Assembly: GCF_015100395.1 (NCBI RefSeq)
Contig: NZ_AP022847.1
Span: 1,242,501 to 1,306,500 of the forward strand
DNA from: Nitrosophilus alvini
Lineage (GTDB): Bacteria > Campylobacterota > Campylobacteria > Campylobacterales > Nitratiruptoraceae
DNA: 64,000 nucleotides
Reading direction: 5' to 3'
Below, piece after piece: positions 1-64,000 of the stretch. The notes under the pieces are model-generated. The model was not told the DNA's origin and did not search any database. It saw nothing but the letters and a program-made list of their open reading frames with translations. The position numbers were made by a program, and so were the translations under genes. Every line of letters begins with the position of its first letter. Within the stretch, counting starts at the first letter, position 1.

Positions 1-592
1 AAACTGATATAAACGGCAGTTTTTCTTTGTGTAGTTTTGCAAGGGCTGCACTTGTTTTACTCATCTGCATTAGGCTGAAGGTACTTTCCTGCATTCTTGC
101 ACCACCGCTGGCACTTACTATAACTACAGGATTACGCTTTTGAATCGCTCTATGAACGGCTCTTACTATCTTTTCACCCTCAACAGAACCCAAACTCCCG
201 CCCATAAATGAAAAATCAAATATAACTATTTCCGTCTCAACTCCGTCGATTGAACATGTTCCGCTTATAGCTGAACTGTTTCTTCCCGTCTTTTTCCGAC
301 TCTCTTCCAAACGCTTTTTATAACTCTTTTTATCGACAAATTTCAACGGATCTACAGGTACAAGATTTGCATCATGTTCAACAAAAGTCCCTTCGTCACA
401 AAGGATATCTATTCTCTCTTTTGCTCCGATTCTGAAGTGAAAACCGCATTTTGGACAAACATGTGATTTATTTATAACTTCCTTATAATACATAAGAGCC
501 TGACAATTTGGACATTTTATCCAGTGGCTCGGCTTTTCGCTTTCTTTTGGCTGTGACCTTCTTATTCTGTTGAAAAAACTGCTGAATTTCAC
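1..592 (-). CDS. accD: Acetyl-CoA carboxylase carboxyltransferase subunit beta (partial; C-terminus outside window)
   Basis: AccD is the beta half of the carboxyltransferase that moves CO2 from carboxybiotin to acetyl-CoA, the first committed step of fatty-acid synthesis. The visible 197 codons show the N-terminal zinc ribbon (Cys27, Cys30, Cys46, Cys49 in two CPxC pairs) followed by the crotonase-like fold with SFMGGSLGSVEGEK and the SASGGARMQE oxyanion region. The start is GTG: an in-frame TGA lies five codons upstream, and AAGGA sits 7 nt before the GTG. The gene follows the IMPase-family gene by 53 bp on the same strand. birA, which biotinylates the partner subunit, is also in this window. 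The 3' end is cut by the window edge, not by mutation. Confidence 0.95.
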   Translation of the reverse strand, partial: MKFSSFFNRIRRSQPKESEKPSHWIKCPNCQALMYYKEVINKSHVCPKCGFHFRIGAKERIDILCDEGTFVEHDANLVPVDPLKFVDKKSYKKRLEESRKKTGRNSSAISGTCSIDGVETEIVIFDFSFMGGSLGSVEGEKIVRAVHRAIQKRNPVVIVSASGGARMQESTFSLMQMSKTSAALAKLHKEKLPFISV

Positions 593-645
593 TAACAGGT
601 CCTTTTTTCATTCTTAATCTTATATTTTTATAAAATCTTCCGGAT

Positions 646-1365
646 TTAACTCTTTAGTATATCATACAGCATATCAAACTTTTCCTTATCTTTGCAAATA
701 AGTAAGAGATTTTCTTCTAAAAGAGTATGCATTTCTTCACATTGATGCAGCCCTGCTGCTATGTCATACTCTCTTATTTTTCCCGCATATAGCAAAAACT
801 CAGTATCATATGCATATGCCATAGATAACGCCAATGCCCCTGGACTTCTGAATTTAAGTTTCGCTTTGGAAATCTTTTTTACAATATCAGGGTTTGCATA
901 CGCTTTTTCAAAAATACCTATTTTTGAAATCCCGCATCTTTCTCTTTTTTCAAACTTGCCATTGTCCAATCTGCCGTAATAAAGAGTCTGTTCATCTTTT
1001 GCAAAAACATCACCGTTTGCTAGATTTACTATCATTGAAGAGAGTGTTTTGCCATTTTTTATCATAGCAACAGATGTTCCGAAGTATGGAAATCCGGAAA
1101 GAAGATTATCACTGCCGTCAATTGGATCCAATACGATTTTTATATCCCCCTCTTCTCCCATTACACCGCTCTCTTCCGATACAATCTGCCCAAATATAGA
1201 AAGATGTTCTGTAAATATCTCTTCTGCCAAAAGGTCGATTCCGGAACTTCTGTCTCCTCCCGCACCGGTTTTTAGATATGTATAGCAGCTTTTATCCATG
1301 GTACGGGAGATTTTTTTGTATATTGCCCTATTGGCTTTTAGGGCAGATTGCAAAAAAGCGTTCAA
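646..1365 (-). CDS. Inositol monophosphatase family phosphatase (SuhB/CysQ-like)
   Basis: Metal-dependent sugar-phosphate or nucleotide phosphatase of the IMPase superfamily, 239 aa (usual 240-270). Metal ligands are visible as EESG (about residues 63-66) and the family signature DPIDGSDN (about residues 79-86); the C-terminal motif corresponding to WDxAAG reads YDIAAG. The substrate cannot be assigned: inositol phosphate, 3'-phosphoadenosine 5'-phosphate and fructose-1,6-bisphosphate are all possible in this superfamily. The start is TTG, preceded by AAAGG at 6 nt. It lies 24 bp after gltD and before accD, all on one strand; as I recall, Campylobacter jejuni also keeps an IMPase-family gene beside accD. 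Confidence 0.85.
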   Translation of the reverse strand: MNAFLQSALKANRAIYKKISRTMDKSCYTYLKTGAGGDRSSGIDLLAEEIFTEHLSIFGQIVSEESGVMGEEGDIKIVLDPIDGSDNLLSGFPYFGTSVAMIKNGKTLSSMIVNLANGDVFAKDEQTLYYGRLDNGKFEKRERCGISKIGIFEKAYANPDIVKKISKAKLKFRSPGALALSMAYAYDTEFLLYAGKIREYDIAAGLHQCEEMHTLLEENLLLICKDKEKFDMLYDILKS

Positions 1366-1389
1366 ATCAGACCTTTGAGAAACTATTTT

Positions 1390-2769
1390 CTATCCCAAAA
1401 GTTTTTTGATTATATTTTTTGCAGCTTCCCTGCCGTCATAAGCAGCAGTAACTACCAGATGAGCCCCTCTGTAGCAGTCGCCTCCTGCATATACACCGGG
1501 GGTTGTTGTCTCAAAATTCTCATCAATTTTCACAGCACCCCACTCATCTGTCTCGATTCCGTTTTCGGCAAGAAAACCAAGAGGAGTATTTTCAAAACCG
1601 AGAGCAAATATTATAACATCAGCATCGACTCTAAATTCACTTCCTTTTACCTCTTCAAGTTTTCTTCTGCCGTCCTTCTGGGTACCTAAAATAGTTTTTA
1701 CCATTTCTACACCGATGACTCTGTTCTCACTGTCAACAAGAACCTCTTTGGGAGCAACATTAAATATAAACTCCACTCCCTCTTCTACAGCATTTTGATA
1801 CTCTTTTTTGGAACCAGGCATACTTTTTACATCTCTTCTGTAAAGACAGCTCACTTTCTTGGCACCTTCTCTTACGGCTGTTCTGACACAATCCATAGCG
1901 GTATCGCCACCGCCGATTACAACAACATTTTTATCTTTTACCTCATAATCCTTGCTGTAACCGTCACCAAAGAGCTTTTTTTGCACATTTGTCAGAAAAT
2001 CCATAGCCAAAAACGCACCTTTTGCTCTTTCATTAGGTATATTTGGAAGTTTTCCTTTTGTAGCGCCTATACCTATAAAGACGGCATCAAAATTTTCTAA
2101 AAGATATTCAAATGATATATCTTTTCCCACTTCTGTATTTAGATAAAGTTTCATACCGGCTTCAATAAGCCAGTCAACTCTTCTTTTTATGATTTTTTTA
2201 TCAAGTTTAAAACCTGGAATTCCGTACGTGAGAAGCCCTCCGGGTCTATCCGCTCTTTCATACACATGCGGCTCTATCCCGGCTCTGAGCAGATACGTTG
2301 CTGCAGAAAGCCCAGCCGGTCCGGAACCGATAATAGCCACTTTTTTATCTGTCGTAATTCCAGGAAACTCAGGCCTTATACCTTTTTTAAACGCCTCTTC
2401 ACTTATAAATGTCTCTACCGGCCCTATGGTTACCGCACCATATCCCTCATTGAGAGTACAATGTCCTTCACAAAGTCTGTCATGGGGACAGACTCTACCC
2501 ATCACTTCAGGAAAAGGCGAAGGTTCATTTGATAATTTGAAAGCCAGTTCAAGATCCTTATCAGCCACAGCTTTAAGCCAATGGGGTATAAAGTTATGCA
2601 GAGGGCATCTGTTGTGACAATAGGGATCACCACACTGCACACATCTGTCAGATTGGAGACTGGCTTCATTTAAATTATATATCTCATATATTTCGCTGAA
2701 ATCTTTTATCCTCTCGTTTACAGCTCTTTTTTTAGGGTCTACTCTTTCTGTTTTTATAAAATTTTGCAT
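1390..2769 (-). CDS. gltD: Glutamate synthase (NADPH) small subunit
   Basis: The FAD/Fe-S subunit of glutamate synthase, which passes electrons from NADPH to GltB. The N-terminal domain has Cys ligands at about 43, 46, 51, 55 and 94, 100, 104 for [4Fe-4S] clusters. Two Rossmann motifs follow: GSGPAG (about 148, FAD) and IGGGDTAMD (about 287, NAD(P)H), with an AGGD motif near the C-terminus. I chose the ATG at 2769, 1 nt after the gltB stop codon with GGGGAA upstream; an ATG six codons further upstream (2787) is in frame but would overlap gltB. It is translationally coupled to gltB. Length is normal. Confidence 0.95.
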   Translation of the reverse strand: MQNFIKTERVDPKKRAVNERIKDFSEIYEIYNLNEASLQSDRCVQCGDPYCHNRCPLHNFIPHWLKAVADKDLELAFKLSNEPSPFPEVMGRVCPHDRLCEGHCTLNEGYGAVTIGPVETFISEEAFKKGIRPEFPGITTDKKVAIIGSGPAGLSAATYLLRAGIEPHVYERADRPGGLLTYGIPGFKLDKKIIKRRVDWLIEAGMKLYLNTEVGKDISFEYLLENFDAVFIGIGATKGKLPNIPNERAKGAFLAMDFLTNVQKKLFGDGYSKDYEVKDKNVVVIGGGDTAMDCVRTAVREGAKKVSCLYRRDVKSMPGSKKEYQNAVEEGVEFIFNVAPKEVLVDSENRVIGVEMVKTILGTQKDGRRKLEEVKGSEFRVDADVIIFALGFENTPLGFLAENGIETDEWGAVKIDENFETTTPGVYAGGDCYRGAHLVVTAAYDGREAAKNIIKKLLG

Positions 2770-2770
2770 A

Positions 2771-5700
2771 TTATTCCCCTTCCTCAAGGTTAAGAGGTAC
2801 TTTTGTAAGCTCTTTCGGCCGTACCATCCAGAAATTTCTTAGTTCCATTCTAAAATTTTCCAAAATCTCTCTCGCTTTTTCACTTTTTGTCTCTAAGTAA
2901 TAGACTCTAAGAAGTCTTTTCAGATAGTGTCTGGCTTCATCAAACTCATCAGTATCTATTCTTCTTGCCTCAATGAGTTCCTGGTTGATATTTTCTGCAA
3001 ATGTATGCTCTTTATCATATATAAACGCAAGTCCTCCTGTCATACCTGCACCGAAATTGACTCCTGTGCTTCCGAGTATCACTACTATCCCGCCTGTCAT
3101 ATATTCACATGCATGATCGCCGGTACCTTCAACTACTGCCAGGGCACCGGAGTTTCTTACGGCAAATCTCTCTCCTACACTACCGGCAACAAAAAGTTTC
3201 CCTCCAGTGGCTCCATACAGACATGTATTTCCGGCAAGAGAAAATTTTGCTCCCTGCTTTTTGCCGGTTATTACGATTTTTCCACCATGCATTCCTTTTC
3301 CCACATAGTCGTTCGCAGCACCTGTTAGCCTTATAGATACGCCACCGATCAAAAACGCTCCCAAAGACTGGCCGGCTACTCCGGTAAGATTTATCTTTAT
3401 AGTATCTTCTTTTAGTCCGGCATCTCCGTAATATTTTGCAATCTCACCGCTTATTCTAGTTCCGAAACTCCTGTTGATATTTTGTATCTTTCTGCTTACA
3501 GTAACACTTGTTTCCGGATTTTCAATAACAGAGTATATCTCTTTTAAAATCTCTTTTTCATACTCATTTTTGTCAAAAGGCTCGTTCGATTTAACCTGAC
3601 AGGTATCTATTCCCTCTAATCTTTGCAATACGTTGCTAAAGTCAAATTTTTTGGCAAATTCGTCATCAACAACTTTAAGAAGATCGCTCCTTCCTATTAC
3701 TTCTTCAAGACTTCTGTATCCAAGCTGGGCAAGTATTTTTCTTACATCTTCAGCAAGTAGTGTAAAATAGTTTATGAGTCTGTCAACCGTACCCACATAG
3801 TGATCCCTTAAAAACTCCTGCTGTGTTGCAATACCTACCGTACATCTATTAAGATGGCAGACTCTGAGTATCTTACATCCGAGTATTGTCAAAACGCCGG
3901 TTCCAAACGCATAACTTTCAGCTCCGAGAAGAGCGGCTTTTACTATATCAAGGCCTGTTTTCAGCCCCCCATCCGTCTGCAAGTGTACAAGTTCTCTAAG
4001 ATGGTTTGCTTTCAAAGCGTTATGGGCTTCAGAGAGTCCGAGTTCCCAAGGGTTTCCTGCAAATTTTATGGAGCTAAGCGGTGCAGCACCGGTGCCGCCT
4101 TCTCCGCCGGAGATAATTATCTTGTCCGCGTAGGCTTTTGCAACACCTGTAGCAATAGTCCCGACTCCTGCCGTCGAAACCAGTTTTACAGTTATTGCAG
4201 CTTCCGGATTAATCTGCTTCAAATCAAATATCAACTGCGCAAGGTCCTCTATAGAGTATATATCATGATGAGGAGAAGGAGATATAAGAGTGACCCCTGG
4301 CATAGTATGCCTTAGCTTTGCAATAAGCTCCGTTACTTTATGCCCGGGAAGCTGTCCCCCCTCTCCAGGTTTTGCGCCCTGTGCTATTTTTATCTGAATC
4401 TCTTCTGCACTTCTTAAATATGCAGGTGTTACACCAAATCTTCCGGATGCAATCTGTTTGATTTTACTGTTTTTTATAGTTCCAAATCTTCGCTCATCTT
4501 CTCCCCCTTCACCGGAGTTAGACTGAGCCCCTATTTTATTCATAGCTTCGGCAATACATTCATGAGCTTCTGGAGAGATAGACCCCAAACTCATAGCAGC
4601 GCTTGCAAATCTTTTGAATATCTTTTCCACAGGTTCTACTTCCGAAAGCGGTATCGGTTTTCTGTCGCTGTTAAATTCGAAAAAGTCTCTTATCATTTTG
4701 TATCCGCGGCCGTCAACCATCTTTTTAAGCTTTGCAAAATCTTCATCTTTTCCGGTAACGGATGCAACATGTATGGCATTTACGGTATCAGGCGCAAAAT
4801 CGTGATACTCTTTTCCGTCAACATACTTGTATATCCCACCGATTTCAAGAGGAAACAGCCTTTTAGTAAGATCTATTTCATACGCCTTTTGATGATAAAC
4901 ATTGAGTCTCTCTTCAATATCGTCATACGTAAGTCCGTCAAGATGGCAATAAGAACCTCTGAAACAATCTTCAACAATATCTTTCGATAACCCTATCACA
5001 TCAAAAAGTGCCGAATTTCTATATGATGCGATAGTACTGATACCCATTTTGGACATTATTTTTAAAAGTCCGCCATTCAAAGCGTTATATACATTTTTAA
5101 ATCTGTTTTTTTGCTCAAAGCTGCTCAGATTTTGCCTTTTGAGTTTATCCCATACAGTGGCAAACAGAAGGTAAGGATAAACTGCACTGGCTCCGTATCC
5201 TATCATACACGCTGCAGAATGCGAATCTATTACTTCTCCTGTAACAGCGACAATCGATACCAGATGCCTAACCTTTTCGTCCAAAAGTACCTGATTTACC
5301 CTTCCTATCGCCATCGCCATCGGTATCGTTTTTTTTGTTTTGCAAAGGTCCCTGTCATCAAGCAGAACTATTCTGACACCATCATTTTTTACAGCTTCTA
5401 CAATATCATAAGCAAGATCTTCGAGAGAACCTTTTAGATTTTCGTCAAAAGAGGTATAAAAAGTTCTATTTTTATAGCATGCTTTGTATCTTGGATGTTT
5501 TTCGTCTCCATACGACAAAAGGATATCCATCTTCTCTTTTATAAGGATTGGAGAGACGGCTTTTAGTCTCAATGCGTGGTTCGGGTCTTCATCAAGTATA
5601 TTATGTATCTCTCCGAATCCCGTATTGAGACTCATTACAACCTTTTCTCTGATAGGGTCAATCGGAGGATTTGTAACCTGCGCAAATTTCTGTTTAAAAA

Positions 5701-7195
5701 AGTCTGTAAAACTTCTCTGCTCTTTACTGAAAGCTGCCAAAGGAGTATCATCACCCATAGAACCCACAGCCTCTTTGCCGTCTTTTATCATCGGCTCGAT
5801 TACCTGTTCTATAACCTCATGAGTTATGTTGTAAAATCTCTGCATATGTACCATATCATCAAGCTCATAGTCTGAAACATTGCTGAATGGTGTATCGAGA
5901 TGCTCCTGCAGATAGACCATGTTTTCATTCAGCCACTCTGCATAAGGTTTTGAGTTTTTTAGATATTCGTTAATATCTTCGTTTTTAAGTATTTTTCCAT
6001 ATTTAAGGTCCAGAGCGATCATCTCTCCGCTTTGGAGTCTTCCTCTTTCTACTATTTCATCGTCAGGAACGTCAAGAATACCGTATTCGCTCGCTATTAT
6101 AAGTCTCTCATCTGTTGTTACTATATATTTCGCGGGTCTGAGTCCGTTTCTGTCAAGCACACATCCTATATATCTTCCGTCTGTAAGACTTACTGCCGCA
6201 GGCCCGTCCCATGCTTCAAAACATGTACTGGAATATTCATAATAAGCTCTTAGATTCGCATCCATATGAGGAGCGTTTTGCCATGGGGCTGGTATAAGAG
6301 CACGTGCCGCTTTAAAAAAGTCCATTCCGTTTGCTATAAGAAACTCAAAAAAATTATCTAAGCTTTTGCTATCACTTGCCCCCTCTTCCATAACGGGAAG
6401 GATTCTTTTTATCTCTTCGTCACTGAAAACTTCGCTTTTAAGTGATTCGCATTTTGCAAGTACATTAAATCTGTTCGCGGCAATCGAATTTATTTCACCG
6501 TTGTGGGCGATTGCTCTGAATGGCTGCGCAAGTCTCCATTCCGGCAGAGTGTTTGTAGAAAATCTCTGGTGAAAAAGCGCAAAACTAACTTCAAAATCAG
6601 GATCGTTCAAATCTTGATAAAACTTTTTTATATAGGTTGGCATCACCAACCCTTTATAAGCGATAACTCTGTTTGAAAATGTGGGTATATAAAAATCTTT
6701 ATCCTCTTTTAGAGTATTTTCTATCTCTCTTCTCGTAAGATATAAAAGAGCCTCAAATCTTTTAGATGCCATAAGAGAGTCCGGAGCTACAAAAATCTGA
6801 ACAATTTTTGGCAGTGTTTTTAATGCCAGTTCTCCCAATGCATCTTTATCTACCGGCACCTCTCTGATAAAAAGGATTTTCAGGTCGTTCTTTTCGCATA
6901 TCTCTTCAAAAACCGAAATATTTTCCTCATCTTTGTAAAATACCATCGCTACAGCATAATCTTTCGGTAAAGATTCTCCCACTTCGGCGGCAACCTTAGA
7001 CATAAACTTTTTCGGAAGAGAAAATAGCAACCCGCTGCCGTCACCGCTTTTTCCATCAGCAGCAATCGCACCTCTGTGCATCATTCTTTCTAGGGCAGTT
7101 ACCGCATCCAGAAGGTTTTTATGGCTAGGTCTGTTATACAAATCAGCCAATAGCCCAAACCCGCAGTTATCTTTATAGCTTCTTAATATATCCAT
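2771..7195 (-). CDS. gltB: Glutamate synthase large subunit
   Basis: Glutamine:2-oxoglutarate aminotransferase, 1474 aa, the ammonium-assimilating partner of glutamine synthetase. It starts with a 10-residue propeptide before the predicted catalytic Cys11 (DNCGFG), typical of Ntn amidotransferases. A central domain and the FMN/2-oxoglutarate barrel follow (GGEGGTGAAP; 3Fe-4S cysteines at about 1107, 1113 and 1118 in a CHLNRCTVGIATQ context), then the C-terminal beta-helix of GxxG repeats (about 1260-1400). The ribosome-binding site AAGGGGAACAA directly precedes the ATG. It is divergent from recO across a 145-bp gap and is followed by gltD. Confidence 0.97.
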   Translation of the reverse strand: MDILRSYKDNCGFGLLADLYNRPSHKNLLDAVTALERMMHRGAIAADGKSGDGSGLLFSLPKKFMSKVAAEVGESLPKDYAVAMVFYKDEENISVFEEICEKNDLKILFIREVPVDKDALGELALKTLPKIVQIFVAPDSLMASKRFEALLYLTRREIENTLKEDKDFYIPTFSNRVIAYKGLVMPTYIKKFYQDLNDPDFEVSFALFHQRFSTNTLPEWRLAQPFRAIAHNGEINSIAANRFNVLAKCESLKSEVFSDEEIKRILPVMEEGASDSKSLDNFFEFLIANGMDFFKAARALIPAPWQNAPHMDANLRAYYEYSSTCFEAWDGPAAVSLTDGRYIGCVLDRNGLRPAKYIVTTDERLIIASEYGILDVPDDEIVERGRLQSGEMIALDLKYGKILKNEDINEYLKNSKPYAEWLNENMVYLQEHLDTPFSNVSDYELDDMVHMQRFYNITHEVIEQVIEPMIKDGKEAVGSMGDDTPLAAFSKEQRSFTDFFKQKFAQVTNPPIDPIREKVVMSLNTGFGEIHNILDEDPNHALRLKAVSPILIKEKMDILLSYGDEKHPRYKACYKNRTFYTSFDENLKGSLEDLAYDIVEAVKNDGVRIVLLDDRDLCKTKKTIPMAMAIGRVNQVLLDEKVRHLVSIVAVTGEVIDSHSAACMIGYGASAVYPYLLFATVWDKLKRQNLSSFEQKNRFKNVYNALNGGLLKIMSKMGISTIASYRNSALFDVIGLSKDIVEDCFRGSYCHLDGLTYDDIEERLNVYHQKAYEIDLTKRLFPLEIGGIYKYVDGKEYHDFAPDTVNAIHVASVTGKDEDFAKLKKMVDGRGYKMIRDFFEFNSDRKPIPLSEVEPVEKIFKRFASAAMSLGSISPEAHECIAEAMNKIGAQSNSGEGGEDERRFGTIKNSKIKQIASGRFGVTPAYLRSAEEIQIKIAQGAKPGEGGQLPGHKVTELIAKLRHTMPGVTLISPSPHHDIYSIEDLAQLIFDLKQINPEAAITVKLVSTAGVGTIATGVAKAYADKIIISGGEGGTGAAPLSSIKFAGNPWELGLSEAHNALKANHLRELVHLQTDGGLKTGLDIVKAALLGAESYAFGTGVLTILGCKILRVCHLNRCTVGIATQQEFLRDHYVGTVDRLINYFTLLAEDVRKILAQLGYRSLEEVIGRSDLLKVVDDEFAKKFDFSNVLQRLEGIDTCQVKSNEPFDKNEYEKEILKEIYSVIENPETSVTVSRKIQNINRSFGTRISGEIAKYYGDAGLKEDTIKINLTGVAGQSLGAFLIGGVSIRLTGAANDYVGKGMHGGKIVITGKKQGAKFSLAGNTCLYGATGGKLFVAGSVGERFAVRNSGALAVVEGTGDHACEYMTGGIVVILGSTGVNFGAGMTGGLAFIYDKEHTFAENINQELIEARRIDTDEFDEARHYLKRLLRVYYLETKSEKAREILENFRMELRNFWMVRPKELTKVPLNLEEGE

Positions 7196-7263
7196 TTGTT
7201 CCCCTTGATAGGTTCATTGATTTAAACTATTTTTAATCTATTTTGTGTATAGAATTAATTTGC

Positions 7264-7292
7264 TTGATATTTTACAAAAAGTTTTGTTAATA
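7264..7292 (+). promoter_or_regulatory. Predicted promoter of recO
   Basis: TTGATA (7264-7269), a 17-bp spacer and TTAATA (7287-7292) resemble a sigma-70 promoter about 50 bp before the recO ATG. A second possible -10 box, TATAAC, lies at 7300-7305. This is a motif match only. Confidence 0.4.
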
Positions 7293-7340
7293 TGCTCTTA
7301 TAACACTATCAAAAACCAACCAAACAAGCAAAAGAGGATT

Positions 7341-7958
7341 ATGCAGGGATTTATACTGAAAACTACCCGTGCAAAAAATGAAGATATTATCGTGACAGTT
7401 CTTACAGAAAAGAAAATAGTCACTCTCTACCGTTTTTACGGTGCAAGACACAGTATCATAAATCTAGGTTACAAGATAGATTTTGAAACAGAATTCAGTC
7501 AAAAAGCATATCTTCCCAGACTCAGAAATGTGACACATTTGGGATACAACTGGCTTAAAAGCCAAGAGCGTTTTATGCTATGGCAGCAATTTATAGTCAA
7601 CTTTTTCGAACATCTAAAAGATGCAACCGAAATAGATAGTTTCTATTTCAATCTGATAAACAATGCAGCAACCCTCTGGGGAAAACAAAATCCAAAAAGA
7701 ACTGCAGTTGAATGCTATATAAAAATATTGCAGCATGAGGGAAGGCTACATTCGGATAATTACTGCTTCGTTTGTAACCGGTCTTTAAATGAGCGCATCT
7801 CCCTAGTCAGAGGATTTTTGCCAGCTCATCCTTTGTGTGTTCATTCGAAAGATTTCGATGCAAAAACACTCAATTCACTTTTTACACAAAAAACAACCCT
7901 CTTTCTTGATGACGAGAGTGTCGCTCATTTATGGAATATAATGCTGGAAGGGTTTTAA
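7341..7958 (+). CDS. recO: DNA repair protein RecO (short epsilon-type)
   Basis: RecO loads RecA onto SSB-coated single-stranded DNA with RecR. The 205-aa product begins MQGFILKTTRAKNEDIIVTV, the typical N-terminal OB-fold start; AGAGGATT stands directly before this ATG, so the longer in-frame extension from 7245 is unlikely. The protein is short, as in other Campylobacterota. A C-terminal CFVC...C pattern (about residues 142-145) recalls the remnant of the zinc-binding part of RecO. It is transcribed away from gltB and converges on the unknown gene at 7968, with 9 bp between stop codons. Confidence 0.85.
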   Translation: MQGFILKTTRAKNEDIIVTVLTEKKIVTLYRFYGARHSIINLGYKIDFETEFSQKAYLPRLRNVTHLGYNWLKSQERFMLWQQFIVNFFEHLKDATEIDSFYFNLINNAATLWGKQNPKRTAVECYIKILQHEGRLHSDNYCFVCNRSLNERISLVRGFLPAHPLCVHSKDFDAKTLNSLFTQKTTLFLDDESVAHLWNIMLEGF

Positions 7959-7967
7959 AAGATACTC

Positions 7968-8648
7968 TTATAACTCCTGAACATCAGATATCATGCGACC
8001 GCCGAAGTCGACTTTTTCCAAAATATTCAAACCTGTTACAGGATCCTTTTTAACAATATATAGCTGAGCATATATTTTCATAGGATGGAAAACAAAGTCT
8101 ACAAGTTCAAACATACTGTTATCATATTCAATGTAATCTGTATAAATTATATCACACAGTATGTCGTAATATCCTGCACTTAAAGCTTCATACTGATCAA
8201 TGTCAATAGTGCAGTCGATATATCCTATTTTAAACTTGGAAGGATCAACCTCTCCTTCGTAATCACTGTCGAAATCCCAAAGCGCATCTCCTTCAAAACA
8301 TTTTACAAAATAGATATCTCCCTCTTTCGCATGCTGAATATCTTTAAGAATTTCATCAATATGGATATTTTTCAGTGTAATTTCATCAGCAGATAATACA
8401 TACTCTTCTGTATTTTTAAGTTTTATTGTACATATTTCAGTATCACAACCGTGAACTTCCAAAGGAGGCTCATAAGCTTCAGCTTCGCCGGTTTCAGTAA
8501 ATTCAAGCACTTTTTCAAAAAACTCTTCAATATCTTCTTTTTGTTCCAGGTCCAGTTGGGAGATATCAAGACCTTCTATCTCAAGTCTGCTTAGATTATA
8601 AAACTTTACCAATTTCGCTCTTCCCGCAATACTAAGGTTCAAACTCAT
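7968..8648 (-). CDS. Conserved acidic hypothetical protein
   Basis: I do not recognise this 226-aa protein. It is acidic, without signal peptide or membrane segment. The N-terminal 60 residues (NLSIAGRAKLVKFYNLSRLE) look helical; the remainder alternates beta-like segments rich in Asp/Glu/Tyr, with two conserved-looking Cys at about 89 and 93 (CDTEIC). The ATG at 8648 has AGGAG 7 nt upstream; a TTG codon just before it is in frame but poorly placed. It appears to be a single-gene unit with its own -10 box at 8688-8693. Confidence 0.7.
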   Translation of the reverse strand: MSLNLSIAGRAKLVKFYNLSRLEIEGLDISQLDLEQKEDIEEFFEKVLEFTETGEAEAYEPPLEVHGCDTEICTIKLKNTEEYVLSADEITLKNIHIDEILKDIQHAKEGDIYFVKCFEGDALWDFDSDYEGEVDPSKFKIGYIDCTIDIDQYEALSAGYYDILCDIIYTDYIEYDNSMFELVDFVFHPMKIYAQLYIVKKDPVTGLNILEKVDFGGRMISDVQEL

Positions 8649-8687
8649 CAAAATACTCCTCTTTTATTAAATTTGTTTCTTATATTC

Positions 8688-8693
8688 ATTATA
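8688..8693 (-). promoter_or_regulatory. -10 box (TATAAT) of the unknown gene ending at 7968
   Basis: A perfect TATAAT on the minus strand, preceded by GTG, about 40 bp upstream of the ATG at 8648. No -35 box is evident, as is usual for RpoD promoters of this phylum. Confidence 0.55.
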
Positions 8694-8720
8694 CACCAGC
8701 TTCATATAATAAAGTTTATA

Positions 8721-9170
8721 CTACTCTTTAGTCTCGCTCTCTTTTTCAATCTCTCTGTAAAAAAGTTTTACCAGAATATTCATCTCTTCCGATAAAAACT
8801 CTAAAACATCGTCAACTGTTAAAATTCCTACAAGAAATCCCACTGTATCTATTATAGGCATTCTTCTGATACCGTGGTCTTTCATTTTTTTTATTATTTC
8901 GTAGACATCTTCATTTTCGCTACCGGTCACAAGCTCTTTAGACATAACATTTTCAACTTTTATATTATCAGGGTTAAAACCTCGTGCAACCACTTCTACA
9001 GTTATATCCCTGTCTGTGATTATTCCTACAGGAATTCTGCCGCCTTCCGTATCCATAACAACAACGAGGCTGCCTACATGAAAATGCCTCATAAGTTTTG
9101 CGGCCTCCTTTATATTCTCATGTTGATATACTATCGCTACTTCTCTGTTGCAAAGTTCACCGGCTTTCAT
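8721..9170 (-). CDS. CBS-domain-pair protein
   Basis: A 149-aa protein made almost only of two CBS domains (about residues 8-62 and 74-130), the Bateman module that binds adenosine nucleotides. Typical segments are VGIITDRDI and VGILTVDDVLEFL. It has no attached enzyme or channel domain, so it probably acts as a nucleotide sensor on an unknown partner. AAGGGGAAACTT precedes the ATG. It is flanked by the flhB-tail gene (upstream on the same strand) and an unknown gene. Confidence 0.85.
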   Translation of the reverse strand: MKAGELCNREVAIVYQHENIKEAAKLMRHFHVGSLVVVMDTEGGRIPVGIITDRDITVEVVARGFNPDNIKVENVMSKELVTGSENEDVYEIIKKMKDHGIRRMPIIDTVGFLVGILTVDDVLEFLSEEMNILVKLFYREIEKESETKE

Positions 9171-9204
9171 AAGTTTCCCCTTTATGCCTTTTGCATATAT
9201 TACA

Positions 9205-9210
9205 ATTATA
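9205..9210 (-). promoter_or_regulatory. -10 box (TATAAT) of the CBS-domain gene
   Basis: TATAAT on the minus strand inside an AT-rich 92-bp gap, 35 bp before the ATG at 9170. It would separate the CBS gene from the flagellar-type pair upstream. Confidence 0.5.
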
Positions 9211-9262
9211 TTTTATTCTATTTGGTTTAAAGAAATATAAGGCTGTTTTGCGACAGTTCGAA

Positions 9263-9526
9263 CTATTTTATGTTCTTATAGATATATGATAGTATTTTTG
9301 CAACTGCTTTGTAGAGTTCGGGAGGTATTTCGCTGTTTATCTCCATATTTGACAGTATTTCAACAAGTTCCGCATCTTCCTGAACAGGTATATTGTTTTC
9401 TTTTGCCAGGTCAAGTATATTTTTTGCGACTACCCCTTTTCCTTTAGCAACAATTTTCGGAGCATTGTCTCTCTTTCTTACATATTTGAGAGCAACCGCT
9501 TTTTTCTCTTTTTCGTTCATTTTCAT
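9263..9526 (-). CDS. flhX: FlhB C-terminal-domain homologue (FlhX/YlqH type export-switch protein)
   Basis: An 87-aa stand-alone version of the cytoplasmic tail of FlhB/YscU, the substrate-specificity switch of flagellar type III export. The start region AVALKYVRKRDNAPKIVAKG matches the FlhB segment just after the NPTH autocleavage site; the NPTH itself and all membrane segments are absent, as in the small FlhX proteins of Campylobacter and YlqH of Bacillus. It overlaps the upstream FliK-like gene by 4 bp (ATGA), so the two are coupled. The C. jejuni protein can partly replace the cleaved FlhB tail; that role here is inferred. Confidence 0.8.
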   Translation of the reverse strand: MKMNEKEKKAVALKYVRKRDNAPKIVAKGKGVVAKNILDLAKENNIPVQEDAELVEILSNMEINSEIPPELYKAVAKILSYIYKNIK

Positions 9527-10689
9527 ACTTTTATATTTACAACATTCTCAAAATGCATAAATTCATCAAAGTTTTTATCACTGCTGTTTATAAACTTTAT
9601 AAAACCTACTCTTATTCCATCCTTTTCTATCTCATTTTTTAAATTTTGTATATCTGCAGATAAAACATCTCTCAACTGATTACTCTGCGTTCTAAATGTA
9701 ATATTGATTTCACTACGGTTTAAAAGAGCCATTACTTCAATCTCTCCAAAGGCCGAAAAATTGAGTGATATTCTGCACAGATAAAACTCTTTTTTCCCTT
9801 TTCTTTTTTTAAATGCTATGCTTCCTTCTTCAAGACCTTCCCATATTATCGGCAAAAATGTATAAAACGCATCTGTCGCTTTCGAATAGAGCTGCAATAT
9901 CTCTATTTGCGACAAAACCTGATCTATTTTTTTATCCGTATCAGAACCGCCTCCAATCTTTATTATCTCCTCTTTAAGTCCAAGCAGCAGACCTTTAAGA
10001 TCACTTTTTATATGTTTTAATCTGTTTTCCCTGTTTTTAAGCACTTCTTTGAGTTTTGCCTCATATAAAACTCCGCTATTTTGCAGCATATTTTTTATAT
10101 TACTTTCTGCAATATTTTCAGCATTTACAAATATCTCACTAACAGCTTTTGAAATATTTTGAAGTGTTTCATTTTTCATTGGAATTTTACCTATATCTTC
10201 CAGAAGAGAAATAGTGTCGTTTAAAATGTTTTTTGTCTGAGATAACAGATTTGTCTGATGCAGAAGTTTTGAGACAGCCATTTTCAGATTTTCCGCTGCA
10301 TCAGCACTTTTTAGTAAAATTTTAATATCGCTGTTTTGTGATACTATTCCTCTTTGAAGGTTTTGCGTTGCTGTTTTGAGATTTTTCTCAAGTTCCGAAA
10401 ACTGACTCTTTTGAGGCTTTATATATGTCAAAAACTGCAGTTTGAGACTCTTGTCACTATTTGCGCTGTCCATAACTCTCAACAAAAGAGAGTCATCTTT
10501 TCTGAGAGGAATTTCTGTCTTTATCGCTACATGCTGACCTTTTATTCTTGCTATTACGCCGCCGTTGGGAAGTATATCTATCACTTCCGCTTTAAGGGTC
10601 TCTCCGGCTTTAAAAGAGATCGACTTTCCAAGCGGCTTTGTGAGTATAAGAAATTCGATATTTTCATTGAATGGTTTAAAATGGATCAT
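9523..10689 (-). CDS. FliK-like protein paired with FlhX (YlqG-like)
   Basis: A 388-aa cytoplasmic protein with an N-terminal beta-rich segment (about residues 1-95), a long helical or coiled-coil middle (about 100-265) and a C-terminal region (about 285-385) that resembles the FliK hook-length-control/Flg_hook C-terminal domain (pattern of hydrophobic strands with FGEIEVMALL and VGFIKF). The pairing with an FlhB-tail gene, by a 4-bp overlap, matches ylqG-ylqH in Bacillus. It likely works in flagellar export but lies outside any visible flagellar operon. Its ATG directly abuts the TAG of the upstream c-di-GMP gene. Confidence 0.6.
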   Translation of the reverse strand: MIHFKPFNENIEFLILTKPLGKSISFKAGETLKAEVIDILPNGGVIARIKGQHVAIKTEIPLRKDDSLLLRVMDSANSDKSLKLQFLTYIKPQKSQFSELEKNLKTATQNLQRGIVSQNSDIKILLKSADAAENLKMAVSKLLHQTNLLSQTKNILNDTISLLEDIGKIPMKNETLQNISKAVSEIFVNAENIAESNIKNMLQNSGVLYEAKLKEVLKNRENRLKHIKSDLKGLLLGLKEEIIKIGGGSDTDKKIDQVLSQIEILQLYSKATDAFYTFLPIIWEGLEEGSIAFKKRKGKKEFYLCRISLNFSAFGEIEVMALLNRSEINITFRTQSNQLRDVLSADIQNLKNEIEKDGIRVGFIKFINSSDKNFDEFMHFENVVNIKV

Positions 10690-12948
10690 CTATATATCCG
10701 GTTTGGGTTCACTAAAATAAAATCCCTGAAATTCATCCACAGCCAGTTTTTTTGCTATATCATACACCTCATTTGAATGAATAAACTCGGCTACCGTTTT
10801 TATATCAAGCTCTTTTGCAAATATTACAATATTTTTGACAAGAATAAAGCTTTTTTTATCCTCGTCAATATTTTTTATCAAAGAGCCGTCTATTTTCAGA
10901 AAATCAGGTTTTATCTCAAGCAGATGAGAATAGTTCGAATATCCGGAACCAAAATCGTCTATTGCTATTTTTATACCCATTTTCCTGACTTCATCGACAA
11001 AATTCTTTATATTTTCAAAATCTATTGCGCCTTCGCTTTCTACTATTTCGAAAACTGCTCTGTCCGCAATATCGTATCTCTTTGATAAAGTTTTTATAAA
11101 TTCCAGAAAATCTTTCTCACTTATATCCATCATAGAAAGATTTATTGAAAATGTTTTGTCCAGTTTTGAAAATTTCTCAAAACTTTTTTCAATTATACGT
11201 TTTGATAGTTCTGGATAGAGTTTTGTCTTTTTTGCGATATCTAAAAAGAGAAAAGGAGAGTACGCCTTTGTCTCATTCCCCTCTTTTTTTACCAGTCTCA
11301 TCAGACATTCATACTTGACTATATTTTGTTCTCTGTCGACGATAGGTTGAAAATAGGGCACTATTCTCTCTTCTTTAAGTGCATTTTTTATCTCTTTTTT
11401 CCAACGTAGAGTCTCTTTTATTTTTTCCGTAGAATCAATATCTTTGGAATATATATAAAAGGTTTTGTTGATATCATTTTTGGCCTTTTGCAACGCTATA
11501 TCCGCTTTTTTCAATATTCCAACATTTCCAACCGCTATACCCATATTTACATCAAGGTCTATATACTCTTCTATATCCTCAATGTAGAATCTTCTGTTTT
11601 TGAGTCTTTTCTCTATTTTTTTTGCTATCTCTTTACAATACTCCTCATCTGTAATTCCTTTGTAGAAGAATACAAATTCATCAGACGATATCCTAAATAC
11701 CTCACATTCCCCTCTCTCTTCTGATGCAATCTGGGCAAGAAATTTTGAGAAATGGACAAGGACACGATTTCCTACATCTACGCCGTATAGATCATTGATA
11801 GTTTTAAAAGAGTGGATATCTATTATTATGATAGCCGGATTTTCAACGTTTTTCAGCTCTTCAGCAAGCGCTTCTCTGTTTCCTAGACCGGTAAGTTCGT
11901 CTGTAAAGAAGTGTTCTTTTAGTTTTTTTGTACGCTCTTCCACCTCTTTTTCAAGGTTTTTGTTTAGATTTTCAAGCTCTTTTGATTTTTTTGAAATAAT
12001 TTTGTCGTAATAGTCAAAACTCTGTTTTAAAACAAGATATATAAGAACGGCCATTATTAGTAGCATTAATATGGTTTTTAATACAAAATTTTCAAAAACG
12101 CTTTTATATTTTGTAATATCGTAGGCAATAAAAATTTTTCCAACCACATTTGCATTTGAATCTTTCAGATTCAAAGTATCAGAAACGATGTAATATCTGT
12201 TTTTATATTTAACTTCTATATACTCTTTTTCAAGATCTATTTTTTCTATTATGTGTTTAAAAAATGGGTTTATATGGGGGAAAACATACCCTTTGTATAT
12301 CCATAATTCGCCCAATTTGCTTTTATCCTCAAGAAATTCTATCTCCTTCTTTTTCAAAGCGATGGCTGTCTTTATATCTCCCACTATGTCTCTCATAGGC
12401 TCAACGAAAAAGTTTGGGTCCAATCCTAATTCCACAACACCATAATGGATTCCGTCTAAAATTATAGGACACGCCACTCTATATGATAAAACATATTTTC
12501 CTCCTTCAAAGCCTGATTTACACTTTTTCGATCGATTTACCTCTTCTATAATTGTTCTGATTCCAAGAAGTGAGTCGTCATATTTGTCTGGTTTGTGTGC
12601 TCTATAAAAAGAGGTTCCGTCCGGCCTTATGATTTGAAGAGATACGATATATGGATTTTCTTTTTGTAACATCTTAAATCTTTTCCCGATATGCTCTTCC
12701 AGTTGACTCCTGTTTCCTGTTTTTATAATTTCTTGCACTTTTTCAAACGAGAGTAGATTTTTTATGCGGTTTGAGTAGATATTGAAAGCAAGATCTTCTC
12801 TTTTTTTAAAAATTTTTTCAATAAGAGCCTGTTTCTCTTTTATTGCATCATCAAGAAGCTCTCTACCCTTGATAATATCTATCGAACTAAATATAGCAAT
12901 ATTTGCCACAATTACAGCAAATGTAAGAAAAACAACTTTTTTTTTCAT
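10690..12948 (-). CDS. Cache-type sensor GGDEF-EAL protein with degenerate motifs
   Basis: A 752-aa membrane signalling protein. The first TM segment (about residues 2-24) precedes a periplasmic double-Cache-like sensor, a second TM segment lies at about 285-310, then a short coiled coil, a GGDEF domain (about 345-505) and an EAL domain (about 520-750). The GGDEF signature reads SSDEF and the EAL signature reads ECL, while other EAL parts (DDFGSGYSNYSHL, KIDGSLI, VAEFI) are kept. It is therefore probably not a cyclase; phosphodiesterase activity is uncertain and it may be a c-di-GMP receptor or be inactive. The ATG at 12948 follows GGAAG; the in-frame extension to 13014 is unlikely. Confidence 0.85.
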   Translation of the reverse strand: MKKKVVFLTFAVIVANIAIFSSIDIIKGRELLDDAIKEKQALIEKIFKKREDLAFNIYSNRIKNLLSFEKVQEIIKTGNRSQLEEHIGKRFKMLQKENPYIVSLQIIRPDGTSFYRAHKPDKYDDSLLGIRTIIEEVNRSKKCKSGFEGGKYVLSYRVACPIILDGIHYGVVELGLDPNFFVEPMRDIVGDIKTAIALKKKEIEFLEDKSKLGELWIYKGYVFPHINPFFKHIIEKIDLEKEYIEVKYKNRYYIVSDTLNLKDSNANVVGKIFIAYDITKYKSVFENFVLKTILMLLIMAVLIYLVLKQSFDYYDKIISKKSKELENLNKNLEKEVEERTKKLKEHFFTDELTGLGNREALAEELKNVENPAIIIIDIHSFKTINDLYGVDVGNRVLVHFSKFLAQIASEERGECEVFRISSDEFVFFYKGITDEEYCKEIAKKIEKRLKNRRFYIEDIEEYIDLDVNMGIAVGNVGILKKADIALQKAKNDINKTFYIYSKDIDSTEKIKETLRWKKEIKNALKEERIVPYFQPIVDREQNIVKYECLMRLVKKEGNETKAYSPFLFLDIAKKTKLYPELSKRIIEKSFEKFSKLDKTFSINLSMMDISEKDFLEFIKTLSKRYDIADRAVFEIVESEGAIDFENIKNFVDEVRKMGIKIAIDDFGSGYSNYSHLLEIKPDFLKIDGSLIKNIDEDKKSFILVKNIVIFAKELDIKTVAEFIHSNEVYDIAKKLAVDEFQGFYFSEPKPDI

Positions 12949-12980
12949 TTCTAGCTTCCAGATTTTTTCGGCTAAATCAA

Positions 12981-12989
12981 ATGATACCA
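12981..12989 (-). promoter_or_regulatory. Extended -10 promoter of the Cache-GGDEF-EAL gene
   Basis: TGGTATCAT on the minus strand fits the TGnTATAAT extended -10 pattern used throughout this window. It lies 33 bp upstream of the ATG at 12948. Confidence 0.45.
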
Positions 12990-13057
12990 GTAAATATAAG
13001 TACGGATATTGCAATTAAAAGGATATTTAGAGTGCCTCCGTAATAAATAGTAATGTT

Positions 13058-13819
13058 TTATATCTTAAATCTTGTTTTATCAAAGAAAGTATCTTCATGT
13101 ATATGTTTAAATGAGGTTTTTATATATTTGAAAACATCTTTATACTCTTTTTCAAGTGAGTTTAAAAACTCTTTCATCTGTGCTCTTGCATAGGGCATTT
13201 TTACATCAAATCTCATAGAAGGACACATCTCATCTCCTATCAAAGGAAAACCGTTCTTTTCGGCACACGCCCTTAGCTGCTTCTCTCTCGCCTCTATGAG
13301 GGGTCTTATTACATAGAGTCCTTTTGCAGTTTTGTAAATAGGAGGCATAGACCTCATCGTTCCGTTGTAGAACATATTCATAAAAAAACTCTCTACTGCA
13401 TCATCAAGATGGTGCCCGAGTGCAAGTTTGTTGTATCCGCCTTTAAGCGCAGCGGTATATAGAGCTCCTCTTCTCATTCTTGAAAAAAAACTGCAAAAAG
13501 AGCTATTTTGTCTTATCTTCTCCTGGGCTATGGAAAAGATCTCAGTCTCATAAACCTCAAAAGGGATATCATACTCTTCACAGTGTGCTTTAAGGGCGTC
13601 AAACCTCTCGCCCATTCCATAACTTACAGTAACCGCTTTGAATTCAAAATCAAAAGGAGCCACTCTTTGCATATGTTTGAGAATATGAGCTAAAGTGAGA
13701 GAATCTTTCCCCCCGCTAAGACCAAGCAAAATCTTGTCTTTATCCTTTATGAGTCCGTATTCTCCATTTGTTCTGCCCACTACTCTCAAAAGTTTTTTAC
13801 TTATCTCGGCTCTCTTCAC
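13058..13819 (-). CDS. ttcA: TtcA-like PP-loop tRNA sulfurtransferase with altered Cys motif
   Basis: N-type PP-loop ATPase of the TtcA/TilS superfamily, 253 aa. SGGKDS (about residues 35-40) binds ATP; the TtcA hallmarks SRMRRG, LGHHLDDA, NMFYNG and RPLIEAREK follow. TtcA makes 2-thiocytidine at tRNA position 32 using an Fe-S cluster held by a CxxC pair and a later Cys. Here the CxxC pair reads CSFF (second Cys is Phe), while the later Cys (EMCPS) is present. The start is GTG with GGAG at 7 nt. Its position after fabD-mtnN matches my recollection of Campylobacter. Confidence 0.8.
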   Translation of the reverse strand: MKRAEISKKLLRVVGRTNGEYGLIKDKDKILLGLSGGKDSLTLAHILKHMQRVAPFDFEFKAVTVSYGMGERFDALKAHCEEYDIPFEVYETEIFSIAQEKIRQNSSFCSFFSRMRRGALYTAALKGGYNKLALGHHLDDAVESFFMNMFYNGTMRSMPPIYKTAKGLYVIRPLIEAREKQLRACAEKNGFPLIGDEMCPSMRFDVKMPYARAQMKEFLNSLEKEYKDVFKYIKTSFKHIHEDTFFDKTRFKI

Positions 13820-13846
13820 CCAAATGCTCCTTCATTTCCTTTTTTC

Positions 13847-13930
13847 GTAATTAGTAACTGATGATTGATTAATTGATAGATAGTTGATAGTGGATTGGTT
13901 AATGACTGGCTCTTGTCAACACCACACTAA
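13847..13930 (-). repeat. Eroded copy of the composite hexamer/heptamer intergenic repeat
   Basis: Read on the minus strand it starts with TTTAGTGTGGTGTT (a shortened hexamer part), then AACCAATC, then irregular heptamer-like units (CACTATC, AACTATC) and ends CAGTTACTAATTACG. Order and spacing match the four clear copies at 30.6, 37.6, 43.0 and 57.2 kb. It also lies between the 3' end of one gene (mtnN) and the 5' end of the next (ttcA) on the same strand. The rest of this 181-bp gap holds no other feature that I can see. Confidence 0.5.
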
Positions 13931-14000
13931 ATTGCGTTATATGTGACAAGCAGCCCTTTCAGTCTTCATCCTTAACACCTCTTCGTTTTTTCAACTCTTT

Positions 14001-14690
14001 TCAAGCCATCTTATCCAACATAGATATAATAAAATCAGCACTTCTTCTCGAAGAGCTTTTCAAAAAGGTGTCGAAATCAAAACCGGCATCCATATCGGCT
14101 GCATCGCTTATGGCTCTGAGTATAAAAAACGGAACATCAAGAGCATCGCATACTACGGCAACTGCTGCACCTTCCATCTCAAGAGCATCTGCATTGAAAG
14201 TTTCTCTTATCCACTCTTTTCTTTTAGGGTCGGCAATAAACTGATCTCCAGTTGCTATAATCCCATCTTTTAACTCTATTTTTTTCTCTTTGGCCACTTC
14301 TTTTGCCAGGAAAAGAAGTTCTTTGTCACTCTCCACATACACTTTTCCTTCAGGAACATATCCGTACGGATGGCCAAATGCGGTTATATCTAAATCATGC
14401 TGGCACAGCTTTTTAGCTACTATCAGATCGCCGATTTTAAGTTCATCATTTATAGCTCCGGCCACACCGCTAAAAAGAAGTTTTTGCGCTTTAAATCTCT
14501 CGATCATCAAAGAGGCAGTCAAAGAAGCGTAAACTTTACCTATTTTACTGTATGCTATAACCGTATCTATACCTTTATATCTGGCCTCATAATAGATATT
14601 GTCTGCAAGTTCAAAGGATTTTACCTCACGCATCTTTTCAAGCAATGGTTCAATCTCTTCAACCATTGCTCCCATAATAGCTATTTTCAT
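14001..14690 (-). CDS. mtnN: MTA/SAH nucleosidase (probably also aminodeoxyfutalosine nucleosidase)
   Basis: A 229-aa purine nucleosidase that hydrolyses 5'-methylthioadenosine and S-adenosylhomocysteine. It starts MKIAIMGAMVEEIEPL as in the family; SGVAGAIND (about 75-83), ALEMEGAAVAVVC (about 170-182) with the nucleoside-binding MEG, and AISDAAD with the catalytic Asp are all present. In Campylobacter and Helicobacter the same enzyme cleaves 6-amino-6-deoxyfutalosine for menaquinone synthesis; that role is likely here but inferred. It lies 18 bp after fabD on the same strand, with GGCGGAGAG before the ATG. Confidence 0.92.
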   Translation of the reverse strand: MKIAIMGAMVEEIEPLLEKMREVKSFELADNIYYEARYKGIDTVIAYSKIGKVYASLTASLMIERFKAQKLLFSGVAGAINDELKIGDLIVAKKLCQHDLDITAFGHPYGYVPEGKVYVESDKELLFLAKEVAKEKKIELKDGIIATGDQFIADPKRKEWIRETFNADALEMEGAAVAVVCDALDVPFFILRAISDAADMDAGFDFDTFLKSSSRRSADFIISMLDKMA

Positions 14691-14708
14691 AGATTCTCTC
14701 CGCCGATT

Positions 14709-15653
14709 TTATAGTGAAAGTTCTGAAAGTGTCTTCTCAAGTGTCGCAACATCGGAAACATTTAGTGTGGGCACTTTTGAAATTCTTCGGTTCAAACCTT
14801 TTAGAACAGAGCCGTTTCCAAACTCTATAAAAAGGTCTGCATGATTTTCAATATTTTTTATCGACTGTTTATACAAAACAGGCTCTACAAGCTGCCTGTC
14901 AAGCAGAGCCAGAGCTTCATCTTTACTGCTGTAGGGAGATGCTGTTACATTTGATATAACAGGAGAGATAAACTCATCTTTTAAAAACTTCTCCAGATAC
15001 TCTCTTAAAGGCTCTCTTGCCGGCTCAAGCAAAGGGCAGTGGCTGGCAACTGACATATTCAATAGAAGTGCCCTTTTAGCTCCTGCACTTTTTAAAATCG
15101 ATTCCATATCTTTCAAATCATTTTTCATACCTGCTATAACAATCTGTCCGTCGCTGTTATAGTTTGCAGGCCATACTTTTTTCCCACTACTCCTTGCTTC
15201 TGTACATATTTGCTCCACTTTCTCATCATCAAGCCCGATAACCGCCATCATTCCAGCATCAATATTTTCACACGCTTTTGCCATAAATTTGCCTCTGTTA
15301 TGGACAAGCTCAACTCCGTCTATAATATCTAAAGCACCTACACTTACAAGAGCAGAAAACTCTCCCAAAGAGTGCCCGAGTGCAAAAACCGGTTTCACAG
15401 GCATCTCATTTTCAAAAATTTTGTGAGCAATAGAGCTTACAAGCAAAATAGCAGGTTGCGTATATTCGGTTTTCTCTAAATTTTCATTCTCTTCAAAAAG
15501 AAGTTTTTTAAAATCTATTTTAAGCCTTTCACTGGCAGCCTCGGTAATCTCTTTCGCCAAAGTAAAATTTTCATAAAAATCTCTGCCCATCCCTACTGAC
15601 TGGCTTCCCTGTCCCGGAAAAAGAAAAATGGTTTTTTTTATCTCTCTATTCAT
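14709..15653 (-). CDS. fabD: Malonyl CoA-acyl carrier protein transacylase
   Basis: Transfers malonyl from CoA to ACP to start fatty-acid elongation. The 314-aa protein opens with FLFPGQGSQ (about residues 10-18); the active-site motif GHSLGEFSAL (about 93-102) has the nucleophilic Ser, and the catalytic His is in SVASHCPLL (about 203-211). Its ATG overlaps the stop of the upstream regulator gene (ATGA), so the two are probably coupled. Confidence 0.95.
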   Translation of the reverse strand: MNREIKKTIFLFPGQGSQSVGMGRDFYENFTLAKEITEAASERLKIDFKKLLFEENENLEKTEYTQPAILLVSSIAHKIFENEMPVKPVFALGHSLGEFSALVSVGALDIIDGVELVHNRGKFMAKACENIDAGMMAVIGLDDEKVEQICTEARSSGKKVWPANYNSDGQIVIAGMKNDLKDMESILKSAGAKRALLLNMSVASHCPLLEPAREPLREYLEKFLKDEFISPVISNVTASPYSSKDEALALLDRQLVEPVLYKQSIKNIENHADLFIEFGNGSVLKGLNRRISKVPTLNVSDVATLEKTLSELSL

Positions 15654-16399
15654 AGATATTCTCCGTTTTCCTGTATTTTCTTTCTTAAGGTATTTCGATT
15701 CAATCCGAATTTTTCAGCCATTTTAAGCTGGCTTTTAAATCTTTTCATTCCCGCTTTTATAAGCGGAACTTCATAAAGATAGAGAAATTTTCTGTAATCA
15801 TCACCCGAACCGATATGTTTAAACAGAAATGTTTCCATACATTTAATTATCTCTTTGTCATCTATATTGTTTATTAAATAGCTGAAAAATACGGACCGTC
15901 TTAAAGAGTCGGCATTTTGCCGCAGATCAAAATCGGCTTTGGAAAGATCAAAATCATTTTCATCGCCAAAAATCTGCTTGGCTTCCCCATAAAATTTTTC
16001 TGCCAAAGGAAAAATATCTTCTTCTCTCTCTCTAAGCGGAGGAAGATATATTTTTATCGAAAAGATTTTGTCGACTGCATCATTTTTCAAAATGGTATTT
16101 GACGTTGCTATGATTCTGATTTTTTTGAGTTTTAATATCTCGGAAAAAAGCTGAAAATTTCTGATCTTTTCTATATCTGTTATTATAAGTTCGTCGTTTT
16201 TTTGGACAAACTCTTTAAGCTCATCTGAATTTGCGTCAACTACGGGTGCATCAGGTGCTATATATGATGCCAGTGTCTTTTTTCCGACACCATATTCGCC
16301 TTCTATAAGAACATTAATTTGCAGACTTTTTAAAAGATTCGCAGATTTAAGAGCCTCTTTCGAGGCTCTGGAGTATGCTATAAAATTAGTGACAGCCAC
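15650..16399 (-). CDS. NtrC-family-like AAA/Fis regulator lacking the sigma-54 contact loop
   Basis: A protein of about 249 aa with a shrunken NtrC-type AAA domain and a Fis-type helix-turn-helix. Walker A GEYGVGKKT and the conserved LPPLREREEDIFPLA segment are clear, and the C-terminus (KMAEKFGLNRNTLRKKI) is a good Fis HTH. The GAFTGA loop that touches sigma-54 is missing, only about 25 residues separate Walker A from a weak Walker B (LIITDI), and there is no receiver domain. It is thus probably a DNA-binding protein that does not open sigma-54 promoters. I favour the GTG at 16399 (GGAA 7 nt upstream), inside the end of slyD; a TTG at 16435 is also in frame. Confidence 0.7.
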   Translation of the reverse strand: MAVTNFIAYSRASKEALKSANLLKSLQINVLIEGEYGVGKKTLASYIAPDAPVVDANSDELKEFVQKNDELIITDIEKIRNFQLFSEILKLKKIRIIATSNTILKNDAVDKIFSIKIYLPPLREREEDIFPLAEKFYGEAKQIFGDENDFDLSKADFDLRQNADSLRRSVFFSYLINNIDDKEIIKCMETFLFKHIGSGDDYRKFLYLYEVPLIKAGMKRFKSQLKMAEKFGLNRNTLRKKIQENGEYL

Positions 16400-16895
16400 A
16401 TCCTGTTCCGCATCCGCAAGATTCGTTAGGATCAATAACCTGACCTGTCATCGCTTCTTCAGGCGTAACATCTCTTACTTCAAGAATTTTTACGCTAAAC
16501 ATCAAATCTTTTCCGGCAAGCGGATGATTAAAGTCTATAGTAACTTCATTTTCATCAAAAGATTTAACAGTAACCTGTACAGTCTGTCCGTCTTCACTCT
16601 GTCCGTAAAGTGTCATACCTTCTTGAAGATCAATTCCGGCAAACTGCTCTTTTGGCAAAGTTTGTACTGCATTTTCATCTTTTTCACCATAAGCTTCCGC
16701 AGCCTTTACCAAAACATCGGCGCTCTCGTTTTCGTTCATCTCTTTTATTTTATTTTCAAGACCGGATATAATCTGACCCTTTCCTGTAATAAAACTTAGA
16801 GGTTTCTGACCAACATTGCTGTCTATAACTTCCTTCGTTTCGGCATCTCTCACTTCGTATTCTATCGATACTACTTTATTTTCGTCAATTGCCAT
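16386..16895 (-). CDS. slyD: SlyD-type FKBP peptidyl-prolyl isomerase
   Basis: A 169-aa cis-trans prolyl isomerase and chaperone with a split FKBP domain (about residues 1-70 and 130-150) and the inserted IF chaperone flap (about 75-128, HPLAGKDL). The C-terminal tail is Cys/His-rich (CGCGTGCGCH) and would bind nickel or zinc; in Helicobacter such proteins help load nickel into hydrogenase and urease. It lies between cpoB and fabD as in Campylobacter. An extended -10 box stands 38 bp upstream of the ATG. Confidence 0.93.
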   Translation of the reverse strand: MAIDENKVVSIEYEVRDAETKEVIDSNVGQKPLSFITGKGQIISGLENKIKEMNENESADVLVKAAEAYGEKDENAVQTLPKEQFAGIDLQEGMTLYGQSEDGQTVQVTVKSFDENEVTIDFNHPLAGKDLMFSVKILEVRDVTPEEAMTGQVIDPNESCGCGTGCGCH

Positions 16896-16932
16896 AATTT
16901 ACCTTTCCTGTATTTATTGTAAAAAGTTTTTT

Positions 16933-16941
16933 ATTTTACCA
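16933..16941 (-). promoter_or_regulatory. Extended -10 promoter of slyD-regulator-fabD-mtnN
   Basis: TGGTAAAAT on the minus strand in a 79-bp AT-rich gap between cpoB and slyD. With slyD, the regulator gene, fabD and mtnN packed downstream, this box could drive all four. No -35 box is visible. Confidence 0.5.
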
Positions 16942-16974
16942 CAATTTTCTTTATTTTAACAAAATTAACATTTT

Positions 16975-17916
16975 CTATTTGATTTTTTGAAGATTTTTTT
17001 TGGCTATCTTTGCAGCTTTGGAATCGGGGAAATTTTCTATAAGGTTTTGGTAAAAAGTTTTTGCCTTATCTTTTTCACCTATTCTCTCAAGAGATATTGC
17101 CGTATGAAGCAATAGAGTAGGCATAAATGAAGATTTACTGTAAAGAGAAGCACTTTTTTTATAATGTTCTATTGCACACTCATATTTTTTTTGATAGTAG
17201 CAGATTTCACCGATATAAAAATTCGACGTTGCAGGTTTATATGCATTTTTTATAAGAGTTTCAAAATATTCTCTTGCTGTATCATATTTTTTTTCTCTGT
17301 AAAGTTTTTTTGCCTCTTTGAAAAGAGTAGCGTTGTCCTTTTTCGCAATTTTCCTCTTTTTCAACTCTTTTTTAATCTCTTTTTCAACTCTGGCAAGTCT
17401 TTTTTTATAGTCCTGATTTAGCTTTTCTAGTTCGGATTTGAATTCCTCTTTACTGACATATGATGTATTTATTGAGTCTATAAGTGAAGTCAGCTCTTTG
17501 AGGACAGTTTTTATCTGATTGTAATTCTCGTTCTGAAGAGTTATTGTTTTATTAAGATCATCCTCTATTACAGTGATTCTCTCTTTGAGATTTTCTATCT
17601 CTTTTTGCTTTTTGCTCTCATTTTCAGAAAACTCTTCCAATTTTACCTTTAGTGAATTCAGATTCTGATCAATACCTTCGACAATACTTTTTACACCTTC
17701 GACTTTCTCTTCAATCTCTTGAATTTTCATCTGCAGCCTGCTCTGACTGCTTTGAAGTTTCTGTATGGCCTTTTTATTTTGTAGTATATATTTTTCGCTC
17801 TGAGTAAGTCCGTATGGTTCGGGACTTTCAAGATCACCAGCCCCGAACGCTGAAGGTTCTCCTCGCCCAAAGGCGAAGGAGAGAAAAAGAGAAATAAATA
17901 TTAAAGCTTTTTTCAC
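16975..17916 (-). CDS. cpoB: Tol-Pal associated TPR protein CpoB (YbgF)
   Basis: A periplasmic coordinator of peptidoglycan synthesis with the Tol system, 313 aa. It has a signal peptide (about residues 1-18, MKKALIFISLFLSFAFG), a long coiled coil (about 40-190) and C-terminal tetratricopeptide repeats (about 195-310, KKYDTAREYFETLIKNA and similar). The coiled coil is longer than in E. coli, as is usual in this phylum. It follows pal by 13 bp on the same strand. Confidence 0.85.
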   Translation of the reverse strand: MKKALIFISLFLSFAFGRGEPSAFGAGDLESPEPYGLTQSEKYILQNKKAIQKLQSSQSRLQMKIQEIEEKVEGVKSIVEGIDQNLNSLKVKLEEFSENESKKQKEIENLKERITVIEDDLNKTITLQNENYNQIKTVLKELTSLIDSINTSYVSKEEFKSELEKLNQDYKKRLARVEKEIKKELKKRKIAKKDNATLFKEAKKLYREKKYDTAREYFETLIKNAYKPATSNFYIGEICYYQKKYECAIEHYKKSASLYSKSSFMPTLLLHTAISLERIGEKDKAKTFYQNLIENFPDSKAAKIAKKNLQKIK

Positions 17917-17929
17917 CTACCACTCCGAT

Positions 17930-18496
17930 TTACGGAAGAAGTTCAAATTCGACTCTTCTGTTCTTTCTCCAGCACTCTCTTGTATGCTCTGTACAGACAG
18001 GATTGCTTTCACCGTAGCTTACAAGGGTCATTCTGTTGGCATCAACTCCCAAAGAGACTAATGCATCTCTTACAGATTTTGCTCTTTTTAGACCAAGAGC
18101 GTAGTTATATTCGTCTGTACCCCATTCGTCACAGTTTCCTTCTACTTTTATATTGAACTCTTTTGCATCATCTCTATTGAAAAGATTTGCGTCATACTCT
18201 ACTCTTGGTTGCTGATCTGGTCTTATATTGTATTTATCAAAATCGAAATATATCTTTTTTGCTTCAGACTCTATAGCTTTCATCTTCTGAAACTTTGCCT
18301 CCTGAGCTGAAACAGCCGCCGCTTCCATCCCTGCGCCCTCTTCAGGTGAAACAACCGCTAGTCCTTCCCCTTCATGCACTACAGTGGCCTGCTCCGGAGC
18401 AGCCTCCTGAGGAGCCTCAATTTCAACAGTTTTTTTCGCACAACCGCCCATTATCAATGCAGCAGCAAAAAGTCCGAGTACCAAACTTTTTCTCAT
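17930..18496 (-). CDS. pal: Peptidoglycan-associated lipoprotein
   Basis: Outer-membrane lipoprotein that ties the envelope to peptidoglycan. The signal sequence ends in a lipobox (LIMGGC, Cys at about 19 from this start). The OmpA-like domain (about 85-185) contains FDKYNIRPDQ, GNCDEWGTDEYNYALGLKRA and the NRRVEF end, with residues that hold diaminopimelate. The ATG at 18496 is preceded by AGGAG at a 7-nt distance; the ATG two codons upstream has no spacing to that site. It is the homologue of Campylobacter Omp18 and Helicobacter HP1125. Confidence 0.93.
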   Translation of the reverse strand: MRKSLVLGLFAAALIMGGCAKKTVEIEAPQEAAPEQATVVHEGEGLAVVSPEEGAGMEAAAVSAQEAKFQKMKAIESEAKKIYFDFDKYNIRPDQQPRVEYDANLFNRDDAKEFNIKVEGNCDEWGTDEYNYALGLKRAKSVRDALVSLGVDANRMTLVSYGESNPVCTEHTRECWRKNRRVEFELLP

Positions 18497-18525
18497 AGCC
18501 ATCTCCTAAAAAAATTTCTGCCTCT

Positions 18526-18534
18526 ATTTTATCA
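18526..18534 (-). promoter_or_regulatory. Extended -10 promoter of pal
   Basis: TGATAAAAT on the minus strand, 30 bp before the pal ATG, in the only sizeable gap (82 bp) inside the tol cluster. It suggests that pal and cpoB are also transcribed apart from tolB. Confidence 0.5.
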
Positions 18535-18578
18535 ATAATTTTCTTAAGGACTCCTCTATTGAGCCGCCATATCAAAGA

Positions 18579-19835
18579 TTACCAGTCAATTGATTGTATT
18601 TTTCCTACACATAATGGAAAATAATAACTTTTGTTGTATTTAAGTCTTATTATTCCAAGGGCACTTTGATTTTTGAAATGTTTTATAAACAAAATTGATT
18701 CACCGTCACTTGAAAACTTAGGAAACTGATTTATACCGGTAGCAGTAAGGCGTCTTATAAATTCGCTCTTTGTAGAAATAAGATACAGATTGAATGTATT
18801 TGAGCCAAACTCATTGTCACTCTCTCTACTGCTGTATACCACATAGTGTCCAAATGCCGAACATGAACTGTTGTTTCTTCCATGATAAACCAGCCTTTCC
18901 ACACCAGGTGTATTTATACCTTTTGCGAAAATGTTTGGATATCCGAGTCTGTCTGAGACGAAAACTACTCTTCTGTCATTCTCTATAAAATTGCCGTTTA
19001 CATCAATGCCGGGATATTTTGTAACCTTCTCCAGTTTTCTGCTGCCAATGTTATAAACGTAGATATCAGGCTGAAATTTCGGTGCCATAGTTATCAAAAG
19101 CTTTTTGCCATCACGACTCACATCGGAACACACTATCATACCTTCACTGGTCAATATCTTTGTTCTCTTACCGGTATAAAGATCAACTCTGTACAGAGTC
19201 GGTTTGCTTTCATAGGCAGTATAGTAAAAAGCTTTCTGCTCCCTGGAAGCCCATTTGGGAAATACGTTGAGACCGCCTTTTATAATCGTTTTTTGGTATG
19301 TCAAAGAGTAATCAGAAACTACTATTTCGCTCTGTTTTGCACCTGTATACTTTGAAAATATAACAAACCTTCTCATCCAGTCAACAGGCGGAGCACCTGT
19401 GTAGTCATTCGTATCACAAGCAATTTTGTGCGCCAAAAAAGGGTATCTTTTATTGTTCTTGATTTTAAAAATTTTCTGAAAAGCCAATTCCGAACTTTTT
19501 AGATTGAAAAGTTTGACTTTTACTCGCATATATCCAAAATCATCATAATATAGCTGATACCTAAGAACAAGGTCATAATCTTTATATTTTGCAAAATCAA
19601 AACCGGAATCGAAGTCTGCCCTGTTATAATTTTCGTTCACATGGAAATGGGAAGTTACTTTCAAATCACCTACAAGAAGTTTAAAAAATTTTCTGTTTAG
19701 CCTATCTGAAAATTCAGCCGAAGCATCTTCAATACTTATAGAAGGCTTTTTTTCAACCTCTTTTACAATCTCCATGGTAATATCGGCTGCGATAACAGAG
19801 AGAGACAAAAAAAGCAACATTACTATTTTTTTCAT
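18579..19835 (-). CDS. tolB: Tol-Pal system protein TolB
   Basis: Periplasmic beta-propeller protein that binds Pal. After a signal peptide (about residues 1-17), an N-terminal alpha/beta domain (about 20-150) leads to propeller repeats such as GKKLLITMAPKFQPDIYVYN, RRVVFVSDRLGYPNIF and SDGESILFIKH. The length (418 aa) is normal. The ATG at 19835 overlaps nothing and lies 2 bp after the stop of the upstream gene, with AAGGGG as its ribosome-binding site; the GTG two codons upstream is less well placed. Confidence 0.93.
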   Translation of the reverse strand: MKKIVMLLFLSLSVIAADITMEIVKEVEKKPSISIEDASAEFSDRLNRKFFKLLVGDLKVTSHFHVNENYNRADFDSGFDFAKYKDYDLVLRYQLYYDDFGYMRVKVKLFNLKSSELAFQKIFKIKNNKRYPFLAHKIACDTNDYTGAPPVDWMRRFVIFSKYTGAKQSEIVVSDYSLTYQKTIIKGGLNVFPKWASREQKAFYYTAYESKPTLYRVDLYTGKRTKILTSEGMIVCSDVSRDGKKLLITMAPKFQPDIYVYNIGSRKLEKVTKYPGIDVNGNFIENDRRVVFVSDRLGYPNIFAKGINTPGVERLVYHGRNNSSCSAFGHYVVYSSRESDNEFGSNTFNLYLISTKSEFIRRLTATGINQFPKFSSDGESILFIKHFKNQSALGIIRLKYNKSYYFPLCVGKIQSIDW

Positions 19836-19837
19836 AT

Positions 19838-20605
19838 TCACCCCTTGGCTTCAAAATAGACTACAATCTCTTTTCTTCCCTCTTTCGGTACGGGAAACTT
19901 TTTCGTTTTCATAAATTCGAGATATTCATTCAACTCTTTGTTGAACTGTTCACTGTTTGAGTATAAAAGTACATCATAATCAAGATTGCCATATTCATCG
20001 ATTATTATTTTAACTTTAGCTTTGTTTCCGGCACTCTCTTCAGAAGGATACCAGTATTTATATAAAATTTCATATATTTTAGCATAATAAGGATCATTTT
20101 CTCCCTCTACGCTCTGTATACTTTTAGCTGCTGCACTTCTTTGAATATCTTTTATTTCAAGCCTCTTCAGCAACTCTTCCGCTTTTTTTTCAGGTTTGGC
20201 ACTCTTTCCTTTAAAGCGGCTGGGAGGTTCGCTTTTTTTCCGCTGTGGCTCAGTTTTTTTTATTTTTTTGATTTTTTTTGTATCCACCGTAGAAAATAGT
20301 TTTGATATATCCACCTCTCTTTTAGGAGACCTGGACCCTCTCTTTTTAGGTTTAGGTTTTGGCTTCTCTTTTTTTATCTCCGCTTTTTTCTTCGGTTTAG
20401 GAGGAGCGGGAATCGCTTTTTTGGGAAGCTGTTTTTTTTTCTCGGGTGTAAGCAGGGTTACCTCAATACTCTTTTTTTTCTGCATAGAATATTTTTTAAG
20501 ATTCTCTTCCTTTTTAATAAAAAAAAGAACCATGATAGTCAATGTAGCAATATATACAGCGAAAGATAGGAAACCCGATATTAAAAAAATCTTTTTTTTA
20601 TCCAT
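19838..20605 (-). CDS. TolA/TonB-like energy transducer
   Basis: A 255-aa bitopic inner-membrane protein with one N-terminal TM helix (about residues 7-29), a long Lys/Pro-rich periplasmic stretch (about 45-130, PKPKKK-type repeats) and a C-terminal TonB/TolA-like fold (about 170-255, IIIDEYGNLDYDVLL). Its place between tolR and tolB argues for the TolA role: linking the TolQR motor to TolB-Pal. It overlaps tolR by 8 bp. The Lys/Pro linker is composition-biased, so only the ends carry homology. Confidence 0.82.
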   Translation of the reverse strand: MDKKKIFLISGFLSFAVYIATLTIMVLFFIKKEENLKKYSMQKKKSIEVTLLTPEKKKQLPKKAIPAPPKPKKKAEIKKEKPKPKPKKRGSRSPKREVDISKLFSTVDTKKIKKIKKTEPQRKKSEPPSRFKGKSAKPEKKAEELLKRLEIKDIQRSAAAKSIQSVEGENDPYYAKIYEILYKYWYPSEESAGNKAKVKIIIDEYGNLDYDVLLYSNSEQFNKELNEYLEFMKTKKFPVPKEGRKEIVVYFEAKG

Positions 20606-20987
20606 CTGTTATCAAGGATACCTTTGAAAATCCTGCCTCTTTGACGGTTTTTAGTATGAACATAACATCACCATAAGAAAGAGACTTGTCCGCTCTAATA
20701 TATACAGGAGAGTTTTTATCAAATTTTTGGGAATAAAGCAAGAAGTTGTCTGCAAAATCAGAAAACTTGTACTTCTCCTTTTTTATATATATTCTTCTGT
20801 TTTTGTCCACTCTTATCTCAATGGTAGATATTTTCTGTACTACCTTCGTTTTTGACCCTTTTGGAAGTTCAATAAGCTCTTCATAAATCATTGCAGGGGT
20901 AGTTACCATTAGAATCGCAAGCAGTACAAGCATAACATCCACAAGGGGAGTTATGTTCAGATCCGGCTTCTCTTCCCAGTCATACAC
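20598..20987 (-). CDS. tolR: TolR/ExbD family motor protein
   Basis: A 129-aa single-TM protein of the Tol proton-driven motor. The TM helix (about residues 13-33) begins with LNITPLVDVMLVLLAI, which contains the conserved proton-path Asp17; a periplasmic domain follows. It lies 3 bp after tolQ and overlaps the TolA-like gene. The choice of Tol over Exb rests on the tolB-pal context. Confidence 0.88.
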   Translation of the reverse strand: MYDWEEKPDLNITPLVDVMLVLLAILMVTTPAMIYEELIELPKGSKTKVVQKISTIEIRVDKNRRIYIKKEKYKFSDFADNFLLYSQKFDKNSPVYIRADKSLSYGDVMFILKTVKEAGFSKVSLITDG

Positions 20988-20990
20988 AAT

Positions 20991-21569
20991 CTATCCCTCT
21001 TTTCTCGTTAGAAGAAGGTCACACTGCATCTGAATATAAGAGAGTACATCAAATCCTTTTCTCTTTAATGTCAGATGATAGCTGTATGCAAATATGGCTA
21101 CGAAAATACCTGCAGCAGTCGCAACGAGAGCTTCACCAATCGCCGGAGCTATTACCCCTATTGAAGCCATTTTGACCGAACCGAGCATTGAAAAGGTTTC
21201 GAGTATAGATACAACGGTACCAAAAAGTCCGATAAAAGGAGACGTAGAAGCCGTTATAGAAAGAAAAGTGAGGCCAGATGTAGCTTCTTTGGTAGATGCA
21301 AATTTGCAAAATTCGGTCATCTCTTTAGAAATTCCTCCGGCTTTTTTCATACAACTTCTTATAATCGAATTGTGTGCAGGCGTTTTTGACCCCATATAGA
21401 GTGCTTCCAACGACTCTTTCTCGCGTCCGAGCCATTTTGACAGAAAAAAATATCTATAGAAAAATACCCAGTTCACTATTATAAAATAGAGAGAAAGCAG
21501 AGCAAGAACTATTATAGTAATAGCACTGCTTCTGCTCAAGTAGTCAAGTAGTAGCTCAATCGCTCTCAC
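20991..21569 (-). CDS. tolQ: TolQ/ExbB family motor protein
   Basis: A 192-aa inner-membrane protein with three TM helices (about residues 14-36, 105-127 and 145-168), forming the stator ring around TolR. The conserved stretch SPFIGLFGTVVSILETF (TM2) and GEALVATAAGIFVAI (TM3) are clear. The start overlaps the atpC stop by 4 bp (ATGA), physically joining the ATP synthase and Tol clusters. Confidence 0.88.
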   Translation of the reverse strand: MRAIELLLDYLSRSSAITIIVLALLSLYFIIVNWVFFYRYFFLSKWLGREKESLEALYMGSKTPAHNSIIRSCMKKAGGISKEMTEFCKFASTKEATSGLTFLSITASTSPFIGLFGTVVSILETFSMLGSVKMASIGVIAPAIGEALVATAAGIFVAIFAYSYHLTLKRKGFDVLSYIQMQCDLLLTRKEG

Positions 21570-21958
21570 AGCATACTCTTTGCAGCCTTTTCTATTTTGG
21601 CCTCTACAGATGCAATCGCAGCTTTGTTGTCACTGGCTTTTTCAATAAGTTCTTTTGCTTCTGCGATAGCTTTTGCTATTTCACTTTCGCTCTCGCCTGC
21701 AAGAGGAACGGCTCCGTCAACAAGAACAACAGCCTTGTTTTCGTCAACTTTGACATGTCCCCAGTTGATAACAATCGACTCTTTGTTGCCGTCGGCTTTT
21801 TCAAACTCAATTACACCAGGCTTTAATAGCGACAGCAAAGAGGAGTGCTTTGGCAAAACTCCAAATTCCCCTTCGCTTCCCGGGAAAACGACACTTTTAA
21901 CATCGCCTTCAAATATCAGTCCCTGGGGAGTTACAATTTCTAATTTTAATGTCTCCAT
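21566..21958 (-). CDS. atpC: ATP synthase F1 subunit epsilon
   Basis: A 130-aa central-stalk subunit. The N-terminal beta-sandwich (about residues 1-85: LEIVTPQGLIFEGDVKSVVFPGSEGEFGVLP, family hallmark split here as positions 5-36) is followed by the helical hairpin that regulates ATPase activity. It is the last gene of the F1 operon before tolQ. Confidence 0.94.
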   Translation of the reverse strand: METLKLEIVTPQGLIFEGDVKSVVFPGSEGEFGVLPKHSSLLSLLKPGVIEFEKADGNKESIVINWGHVKVDENKAVVLVDGAVPLAGESESEIAKAIAEAKELIEKASDNKAAIASVEAKIEKAAKSML

Positions 21959-21993
21959 TAAAATCCTTTAAATTACAGAGCAGATGCTCTGTA

Positions 21994-23397
<1,404 letters not shown>

Positions 23398-23421
23398 TCA
23401 TATCTCCTTAAAAATTCAAAC

Positions 23422-24306
23422 TTATTTCATTGCTTCCATACCGCTGATAATTTCTATCAACTCGGTAGTAATAGACTCTTGTCTTGCTTTATTGTATTTG
23501 ATTGTCAATTGGTCAACCATCTCTTTTGCGTTTTTAGTCGCAGCATCCATTGCTTGCATTCTTGCACTGTGTTCAGCAGCTAAAGAGTCGATAAGTGAGT
23601 AATACATATTGTATTCCACATATTTTTTTACAAGCTCTTCAAGAACCGCTTCACCCTCTTCCGGCTCGAGTTCCATCATAGAAGGAAGTTCTCTCTCTTC
23701 TATTGAACCGATATCGATAGGAAGAATATTGTTTATCTTAAGTTCTTGGGCAATCATCGACTTATATCCGTTGTGGACAAGTATGACTTTGTCGGTTTTG
23801 CCTTCAAGAAAATCCTCTACGGAAGTTCTTATAAACTCACTAGCCTTTTTATAGTCTGGAGAAGAGCTTAATCCAACTACTTCGTCAAACATCTCCACAC
23901 CCTGGAACTTGAAAAACTCGATTCCTTTTTTTCCGATTCCTCTGAGTCTGATTTTGATTTTTTTTGATTTATATTCATCAATTAGACTCTTGACCGCTTT
24001 GATTGTCTGATGGTTGAAACCGCCGCAAAGACCTTTGTCAGCGGTCGTAAAAATAATATCTACTTTTGCAGGTATTTCGATCTGTTCAAAATATCTGCTT
24101 TCGATCCCTCCGATTTTATACTTCTGTATCGAGTATGTAATCTCAGACAAAACCTCATTTATAGTATCTGCAAAAGCGCGTGACCTTTTAGCCAGCTCTT
24201 CCGTTCTTCTCAACTTTGCAGTTGAGACCAATTTCATTGCTCTTGTAGTTTTCTGAGTATTCTTTACACTAGCAATCTTTCTCTTGATTTCTTTTAGATT
24301 TGCCAT
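23422..24306 (-). CDS. atpG: ATP synthase F1 subunit gamma
   Basis: Central rotor shaft, 294 aa. It begins with the coiled-coil helix [22 protein letters not shown] and ends with the second helix ([20 protein letters not shown]); between these, the Rossmann-like domain contains [12 protein letters not shown] normal member of the family. Confidence 0.97.
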
Positions 24307-24316
24307 CTATATATCC

Positions 24317-25834
24317 TTATTCGGCAGAGAAACTTGCCTTGAACTCTTCTAACGCTTTTTTGATCATATCTTCGATTTCGTCATCCAAAACTTTTTTGGT
24401 TCTAATTCCTTTGAGAACATCCGGATATTTTGCTTCAAGGAACGGATAGAGCTCCGCTTCGAATTTTGTAACCTGATCAACCGGAATATCGTCAAGATAG
24501 CCTTTTGCTCCAGCATAAATAATAACAACCTGCTTTTCTACAGGTATAGGAGAATAAGGTGGCTGTTTCAAAACTTCAACCATTCTCTGTCCACGTTCAA
24601 GCTGCTTTCTGCTCGCCTCGTCAAGGTCACTTGCAAACTGTGCAAACGCCTGCAGCTCTCTGTACTGAGCAAGATCCAGTCTGAGAGTTCCAGACACCTG
24701 TTTCATTGCTTTTATCTGAGCCGCACCACCAACCCTTGATACCGAGATACCAACGTTGATAGCAGGTCTTATACCTGAGTTAAAAAGATCACTCTCAAGG
24801 AAAATCTGACCATCGGTAATAGAGATAACATTTGTAGGAATATACGCCGAAACGTCACCTGCCTGAGTTTCAATGATAGGAAGTGCCGTCAAACTTCCCG
24901 CGCCAAGTTCATCACTAAGTTTAGCCGCTCTTTCAAGAAGTCTTGAGTGAATATAGAAAACATCACCAGGATAAGCTTCCCTGCCCGGAGGTCTTCTTAG
25001 AATCAAAGACATCTCTCTGTATGCAACAGCATGCTTACTTAAATCATCATAGATGATAAGTGCATGTCTTCCGTTATCCCTGAAATATTCACCTATTGTA
25101 ACACCTGTATACGGTGCAAGAAACTGTAGTGCAGCCGATTCACTGGCACCGGCATTTACAACTATAGTATAGTCCATAGCTCCATGCTCTTCAAGCTTTC
25201 TGACTACCTGAGCAACAGTAGACTGCTTCTGTCCAACAGCAACATAGATACAAACAACATCTTCATCTTTTTGGTTTATGATGGTGTCAATCGCAACAGT
25301 AGTTTTACCTGTCTGTCTGTCACCGATAATAAGCTCCCTCTGGCCTCTACCGATAGGAACAAGAGCATCTATCGCTTTAATACCTGTCTGAAGAGGCTCA
25401 TGTACAGATTTTCTTGCCATAATTCCTGGAGCTTTCTCTTCTACAAATCTAAACTCTGTCGCTTCGATCGGACCTTTTCCATCAATAGGCTCGCCTATCG
25501 CATTTATAACTCTTCCGATAATTCCGTCACCCACAGGAGTTCTTAAAAGTTTTCCGAGTCTTTTTACACTTGAGCCTTCTCTGATACCTTCACCCTTTCC
25601 AAGAACAACAACACCCACACTGCTCTCTTCAAGGTTTGCAGCCATACCTTTCTCGCCGTTTTCAAACTCAAGCATTTCACCGGCCATTACATTGTTTAGA
25701 CCGTATACCTTCGCTATACCGTCTGCAAATGATATAACCTTGCCGGTTTCATTTATATCAATTTTAAGTTCAAAATCCTCTATTCTCTCTTTTATGATAG
25801 AGCTGATTTCGTCTGCTTGCATTTTGTGTGCCAC
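24317..25834 (-). CDS. atpA: ATP synthase F1 subunit alpha
   Basis: Non-catalytic nucleotide-binding subunit, 505 aa. The P-loop GDRQTGKT (about residues 171-178), the [21 protein letters not shown] segment (longer than quoted motifs, at about 256-276) and the arginine-finger region [10 protein letters not shown] are present. The start ATG is followed by [10 protein letters not shown]. Confidence 0.98.
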
Positions 25835-25846
25835 AGTTTCTCCTTT

Positions 25847-26377
25847 CTAAATTGCTTTAAGAATATGTTCAATCATCATGTTTTTGATTCTGCTTTTCGA
25901 GAAGCTGATTTCTAGTCCAAGACTCTCAACTTCGACTTTTATTCCGTCAAATTTTCCTACTTCTTCATGCAGTTTTATCTCGGCACCAACTCTTTTTTGA
26001 AGAGCTTTTTCTATCTCTTTTATCTCTTTTTCTTCAAGTTCTACCGCCGAATAAACCACACCTTCAAACCTGTTTTCAAGGAAAGAGAGCTGCTTTTCAA
26101 GTTCCTCTGCCAAAACAGGAATAAGATTGAGTCGTTTTTTTTCGGCAAGAAGTCTTATAAGATTTTTAAACTTTTCATCAGCAGTTTCGATCGCTGATAG
26201 GATAAGTCTGCATTTTTGCTCATCTTTTACCTCTGGCGACAATATTACGGCTTTTATTTCAGGAGTCTCCAACGCTTCCGATAGTTCAGTAAGAAGCTGG
26301 CCATAATTTGTCAGCTCTTCTTTTGTGGATACCGCTGTTAAGGCCTTTACATATCTTTTTGCGATCAACTCTTCCAT
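25847..26377 (-). CDS. atpH: ATP synthase F1 subunit delta
   Basis: A 176-aa peripheral-stalk subunit that ties the b/b' dimer to the top of F1. The helical N-terminal domain starts with AKRYVKALT and the C-terminal hinge contains GIKVEVESLGLEISFS. The stop-start distance to atpF is 1 bp. Confidence 0.93.
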   Translation of the reverse strand: MEELIAKRYVKALTAVSTKEELTNYGQLLTELSEALETPEIKAVILSPEVKDEQKCRLILSAIETADEKFKNLIRLLAEKKRLNLIPVLAEELEKQLSFLENRFEGVVYSAVELEEKEIKEIEKALQKRVGAEIKLHEEVGKFDGIKVEVESLGLEISFSKSRIKNMMIEHILKAI

Positions 26378-26378
26378 T

Positions 26379-26894
26379 TTACGCTACCTTCTTTACTATA
26401 AGATTGACAAACTCTTTTTCGTTGATAGGAAGGTTCTTCTCATCAAGAAGTTCATCAAGAACCTCTTTTACTACACCTCTTATCATCTTTCTCTTTTCAA
26501 GTTCACACTGCTCATTATGCATCTTTTCCAGACTGGCAATCTCATTTTCAAACTGATTTCTAATCTTTTCCGCAAGAATAACACTCTCTTTTTTTGCGGT
26601 TTCGATTATCTCTTCAGCAAATTTTTTGGCATTCTCAAGCTCTTTTTCAGCCCTTTTTTTCTCCTCTTTTGCCTCTTTCAGTTTTACCTGAACATTTTCA
26701 AGTTCCGCAGCAATGGAAGCTTTTCGCCCTTGAAAGAAGTTTTTCACATGGTCAGCTAGAAGATAGTAAATAATCCCGGCAAAAATAAGGAAGTTAACGG
26801 CCCTTGGTAAAATGTCAGTACCTCCTTCGCCACCTCCGCTTGCAAATGCGGCAGTTCCCAAAAGCAAAAAAAGTATCGCTAATTTTGTTCTCAC
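26379..26894 (-). CDS. atpF: ATP synthase F0 subunit b
   Basis: A 171-aa peripheral-stalk subunit. The N-terminus looks like a cleavable signal sequence or an extra TM helix (about residues 2-18, ending AFASGGGEGG), then a TM helix (about 31-48, AVNFLIFAGIIYYLLA), then a long charged helix. This b form with an added N-terminal segment is a trait of the phylum. Confidence 0.92.
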   Translation of the reverse strand: MRTKLAILFLLLGTAAFASGGGEGGTDILPRAVNFLIFAGIIYYLLADHVKNFFQGRKASIAAELENVQVKLKEAKEEKKRAEKELENAKKFAEEIIETAKKESVILAEKIRNQFENEIASLEKMHNEQCELEKRKMIRGVVKEVLDELLDEKNLPINEKEFVNLIVKKVA

Positions 26895-26906
26895 CTCTGC
26901 TCCTTC

Positions 26907-27329
26907 CTATAATTTGCTAAACTTGGCTTTAAGAGCTTCTCTGAAAAGCGGCATTTGCGAAATCAAAGCGCTTTTTAGACTCTCTTCTTCCTCTTTTAAA
27001 GATGCTTTGAAATCTTCATACTCTTTCATGAGTTCCGCTTTTTTTGCATCTACTTTACTCTGCCCCAAAGCCTTGGCTTCATTAAGCGCACTCTGTTTGA
27101 TAGCCATCGCTTCACTTTTTGCGCGAGCCAGTATCTCTTCAGCCTCTTTTTTTAACTCTGCCGAACCGCTGGTATTTTTGGAAGCGTTTTCCAGATCTCT
27201 TTTGATACTTTCGCTTCTCTCTTCCATAAACCCGAGCAAAGGTTTATAAAGCCAGCTGTTAAGTACAGCGACCAGTATGAAAAACAAAATCGCTGTCAGC
27301 AAAACCAGCGATATACTGATGTCTAACAT
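26907..27329 (-). CDS. atpF': ATP synthase F0 subunit b' (AtpF')
   Basis: A 140-aa second b-type subunit: one N-terminal TM helix (about residues 5-25) followed by KPLLGFMEERSESIKRDLENA and a charged coiled coil rich in Ala/Lys/Glu. It is the first gene of the ATP synthase operon. A b/b' heterodimer is the rule in Campylobacterota. Subunits a and c are not in this window and are normally elsewhere in these genomes. Confidence 0.9.
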   Translation of the reverse strand: MLDISISLVLLTAILFFILVAVLNSWLYKPLLGFMEERSESIKRDLENASKNTSGSAELKKEAEEILARAKSEAMAIKQSALNEAKALGQSKVDAKKAELMKEYEDFKASLKEEEESLKSALISQMPLFREALKAKFSKL

Positions 27330-27365
27330 CCAAACTCCTTTACGCCATTCTAAATAGTTTTCGGG

Positions 27366-27374
27366 ATTGTATCA
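27366..27374 (-). promoter_or_regulatory. Extended -10 promoter of the ATP synthase operon
   Basis: TGATACAAT on the minus strand, 37 bp before the atpF' start codon and within the 70-bp gap after parB. It fits the extended -10 pattern and is the best-placed candidate for the atpF'FHAGDC-tol transcript. Confidence 0.6.
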
Positions 27375-27399
27375 TATGAATTTATATTTTTTTATTAAA

Positions 27400-28254
27400 C
27401 TAATAGCTTTTTCTTAAATATTTTTTCAAAAAGTAACGAATCTCTTCATTATTATCAAATTTTATAGTCAGTTTATTGCCATGAATTTTGAAGTTAAGAT
27501 TTGAATCTTTCAACGTTTTTTCAATCTCTTCCATATTTAAATCTTCTCTATTTTTGGACTTTTGCTTCTCTTTTTTCGGCTTTGTTTTATTTACAAGTTT
27601 TTCTACATCACGAACACTCAGTTTCTGTCCCGTTATAGAATCAACTATGATTTTCTGTTTATCCTCTTCGAGCCCTACCAAAACTTTAGCATGTCCCGGC
27701 GTAATTTTACCGGCTTTTAAAGCCTCTTTTGCATAATCAGAAAGCATAAGAAGACGCAAAGTATTTGTAATGTGTGTTCTGCTCTTTTTTACGATATTGG
27801 AAAGCTCTTCATGTGTAATGGAGTATTCGTCGATAAGCTCTTTGTACGAGAGGGCAAGGTCAACCGGATTTAGGTCTTCTCTTTGGATATTTTCGATAAG
27901 AGCAAGTTCTCTGTATTTAGAAGGTTCAATCTTTGCCACTATTGCTTTAATTTTATCAAGCCCTGCCAGTCTACTTGCCCTTACTCTTCTTTCGCCTGCT
28001 ATGAGCATAAAACCATCTATATCTTCTATAACGATTACTGGCTGTAGAAGTCCGTGCCTTTTGATAGACTCGGCAAGCTCATTTAAAGATTTTTCATCAA
28101 ATACTCGCCTTGGCTGAAAAGGGTTTGGCCTGATAGCATCTATATCGATCTCTACGACACTGTTTTCATCACTGTCTGGTATCTCTTTTTCATACGCTTC
28201 AGCCACTTCGCTTAAAATTGCTCCGAGTCCGCGTCCCAATGTCTTTCTGCTCAT
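27400..28254 (-). CDS. parB: Chromosome partitioning protein ParB
   Basis: parS-binding CTPase clamp, 284 aa. It opens with [12 protein letters not shown]; the CTP-binding motif [12 protein letters not shown] (about residues 95-106) and helix-turn-helix ([23 protein letters not shown], at about 152-174) follow, and a Lys-rich linker leads to a C-terminal dimerisation domain. The ATG at 28254 lies 1 bp after the parA stop with GGAAG upstream; an in-frame ATG nine codons earlier would overlap parA. No parS palindrome was seen nearby. Confidence 0.95.
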
Positions 28255-28255
28255 A

Positions 28256-29041
28256 CTATCTTCCCAATATAACTTTTGCAAGACTCTGATAAGCCATGCT
28301 TCCGGAGGATTTGCTGTCGTATAGTACTACAGGTTTGCCAAAACTCGGCGACTCGGCAAGTTTTACGTTACGTGGAATTACAATAAACGAAGAGTTTCCC
28401 TCATCTTTGAAAAGTTTGTTTCTGAAATGGTGCGACAGGTCAGCAAAAACCTGTTTGGAAAGATTGTTCTGCTTGCTATACATGGTAGGCAGAAAACCTT
28501 TGATAGAGAGTTTCGGATTTATTGTTTTTCTTATAAGTCTTATCGTATTTAAAAGCTGAGCCAGTCCTTCAAGGGCAAAAAATTCGCACTGTATGGGAAT
28601 AATCACAGAATTTGCCGCACTCAAGGCGTTGATAGTCATAGGTCCTAATGCCGGAGGAGAATCGATAATAACAAAATCGAAATCGTTTTTTATCTCATCG
28701 AGTTTCTCTTTTAAAACAAGCTCCCTCTGTTTCGCCTTGGAGTTATAAAACTCTTTTTCCACGCCTACAAGGCCGATATTTGAAGGTGCAAGATATAAAT
28801 TATCCACCCCTGTTTTTAAAATAATTTCAGAAAGTTTTTTCGTACCTATCATAACGTGATAGATATTGTACTCATAATCATTTCTGCTATACCCCAGACT
28901 GGTCGTAGCATTTGCCTGAGGGTCCGCATCAATGATTAGAACCTTTCTGTTTTCAAGGGCCAAGGAAGCTGCAAGATTTACAGCAGTTGTCGTTTTTCCC
29001 ACACCGCCTTTTTGATTGGCTATAGTTATTATTTCACTCAT
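28256..29041 (-). CDS. parA: Chromosome partitioning ATPase ParA
   Basis: Deviant Walker-A ATPase, 261 aa, which moves ParB-parS complexes. [14 protein letters not shown] (about residues 11-24) has the signature Lys; [13 protein letters not shown] and [10 protein letters not shown] form the A' and B motifs. The start at 29041 overlaps the birA stop (ATGA); a longer frame into birA exists but lacks the family N-terminus. Confidence 0.96.
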
Positions 29042-29673
29042 CTTAAACAGTAAATCCTTTGGCTGTTGATCTCTAATGAACCGTCTTCGCACAATCTTGC
29101 ATTTTCAAGAGAAATTTTTTTCTCTTGAACATGAACAAGAAACTTTTTGCTTCTGTGAAATTCTAACTTATATTTACTAAAAATTTGCTTCCATGAATGA
29201 GATTTTTTCAATTCGGAAAAATAGTTTTTCAAAATATCCTCTTTTTCGATTTGGATATCGAGTTTGCCGTAGCCATGTGGCGCATGTGCCGTATTTAGGC
29301 CTATTCCGCATATCAGAGCCTCGGCAGCCTTGGTTGTAATCGTACCTCCAATCTTTCTGCTTTCTATATAAAAATCATTTGGCCATTTCAGCCATATACC
29401 CGAACCCCGCACCGATAAAATCTCTTTTAGAATATAAGAAAAATAAATAGAAGCAGACACTATCGGAAGATCATCTGGAAGTGAAGAAATTTCATATGCA
29501 AAAGAGAAAAAAAGATTCCCCTTTTCGCTTTTCCATTCATTTCCCCTGCTTCCGATTCCCGATGTCTGAAAATTTGCCGCAACAGCAATCGGCGCGGAAA
29601 GCTCCTTTGATTTTATTTTTTCAATAAGATATTTCTGCGTAGAGTCAATCTCGTCAAACCAGACAATCTCCAA
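29038..29673 (-). CDS. birA: Biotin-[acetyl-CoA-carboxylase] ligase, catalytic domain only
   Basis: Attaches biotin to the AccB carrier protein. The 211-aa protein begins at the catalytic domain (IVWFDEIDSTQKYL), with GIGSRGNEW as the biotinyl-AMP loop and LKWPNDFYI with the catalytic Lys. The N-terminal DNA-binding domain found in repressor-type BirA is absent, so it should not regulate biotin genes. It overlaps fmt by 20 bp. Confidence 0.92.
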   Translation of the reverse strand: MEIVWFDEIDSTQKYLIEKIKSKELSAPIAVAANFQTSGIGSRGNEWKSEKGNLFFSFAYEISSLPDDLPIVSASIYFSYILKEILSVRGSGIWLKWPNDFYIESRKIGGTITTKAAEALICGIGLNTAHAPHGYGKLDIQIEKEDILKNYFSELKKSHSWKQIFSKYKLEFHRSKKFLVHVQEKKISLENARLCEDGSLEINSQRIYCLR

Positions 29674-30568
29674 CTTTCAGTCTCCTTCCTCTGATAAAAC
29701 TTGCTATATCCATCTCTTTTTTCGAAGGGGGCTGAACCGTTATAACGGAAATGGTTCCTTTTTTGCACCCAATGACTGCTTCATTGTCCGAAATATCAAG
29801 AATTACTCCGGGTCTGTTTTGACTTTCGGTTTCGACAAGTCTTATCTTTTTAAGTTTGAGGCCGCTGTTTGTATAGATACCGGGCCAGGATATAAAGGCT
29901 CTGTATCTGTTGTATATATCCAAAGCTGAATCGAAAGAGACAAGTCCATCGCTTTTGTTTATCTTTTTACAATACGACGCATCAACATCGTTCTGAGATA
30001 GTGGTTTTATCTCATCAAAATTTCTCAAAACTGTAGGCGTAAGCTCGGCAGCACATTCAGAAAGCTTTTCAAAAAGAGTCAGGGCATTGTCCTCTTCTCC
30101 TATTTTCTCATATCTGTACGCCAGGATATCTCCCGTATCGAGCCCTTCATCCATAAGCATAGCTGTAACTCCCGTAATTTCATCACTGTTTAAAAGAGCC
30201 TGCTGTATAGGGCTGGCTCCTCTGTATTTGGGCAATAATGAAGCATGAAGATTTATACAAGGAGCAATATCTAGTATATTTTTGGGCAGTATCTGTCCAT
30301 ATGCTGCAACTACGATAAAATCAGGTGAAATATCTTTTAATATCTCTTCGCTGTTATCACCTTTTAGGGAGTGTGGCTGATATATTTTCATACCTGGATG
30401 AGCTTGCAAAAGAAATTTTTTCACATCCGGGGGAGTGAGTATCTTTTTTCTCCCTACAGGCTTGTCCGGCTGTGTAAAAACCGCCGCTACATCCATATCC
30501 GGCATTTCAAAAAGTTTTTTCAAAATTTTTGTTGCGTAATCAGGAGTTCCCATAAAAACAATACGCAT
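29654..30568 (-). CDS. fmt: Methionyl-tRNA formyltransferase
   Basis: Formylates Met-tRNAi for initiation, 304 aa. RIVFMGTPDYA opens the N-terminal domain; NLHASLLPKYRGASPIQ holds the catalytic Asn/His; the DEGLDTGDIL segment follows, and the OB-like C-terminal domain binds tRNA. Its ribosome-binding site (AAGGAG) lies just downstream of a composite intergenic repeat (30584-30672). Confidence 0.96.
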   Translation of the reverse strand: MRIVFMGTPDYATKILKKLFEMPDMDVAAVFTQPDKPVGRKKILTPPDVKKFLLQAHPGMKIYQPHSLKGDNSEEILKDISPDFIVVAAYGQILPKNILDIAPCINLHASLLPKYRGASPIQQALLNSDEITGVTAMLMDEGLDTGDILAYRYEKIGEEDNALTLFEKLSECAAELTPTVLRNFDEIKPLSQNDVDASYCKKINKSDGLVSFDSALDIYNRYRAFISWPGIYTNSGLKLKKIRLVETESQNRPGVILDISDNEAVIGCKKGTISVITVQPPSKKEMDIASFIRGRRLKVGDCLV

Positions 30569-30583
30569 CGTTCTCCTTTTTTG

Positions 30584-30672
30584 TTCGTGACTCGTAATTG
30601 GTGACTCGTGATTCGTGACTGGTTTTATCTCACACTCACACTCACACCCACACTCACACCAATACTAACACT
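30584..30672 (-). repeat. Composite hexamer/heptamer intergenic repeat, copy 2 (proB-fmt)
   Basis: Read with the flanking genes (minus strand): GAGTGTTAG, then GTGTGAGTGTGGGTGTGAG-type hexamers (about six units), the spacer AGATAAAACCAG, and heptamers TCACGAA/TCACGAG (five units, one as TTACGAG). The array begins inside the end of proB and supplies its last codons and stop (GAG TGT TAG). On the + strand it reads as CACACT and TTCGTGA units. Confidence 0.85.
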
Positions 30673-31423
30673 CAAAAAGCGTTCCGCCCCTGTGTTCACC
30701 TTTTAGCAGAAAACTTTTCACATCACTCAGGTCAAATCCACTTGCAAGAAAAACCTTGCGTCCATGCTTCAACAGAAAATCGGCAGCTTTCAGTTTTGTT
30801 ACTATACCGCCTGTAGCAAATCTGTAATTGGGAGTATATTCACATTCAAGCTCTTTAGGATCTATATGGCTTACAACTTTTTGCAGTTTTGCATCAGGAT
30901 ATTTTTTAGGATCTTTGTCATAATATCCATCTATATCGGATAGGATTACCAGCATTTGGGCATCAAAATAGTATGCAACATGCGCTGAGAGCTGATCATT
31001 ATCTCCGAAAACAAGCTCTTCCGTCGCAGTAACGTCGTTTTCATTTATAATAGGTATAACCCTGTTTTTCAAAAGCACTTCAATGGCATTTCTTGCATAC
31101 GCAGTCCTCTTTCTTGAGTCAAAATCATCTGCAGTCAAAAGAACCTGTGCACAGACAATACCGTGTTTTTCAAACTTCTTCTGATAACTCTTCATTAAAA
31201 AAGGCTGACCTATGGCCGCAAGGGCCTGTCTGTTTGCTATCAGTTTTTTGTCCAGTTTCACTCTCGTATATCCTGCCGCTACGGCTCCAGAACTTACAAG
31301 GATAATCTCGAAGTTTTGTGCCGCTTCAGAAAGGAAATCCACAAGTTTCTGCATACGCTCCCTGGCAAGCCTGTTGTTTTCGGTCAATACTGCACTTCCT
31401 ACTTTTACAACGATTCTTTTCAA
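30665..31423 (-). CDS. proB: Glutamate 5-kinase, short form without PUA domain
   Basis: First step of proline synthesis, phosphorylating glutamate. The 252-aa amino-acid-kinase domain is complete: [11 protein letters not shown] (start), [35 protein letters not shown] (split motif at about 133-158) and [13 protein letters not shown]. The C-terminal PUA domain of E. coli ProB (367 aa) is missing, as in other Campylobacterota. The final residues FEC and the stop codon come from the edge of an intergenic repeat. The start overlaps the obg stop (ATGA). Confidence 0.93.
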
Positions 31424-32511
31424 CTTTTCTCTCCGATTTTTACAAGGTCATAAAGTGCAAACATCAATGGCCTTATATTTATATTCGATACGGAGGATAT
31501 AGGAAACACAAAATAGGGTTTGGATTTTTCCAAATGTTCTGTCTCCTGTATAAAATATCTGTATCTTTCATCAAGTCCGTATCTGTTTTCGCCTCCCGGT
31601 TCAAGTCCTATATCTTTTATAAACTTCTCAATCTTTTCGTTTGCTTCCGCCTCATCAAATGCATCTACTTTTGTCAAAGCTATTGCGAACTCTCTCTTGC
31701 TAAGTCTTTCAGAAAATTTTTTTAGCTCTTTTTTCAAAATTTCATACTGCTTAAAAGGCTCTCTGTAACTTGCAAGATCTATCATAAAAAGAAGGGATTT
31801 AGTCCTCTCTATATGCTTTAAAAACCGCAGTCCCAGTCCTTTCCCTTCGCTGGCTCCGCCTATAATACCCGGAATATCGGCCATAACAAATGATTTGTAT
31901 TCATCTATACTTACAACTCCCAGTTTCGGTGTAAGTGTCGTAAACTCATAATTTGCAATTTCAGGTCTGGCATTTGATACCACGGATATGAGTGTAGATT
32001 TTCCGGCATTAGGAAATCCTACAAGACCCACATCAGCAATTAGTTTGAGTTCTAGTCTTATCTTTCTAGTCTTTCCGGGAAGTCCCGGTTGTGCATAAGT
32101 GGGCTTCTGGTTTGATGCGGACCTGAAGTGCCAGTTTCCAAGCCCTCCTTTGCCGCCTTCAAGAAATTTTACCTTTTGACCGTCTTCGGTCAGATCCAGA
32201 AGCAGTTCACCTGTTTCGGCATCTCTGACTTCCGTTCCCGGAGGAACTATCAACACAAGAGGCCTGCCGTTTTTTCCATGCTTTTTTCTTCCTTCGCCAG
32301 GCTTTCCGTTTTCAGCTTTGAGTACCTTTTTCCCTTTAAAGTGTGAAAGAGTATGGGTATTTTTATCCACTACAAAATATACGTCTCCTCCCTTCCCTCC
32401 GTCACCGCCGTCGGGTCCTCCTTTTGGAATGAATTTTTCTCTTCGAAAGGAGACGGCGCCGGCTCCGCCTTTACCTGAACTTACTGTCAATTCTACACTG
32501 TCAACAAACAT
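31420..32511 (-). CDS. obg: Ribosome-assembly GTPase Obg
   Basis: A 363-aa GTPase acting in 50S assembly and stress control. The Gly-rich Obg domain (about residues 1-158: [17 protein letters not shown] at the start) is followed by the G domain ([10 protein letters not shown] about 166-175, [16 protein letters not shown], and a LTKVDAF G4 motif). The C-terminal region is short. It follows rplU-rpmA, as in most bacteria, after a 150-bp gap. Confidence 0.96.
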
Positions 32512-32639
32512 AAATATCCTTGGGAAATTAAAAATTTATCAATCACTATTATCCAAATACGAAATTATTATATAGAAAAATGGTTAAATACCATATTTAA
32601 TAAAAAAGATTTTGCGGAGATTTTCAAATATTCGGAGTC

Positions 32640-32660
32640 TTTTCGGGCAAAGCCCGAAAA
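32640..32660. other. Perfect inverted repeat between rpmA and obg
   Basis: TTTTCGGGC-AAA-GCCCGAAAA, a 9-bp stem with a 3-nt loop directly after the rpmA stop. It lacks a U tract on the minus strand, so it is not a standard terminator; it may stabilise the rpmA 3' end or attenuate obg. The remaining 128 bp up to obg are AT-rich and may hold an obg promoter, but no single box stands out. Confidence 0.6.
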
Positions 32661-32915
32661 TTATGCAGGATAGACGGAGATTTTTTGTCTTTTTTTATCT
32701 TTTCTTTCAAATTTTACATATCCGTCAACAAGAGCATATATAGTATGGTCTTTTCCCATACCTACATTGTTTCCGGGATGGATTTTTGTACCTCTTTGTC
32801 TGATTATGATATTTCCGGCTCTGACAAATTCGCCGCCGAATTTTTTCACACCCAGTCGTCTACCGGCACTGTCTCTGTTATTCTGGGTACTTCCCTGACC
32901 TTTCTTGTGAGCCAT
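32661..32915 (-). CDS. rpmA: 50S ribosomal protein L27
   Basis: An 84-aa ribosomal protein near the peptidyl-transferase centre. It starts [20 protein letters not shown], the usual unprocessed N-terminus (no Firmicutes-type leader to cleave). It lies 10 bp after rplU. Confidence 0.97.
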
Positions 32916-32925
32916 TATCTACTCC

Positions 32926-33231
32926 TTACGCTATCTTGGTAATTCTTACTCTTGTGAAGTCTCTTCTGAAACCTCTCTTGAGTTTACTGTCTTTTCTTCT
33001 TCTTTTTTTGAAGATTATAACTTTTTTTCCTCTACCCTCGTTTATGACTTCGCCTTCCACTACAGCGCCTTCAACAAACGGTGTACCGATTTTAAGCTCT
33101 CCGTCGTTTACGGCAAGAACCTCTTTGAATTCTACTTTTGTTTTCGGCTCAAGACTCATTTTGTCAAAGCAGATAATATCACCTTCCTGAACCTTATACT
33201 GCTTACCGCCGTTTTTTATAATTGCGTACAT
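32926..33231 (-). CDS. rplU: 50S ribosomal protein L21
   Basis: A 101-aa 50S protein; [18 protein letters not shown] is the family start, with GGAAGAAGG upstream. The in-frame extension of seven codons (to 33252) is not part of the family. A possible -10 box (TATTAT) lies at about 33256. Confidence 0.96.
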
Positions 33232-33305
33232 CCTTCTTCCTTCTTCGGACATTTTGATTGCGAATAATATCCAAAAAATGTTTAAGCTTAGATTAAAGAG
33301 TTACT

Positions 33306-33677
33306 CTAAAGGATCGCTATAGCCTCGATCTCCACAAGTGCATTTTTAGGAAGTGTTTTTACCGCAACTGTACTGCGTGCAGGCTTGTGTTCTTTGAAAA
33401 ATTCGGCATAGATTTCGTTGACTTTCGCAAAATCGTCCATATCGGCCAGAAATATAGTCGTTTTAACTACTTTTTGCAGAGTTGTTCCCGCTGCTTCAAG
33501 TACATTTGAAAGATTGTTCAAAACCTGTCTCGTCTGCTTCTCGATATCGGCCTGAACCATCTCTCCTTCCGGCGTCAGGGCTATCTGTCCTGATGTATAT
33601 ATAAACTCTCCGATTCGTACAGCCTGAGAATATGGTCCTATTGCCTGTGGCGCTTTGTCTGTAGATATCATTTCCAT
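33306..33677 (-). CDS. ridA: RidA family enamine/imine deaminase
   Basis: A 123-aa protein that hydrolyses reactive 2-aminoacrylate from PLP enzymes. It has the full RidA pattern: APQAIGPYSQAVRIG, YTSGQIALTPEGEMV, the substrate Arg in PARSTVAVKTLPKNALVEIE (at about 97-116). Divergent from the M20 gene. Confidence 0.93.
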   Translation of the reverse strand: MEMISTDKAPQAIGPYSQAVRIGEFIYTSGQIALTPEGEMVQADIEKQTRQVLNNLSNVLEAAGTTLQKVVKTTIFLADMDDFAKVNEIYAEFFKEHKPARSTVAVKTLPKNALVEIEAIAIL

Positions 33678-33700
33678 ATAAAATCCTTTTTTTTGAACTT

Positions 33701-33709
33701 ATTTTATCA
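33701..33709 (-). promoter_or_regulatory. Extended -10 promoter of ridA
   Basis: TGATAAAAT on the minus strand, 24 bp before the ridA ATG, in the 88-bp divergent gap shared with the M20 amidohydrolase gene. Confidence 0.5.
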
Positions 33710-33765
33710 AAATGAAAATTATTATATTATCAAAGTATAAAGACCTTTTTTGCAGGGAGGTTCAC

Positions 33766-34959
33766 ATGAATCGGGATATCAAACGCAAACTTTTCAAAAC
33801 TATCGACTCCCTGAAAGAGAAAGCCATAAACATAAGACGTGACATCCACAGACATCCTGAGCTCTCAAACCAGGAAGAACACACAAAATATCTTGTAAAA
33901 GGTATCCTTGAGATGGAAGGATACACGATAAAAGAGTTCAAAGACCACAACGGCATCATAGCAGACCTTGTTGTGGACGAAAACAAGCCTTTTGTGGCAA
34001 TCAGAGCAGATATGGATGCACTTCCTATAGAAGAACATACAAACAAGCCATACGCTTCGGAAGTAAAGGGTGTAATGCACGCCTGCGGACACGATGCTCA
34101 TACCGCCATCGGTATAGGAACTGCCATCGCTTTTGCCTCTGTAAAAGAGAGACTACCGGCAAACATAAGATTTATTTTTCAACATGCAGAAGAGGTAAAT
34201 GAAGGGGGCAGTATAGATATGATAAGAGACGGGGCTCTGGAAAATGTCAAAGCGATATTCGGACTGCATGTATATCCATACATGATGACCGGACAGATAG
34301 GATATAAATATGGTGTGATGATGGCAAGTGCAGATATTTTCACTATAGAGATTTTCGGCAAATCCTCTCATGGAGCAAGGCCTCACGAAGGAGTGGATGC
34401 AATACTGGTAACCGCAATGGCCGTAAATTCGCTAAATCATATCGTATCAAGACGAATAGACCCGATACACCCGGCTGTCATTTCCCTGGGAACTATAGAA
34501 GGAGGAAACGCACCAAACATCATTTGCGATCACGTAAAGTTGAGAGGCACTGTTCGTACTCTGAACGAAAAAATAAGAAAAAAGATACCCGAAATGATGG
34601 AAGTATCCATAAAAGGTATATGCCAGTCGATGGGTGCCAAATATAAATTCGAATATGAATTCGGCCAACCGGAACTGATAAACGATGACAAAATGGTGGA
34701 CATTGTCGTAAAAGAGGCTAAAAAGATAATAGGCGAAGAAAATGTCATAGACCTGCTCGATCCAGTTATGGGAGGAGAGGATTTTTCCAGATACCTGCAG
34801 ATAGTGCCAGGCGCTTTTTTTAGGCTAGGAACCTGCAATCCCAAAAAAGGAACCTGTGTGCCCCAGCACAACAGCAGGTTCGATATCGATGAAGAGGCTT
34901 TGCCTATAGGTATGAAGATACTTGCCGCATCGGCTCTGGAGGCTATGAATGAAAAATAG
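33766..34959 (+). CDS. M20 family amidohydrolase (HipO-like)
   Basis: A 397-aa zinc amidohydrolase of the M20D group (N-acyl-amino-acid, hippurate or acetyl-diaminopimelate hydrolases). Metal ligands are visible in MHACGHDAHTA (about residues 103-113) and the EEVNEGG motif; DLLDPVMGGEDFSRYL carries later ligand residues. The closest known relative in the phylum is hippuricase HipO of C. jejuni, but the substrate here cannot be read from sequence. The ATG at 33766 follows GGGAGG. It overlaps the next gene by 11 bp. Confidence 0.85.
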   Translation: MNRDIKRKLFKTIDSLKEKAINIRRDIHRHPELSNQEEHTKYLVKGILEMEGYTIKEFKDHNGIIADLVVDENKPFVAIRADMDALPIEEHTNKPYASEVKGVMHACGHDAHTAIGIGTAIAFASVKERLPANIRFIFQHAEEVNEGGSIDMIRDGALENVKAIFGLHVYPYMMTGQIGYKYGVMMASADIFTIEIFGKSSHGARPHEGVDAILVTAMAVNSLNHIVSRRIDPIHPAVISLGTIEGGNAPNIICDHVKLRGTVRTLNEKIRKKIPEMMEVSIKGICQSMGAKYKFEYEFGQPELINDDKMVDIVVKEAKKIIGEENVIDLLDPVMGGEDFSRYLQIVPGAFFRLGTCNPKKGTCVPQHNSRFDIDEEALPIGMKILAASALEAMNEK

Positions 34960-36424
34960 GCTTTTTCTGAAACTTCCCAACAATATCGAATACTGGAGGG
35001 TATTGAAAAAACTTTACGAAGAGCTTTGCCGTATTATAGATTTTCCAACAAAGGAGAAAAAAGAGTTGGAAGCCGCCTTGAAAGAGCTTTTTGAAAATGC
35101 CGTTGTTCATGCATATGAGCCTGAAGAAGAGGGAGAGATAGAGATAGGTTTTGAACTGTTTGAAAACGGAATCAAAATCGATATAAGAGACGAAGGATTG
35201 CCTTTTGATGCAAATATATTAAAATCTGTTCCTATCGATTTGAAAGAGAAAAACAGAGGATTAAACAGAGTTTTTTTAAATACCGACAGCTTCAGGTTTT
35301 ACAATCTTGGACAAAAAGGAAAGAAATTCTCCATTATAAAATATAGTCCCAAAAAACTTCGCCTCAAAGAAGATATTCCTTTTTACAGCGATATAGGATA
35401 CGATTTCGACAAAACAGCAAAAGAGATGATAAGAGAAAGACTTACAATAAGGCTCTTCAAAGAGGGTGACGAAATCCATATTCCGGCTCTAATCTACAAA
35501 AACTACGGCTATACATACTTCAAAAATCTCTTCTACTATCCAGAAAAAATTCTTCAAAAAGAGAAAAGCGGTCAGATATCTTCTATTATCGCGGAAATTG
35601 ATGGCAAAGTGGTAGGACATTTTGCTCTTGTCAAAATACCGAACTCAAACATAGCCGAAATAGGTATAGCGGTAGTAGATCCGAAATTCAAAGGTATGGG
35701 AATAATGAACGCCATGTTCAAGCTTCTTCTCAAACGCGCAAGAGAGCTTGGTTTAAGCGCACTTTTCGGAGAAGCGGTCATGTTTCATCCCTACAGTCAG
35801 AAAGCAAACCTTACACACGGATTTTGTGAAAGCGCACTTCTGCTAGGCGACGTACACCATAAAGTGATGCTCAAAGAACACAAATACCCCTTCAGAGAAA
35901 AAAGAGGAGCGGCTCTGATAGGCTACAAGGTTCTAAAAAGAAGAAAAAGAAAAATATTTCTGCCAAAGCAATATGAAGAGATGATAAAAGAGGTGTATAA
36001 AAAATGCCGAGTCCCTTTTGAGGCTGCAAAAAGGGGAAGAAAAGCCGAAAAACTGCAAAGAGAGTACAACAAAGCTTTCAACATCTGCACTCTTGTCATC
36101 GAAGGTGATTTTGAAGATTTCGAGACTGTTTTCAAAAGAGAGTTCGAAAAATCTCTGGCAAAACATCCCGATATGATATATGCGGATATAAACCTGAATA
36201 ATTGCAAAAATATAGACAAAACCGTTGAAATTCTAAATGATTATGGCTTTTTCTATTCAGGTATTCTCTTTTCGAGGCGAAACGAGAAAGACTATCTTCG
36301 CCTCCAGTTCGAAAGCTCCGAAATCATAGAAGAAAAACATTTGGTCTGCTGGTCTGAGTACTGTAAAAATCTGCTTGAATTCGTACTTTGTGACAAAAAC
36401 AGGGTTCTTGGCACAAGCAAATAA
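34949..36424 (+). CDS. Fusion of RsbW-like histidine-kinase-type ATPase domain and GNAT acetyltransferase
   Basis: A 491-aa protein. Residues 1-150 resemble HATPase_c_2 anti-sigma-factor kinases: ALKELFENAVVHAY has the N-box Glu/Asn and IRDEGLPFD the G1-type box. Residues about 165-320 resemble a GNAT N-acetyltransferase: GIAVVDPKFKGMGIMNAMF is the acetyl-CoA-binding motif A (usual Q/RxxGxG/A, here KGMGIM). Residues 330-491 form a third, unrecognised region ending in a beta-rich fold. It overlaps the M20 gene by 11 bp (coupled). The frame is open throughout, so the fusion is genuine. A role in signalling or protein acetylation is inferred only. Confidence 0.75.
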   Translation: MKNRLFLKLPNNIEYWRVLKKLYEELCRIIDFPTKEKKELEAALKELFENAVVHAYEPEEEGEIEIGFELFENGIKIDIRDEGLPFDANILKSVPIDLKEKNRGLNRVFLNTDSFRFYNLGQKGKKFSIIKYSPKKLRLKEDIPFYSDIGYDFDKTAKEMIRERLTIRLFKEGDEIHIPALIYKNYGYTYFKNLFYYPEKILQKEKSGQISSIIAEIDGKVVGHFALVKIPNSNIAEIGIAVVDPKFKGMGIMNAMFKLLLKRARELGLSALFGEAVMFHPYSQKANLTHGFCESALLLGDVHHKVMLKEHKYPFREKRGAALIGYKVLKRRKRKIFLPKQYEEMIKEVYKKCRVPFEAAKRGRKAEKLQREYNKAFNICTLVIEGDFEDFETVFKREFEKSLAKHPDMIYADINLNNCKNIDKTVEILNDYGFFYSGILFSRRNEKDYLRLQFESSEIIEEKHLVCWSEYCKNLLEFVLCDKNRVLGTSK

Positions 36425-36434
36425 ATCCGTTAAA

Positions 36435-37529
36435 TTAAAATTTCTCTATCACTTTTTTGAAAACTCTGTAAAGTTTTTCCACCTCATCAACAGATGTTCT
36501 TTCGTTCGGTGCATGAATAGTATCGTTTATTACACCAAATTCCACCGTTTTTACACCAAATTCCCCAAAAAATCTCGCATCGCTTGTTCCTCCGGCGGTT
36601 GAGTGTTTCGGAGTCGTTCCTGTAACCTCTTTTATCGACTCATCGATGATTTTTACTATTTTTGAATTGGGATCGGTCAGAAAGGGTTTTGCGCTTTGAG
36701 AAATTCTGAGTGTATAGTTCATACCGCTAAAATATCTGTGTACAAAATCTTCCACATCTTTTATGGTAGTTTTCGTTGAGTTTCTTACATTGAACATCAT
36801 CTTCAACTTTCCGGGCGTCACGTTAGTCACTTCCATACCGGCTCTTATATCGGTTATGACAAATTTACTCGGAGCAAAAAACTCATCCCCTTCGTCAAGA
36901 TCGGCTCCTGCCATATGAGGAAGCACCTGGGCCACTTTATGTATAGGATTAACAGCTTTTTCCGGATACGCGGCATGTCCCTGTCTGCCTGTTTTTTCTA
37001 TAACTCCGTTTATAGAGCCTCTTCTACCTATCTTTACCGCATCACCGAAGAGTTTTTCACAGGTGGGCTCAGCCACTACCGCAAAATCAGGCATTAGCCC
37101 GATTTTTCTCAACTCTTCAAGTACAATTTTCGTTCCGTATTTTGCATCACCCTCTTCATCGCTTGTAAGAAGCAGAGATAAAATTCCGTTGAAGCTTCCT
37201 GTCTCCTTTACAGCCTGGACAAATGCGGCAACACCGCTTTTCATATCCTGCGCACCTCTTGCATATATGTATCCATCTTTTTCTACAGGCTCAAAGGGGT
37301 CACTATTCCACCCGTCTCCGGGAGGCACAACGTCAACATGTCCTGCAAAACAGAGATGCTCACCTTCGCCAAATCTCTTGTAAAGAAAAAGATTTTTAAC
37401 ATCGTACTTGTTAACCCATATCGCTTCAAAGTCCGGAAGATAATCTTTGATAAAATCAAGACTCCCAGCATCATGTGGCGTTACAGAGTGAAATTTCAGA
37501 AGTTTTTTAAAAAGCTCTATTACATCCAT
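36435..37529 (-). CDS. dapE: Succinyl-diaminopimelate desuccinylase
   Basis: A 364-aa zinc hydrolase that frees LL-diaminopimelate from its N-succinyl form (lysine and peptidoglycan synthesis). [12 protein letters not shown] (about residues 65-76), GAQDMKSG (about 97-104) and [11 protein letters not shown] hold the metal ligands and catalytic Glu. It converges on the HATPase-GNAT gene with a 10-bp gap. The PLP aminotransferase at 48.8 kb could be its upstream partner in the pathway. Confidence 0.94.
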
Positions 37530-37545
37530 TTTTTCCTCTATTCTT

Positions 37546-37599
37546 AATTCGTGATTCGTGATTCGTGAATGGTTTTACCCACACTCACACTCACACTCT
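37546..37599 (-). repeat. Composite hexamer/heptamer intergenic repeat, copy 3 (lipoprotein-dapE)
   Basis: On the minus strand, directly after the TAG of the lipoprotein gene: AGAGTGTGAGTGTGAGTGTG (three hexamers), GGTAAAACCA, then TTCACGAATCACGAATCACG (three heptamers) and AATT. It is the shortest and cleanest copy. It ends 17 bp before the dapE start codon. Confidence 0.88.
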
Positions 37600-37935
37600 C
37601 TATCTCGGACTCTCATAAAATATATAATTTGTAGAATAATCACTAAACTCAAAATATACTTTCTTCTCGCCTTCATCCACTTTATAGTTGAAGTTTTCAT
37701 CTAAAAAACCGTAACCGTACCTATAAGGTCTGGGTCTGTTGTCACTTGTACCGTATGCAGTAGAGATTTTGTCAATTTTTATAAATCTTTTTACCAATTT
37801 ATCTCCTGCATATATATCAAGAACACCGTTTGTACCGGTCCAGTTTTGTACTGCACGTCCAAGTTTATTCTGAACTTCCTGCGTACATCCTCCAAGTAGC
37901 AGAAGTGCGGCAACTGAAGCGAGAATTATTCGCAT
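37600..37935 (-). CDS. Small predicted lipoprotein
   Basis: A 111-aa protein with a lipoprotein signal (MRIILASVAALLLLGGC, lipobox LGGC, mature from Cys17). The remainder is beta-rich, with many Tyr and Arg, and shows no family that I recognise. It should be exported and lipid-anchored in the envelope. Promoter and ribosome-binding site (AAGGAG) are clear. Confidence 0.8.
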   Translation of the reverse strand: MRIILASVAALLLLGGCTQEVQNKLGRAVQNWTGTNGVLDIYAGDKLVKRFIKIDKISTAYGTSDNRPRPYRYGYGFLDENFNYKVDEGEKKVYFEFSDYSTNYIFYESPR

Positions 37936-37954
37936 AGAACTCTCCTTGATTTTT

Positions 37955-37963
37955 TGGTATTAT
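37955..37963 (+). promoter_or_regulatory. Extended -10 promoter, rightward arm of an overlapping divergent pair
   Basis: TGGTATTAT on the + strand, 26 bp before the ATG at 37989. It shares 5 bp with the leftward -10 box of the lipoprotein gene. Confidence 0.5.
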
Positions 37964-37967
37964 ATCA
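37959..37967 (-). promoter_or_regulatory. Extended -10 promoter of the lipoprotein gene (leftward arm)
   Basis: TGATATAAT on the minus strand, a perfect extended -10 box, 24 bp before the ATG at 37935. The region from TTTTTGG to TCAAAAA is a near-palindrome centred on the shared A/T-rich core. Confidence 0.65.
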
Positions 37968-37988
37968 AAAAGGTAAAGGGAGGGCGAC

Positions 37989-38183
37989 ATGAGTGGAGGC
38001 TGGACTTGTTCCCATATGATTGGAAACTATTGCGAGCTTATCAAAAAAACATGCAATCCGGGAGATAAAGGATGCACACTATATGGAAAAGCTCTCTTCT
38101 CAAATCCGGATACTCCTTCAAATGATGCTGTAAAAAGAAGAGAGGAGATTGAAAAAAAAAGAAAAGAGAGAGGCTACTTTTAG
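37989..38183 (+). CDS. Small Cys-containing conserved hypothetical protein
   Basis: A 64-aa soluble protein with four cysteines (Cys7, Cys15, Cys22, Cys29) and His9, in the pattern WTCSH...YC...TC...GC, followed by a charged helical tail (KRREEIEKKRKERGYF). The spacing could bind a metal or Fe-S cluster, but no family is recognised. A strong site (AAGGGAGGGCGAC) precedes the ATG. It lies 54 bp before the cytochrome gene on the same strand, which has its own promoter. Confidence 0.7.
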   Translation: MSGGWTCSHMIGNYCELIKKTCNPGDKGCTLYGKALFSNPDTPSNDAVKRREEIEKKRKERGYF

Positions 38184-38204
38184 ACTTTGGATTCAGCTTT
38201 TTTT

Positions 38205-38213
38205 TGATAAAAT
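38205..38213 (+). promoter_or_regulatory. Extended -10 promoter of the pentaheme cytochrome gene
   Basis: TGATAAAAT preceded by a T run, 24 bp before the ATG at 38238. Confidence 0.55.
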
Positions 38214-38237
38214 TTACCCAACTCAAAAGGAGGGGTA

Positions 38238-39329
38238 ATGAGAAAACTGTTTATCACAGCACTTTCAGTATTGACGCTTTTTGGCGCTCAGTTTGCCAAA
38301 AATGAAGAGTGTAAAGAGTGCCATCCGCTTATATATCAAGAGTTTGCAACATCTCAGCACGCAAATTCCACAATCTTCAAAGATGAAATTCACGGGGCGA
38401 TTTGGAATATACATCCCAAAAAGAAAAAAAGTTCTTACAGCTGTGCAAAATGCCACACTCCGGCAGCAAATAATATTAAAGAACTTATATCTGCAGGAAA
38501 CGGGATAGTTCCCGACCAAAAAAATCCTACCCAAAATGAAGGAATTTCCTGTGCATATTGCCACAGAATTGAATCAATAAAACATGAGTGGAAATCAAAC
38601 GTAAATATCATCTCCAAAGATGAAAAAAAATATTTCGGAACAAGAAAAGACCATATAAAGTCCCCTTTCCACAAAATAGATACCAGCAATAGAAATTTTC
38701 TAGACGGTAACGTCTGTATAGGATGCCATTCACACAAAAAAAATAAAAACGGTTTAAATATCTGCTCTACGAATATTAAAAATGAGATGGACGGTTCAAA
38801 CTGCATAAGTTGTCATATGCCCAAAATTGGAGGAAGTGTTTCAGTACTAAGAAAAACCAGAACACATACGTTTCACGGTTTTCCCGGAGCACATACACAT
38901 CAAAGCATGCTCAAAAAGTATGTGGATATAGAGTTTTTAAGAAATATCGAAGATTTTGATATATCTGTCAACAATAAAAGCTCCCATGCTCTTTTCCTGC
39001 ATCCTTTAAGAGTTGCAAAACTAAAAGTAGAAGTCTTTCGTAACGGGAAAAAAGTGTATGAAGATACAAAAACATTTGCAAGAATAATCGGTGCAAACGG
39101 CAAACCAACCCCTCCATGGCTGGCAAAAGAGGTTATCAAAAACAGTATGCCCGGCCCAAATGAAAAAAAAGTTTTCAAACACAATTTCAAACTGGAAAAA
39201 GGTGATAAAATAAAAGCAGTTTTAGGATATTACCTGGTTAATCCCAAAATGATTAACAAACTTGGACTCCAAAACAGCGAGATAGCAAAAAGATTTTTCA
39301 TACTTACACAAAAACAGTTCAAAATATAA
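38238..39329 (+). CDS. Periplasmic pentaheme c-type cytochrome (cytochrome c554-like)
   Basis: A 363-aa exported protein: signal peptide about residues 1-20, then five CxxCH heme sites (CKECH, CAKCH, CAYCH, CIGCH, CISCH) all in the first 200 residues. The C-terminal 150 residues lack heme motifs and look beta-rich (immunoglobulin-like). The arrangement resembles cytochrome c554 and octaheme-type scaffolds used in respiratory electron transfer or nitrogen/sulfur redox chemistry. No membrane or enzyme partner is adjacent, so the reaction is unknown. A Rho-independent terminator follows directly. Confidence 0.85.
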   Translation: MRKLFITALSVLTLFGAQFAKNEECKECHPLIYQEFATSQHANSTIFKDEIHGAIWNIHPKKKKSSYSCAKCHTPAANNIKELISAGNGIVPDQKNPTQNEGISCAYCHRIESIKHEWKSNVNIISKDEKKYFGTRKDHIKSPFHKIDTSNRNFLDGNVCIGCHSHKKNKNGLNICSTNIKNEMDGSNCISCHMPKIGGSVSVLRKTRTHTFHGFPGAHTHQSMLKKYVDIEFLRNIEDFDISVNNKSSHALFLHPLRVAKLKVEVFRNGKKVYEDTKTFARIIGANGKPTPPWLAKEVIKNSMPGPNEKKVFKHNFKLEKGDKIKAVLGYYLVNPKMINKLGLQNSEIAKRFFILTQKQFKI

Positions 39330-39334
39330 TCCCG

Positions 39335-39366
39335 AATCTCTGCCAATCTTATGGCAGAGATTTTTT
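39335..39366 (+). terminator. Rho-independent terminator after the cytochrome gene
   Basis: An 11-bp perfect stem AATCTCTGCCA / TGGCAGAGATT with a 6-nt loop and a T tract. Its right arm lies within the 3' end of the convergent membrane-protein gene, so it also shapes that mRNA. Confidence 0.88.
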
Positions 39367-39951
39367 CCTCAAAATAAAATAGAGTATCGTTGCAAAAATA
39401 GCCCCCAATCCGTCAAGCAGCATATCCTTCTGAGCATCCCAGATATCTCCTTGAGCACTTACATAATCTATCCCTGCCTCCGGGTTAAAAAAAACAACTG
39501 CTATCCATTCTATTATTTCATAAACGCTTGCAACGGTAAATATTGAAAATATGGGGAAAAGAAAGAGTATTATTTTTGAATTGACCAGCTTTTTTCTATC
39601 CAGAAGTTCGGCAATTGCATAGGCATAAAATCCCACCGTAAAATGGGCAACTCTGTCATAGTTGTTGCGTTCCCAGCCAAAAAAATCGTTCACAAAATCA
39701 AAAGGTACCCTCGCGAAAGTATAATGCCCTCCAATCGTATGCATATAGACCCATATACTCATCAAAAAATAGGCCGTATTGCTGAATCTGAATCTTTTAT
39801 ATGTTAAAACCAGAGGAATAACTACCAAAAGTACTGTTACATTTTCAGCAATCCAAACCTGTAGGTTATAAGGCTCTATTGCAAAATAGAAAAATAGTAT
39901 AAGATATATCACAAACAGTATGTGAGGAAAAAACTCTTTTAAAAATCTCAT
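39349..39951 (-). CDS. DUF2238 (YjdF-like) membrane protein
   Basis: A 200-aa integral membrane protein with five or six TM helices. It carries the DUF2238 signatures NNYDRVAHFTVGF (about residues 88-100), YEIIEW and GDIWDAQKDMLLDGLGA. The function of this family is unknown. The ATG at 39951 overlaps the helicase stop (ATGA), so it is coupled to the helicase gene. Confidence 0.85.
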   Translation of the reverse strand: MRFLKEFFPHILFVIYLILFFYFAIEPYNLQVWIAENVTVLLVVIPLVLTYKRFRFSNTAYFLMSIWVYMHTIGGHYTFARVPFDFVNDFFGWERNNYDRVAHFTVGFYAYAIAELLDRKKLVNSKIILFLFPIFSIFTVASVYEIIEWIAVVFFNPEAGIDYVSAQGDIWDAQKDMLLDGLGAIFATILYFILRKKSLP

Positions 39952-42137
39952 GTCAGAACCTCTTTCAAATGGCAAATTTCGGCATTTTCCGTTTTTTCTA
40001 TATAATTTAGAAATTTTTTATAAACCTCGTGATGATTTAAAGTCTCGGCATTCCCTATACAGATAAGCTTTCTTTTTGCTCTGGTGATTGCAACGTTTAA
40101 CCTTCTGATATCCTTTAAAAAACCTATCTTTCCTTCTTTGTTGGAGCGAACAAATGAAATGATGATCGCCTCCTTTTCCCTCCCCTGAAAACCGTCGACG
40201 CTTTTAACTTCCGTTTTTATCTCACGCTCTCTTAAAAGCTGTTTTATTCTCTTGACCTGACTGAGATAAGGAGATATTACACCGATTTGTGTCTCATCGA
40301 GTCCCATATCGATAAGCTCTTCGACAAGTTTTGAAGCAATCAAAGCTTCAGTTTTGTTTTCATAGCTTGTCGAACGCTCAGGCAAAGACTCTAAAGCATC
40401 CATTTTGGATGTATCAACAAAGACAAGAGGAAGAGAAGGATCGAGAATATCTTTGAAAATTTCGGCCTCTTTGAGTTTGAAATCTTCCAACGTATGCTTT
40501 TTTACACTCTCATCCGCTATAAGTTTTCCCTCATAAAATTCTATGTTGGAAAAACCCATGATGTTTTCATGCATTCTGTATTGGACCCTTAACATCTTTG
40601 AAAATTCCCCTCTTTGTTCCATCATCATTTCAAAAAGGGATTTCTCCAGTTTTGACGCATTTTTGCTTACTACAGTAGGAGGAAGCTGTTTGTGATCACC
40701 TGCTATAACAAACTTTTTGGCATGCATAAGAGGAATAAGCGTTGAAGGTATTATCTGCTGGCTTCCTTCGTCTACAACAGCTATATCGAAAACGAACTCA
40801 TTCAAAACCTGTGATTTTACCATCGAATTTGTAGAGAGAACCACATCCGCTTCTTTTATAATATTTGCATATATCTTCTCTTCATCTGCTCTCAGAGATT
40901 CCACCAGAGAATCAATCTTTCTGTCCATCTTTATCCATTTCGCCATGGAAGCCAGTGTTTTTGCCGAAACTCCCCTCATCGACTTGCCTCTTGCAGCAAG
41001 AGTTATGATCCTGTCATGTCCCAGACCCCTTGCCCTAGACTGTGTAGGCTTACTGAACTCCTCTCTTCTTTTGGCAAGCAGTGCAACCTCTTCCCATCCT
41101 TTTTTCAAAGCAACGGCCTCAAGCCTCTTTTCATATATCGCATGAATCGAAAACTCTTCGAGTTCTTCAAGTATTCTTGCCGGATGTCCAACCCTTACCA
41201 CGTTAATATCGTACTTTGAGAGGCGCTCCAGCATATTGTCAACAGCTGTATTGGAATCGGCCGTTGCCAAGATTTTCTTTCCGTTTTTTATCTCCTGGAT
41301 TATATACTCTATGAGAGTGCTTGTCTTCCCGGTACCTGGAGGCCCGTGTATGAGAAATATATCTTCGCTTCCCAGAGCATTTGAAAGGGCATCTCTTTGG
41401 CTATCGTTCAATTTTTCGTTTACGGGCTTAAAGGATTTTGCTTTTGGCGGTTTCGGATTCTCAAGTCCCAAAATGATATTTCTAAGTTCTCTTTTTCTGC
41501 CCTTCGCGTCTCTTAACTCTTCTAAATTTTCCTCCATCCTTTTAAATGTAACATCATTTATATATAGGTCTATTCTTATTCCGCCGCTGTAAACCCATTT
41601 TGGCGGCATATTTTCAAAAGCAACCGTAATAAAATGGCTTTTTACCTCCGAAACGGTCCCCGTAAGATCACTCTTGAGAGGTTCTCCTCTGCTTATAAGT
41701 ACAATGTCTCCGGAACTTATCTCTGTTTCGATCTCTTTGCTTCTTCCAAACTTTACAAAATAGAGATTGAATTTAGGAGGCGCTTTGAACCCTTTGAGAT
41801 CAAGTATCGCTCTGCCGAAAATCTCCCTTTCAAATCCGCTGAAACTTCTTATCTCATTTATCTGAGCTTCAATTTCGGCAATTCTTTCAACTTCTATAAG
41901 ATTTTTATACTCTTCGACAAAATCGTGTACAGCTATTATCTCTTTTTCCAAAATAGTGGATGGAACATAATTTTTGGGAGGTTTCGTTTTAACTCTTTTT
42001 TTCAGAAAAATCAGTACATATCCGTTTGCTTCGTATCTCTTTTTGATATCGGATTTTTTGATTTTAAGTTTTTTCAGCTGTTTATGAAGTTCTCTTTCAT
42101 CTTCTGTCTTTGGCAGAATTATCGGCAGTTGTTTAAT
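39948..42137 (-). CDS. Upf1/IGHMBP2-like superfamily 1B helicase with probable ATT start
   Basis: A DNA/RNA helicase of the Upf1/SMUBP-2 group. Motifs: HGPPGTGKTSTL (I), VVDEGSQ (II, a DEAQ variant), GDHKQLPPTV (III), SVDGFQGREKE (V) and RLNVAITRAKRKL (VI). A frame starting at TTG 41951 gives 667 aa, but the reading frame is open and coding-like for 67 more codons upstream, with no ATG, GTG or other TTG. AAAGGA lies 6 nt before an ATT at 42135-42137, and a TGGTATAAT box lies at 42177-42185, so I place the start at the ATT (729 aa). The protein is coupled to a DUF2238 gene downstream. Confidence 0.85.
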   Translation of the reverse strand: MKQLPIILPKTEDERELHKQLKKLKIKKSDIKKRYEANGYVLIFLKKRVKTKPPKNYVPSTILEKEIIAVHDFVEEYKNLIEVERIAEIEAQINEIRSFSGFEREIFGRAILDLKGFKAPPKFNLYFVKFGRSKEIETEISSGDIVLISRGEPLKSDLTGTVSEVKSHFITVAFENMPPKWVYSGGIRIDLYINDVTFKRMEENLEELRDAKGRKRELRNIILGLENPKPPKAKSFKPVNEKLNDSQRDALSNALGSEDIFLIHGPPGTGKTSTLIEYIIQEIKNGKKILATADSNTAVDNMLERLSKYDINVVRVGHPARILEELEEFSIHAIYEKRLEAVALKKGWEEVALLAKRREEFSKPTQSRARGLGHDRIITLAARGKSMRGVSAKTLASMAKWIKMDRKIDSLVESLRADEEKIYANIIKEADVVLSTNSMVKSQVLNEFVFDIAVVDEGSQQIIPSTLIPLMHAKKFVIAGDHKQLPPTVVSKNASKLEKSLFEMMMEQRGEFSKMLRVQYRMHENIMGFSNIEFYEGKLIADESVKKHTLEDFKLKEAEIFKDILDPSLPLVFVDTSKMDALESLPERSTSYENKTEALIASKLVEELIDMGLDETQIGVISPYLSQVKRIKQLLREREIKTEVKSVDGFQGREKEAIIISFVRSNKEGKIGFLKDIRRLNVAITRAKRKLICIGNAETLNHHEVYKKFLNYIEKTENAEICHLKEVLT

Positions 42138-42150
42138 GTCAAATCCTTTT

Positions 42151-42159
42151 TGTTACAAT
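42151..42159 (+). promoter_or_regulatory. Extended -10 promoter of the EI24-type gene
   Basis: TGTTACAAT on the + strand, 36 bp before the ATG at 42196. A weaker box, TGTTATATT, lies at 42171-42179 but would leave almost no leader. Confidence 0.5.
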
Positions 42160-42176
42160 ACTTGTATAACTGTTAT

Positions 42177-42185
42177 ATTATACCA
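42177..42185 (-). promoter_or_regulatory. Extended -10 promoter of the helicase gene
   Basis: TGGTATAAT on the minus strand, a perfect extended -10 box. A start near 42170 would give a leader of about 33 nt to the ATT start codon and leave AAAGGA in the leader. Confidence 0.6.
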
Positions 42186-42195
42186 AAGGTGAGAT

Positions 42196-42999
42196 ATGGG
42201 TAAAAATATATTTATTCTGGCTTTGGAAGATTTTTTGAGTACTAAATTTCTTGCTCTTACAACCGTTCCTTTTTTCGCTACTTTGATCATCGCTTTTGTC
42301 CTGCTTTTTCAGATTTCCGGAGAATTTTTCGATCTTTTAAACAGTGCGGTTACGAACCCCGATGCGGCGGCGGTGCAAGGAAACGAACTTGCCGAATTTT
42401 TAAAAGAGTATCCTTTTCTCTCCGTAATATTCGGAAGTTTTATATTCAAAGCGATAGCCGGAACATTTTTCTATATCATAGGAGGAGGACTTGCAATAAT
42501 GTTTTCTACAATAGTTGCGGTTATCGTCATAGGATTTTTCACTTCATACATAGTGGCTGAAATACACAAAAGACACTATCGCTCTATCGATATCTCATCC
42601 GGGTATGATATATTCTCTTATATATGGTTCGTACTTAAGAGCTTGGCGCTTTTTATGCTTTTTTTTATTGTGACTCTACCTTTTTACTTTATTCCGGTTA
42701 TAAATCTGGTAGCAATAAATGCACCCTTTTATTTCCTCTTCTCAAGGCTTCTTGCCGTTGATGTAGCAGGAGAGATATTTGCCCCAAAAGAGTTTGAACA
42801 GATTTTGAGAGAAAACAGAAAAGAGGTGGGAATAACAACACTCATACTCTATCTTATCTCTCTTCTTCCCTTTGCCGGTATGCTTCTTCAGGTATATTTC
42901 GTATCAGTCCTGACCCATCTTTTTTTCAATATAAAAAAAGAGCGTATTTCGAAAAAAAGTTCTCCAAAAGAGATATATGAGGCAGAAATTGTTGAATAG
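42196..42999 (+). CDS. EI24/CysZ-like integral membrane protein
   Basis: A 267-aa inner-membrane protein with about four to six TM helices (about residues 20-42, 72-112, 145-180, 215-240) and an acidic C-terminus. The pattern matches the EI24 domain family that includes CysZ, a sulfate permease, but similarity by eye is loose; a transport role is possible and unproven. AAAGGTGAG precedes the ATG. The stop codon is directly followed by a composite repeat. Confidence 0.7.
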   Translation: MGKNIFILALEDFLSTKFLALTTVPFFATLIIAFVLLFQISGEFFDLLNSAVTNPDAAAVQGNELAEFLKEYPFLSVIFGSFIFKAIAGTFFYIIGGGLAIMFSTIVAVIVIGFFTSYIVAEIHKRHYRSIDISSGYDIFSYIWFVLKSLALFMLFFIVTLPFYFIPVINLVAINAPFYFLFSRLLAVDVAGEIFAPKEFEQILRENRKEVGITTLILYLISLLPFAGMLLQVYFVSVLTHLFFNIKKERISKKSSPKEIYEAEIVE

Positions 43000-43080
43000 T
43001 GTTAGTGAGAGTGAGAGTGTGAGTGTGAGTGTGGGTGTGGGTGTGGGTGTGAAATGAAACCAATCACGAATCACGAATTG
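43000..43080 (+). repeat. Composite hexamer/heptamer intergenic repeat, copy 4 (inverted relative to the others)
   Basis: Directly after the TAG of the EI24-type gene: TGTTAGTGAGAGTGAGAGTG, then GTGTGAG and GTGTGGG hexamers (about eight units in all), GAAATGAAACCA, then ATCACGAATCACGAATTG. It is the longest hexamer array of the family and the only copy on the + strand; the gene reading into it is also on the + strand, so the orientation rule holds. The downstream neighbour is convergent, so no start codon follows. Confidence 0.88.
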
Positions 43081-43091
43081 GGTTGGACTCA

Positions 43092-44405
43092 TCACTTTTG
43101 CTGTTTTTTCAAAAGCATAACCCTGTATATAATGAAAGATACCGTTATTATGGCATATACAAAAACTATTTTGTAAAGAGTTTGCGGTTCGTTTTTTGCA
43201 AGATAATCTATCATCAGATAGAGTGTAGCTAACATTAAAAGAATAGAGAGAATAATGACAAAAAGAGAAGAGTTGGTCTCTTTGTACAGTTTAAGATTGG
43301 CAATTGTGACAAAAAATGAAACAAGCAGAAAAGTCATACTCGAAAAACTGATAATCGCATCCAGTTTTCCAAAAAGAACAAACAGCGCAGCCGCCATATA
43401 CATAAAAAAGAGAGCATTTTTAGGTATGAAACTACCGTTCATCTTTGAAAAAACTCTTGGAAAAACCCCATCTTTGGCGATATCTGCCATCATTCTGCTC
43501 GCCCCGAAAAATGTACCGTTTATAGCCGAACTTGTAGCAAAAAGCGCAGCCAGACTTGCCGCTATAAAACCGTACTTTCCGAAAGCCGGTTTAAGAGCTT
43601 CGGCTACAGCATACTCTTCAGCCTTCAAAATCTCCTCCGGGGTAAGTATCCCTGTAACGGCAATTGCAAGTATCACATATGTCAATGTTACGATAAAAAC
43701 CGATATATAGATACTTCTTGGGATATTTTTTTCGGGATTTTTTGTCTCTTCGACAGAGTTTGTAACAAGCTGAAAACCCTCGAATGCCACAAAAACAATG
43801 GCTCCACTCAAGAATACAGCCGCAACGCCTTTATCAAAAAGAGGGGTGAAATGATCAGGCTTTATAAAATACAGACCTGCTATGCCCATACCAAGCAATA
43901 CCAAAAGTTTCAGATATACAAGCAGATCCTCACTTCTTCCCGTGGTCTTTACACCCATAAGATTTATGAAAAGAAAAACCGTAAGTATCAGAAAACCGAA
44001 AACATCTTTCGCCAATATGCTATTTTCAAACCCAAACATTGCGGAAGCATAGGAGCCGAAAGTATAGGCATAGAGTGCCAGTGTACCTATATATCCTACT
44101 ATAACGCTCCATCCTACGAATGCGGCAATGTAACTCTTTTTTGGAAAGGCTCTTTTAAGGTATGTATAGCTTGCACCATCTTTTTTATAGGCAACTGCAA
44201 GTTTGGCGTAGTTATAACCGGCAAAAAGAGCGATTATACCGCCAAGCACAAAAACCAAAAATGTAGCGTGCCCGGAAATCTGATCGGCCATTCCAAGAAC
44301 AGAAAATATTCCTCCGCCTATCATCGAACCGATAGCTATGGCAACAAGCTCTTTCAGTCCGAGTTTTTCACTTTCGGGTATCTTTTTTTCACTATTTTTA
44401 TACAT
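43092..44405 (-). CDS. APC-superfamily amino-acid permease
   Basis: A 437-aa transporter with about 12 TM helices. The TM1 signature AIAIGSMIGGGIFSVLG (about residues 24-40) and the helix-loop-helix region with GAIVFVAFEGFQLVTNSVEE define the APC amino-acid permease family. The substrate is unknown. The ATG at 44405 follows GAGGGA; an ATG at 44417, overlapping the mutS2 stop, is an alternative. Confidence 0.85.
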   Translation of the reverse strand: MYKNSEKKIPESEKLGLKELVAIAIGSMIGGGIFSVLGMADQISGHATFLVFVLGGIIALFAGYNYAKLAVAYKKDGASYTYLKRAFPKKSYIAAFVGWSVIVGYIGTLALYAYTFGSYASAMFGFENSILAKDVFGFLILTVFLFINLMGVKTTGRSEDLLVYLKLLVLLGMGIAGLYFIKPDHFTPLFDKGVAAVFLSGAIVFVAFEGFQLVTNSVEETKNPEKNIPRSIYISVFIVTLTYVILAIAVTGILTPEEILKAEEYAVAEALKPAFGKYGFIAASLAALFATSSAINGTFFGASRMMADIAKDGVFPRVFSKMNGSFIPKNALFFMYMAAALFVLFGKLDAIISFSSMTFLLVSFFVTIANLKLYKETNSSLFVIILSILLMLATLYLMIDYLAKNEPQTLYKIVFVYAIITVSFIIYRVMLLKKQQK

Positions 44406-44413
44406 ATATTCCC

Positions 44414-46606
44414 TCATAATTCGACTATCGTCGCACCGTGTCCGCCCATATGAGGAGGTGCATCAGTGTAGCTTTTGACTTTCGGATGGTTTTTGAGAAA
44501 TTCTCTTATAGCGCGTGCCAGTTTGCCGCTGCCTATACCGTGATATATAAGTACTTCGTCAAAACCGGCTATCAGAGCATCGGATATAAATTTATCTGTT
44601 TTTTCTATAGCTTCTTCTGCCCGAAGTCCATGCAGATCCAGCGTCATACCCAGTTTTTTGGGTCTGCTGACTTTTACAACACTCTCTTTTTTCTTTTTTT
44701 GCGGCACTCTTGCTCTTTTGAGTTCATTTAGAGGAACCCTGAGTCTCATTCCGTCACACTCTATAAAAGCCTCTTTTCCTTTTATGGAGATTATCGTTCC
44801 AAGATTTTTTCTGTATCTGACACTGTCACCCGCTTTTAACGGCTCGATTGGCTCTTTCTCTTTTATTTTTACACTTTTCGCTTTTTTGTGTGCGATATTC
44901 AAAAACTTATGCGCCTCTTTGGTCTCTTTTGCTTTTATAGCTTTTTTTGCCTCTTCTATAGCTTCTGTAAAGCTTTTTTGCAATCTCTCTTTTTCAGACT
45001 TAATTTCCATAAAAAGAGAATGTCTCTCATCTTCAAGCAAAGAACGAAGACGTCTGACCTGTTCATGTTCACTCTCAAGCTCTTTTTGTCTGGCTCTGAG
45101 TTCTCGTTCAAGTTCGCTCCCCCGTTCAATCAGTTCGCTCAGTTTTGCCTGATCTTCACCATACTCTTCTATGGCTCTTTTGACTATGTTTATAGGGATA
45201 CCATACCTCTTTGCAGTTTCAAAAGCATAGCTTTTCCCGATAATTCCCTGCAAAAACGTATATGTGGGCTCCGATTTTTTCTCATCATACAAAGCAGCGA
45301 CAAGCTCCACTTCATCATGGCTCGCCATAAGAGCCGCAAGTCTTTTGTGATGGGTAGTTACAGCTATTTTAATGTCCCTTTTCATAAGCTCTTCCAAAAT
45401 AACTTTAAAAAGGCTTGCCGCTTCGTCGCTGTCCGTTCCAAGTTCTATCTCGTCAACTCCCACAAGTACGTTTGATTTTGAAAAGAGTTTCGAAAACGCA
45501 AGCATTCTGCCGGCAAAAGTCGATATATCGTTTTTTACGTTCTGTGGATCTTCTATTATAGGTATTATCTCTTTGAAACGTCCTATATGCGATTTTCTTG
45601 CATCAAGTTTGAAAGGAATAAGATATTTCGCCAAAAAGGCAGCTGAAAGAATCGATTTTAAAAGCATAGTTTTTCCGCCGGCGTTTACACCCGTTATGAT
45701 AAGAACTTTTTTGCTAAAATCCACACTGACCGGTTTTGGATTGGAAATTGCCGGATGAACAAAGTCTTTAAGAATGATTTTGTCATCGTTTTTGGGTACT
45801 ATCATATCAAGATTTTTTGCTTTGGCAAAGGCGATTCTTGCCTGATAGTGATCAAACCTGTCAAATGCTCTGTTGACAAATGCAAGAAATTTTATATTTT
45901 TAAGAAAAATAGAACTGATATTTTTTGAGTATTCGTAAAATATCTCCTCCATTCGGCTGAGTATCCCTGCCTCTTTATCTTTAAGCTCTCTTAGCACTTC
46001 GGGTACCACATAGAAAAAGCCGCTGCTAGACCTCCCTACAATGGAAGCTTTCAAAACATGATTGAACCCGCCTCTTACAAGAAGAGCCTCTTCGCCGCTC
46101 AGGTAGTGTATCTGTCTGTCGACAAGATAGTTTTGAAGCTTTGATGAGTTCAGAAGCGATCGGAGTTTCTGTCTAATCGAATCTTTATTATCTTTCAGCG
46201 CTCTGGCAAGGCTTTGTAGCCTCTCATCCACATCATCTTTTATTTTTCCGTTTTTGTCAAAATAGTCTTCGATATCTTTTATGCTTTGAGGTATCTCTAT
46301 CTGGTCTATCCACTCTTTGACCATACCCTCAAACCTGAGCTTTTTGAGATAGAGGAAATATCTGATTATTTTTACAAATTCAAATATCTCATCAAGCCCA
46401 AGAATACCCTGTTTTTTGAGATGAACTATCTGAGTATCGAGATTTTTTACCTTTGGCGGAGGATTGAAACTGTAGTTTTCAAGCTCTTTTATAAATTTGT
46501 AGTGAAGATTTATATCCCCTTCCATAAAAAGAGGTTTCTCTCTTGCCAAAAATGAGTTGAACTCATCCAGAAACTGTGTTAAATCAAGACTTTTCGCTAA
46601 ATCCAA
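44414..46606 (-). CDS. mutS2: MutS2 ATPase/endonuclease
   Basis: A 730-aa MutS2 protein; it suppresses recombination in Helicobacter and rescues collided ribosomes in Bacillus. The P-loop is TGVNAGGKTMLLKS (about residues 305-318); Walker B reads VLVGVDEIELGTDSDEA; a coiled coil (about 490-590) precedes a C-terminal Smr nuclease domain (LDLHGLRAEEA, IYHGIGSGKLA, PPHMGGHGATIVEL). It precedes the permease and follows a small membrane gene and murC, as recalled for H. pylori. Confidence 0.94.
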   Translation of the reverse strand: MDLAKSLDLTQFLDEFNSFLAREKPLFMEGDINLHYKFIKELENYSFNPPPKVKNLDTQIVHLKKQGILGLDEIFEFVKIIRYFLYLKKLRFEGMVKEWIDQIEIPQSIKDIEDYFDKNGKIKDDVDERLQSLARALKDNKDSIRQKLRSLLNSSKLQNYLVDRQIHYLSGEEALLVRGGFNHVLKASIVGRSSSGFFYVVPEVLRELKDKEAGILSRMEEIFYEYSKNISSIFLKNIKFLAFVNRAFDRFDHYQARIAFAKAKNLDMIVPKNDDKIILKDFVHPAISNPKPVSVDFSKKVLIITGVNAGGKTMLLKSILSAAFLAKYLIPFKLDARKSHIGRFKEIIPIIEDPQNVKNDISTFAGRMLAFSKLFSKSNVLVGVDEIELGTDSDEAASLFKVILEELMKRDIKIAVTTHHKRLAALMASHDEVELVAALYDEKKSEPTYTFLQGIIGKSYAFETAKRYGIPINIVKRAIEEYGEDQAKLSELIERGSELERELRARQKELESEHEQVRRLRSLLEDERHSLFMEIKSEKERLQKSFTEAIEEAKKAIKAKETKEAHKFLNIAHKKAKSVKIKEKEPIEPLKAGDSVRYRKNLGTIISIKGKEAFIECDGMRLRVPLNELKRARVPQKKKKESVVKVSRPKKLGMTLDLHGLRAEEAIEKTDKFISDALIAGFDEVLIYHGIGSGKLARAIREFLKNHPKVKSYTDAPPHMGGHGATIVEL

Positions 46607-46957
46607 TCATTCCCCCGCTTTACACTTATCCAAAGGCACTACAAGCCCCGCATATTCACTTTCCTCTTTTCCTACAAAAACCATCGTACCGCTTACATAG
46701 TTAAACTTATCTTTGGAGACAACCGTATCGCCGCATCTTATCTCTTTGCCGTGTTCGTAATCAAAGAGTATCTTTTTGTGTCTTTCTCGTGCATCTTCCT
46801 GATATGAGTTGTAAAAATATATCATTCCCCATCCTGTGAGCGCCGCAGCAAGAATGACAATTTTAAACTTTTTACCCATATCCGTATAAAGAATAAAAAC
46901 AATCCCTATCAGTGTAACTACAAGCAGCAAAATTATCGCTATGTATAAAAACGCCAC
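46607..46957 (-). CDS. Small membrane protein between murC and mutS2
   Basis: A 116-aa protein with two N-terminal TM helices (about residues 3-25 and 31-50) and a soluble domain containing two Cys (CGDTVV and the C-terminal CKAGE). I do not recognise a family. A gene of this kind at this place is, as I recall, kept in H. pylori (between mutS2 and murC). It touches murC by 1 bp and mutS2 directly. Confidence 0.7.
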   Translation of the reverse strand: MAFLYIAIILLLVVTLIGIVFILYTDMGKKFKIVILAAALTGWGMIYFYNSYQEDARERHKKILFDYEHGKEIRCGDTVVSKDKFNYVSGTMVFVGKEESEYAGLVVPLDKCKAGE

Positions 46958-48264
46958 TACAGATCACCTCTAAGCTGATAAGTAATATCTCCCGCACCGA
47001 ACCCTACAATCATGCCGTTTTCAAAACTATCAACCTCTTTACCGTTTTTCATCGCCACAAGCCTGGAACCTTTTTTAACTATCCTGTCTGCAAAAAGAGG
47101 TTTGTATCTTGAGAAATATTTCTGAAAATCTATATCCACCCTCTCTTCTCCCGCAGCCCATACAGGAAGAATCACCAGTTTTGAACTCCCTTTGAAACAC
47201 TCTATGAATCTCTCAAGATTTTCGATAGTGCGGCTGTATTTGTGCGGCTGCCAGATAACAACTATATCATCAAACCCTTTCAGTTTGGCAAACTGGCGCA
47301 GCGAATCTAAAGTCGCTTCTATTTCGGTAGGATGGTGTGCATAGTCGTCTATTACTATTTTATCACTCTCTTTTTGTATTATGTCGAATCTCTTTTTGAT
47401 ACCTCTGTATTTTTTGAGATTCTCTTTTATCTCGTCAAGTCCCAGTTCGTTCATGGCCGCAAGTATTGCCAAAGATGCATCAAGAGCGATATGCTCTCCA
47501 AATCCCCACACTTCAAACTCGCCAAAATCTCTCAAAACAAACCTTGTATATGGCTCATCATCAATCAGAACAAACTCAACATTTTTGATATCCTGCGAAG
47601 GATAGAGTCTGATGGCTTCCATATCGAGTGTTTTCAAAAAAGAGTCTTCCGCATTTATAACTCTTATTTTAGCTTTTTTCAGAAACTCCCTGTATGTATC
47701 GTAAAAAAGATCCAGATCGTGCTTGTAAAACTCCATATGCTCTGGCTCAGCGTTTGTTACTATAGCGCAATAGGGATTTGAGTTTAGAAAACTCGCATCG
47801 CTTTCGTCCGCTTCAAACACTACAAGCTCACTGTTTTTGTATCTTACATTTGATTTGAACTCTTTTGATTCGGCTCCTATTATTGCCGAGGCATCCTGCA
47901 TAATAGATGAAAGTATCGCTGTTGTTGTGCTTTTTCCATGGGCTCCGCATACAGAGTATACCTTTTTGCCGCCAAGGACCAGCGGTAAAGCCTCTCTTCT
48001 GCAAAGAGTCTTTATACCTCTTTTTCTGGCTGCCTTAAGCTCAATATTTGAAGGTTTTACTGCAGCGGAATATACAACGATATCTTTGTCTTCGATATTT
48101 TCCTCTTTATGAGGAATATCCACTTTTATATCAAATTTTTTCAAGGTATTTATAATACTGCCGGCAAACATATCCGAACCGCTTACTTCATAACCTTCAA
48201 ATTTTAAAAACTGTGCAAGGCCCGAAAGACCGATACCACCGATACCTATAAAATGTATTTTCAT
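46957..48264 (-). CDS. murC: UDP-N-acetylmuramate-L-alanine ligase
   Basis: Adds L-Ala to UDP-MurNAc in peptidoglycan synthesis, 435 aa. HFIGIGGIGLSGLAQFL (N-terminal Rossmann), the ATP loop GAHGKSTTTA (about residues 108-117) and DDYAHHPTEI (about 300-309) are all present. The start overlaps the stop of the unknown gene upstream (48261-48264). Confidence 0.96.
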   Translation of the reverse strand: MKIHFIGIGGIGLSGLAQFLKFEGYEVSGSDMFAGSIINTLKKFDIKVDIPHKEENIEDKDIVVYSAAVKPSNIELKAARKRGIKTLCRREALPLVLGGKKVYSVCGAHGKSTTTAILSSIMQDASAIIGAESKEFKSNVRYKNSELVVFEADESDASFLNSNPYCAIVTNAEPEHMEFYKHDLDLFYDTYREFLKKAKIRVINAEDSFLKTLDMEAIRLYPSQDIKNVEFVLIDDEPYTRFVLRDFGEFEVWGFGEHIALDASLAILAAMNELGLDEIKENLKKYRGIKKRFDIIQKESDKIVIDDYAHHPTEIEATLDSLRQFAKLKGFDDIVVIWQPHKYSRTIENLERFIECFKGSSKLVILPVWAAGEERVDIDFQKYFSRYKPLFADRIVKKGSRLVAMKNGKEVDSFENGMIVGFGAGDITYQLRGDL

Positions 48265-48845
48265 CTGCCTTCCCCGGATGCAAGTTTCTTAAGATTTTCA
48301 AGTTCTTTTTCTATGGCATCTCTGTTTTTTTCCATAAAATCTTCAGCCTCTTCGGTAAATACGGTAAAAAAGAAACTGTTCTCGTCAAGCTTTGAATGGT
48401 CTACAAATTTTTGCAAAAAGGCATTCAAATCAACTGAAGCAGCCGCAGCAGCTGTATGCAAAAGCATCGCTTTTTTGAAATCCTCATCATCGGTGACAAG
48501 CGAAAGTATCAAAAACAGCTCCTTGGCTCCTTTGAAATCGCCTTCGTCATACCTCTCCAAAGCGTGCTCATATATGGCTCTAACAGTATAAAGCTCCTCT
48601 TCTTTGGAGAGATCAAAATGTCTGAAAGAGGTGAGATACTCCGCAAGAGCATCAAAAGCGGTTTCAAGTATTTTGGAATAGAGTCTGTCAATCCTATCAG
48701 CCTCCATATCGAGAGCCAACAGGGTATCAAGCACATCATACATCAGCGAAATTTTCCCGCTTTTTAGCGCCTCTTCCTCTTTTTTTTCAAGTTCTTTCAA
48801 AAACTCTTTGTCTATTTTCAGTTTTGCCAGATTTTTATCTTCCAT
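48261..48845 (-). CDS. Conserved helical hypothetical protein
   Basis: A 194-aa acidic, almost wholly alpha-helical protein, without signal or TM segments. It has an Ala-rich stretch (LHTAAAAASVDL, about residues 127-138) and a charged coiled C-terminus. The helix spacing is faintly TPR-like (GDFKGAKELFLILSL), but I cannot assign a family. It is coupled to murC (4-bp overlap) and lies 3 bp after the aminotransferase. Confidence 0.65.
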   Translation of the reverse strand: MEDKNLAKLKIDKEFLKELEKKEEEALKSGKISLMYDVLDTLLALDMEADRIDRLYSKILETAFDALAEYLTSFRHFDLSKEEELYTVRAIYEHALERYDEGDFKGAKELFLILSLVTDDEDFKKAMLLHTAAAAASVDLNAFLQKFVDHSKLDENSFFFTVFTEEAEDFMEKNRDAIEKELENLKKLASGEGR

Positions 48846-48848
48846 TCC

Positions 48849-49967
48849 CTATCCTAAAACTTTTTTTATTCTTTTCAGTGCTTCTTCACATCTTTTTTCA
48901 TCGTATACAAGGGCTATACGCACATATCCTCTGCCTGCGCCTTCACGTCCTAAAAAACTTCCCGGCAGCACTTTTACATTATACTCTTTATATGCCCTTT
49001 TGGTAAATTCAAGCTCATCTCCCACTTCCAGCCAGATATAAAATGTTGCTTCCGGCTCTTTTACTCCCAAAATTTTTGAAGCAAGTTCAAAGTTTTTTTT
49101 GTATCGGCCTCTAGCCTCTATCACATGCACATCATCATCCCACGCCTCTGCCGCAGCGTACTGCAAAGGAAGAGGAATCGCACATCCGGCATATGTTCTA
49201 TACTGCAAATAACCTCTGAGTATCTCTTTGTCACCTGCTATAAAACCACTTCTAAGACCCGGAGCTGAACTTCTTTTGGATATGGAGTTTACCACAAGAA
49301 TGTTTTTAAACTCTCTGTTTCCTACAAGCTCGCTTGCCTCAAGCAAAGAAGAGGGAGCGCTATGCGTATAAAGTTCACTGTAGCATTCATCGTTAAGCAG
49401 AACAAAATCGTACTCGAGTGCCGCTTCAACCCATAAGGCAAGTTCCTCTTTATTCATAACACCGGCAGTCGGATTGTTTGGAAAATTCAAAATTACCAGG
49501 TCGCTCTCTTTTATCTCATCATCTATTACAGCTTTAAAGCCGTTCTCTTTTGTGAGATTTATATACTTTACTTTCGCTCTTGAGGCTATGGCCGCACCTT
49601 CGTATATCTGATAAAAAGGGTTGGTAAATGCCATTTTGGGCTCTTTTTTGTCAAACAAAAGATACTGGGGAAAATTGAACAGTACCTCTCTTGTTCCAAA
49701 TGTGGGAATTATCTGCGAATTATCCAGTTTTACACCAAATCTTCTCTCCACAAATCCCAAAATAGCTTGCCTGAGTCTCTCTTCACCTGCAGTTTTCGGA
49801 TATTTGTTCAGCATTGGAGCAGTGAGCCTGAATTCATCAAGTATAAACCTGGGCGTTTCAAACTGCGGTTCGCCTATGGTCAGGACAAGAGGCTCAAAAT
49901 CGGAATTTGGCTCTATCTCTTTGAGGAGATTGTTAAGTTTTTCAAAGGGATAACTTTCAAATTTCAT
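48849..49967 (-). CDS. PLP-dependent class I/II aminotransferase (possible succinyl-DAP aminotransferase)
   Basis: A 372-aa fold-type I aminotransferase. NFPNNPTAGVM (about residues 165-175) and the Schiff-base motif NSISKRSSAPGLRSGF (Lys about 227) are clear; the N-terminus VLTIGEPQFETP fits aspartate-aminotransferase-like DapC enzymes. In Helicobacter a gene of this kind follows murC and is a candidate N-succinyl-diaminopimelate aminotransferase; with dapE in the same window, that role is plausible. It abuts the M1-ChaN gene by 1 bp. Confidence 0.82.
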   Translation of the reverse strand: MKFESYPFEKLNNLLKEIEPNSDFEPLVLTIGEPQFETPRFILDEFRLTAPMLNKYPKTAGEERLRQAILGFVERRFGVKLDNSQIIPTFGTREVLFNFPQYLLFDKKEPKMAFTNPFYQIYEGAAIASRAKVKYINLTKENGFKAVIDDEIKESDLVILNFPNNPTAGVMNKEELALWVEAALEYDFVLLNDECYSELYTHSAPSSLLEASELVGNREFKNILVVNSISKRSSAPGLRSGFIAGDKEILRGYLQYRTYAGCAIPLPLQYAAAEAWDDDVHVIEARGRYKKNFELASKILGVKEPEATFYIWLEVGDELEFTKRAYKEYNVKVLPGSFLGREGAGRGYVRIALVYDEKRCEEALKRIKKVLG

Positions 49968-52807
49968 TACTCTCCCTGCTCAAAGACTATTTTTATATTT
50001 TTCTCGGAAGTTCCTCTCAAAACAGTAACTTCCGCCTCGTTTTCTACAAAAACAAGCTCCGCTTTCAAATCGAATATAGACTCTACCCTTTCACCGTTTA
50101 AAGCCACTATCCTGTCGCCTTTTTTGATACCCGCTTTTGCGGCAGGAGATTTTTCCACCAGTTTTACAACTGTCAAGTCATCGTCACCTTCCAGGTAGAC
50201 ACCAATTTTTTTGGTTTTGGGTGTATCGATTTTTTCGGGATAAAGCAGATAGTCGGCTATGCCCGGTTTTGGTTTCATCGAATTTATAACTATTTTATAG
50301 TCGGTGATACCTCTTCGTTTTATACGGTCAGGGATTCCGTATCCGAACATTACATGACCGTTGCCTGCCAAAACCGCCATTTTAAACTCCGGATTGTTAT
50401 GAAGAAATCTGGCAACATTTTTGGCCATTGTCTCATCCCAAAGAAGCTGTGCATTATAAAACTCGTCAAAATTTTTGAAACTTTCTGCCTGATGTCCTGA
50501 AAATATTCTCTTCAGTTCTTCTTTATACTCCCTGTTTCCAAAGTCTATAGATTTCGGAACCTTCGCTCTTTCCTCTTTGCTTAAAGAGTCAATACCCTCT
50601 CTTACGACTTTTTTTGTGATTTCTCTTTCGATATTGAGAGCGACTATAGGTATCTTATGCTTTTTGGCAAAAAGAATTATCGGTCTGTACAGATTGTAAT
50701 CATACTTCCATCTTTTGAAATACTCAGTCTTTTTAAGCATCTCTTTTTCGCTTATCCTGCCCTCTATAAACTCGTCCAGATACTTTTGGAAAGGCTCTTG
50801 GAACATCTCCATTCCAATTGCAAGTTTAGGGTCTTTTTCAAACATAGCTTTTATTATTTTCAGCTGATTGAGATGATTTGAAAACTCCGTATGCTGCTCG
50901 CCTATAAAGACTACTTTTCTGTTTATGATATCTGGATATATATCCTGGAGCTTTTGCATATGGGGCTTCAATGCGTATGAGCCGCTTTTTACCTTGAATA
51001 CTGCCCCGTTTTGGGAAGGTTTTGTCTCTTTTTTTACTATTTTGCCCTTTTCAAATACAACGGTTGAATATTTTCCAAGATGTCTCAGTTTATAAAAAAT
51101 AGCCTTGGAAAGAGTGACAGCATCAAATACCGCAACAACATTTCTATCGTTGAAAGGATTTTTGAAAACTTCTATTTTTGTATCACCTTCCATTTTGAAA
51201 GGAAGGGCAATCTGTTTCAAAAAGGAGTTGTCTGAGCCAAGGATAAGGATATTTCCGTTTTTAACTTCGTCAAATCTCAGCTCGTCGGCATATCTGAAAT
51301 TTTTGAAAACTTTTGCCATTTTTGAGAATTTCTCTTCATCTTTCCTGTCAATAACTGCGATCACATTTCCCTGAAGAATTTTTGATATTACGGGAGGTAT
51401 CTCTTTTGGCTGAAGCCTTCTGAATATTTCATATCTGTCATCGACCACTATTTTCTTAGGTTCGATATCGAGATCTAGTTTCTGTCTTTTTTTTGTAAGG
51501 TCGATTTTTGTCGAAAGGCATTCATCCTCAGAGCAGATTTTCAAAGGAAGAAACTTTATCATAGAGTTGCTTGTTATATCAAATTCAAGTCTGTATTTTT
51601 CATCAACAAAACTCAGTTTGATATTGTCTATATTAAAATCGAATGCACCTTTTTTGTAGACCCAGGTTTTAAAAAAACCAAGAAGCTTTTTCCCTGATGT
51701 CTCTTCAAAAATCTCTCTTAGATTTTTATAGCTTGCGGTTTTGAAAGGATACTCCTGGAGCAGTTTTTTTACTCCTCTCTCAAATGCATCCTTTCCAATC
51801 TTTTTTTCTAGCATATAGAAAAAATATGCGGCTTTTCCATAGCCTATGGCATTTTTGCTCTCTTTTGTTTTGTATTCGAACTCAATAAGAGCTATCTCGT
51901 TTGAAGAGTTTACATATGAATCATACTTTATCAAAAGGTCTTTTCTGTACTCAATAGCTCTGTTTTGCCTTACCGCATACAGATAATCGGAATAAAAAGT
52001 GGTAAGCCCCTCGACCCAGTTTCCTCTGTACGGGGCATATACATAGTTGCCAAACCACTGATGGACTATTTCATGCCCCAGTGAGTTGTCCAAAACAAAA
52101 TCTTTGTCTATTATCTGTTTTCCTATAAGTGTATATGTGGGCATGGAATATCCGGCGGGAAATGGTACTTCTACAATCAAAAATCTTTTAAAAGGCAGAA
52201 AACCGAACATGTTCTTATACATATTGAAATAAAAATCGCTTTTTTCAAGGTACTTTTCCGCAAGATGTGAGTCGGAGGGATACAGATATGCAGAAATTTC
52301 GATCCCGTTTTCAAAATCTGCAGAGCTTGGTACGTATCTGTCCGATGATATTAGATGAACGGAATCCAAAGGATGATCAAATCTGAAGATATAACCGTTT
52401 TTTCTCTTTTCCACATCAGTAGCCTCTACGACTGTTTTAAGCCTCCTATTTGAGACAAACGTCTCATAACTGCACATCTCATCAATTACCGGATACCATC
52501 CTTCAAGCAAAACAGCAGTATTATCAAACGATTTAAATCCGTAGACAAATTTTATCTCCACAGGTCTGCCGGAATCATCTTTTATAAGATACGGACTGCC
52601 CTCTTTTATGACCATTTTCGCATTTTTTATATCCGTAATATTTGCATTAGTGTCTAAAAGTCTTATATGTTTTTTATCAGTCTGGATTTTAGAAATGCCT
52701 CTAAGCTCATTTTTTTCCATATCAAGGTCGATATTAAGATTGTAGTTGCACTCATTTGCAAAAAGCAGGGATAAAAAAAGAGCCGATGCAGTCAATATCT
52801 TTTTCAT
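49967..52807 (-). CDS. Three-domain envelope protein: M1-type metallopeptidase, ChaN (heme-binding) and PDZ
   Basis: A 946-aa protein with a signal peptide (about residues 1-17). Residues 20-450 form an M1-like peptidase with the zinc site HEIVH at 245-249 and Glu266 in WVEG; the gap between His249 and this Glu is 16 residues, where M1 enzymes usually have 18. Residues 632-850 are a ChaN/DUF399 domain (VVFIGEQHTE, AIGMEMFQ, LAGNGHVMFGYG), the family of C. jejuni ChaN/PhuW-type heme-binding lipoproteins. Residues 868-940 are a PDZ domain (SPAAKAGIKKGDRIVALNG). It is probably periplasmic or anchored, joining peptide cleavage and heme/iron handling in one chain. Confidence 0.82.
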   Translation of the reverse strand: MKKILTASALFLSLLFANECNYNLNIDLDMEKNELRGISKIQTDKKHIRLLDTNANITDIKNAKMVIKEGSPYLIKDDSGRPVEIKFVYGFKSFDNTAVLLEGWYPVIDEMCSYETFVSNRRLKTVVEATDVEKRKNGYIFRFDHPLDSVHLISSDRYVPSSADFENGIEISAYLYPSDSHLAEKYLEKSDFYFNMYKNMFGFLPFKRFLIVEVPFPAGYSMPTYTLIGKQIIDKDFVLDNSLGHEIVHQWFGNYVYAPYRGNWVEGLTTFYSDYLYAVRQNRAIEYRKDLLIKYDSYVNSSNEIALIEFEYKTKESKNAIGYGKAAYFFYMLEKKIGKDAFERGVKKLLQEYPFKTASYKNLREIFEETSGKKLLGFFKTWVYKKGAFDFNIDNIKLSFVDEKYRLEFDITSNSMIKFLPLKICSEDECLSTKIDLTKKRQKLDLDIEPKKIVVDDRYEIFRRLQPKEIPPVISKILQGNVIAVIDRKDEEKFSKMAKVFKNFRYADELRFDEVKNGNILILGSDNSFLKQIALPFKMEGDTKIEVFKNPFNDRNVVAVFDAVTLSKAIFYKLRHLGKYSTVVFEKGKIVKKETKPSQNGAVFKVKSGSYALKPHMQKLQDIYPDIINRKVVFIGEQHTEFSNHLNQLKIIKAMFEKDPKLAIGMEMFQEPFQKYLDEFIEGRISEKEMLKKTEYFKRWKYDYNLYRPIILFAKKHKIPIVALNIEREITKKVVREGIDSLSKEERAKVPKSIDFGNREYKEELKRIFSGHQAESFKNFDEFYNAQLLWDETMAKNVARFLHNNPEFKMAVLAGNGHVMFGYGIPDRIKRRGITDYKIVINSMKPKPGIADYLLYPEKIDTPKTKKIGVYLEGDDDLTVVKLVEKSPAAKAGIKKGDRIVALNGERVESIFDLKAELVFVENEAEVTVLRGTSEKNIKIVFEQGE

Positions 52808-52820
52808 AAATTTCCCTCTT

Positions 52821-53486
52821 CTATTTTGACATCTGGAATTTCTGCATTACCAATTCGCCGGCCTGATTAAAATAGAGATAGTAGAGCAGATCTTTTTGTA
52901 CATCAAGTCCCGCAAGATATCTTAGTGCCAGGTTTGCTTCCAAAGAGGCTATAAACATGACTATAGGAGCCGCAATACCAGCCGGCTGTCTCGGCATCAC
53001 TTTGAAAGCACCAAAACTGCTTTTGTCGAAAAAGCATACCTGTCCGTTAAACTCCTCTACTGCCCCATATATCCACGGAACTCCCACCTCTTTTGAAAAT
53101 TCGTCTATTTTTGCCCGACTCGGAAGATTATCTGTAGCATCTATTATAAGATCATACTTGATATCTCTTTTTTTAAACTCGTCAAAACTCTCCGTAAAAG
53201 CTTTGGCTTTTACATATGGAGATCTGTCCATAAGAAGTTTGGCTACTACTTCAGCTTTGTATTTGTCTTCATCTTCAACTTTGAAAGCTATCTGTCTATG
53301 GATATTATGAACCGACACCTTATCGAAATCCACAAGATATATCTCACCTATACCGCTGGAGCCCAAAGCGATTGCAACTGAACTTCCAAGTCCTCCGCAA
53401 CCGATAATAGCAACTTTTTTATCTACAAGACTCATTTGGGTCTCTTCGCCCCAAAGCTGAATCTGTCTTTTAAAATACTCTTTCAT
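52821..53486 (-). CDS. ThiF/MoeB/HesA-like E1 adenylyltransferase without CxxC zinc motifs
   Basis: A 221-aa ubiquitin-like-activating fold. IIGCGGLGSSVA (about residues 28-39) is the ATP loop, DFDKVSVHNIHRQ holds the metal/Arg residues and DATDNLPSR the adenylation Asp. The zinc CxxC pairs and the catalytic Cys loop of MoeB/ThiF are not seen. The sulfur-carrier partner (ThiS/MoaD) is not adjacent. It overlaps the nitrilase-like gene by 4 bp. The pathway (thiamine, molybdopterin or other) cannot be chosen. Confidence 0.8.
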   Translation of the reverse strand: MKEYFKRQIQLWGEETQMSLVDKKVAIIGCGGLGSSVAIALGSSGIGEIYLVDFDKVSVHNIHRQIAFKVEDEDKYKAEVVAKLLMDRSPYVKAKAFTESFDEFKKRDIKYDLIIDATDNLPSRAKIDEFSKEVGVPWIYGAVEEFNGQVCFFDKSSFGAFKVMPRQPAGIAAPIVMFIASLEANLALRYLAGLDVQKDLLYYLYFNQAGELVMQKFQMSK

Positions 53487-54280
53487 AGCACCTTCCTTTT
53501 TTGAAGACTGTTTTTAAATCCCCACGCTCTTCTCATCTCCTTTGAAAGCTCTTTACTGACGCTACAGATCAAAAGTTCCTCTTTATCCGATAATATTGCC
53601 TCTATTTTACCATAAGGGTTGACACAGAAACTCTCACCGTAAAAGTTCCACTTCACTCCTTCGTGTATATACTCTCCAATTCTGTTTGCTCTGAGTATAT
53701 ATGTAGAACCCAAAAATGCTCTTGTCTTTATTATCTCCATCCATCTCTCATTTGAATCAAACGTCGAGACCGTAGGCAACAGAACAACATCTACATTTTT
53801 TTTCATAAAGATATCCCAGAAAATATTGAAATGGAGCTCATATCCGGCCAAGACACCGAATTTTACTCCGTCTATAACAAAAACAGGCGGCGCCGTCACC
53901 TCTTTAATCTCGTTTGCAAAAAACTTCTCTTCATTCCAGTGTTTGTAGTCTATTAGAAACTGCTGCTGATAATAGTGTGTCTTAGAGGGAGAAAATATAG
54001 CTATACTTTTGTAGGGTTTTTCTTTGGATACGGTCACTATAGGGGCCACAATAGTAATGCCGTATGTTTTGGCAAGTGATTTGAGCGTCTTTGTCTGATG
54101 GGAAGACTGCTCTTTTATCATAGAGATTGGGGTGGATTCAAGCTCTTTAAAAAATCTGTTCAGTACATATTCGCCCAGCAAAAGAACTCTTACATTTTTT
54201 GAACGGCATATTCTAAGATAATAATCAAGCTTATTTGGACTCATTCCTAAAGAAGAGAGTTGAAGTGCCGCTATGTTCAT
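53483..54280 (-). CDS. Nitrilase-superfamily protein lacking the catalytic Cys
   Basis: A 265-aa carbon-nitrogen hydrolase fold. The Glu (LLLGEYVLN, about residue 37) and Lys (FLIDYKHWNEEKF) of the E-K-C triad are in place, but where the family has LxCYE/D the sequence reads LAGYELHF: the nucleophilic Cys is replaced by Gly. It is therefore unlikely to act as a normal amidase or nitrilase. It overlaps the E1-like gene and xseB, as part of a tight minus-strand operon. Confidence 0.78.
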   Translation of the reverse strand: MNIAALQLSSLGMSPNKLDYYLRICRSKNVRVLLLGEYVLNRFFKELESTPISMIKEQSSHQTKTLKSLAKTYGITIVAPIVTVSKEKPYKSIAIFSPSKTHYYQQQFLIDYKHWNEEKFFANEIKEVTAPPVFVIDGVKFGVLAGYELHFNIFWDIFMKKNVDVVLLPTVSTFDSNERWMEIIKTRAFLGSTYILRANRIGEYIHEGVKWNFYGESFCVNPYGKIEAILSDKEELLICSVSKELSKEMRRAWGFKNSLQKRKVL

Positions 54281-54474
54281 TGTTCATTCTCGTCTTTTTC
54301 TATTTCGATTATTTCGGTTTTTGCCTTTTCCAAAAGCTCTTCAGCTTCTCGTATGGCTTTTATCCCCTCTTTATAAAGCTTTACACTCTCTTCAAGAGTA
54401 ATTTCGGGATTCATAAGGCGATTTAGTATCTCTTTTGCAAACTCTATCTTCTCTTCGAAACTTTTTTTCTCCAT
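54277..54474 (-). CDS. xseB: Exodeoxyribonuclease VII small subunit
   Basis: A 65-aa helical protein with the XseB pattern SFEEKIEFAKEILNRL, then MNPEITLEESVKLYKEGI, and ending in an acidic tail. It needs the large subunit XseA, which is not in this window. It lies directly after metX (0-bp gap) and overlaps the nitrilase-like gene (ATGA). Confidence 0.9.
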   Translation of the reverse strand: MEKKSFEEKIEFAKEILNRLMNPEITLEESVKLYKEGIKAIREAEELLEKAKTEIIEIEKDENEQ

Positions 54475-55584
54475 CTATCTTTTGTCCTCCAGAATTTCGC
54501 TTATATAATCGCCGAATTTTTCCACCTCAACCAAAAAAGCATCATGCCCGTAATCACTTTTTACTTCGTAATATTCGGCGAGTTCACCTTTGCCAATGGA
54601 ATTCATAGCGTCTTTTATCTCCCTCATCTCTTCAGGAAGAAAAAGGACATCTTTTTCAAAACCTATTAGATAGAGTTTTGATTTTACATTTTCCAAAGCC
54701 TCTTGTAACGAATCATATCCTCTTGAGAGGTCAAAAATATTTATAGCTTTTGTAATATACAGATAACTAAGGGGATCAAACCATTTTGAAAAATTGTACC
54801 CGTTATATTCAAGATATCTCTCTACCTGAAACCTTCCGAAAAGTTCGAAAAGACCTTCATTTTCCACATATTCTCTACCAAACTTTCTATCCATGGAATA
54901 GTGCGAAAGGAAACTTATGTGTCCGGCCATTCTGCCTATAGCTAGACCGCTGAGTCCTGTTTCTCTCAAAATCTCAGGATCATAGTACCCGTTTCTGAAT
55001 GCCGGATCTTTGAGTATGGCTTCCTGTGCGACTTTGTTAAATGCTATAACCCAAGGCTTTGTGGCGTGTGTAGCCGCAAGAGATATGATCTTTTTCGCAA
55101 AATTGGGAAACAAAACTCCGAAACTCAGAGCCTGCATTCCACCCATTGAGCCACCTATTACCGCATACGCTTTATCAATACCAAGGCGGCTGAACAAAAT
55201 TTTCTGGGCTTTGACCATATCCTTAATTGTAATTACAGGGAATTTAAACCTGAAAGGCTCTCCACCCTGATATCTCGGAGACATAGGACCGGTTGAACCG
55301 AAACAGCTTCCTATTACATTTGTACAGATAACAAAATATTTCGATGTGTCTACAGGTTTGCCGTCACCAATAAGATTGTCCCACCAGCCCGCTTTTCTAT
55401 CGCCCTCGTATCTTCCTGCAGCATGATGAGAACCGCTCAGAGCATGGCACACGACTACAACATTATCTTTTTTCTCGTTTAGTTCGCCGTATGTCTCAAA
55501 AACAATTTCATACGGTTCGAGTATTCTTCCGCTCTCAAGATAGAGAGGATTTGTAAATTTTATCTTTTTTGTGGTTATTTCCAA
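54475..55584 (-). CDS. metX: Homoserine O-acetyltransferase
   Basis: Alpha/beta-hydrolase that acylates homoserine at the entry to methionine synthesis, 369 aa. The nucleophile elbow GGSMGGMQAL (about residues 143-152), the VIGSCFGSTGPMSP segment, and the catalytic His in YGHDAFLVE near the C-terminus are all clear. The start is TTG with AAGG upstream. A possible -10 box, TATAAA, lies about 30 bp upstream. Confidence 0.95.
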   Translation of the reverse strand: MEITTKKIKFTNPLYLESGRILEPYEIVFETYGELNEKKDNVVVVCHALSGSHHAAGRYEGDRKAGWWDNLIGDGKPVDTSKYFVICTNVIGSCFGSTGPMSPRYQGGEPFRFKFPVITIKDMVKAQKILFSRLGIDKAYAVIGGSMGGMQALSFGVLFPNFAKKIISLAATHATKPWVIAFNKVAQEAILKDPAFRNGYYDPEILRETGLSGLAIGRMAGHISFLSHYSMDRKFGREYVENEGLFELFGRFQVERYLEYNGYNFSKWFDPLSYLYITKAINIFDLSRGYDSLQEALENVKSKLYLIGFEKDVLFLPEEMREIKDAMNSIGKGELAEYYEVKSDYGHDAFLVEVEKFGDYISEILEDKR

Positions 55585-55692
55585 CTATTCGCCTTTTGGA
55601 TTTATACCCTATAAAAATATGTTTAAAAATTCTTTAATAATTATTACATTTTTTTATAAATTTGAGATTAAAATGAAAGTCTTGCTTTATCT

Positions 55693-55713
55693 AAAAGAGG
55701 CATCGCCTCTTTT
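55693..55713 (-). terminator. Rho-independent terminator of guaB
   Basis: Stem AAAAGAGGC / GCCTCTTTT with a 3-nt loop, immediately after the guaB stop. The T run forms the right arm. The remaining 108 bp up to metX are very AT-rich (about 80 per cent) and probably hold its promoter. Confidence 0.82.
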
Positions 55714-57254
<1,541 letters not shown>

Positions 57255-57255
57255 T

Positions 57256-58593
57256 TTACCCCAATGCTCTTTCCAGACTCAATGCCCCGTCAAAAAGAGT
57301 CTGCTCTTCAAAATGGTTTCCTATAAGCTGAAGGCCTACAGGAAGCCCTTCCTCTGTCTCGTCAACCGGAATACTTATAGCGGGCAGACCGGCAAGATTT
57401 ACTCCTATTGTATAAACGTCGCTCAGATACATTTCAAGAGGATCTTTTTTACTTCCAAACTCAAAGGCCGGAGTTGGAGCTACCGGTGAGAGTATGAGAT
57501 CCGCATCTTCAAAAACTTTTGCATATTCGTCTTTTATCAGATGTCTGACTTTTTGCGCTTTCAGATAGTAAGCATCATAATAGCCGCTCGAGAGAACAAA
57601 AGTTCCAAGAAGTATCCTTCTTTTTACCTCTTCTCCGAAACCTTCGCTTCTTGTTTTAAAATACATCTTTCTAAGAGAGTCTGCTTTTTCCCTGAAACCG
57701 TACCGGACACCGTCGTATCTGCTCAGATTCGTACTTGCTTCCGCGGTTGCGACTATATAATATGCCGAGATGTCATATTTTGCATCCATAAGCTCACATG
57801 AGACTATCTCGTGACCCTCTTTCTTAAGGGCATCTATCGCTTTTCTATATGCTTTTTGCACCTCTTCACTTGCATCTTTTACATATTTTTCTATAACTGC
57901 TATTTTAAGCTTTCTATCCGGATTAAGATTTGAAGCTACGGGAGAGTAGACCATACTGGCACTCGTACTGTCTTTCGGATCATGCCCTGAAATAATATCG
58001 TATAGAATAGCCGCATCTTCTACATTTTGTGTCATAGGCCCTATTTGATCAAGACTTGAACTATAAGCGGCAAGACCAAATCTGCTTACCCTTCCGTATG
58101 TTGGCTTCATACCCACACATCCGCAAAAAGCCGCAGGTTGTCTTATACTTCCACCAGTATCGCTTCCAAGAGCCGCTACTGCCAGGCCCGCAGCAACCGC
58201 AGCGGCACTGCCTCCGCTGCTGCCTCCCGGAACTCTGTTCTTGTCTTTTGGATTTAGTGTTTTGCCGTAAAAACTGGTTTCGGTAGAACTTCCCATAGCA
58301 AATTCATCCATATTTGTACGTCCGAAAGGTGAGAGTCCCTTTTCAAGCATTCTATCTATAACGGTTGCATTATATGGTGCTATATAGCCTTGCAATATTT
58401 TACTTGCACAGGTTATCTCCCACTCTTTTACCTGTATATTGTCTTTTATAGCTATAGGTACTCCGTCGCCGAAATCTTTCACATCTATATATGCATTTAT
58501 TTCGCTGTTTTCTTCTATTTTTGCCGCCAGATCTTTTTTCAGTTCTGCAAGCTCCTCTTTGGAAAGTTTCAGAGCCTCTTTAAGTGTTATCAA
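57256..58593 (-). CDS. gatA: Aspartyl/glutamyl-tRNA amidotransferase subunit A
   Basis: Amidase subunit of GatCAB, which makes Gln-tRNA and Asn-tRNA, 445 aa. The Ser-cisSer-Lys triad is visible: VPIAIKDNI (Lys about 53), [14 protein letters not shown] and [14 protein letters not shown]. The start is TTG with a perfect AGGAGG 5 nt upstream; that site also encodes the end of the tiny upstream ORF. gatB and gatC are elsewhere. Confidence 0.96.
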
Positions 58594-58595
58594 AA

Positions 58596-58700
58596 CTACC
58601 TCCTGCTTTTCATTTTTATGAAACCGATTGCTGCTGTTACTATAATAGCAAAAAATATTATCGCATACACTGTCGCTTCAGGCGGTACTGGCTTACTCAA
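58596..58700 (-). CDS. Uncalled 34-aa single-TM protein between ileS and gatA
   Basis: TTG-initiated frame of 34 codons, [20 protein letters not shown] at the start and IKMKSRR at the end, with one hydrophobic helix (about residues 11-28) and a basic C-terminus, so inside-facing by the positive-inside rule. It overlaps the ileS stop by 8 bp and ends in the AGGAGG that serves gatA. A very short ORF at the same place (Cj1060c between gatA and ileS) is, as I recall, annotated in C. jejuni, which supports it. Function unknown. Confidence 0.65.
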
Positions 58701-61446
58701 GTCCACTTATCACCTTTTCGCAGCGAGGGCATAGTCCCTCTTCTTTTTCAGCCTGGAATTTCCAGCATCTGGGACATTTGTGAAGTTTTGCCCTTTTTAT
58801 GACAAACCTGTCATTATCGACTTCGAATTCACCCAGAATCTCCCCTTCAAGCGCATCATCGATTCCGCTAACTATAAACCAGTCCTCTGCTTCGCTTCTG
58901 TCCATATTTATTACTATATCCGAGTTTGTTCCTACAATCAGTTCTAGAGAACTTTTTACAGTTTTCTCTTTTTTAAGAGCATCGACAATCTCGTTGAAAC
59001 TGTCCCTCGCTTTGAGCATATACTCCTCATCAAAGTCGCTGGAGATGTCTTTGAGCGTCACATACTCAAAATCGAATATATCTTTCCTGCCCTCTTTCAG
59101 AACCTCTGGAGCATGCTCCACTATCTCATCTGCCGTATAGGTAAGAACAGGTGCTATAAGACCCAGAAGAGACCTTGCTATAAGAGTCATGGCACTCTGG
59201 CTTGCCACTCTTCTGGGACTGTTTTTTGCATCGCAGTAAAGCCTGTCTTTGCATATGTCTATATATATACCGCTGAGTTCATTGACTATAAAATTGTTAA
59301 GTATATTAAAACCTTTCGAAAAATCGTATTCGGAAAAGTTTTTCTCCACTTCATCAAGCACTTTTTTCGACTTTGCCAGTATCCATCTGTCCAGAACGCC
59401 AAACTCTTCACTCAACTTCTCAAGGTCGTTTACACTTGCAAGCAGAAATCTGAATGTATTTCTAAGCTTCCTGTACTGTTCCGATATCTGTTTGAGAATA
59501 TTGTCGCTTATTTTAAGATCGCTCTGATAATCGCTCATGGCAACCCATAGTCTAAGAATTTCGGAACCGTATCTTTTCATCACATCCTGAGGTGCTACCA
59601 CGTTTCCTTTCGATTTGCTCATCTTTTCACCGCGCTCATCTACGGTAAATCCATGTGTTAGAATCGAAAAGAAAGGCGCTTTGTGCTCTATGGCCGAACT
59701 TACAAGAAGTGAGCTTTGAAACCAGCCTCTGTGCTGGTCGCTCCCTTCAAGATAAAGATCAGCGGGATAGTTTCCGGCATCATAGTTTCTGCTCTTTAAA
59801 ACCGCATACCAGGTTGAGCCGCTGTCAAACCATACATCAAGTATATCATTTACTTTCTCGAGTTCATCAGGATCATATCCGCTTCCAGGATACAAAAGCT
59901 CTTTTATTTCCATATCGTACCAGGCGTCGCAGCCGAGCCTTTCAAATATCATTGCGGTATAGTTAAGCACCTTTTCATCCAAAATAACTTCGCCTGTTTT
60001 TTTGTTTCTGAAAAATGCTATAGGAACACCCCAGTCTCTTTGCCTACTTATACACCAGTCAGGTCTGTTTTCCACCATCGTTTTGAGTCGATTTCTACCC
60101 CATTCGGGATAAAATTTTGTTTTCTCTATCTCTTCAAGTGCTATTTCTCTAAGACTCTTCTCTTCACCCTCAGGCTTTCCGTCAACTGAGATAAACCACT
60201 GTTTTGTTGCTCTGAAAATCACAGGTTTGTGAGTTCTCCAGCAATGGGGATAGGAGTGCTTTATATCTTCTCTTTTAAGAAGCGCATCCCCTAAAAGTTC
60301 GATAATCTTCTCATTTGCGTCAAATATATTCATACCGACAAACTCTTGCGGATTTGGCAGCAGCTTCATCTGAACAACTGTCTGATCAAATTTTCCTTCG
60401 TCATCTACCGGCATGATAACATCAAGACCGTATTTAAGCCCTACACGGTAGTCATCCTCGCCATGTCCCGGAGCGGTATGAACAGCGCCTGTTCCGCTCT
60501 CCATTGTGACATGCTCGCCCAGAACTATTTTAGAATCTCTTCCGTTGAGCGGATTTTCGGCTGTTTTGTTCTCAAGTACTTTGGGATCTATCTCTTTTTT
60601 GATATCTCCTTTTACAACGCCTGCTTCTTTAAGACTCTTATAAAGCTTTTCGGCAACTATGTATCCGTCGGTAGTAAGTACATATATTTCTTCTGGATTT
60701 AGGGCAACCGCAACGTTTGCAGGAAGTGTCCATGGCGTAGTTGTCCATATAACTAGCGCAGCATCTTCGCCAACAACCTCTTTCGCATCATCTTTTAGAG
60801 GAAACGCAACATATATCGAAGGGGAGATTTTGTCTTCATACTCTACTTCCGCCTCGGCAAGTGCAGTTTTAGCAGCCCAGGACCAGTAGACAGGTTTGCA
60901 TCTTTGTACAAGCAATCCTTTTTTCGCGATATTGCAAAGAGTTCTAAATATATTTGCCTCAAAAACAAAATCCATTGTAAGATATGGTCTCTCCCAGTCG
61001 GCTATAACTCCAAGTGATTTGAACTCCTCTTTCTGTACGCCAACAAATTTTCTCGCATGCTCTCTGCAAAGCTCTCTTATTTTAGATTTCGGGAGCGTCT
61101 CTTTCTTTTTCCTGCCTATCTTTTTTTCAACCTGCTGCTCAATAGGAAGCCCATGACAATCCCAACCCGGCGTAAATCTGACCGATTTGCCCTGAAAATA
61201 GTGAAATTTTACGATAATATCTTTCAAAACCTTGTTCAACGCATGGCCAATATGTATATGACCGTTTGCGTAAGGCGGTCCGTCGTGAAGTGTGAAAGTG
61301 TTTTTCGCATCTTTTCTGTTTTCTATCATCTTTTTATAAACATCTTCGTCAAACCATTTTTTGTATCTTTTAGGTTCGTTCTGAGGAAGGTTTCCTCTCA
61401 TTGGAAAACCGGTTTTCGGAAGAAGAAGCGTCTCTTTATAATCCAT
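58693..61446 (-). CDS. ileS: Isoleucyl-tRNA synthetase
   Basis: A 917-aa class I synthetase. [10 protein letters not shown] (the HIGH site, about residues 65-74), the KMSKSKGN loop (about 595) and C-terminal zinc pairs CPRCWKF and CPRCEKV are all present, as expected for the bacterial (mupirocin-sensitive type) form. The ATG at 61446 follows AAGGA at 7 nt; the TTG two codons earlier is less likely. Confidence 0.97.
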
Positions 61447-61534
61447 TAACAATTCCTTGCCAAAATTTATAAGCCCTGTTTAAAATTCCTCAATTCTACA
61501 AAAAAAGGGTTTAAGAAGTGCTGAGAATTTATTT

Positions 61535-61543
61535 TGATATAAT
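61535..61543 (+). promoter_or_regulatory. Extended -10 promoter of the CinA-type gene
   Basis: TGATATAAT, a perfect extended -10 box, 68 bp before the ATG at 61611. The 164-bp divergent gap with ileS contains little else; a possible leftward -10 (TTATAAAT) for ileS lies at about 61468. Confidence 0.65.
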
Positions 61544-61610
61544 CATATAAACAGCCCGAAATAACACTTTTTTGGGACAACAACAAACCTTTTTAAAGCG
61601 GAGAAAAACT

Positions 61611-62699
61611 ATGAAAAACGCCCTTTTGGCAGTAGGAAAAGAGTTTCAGATAAACAGCAGTTTTTACCACTACATACAAAGAAGTTTCAGAGAAAAAACA
61701 GGGGAGTGTGACAATATTGTCTTTATAGAAGAAAATGATAAAAATCTTTTTATAGAACTGCAAGAGATTATAAGCAAATACGACAATGTTCTAATAGCTG
61801 CAAATAAAACGGCATTTGCAACGGTCAGTAAAATAATCTCGACTCTGACAGAAGACAATCTTGTAGTAAAAGAGAATATGCTTATCCCTTCCAAAAGTGA
61901 GATTTACAAGGAAAACAGCTATCTGATAGAATTTGAAAAAAGAAATATAAACGTAATTTTAGCCGAAGAGTGCCAAAAACTTCCCGAAATACTTCTAAAA
62001 AGTGAAGAAGAACATGCCTCATTACAGATATTCAATCTCGAAAAAGAAGAGATCCTCACTGGTCTTTCAGCCCTCGCAAATACATACGAAGTCTCTCTTT
62101 CGATTTCAAATGTTACAAAGGAGTGGAACAGAGTATGCGCTACAAGTAACAGATACGGTGAACTGGCCCTTTTTGTACAAAACGCCAAACTTCTTTTTCC
62201 CCAAAATATTATTGTAAGCGAAAACATATTTCAATACCTTATAGAAAGACTCTCTTTCATGAGAAAAACAGTCACTTTTGCAGAGAGCTGTACAGGCGGT
62301 CTTCTTGCATCTTTGCTTACAAAAGTTCCTGGCTCTTCTACCATCTTCAAAGGCTCATTAGTTACGTATGCAAATGAAATAAAAAGTATGTGGCTTGGCG
62401 TAAAACCGGAAACTTTAAACAATTTCGGAGCCGTAAGCAAAGAGACGGTAAAAGAGATGCTTTCAGGTGCGCTAAAAGTCAGCGAATCCGATTTTGCCCT
62501 AGCTGTAAGCGGTATTGCGGGTCCGGGCGGAGCAACCAAAACAAAACCGGTGGGTACTGTAGTAGTCGGCGCAAAAAGCAATACGAAAGAGATAGTCAAA
62601 GTTATGCATTTCGAAGGTGACAGGGAGTATATACAGTATCAGGCCTCCTTTTATGCGCTTAAGCTTCTGTTTGATATTGCAAAAGATGATCTGTTTTGA
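61611..62699 (+). CDS. CinA family protein with C-terminal nicotinamide-nucleotide amidase domain
   Basis: A 362-aa protein. The C-terminal PncC/CinA domain (about residues 215-360) is well kept: TFAESCTGGLLASLLT, VSGIAGPGGATKTKPVG. This domain deamidates NMN to NaMN in pyridine recycling. The N-terminal 210 residues occupy the place of the molybdopterin-binding-like domain of full CinA but are diverged, as in other Campylobacterota. The ATG at 61611 has GCGGAG upstream; an extension to 61572 is less likely. Confidence 0.85.
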   Translation: MKNALLAVGKEFQINSSFYHYIQRSFREKTGECDNIVFIEENDKNLFIELQEIISKYDNVLIAANKTAFATVSKIISTLTEDNLVVKENMLIPSKSEIYKENSYLIEFEKRNINVILAEECQKLPEILLKSEEEHASLQIFNLEKEEILTGLSALANTYEVSLSISNVTKEWNRVCATSNRYGELALFVQNAKLLFPQNIIVSENIFQYLIERLSFMRKTVTFAESCTGGLLASLLTKVPGSSTIFKGSLVTYANEIKSMWLGVKPETLNNFGAVSKETVKEMLSGALKVSESDFALAVSGIAGPGGATKTKPVGTVVVGAKSNTKEIVKVMHFEGDREYIQYQASFYALKLLFDIAKDDLF

Positions 62700-62717
62700 T
62701 TTTTTTCTAAAAAAGTC

Positions 62718-62746
62718 TTGACAAAGAAAAAAAAATTGCATATAAT
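62718..62746 (+). promoter_or_regulatory. Consensus sigma-70 promoter of the tRNA cluster
   Basis: TTGACA (62718-62723), 17-bp spacer and TATAAT (62741-62746): a perfect -35/-10 pair, the only one in the window. A small stem, GAAGC-AATC-GCTTC, lies at 62762-62775 between the promoter and the first tRNA. Confidence 0.9.
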
Positions 62747-62779
62747 TTCACCCACATTTACGAAGCAATCGCTTCTTTT

Positions 62780-62855
62780 GACCCGTTAGCTCAGCTGGTA
62801 GAGCATCTCCCTTTTAAGGAGAGGGCCGTTGGTTCGAATCCAACACGGGTCACCA
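62780..62855 (+). tRNA. tRNA-Lys (anticodon TTT), CCA encoded
   Basis: A 76-nt cloverleaf: acceptor GACCCGT/ACGGGTC, D-arm TAGCTCAGCTGGTAGAGC, anticodon loop CTTTTAA, T-loop GTTCGAATC, and encoded CCA. Confidence 0.97.
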
Positions 62856-62858
62856 CTT

Positions 62859-62906
62859 AAGCGGTTACTGAACAGCATGAAATGCTTTTCGGTAACCGCT
62901 TTTTTT
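62859..62906 (+). terminator. Rho-independent terminator between tRNA-Lys and tRNA-Glu
   Basis: AAGCGGTTAC ... GTAACCGCTT stem (9-10 bp) with an inner AGCAT/ATGCT stem and a T7 tract. It lies inside the tRNA cluster, 4 nt after the Lys CCA, so the downstream tRNAs depend on readthrough or on their own promoter. Confidence 0.88.
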
Positions 62907-62915
62907 AGCTAAACT

Positions 62916-62991
62916 GACCCCTTCATCTAGTGGCCAAGGATGCCACCCTTTCACGGTGGTCACAGGGGTTCAAATCCCCTAGGGGTCGCCA
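62916..62991 (+). tRNA. tRNA-Glu (anticodon TTC), CCA encoded
   Basis: 76 nt; acceptor GACCCCT/AGGGGTC, anticodon loop CTTTCAC, T-loop GTTCAAATC, discriminator G, encoded CCA. Confidence 0.97.
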
Positions 62992-62996
62992 TCGAT

Positions 62997-63072
62997 GGTC
63001 GCTTAGCTCAGTTGGTAGAGCGCCACCCTTACAAGGTGGATGTCAGTGGTTCGAGTCCACTAGCGACCACCA
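62997..63072 (+). tRNA. tRNA-Val (anticodon TAC), CCA encoded
   Basis: 76 nt; acceptor GGTCGCT/AGCGACC, anticodon loop CTTACAA, T-loop GTTCGAGTC, discriminator A, encoded CCA. Five nt separate it from tRNA-Glu. Confidence 0.97.
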
Positions 63073-63081
63073 CTTTTATAC

Positions 63082-63158
63082 GGAGCGGTAGTTCAGCTGG
63101 TTAGAATGCCGGCCTGTCACGCCGGAGGTCGCGGGTTCGAGTCCCGTCCGCTCCGCCA
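63082..63158 (+). tRNA. tRNA-Asp (anticodon GTC), CCA encoded
   Basis: 77 nt; acceptor GGAGCGG/CCGCTCC, anticodon stem CCGGC/GCCGG with loop CTGTCAC, T-loop GTTCGAGTC, discriminator G, encoded CCA. Its last base is directly next to the stop codon of the convergent EAL gene. Confidence 0.97.
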
Positions 63159-64000
63159 TTATTTCTTCAGCATATCCGAAAACTTATCAAAATCAACAGG
63201 TTTACAATATAAAAATCCCTGACCCGCTTTGCAATTGCTATCTATTAGAAATTTTTCCTGCTCTTTTGTCTCTATTCCTTCCGCAACGACTTTTAGACCC
63301 ATAGCATCTGCAAGAGCCAAAATAGCTTCTATTATAACTATGTCATTTTTACAGTAAGGGATTTCAGAAACGAAAACTCTGTCAATTTTCAGCGAAGTTA
63401 CCGGCAGATTTTTCAAATAACTCAAAGATGAATATCCGGTGCCAAAATCATCTATAGATATCTCTATGCCCTTTTCTGTAAGTCCGTTCAGGGTGTCTAT
63501 ACATCTATCTATATTTTTCATGATGGATGTTTCGGTAACTTCAATAGTGATAGAGTTCTCCGAAATTTCATATCTGTTTGAATAGTCTGAAATTTTTTCC
63601 AAAATAGTACCGTCTGTAAGGTTTTTAACAGACATATTTACATTAATTTTTGGAGGGTTTATACCTCTTTTTTTCAATCTACGAAGATCATTGAAAACAT
63701 TTTTAAGAACCAGGTCACCCAATTTGTGTATAACCCCCGATTTTTCCGCAAAGTCCAGAAAGTAAGCCGGCAACAAAACCCCTCTTTTTGGATGGTTCCA
63801 TCTTACCAATGCTTCCACGGCTATAATTTTACCGGTTTTTAGATCAAAAATCGGCTGATAGTAAAGGGCAAACTCCTCTTTTTGCATGGCTACTCTCAAA
63901 TCGTTATCCATTTTTACCCTGTCTATCGCCTCTTTTGTCATATCTTTTCTGTAAAATTCGTATCTGTTCCCTCCGGCCAGCTTTGCCTGATACATTGCGG
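63159..64000 (-). CDS. GGDEF-EAL c-di-GMP signalling protein (partial; N-terminus outside window)
   Basis: The visible 280 codons hold the end of a GGDEF domain (AMYQAKLAGGNRYEFY) and a complete EAL domain (about residues 35-275 of the fragment). The EAL motif (VEALVRW), the metal ligands in INVNMSVKNL and DDFGTGYSSLSYL, and VVAEGIETKEQ are intact, so c-di-GMP phosphodiesterase activity is likely, unlike the relative at 10.7 kb. The sensor part and start lie beyond the window edge. Confidence 0.93.
   Translation of the reverse strand, partial: AMYQAKLAGGNRYEFYRKDMTKEAIDRVKMDNDLRVAMQKEEFALYYQPIFDLKTGKIIAVEALVRWNHPKRGVLLPAYFLDFAEKSGVIHKLGDLVLKNVFNDLRRLKKRGINPPKINVNMSVKNLTDGTILEKISDYSNRYEISENSITIEVTETSIMKNIDRCIDTLNGLTEKGIEISIDDFGTGYSSLSYLKNLPVTSLKIDRVFVSEIPYCKNDIVIIEAILALADAMGLKVVAEGIETKEQEKFLIDSNCKAGQGFLYCKPVDFDKFSDMLKK

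Follow-up and report, generated by a model that had tools for sequence, protein, structure and literature searches.

Composite hexamer-heptamer repeats of Nitrosophilus alvini show a genome-wide polarity relative to gene boundaries

Repeat copies in the analysed window

The window analysed in this study is a 64,000 bp stretch of the Nitrosophilus alvini genome (contig NZ_AP022847.1, positions 1,242,501–1,306,500). It contains four clear copies of a composite repeat element and one eroded copy (Table 1). Read on the sense strand, the composite consists of an array of hexamers, (GTGTKR)n, a short core that mostly ends in CC, and an array of heptamers, (AATCACG/AATTACG)n.

Table 1 Composite repeat elements and their flanking genes (positions in the window unless stated otherwise)
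Feature	Position	Strand	Parts	Flanking genes	Pfam support
Eroded heptamer remnant before PP-loop (ttcA-type) gene	13846–13859	−		ttcA-type gene 13058–13819 (−)	ttcA-type
Composite, proB/fmt gap	30586–30671	−	hexamers about 30630–30671, heptamers 30586–30620	proB 30665–31423 (−), fmt 29654–30568 (−)	proB, fmt
Composite, lipoprotein-like ORF/dapE gap	37543–37595	−	hexamers 37577–37595, heptamers 37543–37570	lipoprotein-like ORF 37600–37935 (−), dapE 36435–37529 (−)	dapE
Composite, EI24-type/permease gap	42999–43075	+	hexamers 42999–43052, core 43053–43061, heptamers 43062–43075	convergent: EI24-type gene 42196–42999 (+), amino acid permease gene 43092–44405 (−)	EI24
Composite, gatA/guaB gap	57169–57249	−	hexamers about 57231–57249, heptamers 57169–57223	gatA 57256–58593 (−), guaB 55714–57159 (−)	gatA, guaB
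Composite in rRNA operon	L055 about 2060–2140 (genome 1448062–1448136)	sense		tRNA-Ala, 23S	

As stated in a preliminary description of this DNA, the hexamer end lies at the stop codon of the upstream gene in all four clear copies. The TAG stop codon of proB is located inside the hexamer array (GAG TGT TAG), while 3 nt separate the stop codon of the lipoprotein-like ORF from the hexamers. The G of the EI24-type TAG stop is at the same time the first letter of the first hexamer GTG, and the hexamers behind gatA begin 5 nt past its stop codon. At positions 30665–30673 the final codons and the stop codon of proB belong to the array, which thus supplies the end of the gene. The heptamer end was described as lying just before the ribosome-binding site (RBS) of the next gene; this is the case for fmt, dapE and guaB, and the copy next to the ttcA-type gene consists of heptamers only. 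Arrays other than that of the 43.0-kb copy run out into an A-rich leader or an RBS. A GC-rich stem with a T run behind it, the mark of an intrinsic terminator, was not found at positions 42900–43200. A search of the 64-kb window against Rfam yielded only four tRNAs, which are located elsewhere, and no match to the elements above the gathering score.

Genome-wide census

Pattern searches on both strands of the genome (1,807,889 bp, one contig) yielded approximately 50 array loci, which were read from the stretches around the pattern matches. Composite elements occupy about 25 intergenic gaps. Each of them takes up the space between two functional units, which may be protein, rRNA or tRNA genes; the G/T-rich hexamer arm follows the end of the first unit and the A/C-rich heptamer arm precedes the second. 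Genes were called with a simple dicodon model and 30 flanking proteins were checked against Pfam; 29 of them gave a match, the lipoprotein-like ORF being the sole exception. The flanking genes are housekeeping genes, and no functional theme common to the genes upstream of composites was apparent among the Pfam-checked flanks.

The units of the arrays are degenerate. GTGTTA and GTGTTG hexamers are found on the outer side, as opposed to GTGTGG next to the core (p = 0.013), and heptamer text reads TTACG on the outer side and TCACC next to the core (p = 0.0016). Array lengths and cores vary freely among the composites. The element loci are clustered, with 15 gaps of less than 6 kb compared to 7.5 expected (p = 0.002), e.g. 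at 311–366 kb and 684–725 kb.

Polarity relative to the flanking genes

Gene calls on both sides were available for 25 composites; two further composites adjoin masked rRNA and are outside this set. Of these 25, 21 are in sense orientation to co-directional genes, one is antisense and three are located between convergent genes. Calculated by hand, the two-sided binomial p for the ratio of 21:1 is about 1e-5, and the ratio changes to 23:2 when degenerate copies are added (sense at 27613 and 1172083, antisense at 1394971). The polarity of the composites is thus confirmed as real, genome-wide and not due to chance. In most copies the first hexamer overlaps the stop codon or starts no more than about 12 nt away, and 9–22 nt usually separate the end of the heptamers from the next start. 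Arrays consisting of hexamers only have no fixed transcript polarity (++ 5, -- 6, +- 3).

The single polarity that the preliminary description gave for the clear copies therefore holds for window copies and for the genome, in which the orientation count it had suggested looked for random orientation and did not find it. Its use of the 43.0-kb copy as a further supporting case does not stand. Between convergent genes an upstream gene reads into the element in any orientation, so this copy satisfies the rule either way round and is silent on polarity.

A composite is also present between tRNA-Ala and 23S in all three rRNA operons (L055, L061 and L045, the far part of the last being masked). These copies begin directly after the CCA of tRNA-Ala, stop short of 23S and are in sense orientation; being paralogous, they were counted as one case. 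They obey the rule with neither a stop codon nor an RBS, which indicates that translation ends are not required. The preliminary description had considered either action in the transcript or insertion coupled with the ends of transcription or translation. Coupling with translation ends is contradicted, since copies are located in rRNA operons and between convergent genes. Fixed-orientation insertion coupled with transcription is weakened, because most hexamer arrays near starts are antisense (5 of 6), whereas 31 of 35 near stops are in sense orientation. The elements may nevertheless act in the transcript. In L055, the spacers between 16S and tRNA-Ile and between tRNA-Ile and tRNA-Ala also have the appearance of paired repeat arms, GAAGG-type text occurring with CCTTCAAC-type text, and AATGAATAATG with CATTCATCATT.

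Avoidance of start codons was considered as the source of the arm order and rejected; on inspection, an inverted composite likewise leaves no start codon by the RBS.

A rule of gene boundaries

The data are better described by a broader rule, in which the G/T-rich strand points outward from whichever gene boundary is nearest. When arrays were scored singly, the outward orientation was found at a ratio of 36:5 for hexamers (p = 8e-7) and 32:7 for heptamers (p = 7e-5). The antisense hexamer-only arrays are mostly located 14–22 nt upstream of start codons. All 25 heptamer arrays with a start as the nearest boundary point to that start. Since the outward rule is identical on either strand, it is a rule of boundaries. 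The inverted composite at 148183 is also in line with it, its heptamers following the stop with their G/T-rich strand and its hexamers facing the next gene with their A/C-rich strand, although scoring by nearest distance places its hexamer part as inward. The location of hexamers at 3′ ends and heptamers at 5′ ends adds a second regularity to the outward rule. A skew from G/T to A/C is also present, in weaker form, in element-free gaps and in relatives, and part of the polarity is therefore a background property of spacers.

The inverted composite (L033, genome positions 148183–148310) is the largest element, with approximately 70 nt of hexamers and 48 nt of heptamers, and faces the opposite way to the genes on either side. 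Its hexamer blocks are duplicated internally and near-identical.

Predicted RNA folding

In the sense transcript an imperfect stem-loop is predicted to be possible, built from 5-bp modules of UGUGA with UCACG. In the other strand, the U-G wobble of the sense module turns into an A-C mismatch, and the sense RNA would therefore fold better. In agreement with this, predicted folds of native elements averaged −16.4 kcal/mol and those of inverted elements −11.8 kcal/mol, with the native orientation being better in 14 of 18 cases (p = 0.0016). Co-adaptation of the two hairpin arms was rejected, as arms exchanged between elements pair no worse than the native ones (p = 0.57) and arm lengths are uncorrelated within elements (r = −0.19). 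Against shuffled sequences, the average z-score is modest and differs little between the strands (−0.85 and −0.74); for two of the four copies in the window, the fold is not improved over that of the shuffles. Swapping halves of whole spacers gave a null result for element spacers and mostly positive results elsewhere, including other phyla, and is hence uninformative. Judged from these predictions, action of the sense element at the transcript level is possible.

Repeats in relatives and other phyla

In a sample of 249 genomes from the order, the present genome (G000), G090 and three members of another family are rich in heptamer arrays, and G000, G077 and G149 in hexamer arrays. Across this sample, the two repeat families are mostly separate. 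Heptamers in G090 and in the genomes of the other family likewise end just before starts, with no hexamers preceding them, and follow the outward rule at ratios of 28:1 and 24:5, respectively. The strict composite pattern had no match in 84,980 species genomes, a collection from which the present or near genomes are possibly absent.

The orthologous gatA-guaB gap has a length of 99 nt here, 103 nt in G077 and G149, 47 nt in G090 and 25–29 nt in G138 and G203. It ranges from about 2 to 26 nt in genus g2 of the same family and from 25 to 103 nt in the other two genera, and its fill differs among the relatives. The proB-fmt gap is long as well (119 nt in G090, 75 nt in G077, 229 nt in G149), again with different fill. 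No clean empty site was found in the orthologous gaps of relatives. Several array-bearing gaps are common to G000 and G090 with other units (before a trpS-like gene, ribH-nusB and others), and one is common to G000 and a genome of another family.

The heptamer AATYACG alone is widespread, occurring in Cyanobacteria (Nostoc, Planktothrix and others), Bacteroidota, Chloroflexota, Xanthomonadales and others. The loci sampled in other phyla have no sense bias (19 ++ vs. 21 --) and no composite. The outward rule is apparently reversed in Bacteroidota (11:34, p = 8e-4, based on crude gene calls), and thus no universal filter can be invoked. Polarity as a general property of the heptamer was rejected on these grounds.

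Comparison with known repeat systems

The STRR heptamers of Cyanobacteria are short tandem repeats dispersed in non-coding DNA. The present arrays share this character, and AATYACG itself also occurs in Nostoc, Planktothrix and others, whereas the loci sampled in other phyla feature neither sense bias nor composite. REP and BIME elements are intergenic, often intra-operonic and can form stem-loops. The present elements are likewise intergenic, often intra-operonic and able to form stem-loops, but they are simple repeats with arms of different period and have no conserved palindrome. Constant ends, terminal inverted repeats and clean empty sites, as expected for MITEs, were not found; ends and cores are variable. 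In phase-variable simple repeats, the number of units differs from strain to strain and switches contingency genes; the units of the present arrays are degenerate and lie beside housekeeping genes.

The GGGNATC repeats of Xanthomonas and Nostoc are short tandem units in intergenic DNA, for the most part with aligned ORFs on either side (Rehm et al. 2015, PMC4692102). Their G-rich strand is the coding strand after stops and the non-coding strand before starts, i.e. it points outward from the nearest gene; related genomes occupy the same gaps and no functional theme was found (PMC4692102). The present arrays share the concentration of tandem units in gaps mainly between aligned ORFs, the outward G-rich strand, the use of some corresponding gaps in related genomes and the lack of a functional theme. 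They differ in that GTGTKR and AATYACG units contain no regular GGG tracts, and in that two families of 6 and 7 nt are joined in fixed order, whereas GGGNATC is a single G-quadruplex-capable heptamer family. The intergenic TAACTGA direct repeats of marine Beggiatoaceae are oriented toward the start in 147 sets and toward the stop in 12, and in many cases only 1 nt lies between array and start codon, usually without an RBS (MacGregor 2015, PMC4679880). The present heptamers share the polarity toward starts; however, their unit is different, and they are followed by an RBS and preceded by a hexamer array.

One-sided rules are therefore already known for other bacterial intergenic repeats (PMC4692102, PMC4679880), and the present case is a two-family version of them. 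Such polarised short repeats were reported separately and without explanation in Beggiatoaceae and in Xanthomonas and Nostoc. Added here are the two-part version, the rRNA-operon copies, which remove translation as a necessary cause, and the finding that gaps of relatives hold other repeat text. The direction in which a repeat faces becomes a testable question about gene boundaries instead of about an inserted unit.

Origin of the composites

Most likely, the composites are neither inserted genes nor a translation signal. With about even confidence we propose that they are spacer-filling short tandem repeats of the STRR-like intergenic heptamer kind, which are under a gene-boundary rule and have grown in place. 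The arrays would have been enlarged in situ by slippage and by site-to-site copying, in spacers that are transcribed anyway, and selection against running into genes would set both edges. The arm order may depend on which unit grows or is permitted next to a 3′ end (TGAGTG/TTAGTG units) and which in an A-rich 5′ leader. The sense stem-loop would be a by-product of the two arms, which the cell may or may not use. Three points stand against this proposal: slippage alone leaves the order of hexamers at stops and heptamers at starts unexplained (21:1), the sense orientation has the more stable predicted RNA fold, as a functional RNA would, and the outward rule is apparently reversed for heptamers in Bacteroidota.

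The main rival is a functional stem-loop of 5-bp modules in the sense RNA that insulates, processes or stabilises the neighbouring cistrons, its orientation being kept because good pairing is confined to the sense RNA. The advantage of native over inverted folds, the modular fold visible in several copies and the presence of copies in rRNA-operon spacers, where stems are normal, argue for it; nevertheless, we consider it rather unlikely, given the costless swap of arms, their uncorrelated lengths, the modest z-scores similar on both strands and the two window copies that fold no better than shuffles. Moreover, units of 6 and 7 nt may share such complementarity by chance (hand estimate about 0.3). 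If the stem-loop is functional, it would be an unusual route to RNA structure in spacers, from simple repeats. A more far-reaching version, which we regard as doubtful, is that the composites across the genome are one class of two-part RNA stem-loops between cistrons (6- and 7-nt arrays with sense-only U-G pairing, in rRNA operons too), which were dispersed as spacer modules and determine how transcripts are processed or how stable they are.

A single composite layout at about 25 dispersed sites, the clustering of loci and the three rRNA-operon copies would also agree with a mobile or copied element that spread as a unit, its orientation being fixed at gene ends by a strand preference of target or enzyme. 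This is improbable, as the elements have no constant ends and are free in length and core, the two repeat families are apart in relatives, and orthologous gaps there hold other repeats instead of being empty; no target duplication was noted. Very improbable is an element acting on translation, with the heptamers as an unstructured A/C-rich leader aiding ribosome loading and the hexamers as a buffer after the stop. The distance of the heptamers to starts at most sites and the hexamer-free arrays at the corresponding position in G090 and another family are in line with it, and a precedent was proposed for TAACTGA (PMC4679880). However, the copies in rRNA operons and between convergent genes are not followed by a start, and RBS accessibility is unchanged by in-silico inversion of the element (0.62 vs. 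0.59, p = 0.12).

Other repeat arrangements in related genomes

In G149 (L097, L098, L100 and L103), hexamer arrays occur as inverted pairs around a common core like ATGGGAAAATGGCRCTTTTG. These arrays with a ATGGGAAAATGGCRCTTTTG-like core represent another repeat element, distinct from the composites, in this related genome. In another family (L113, L121 and L129), heptamer arrays form the inverted outer arms of terminator-like hairpins (AAATTGGACTTTGTCCAATTTTTT; TTATTTGCCTTTGGCAAATAA).
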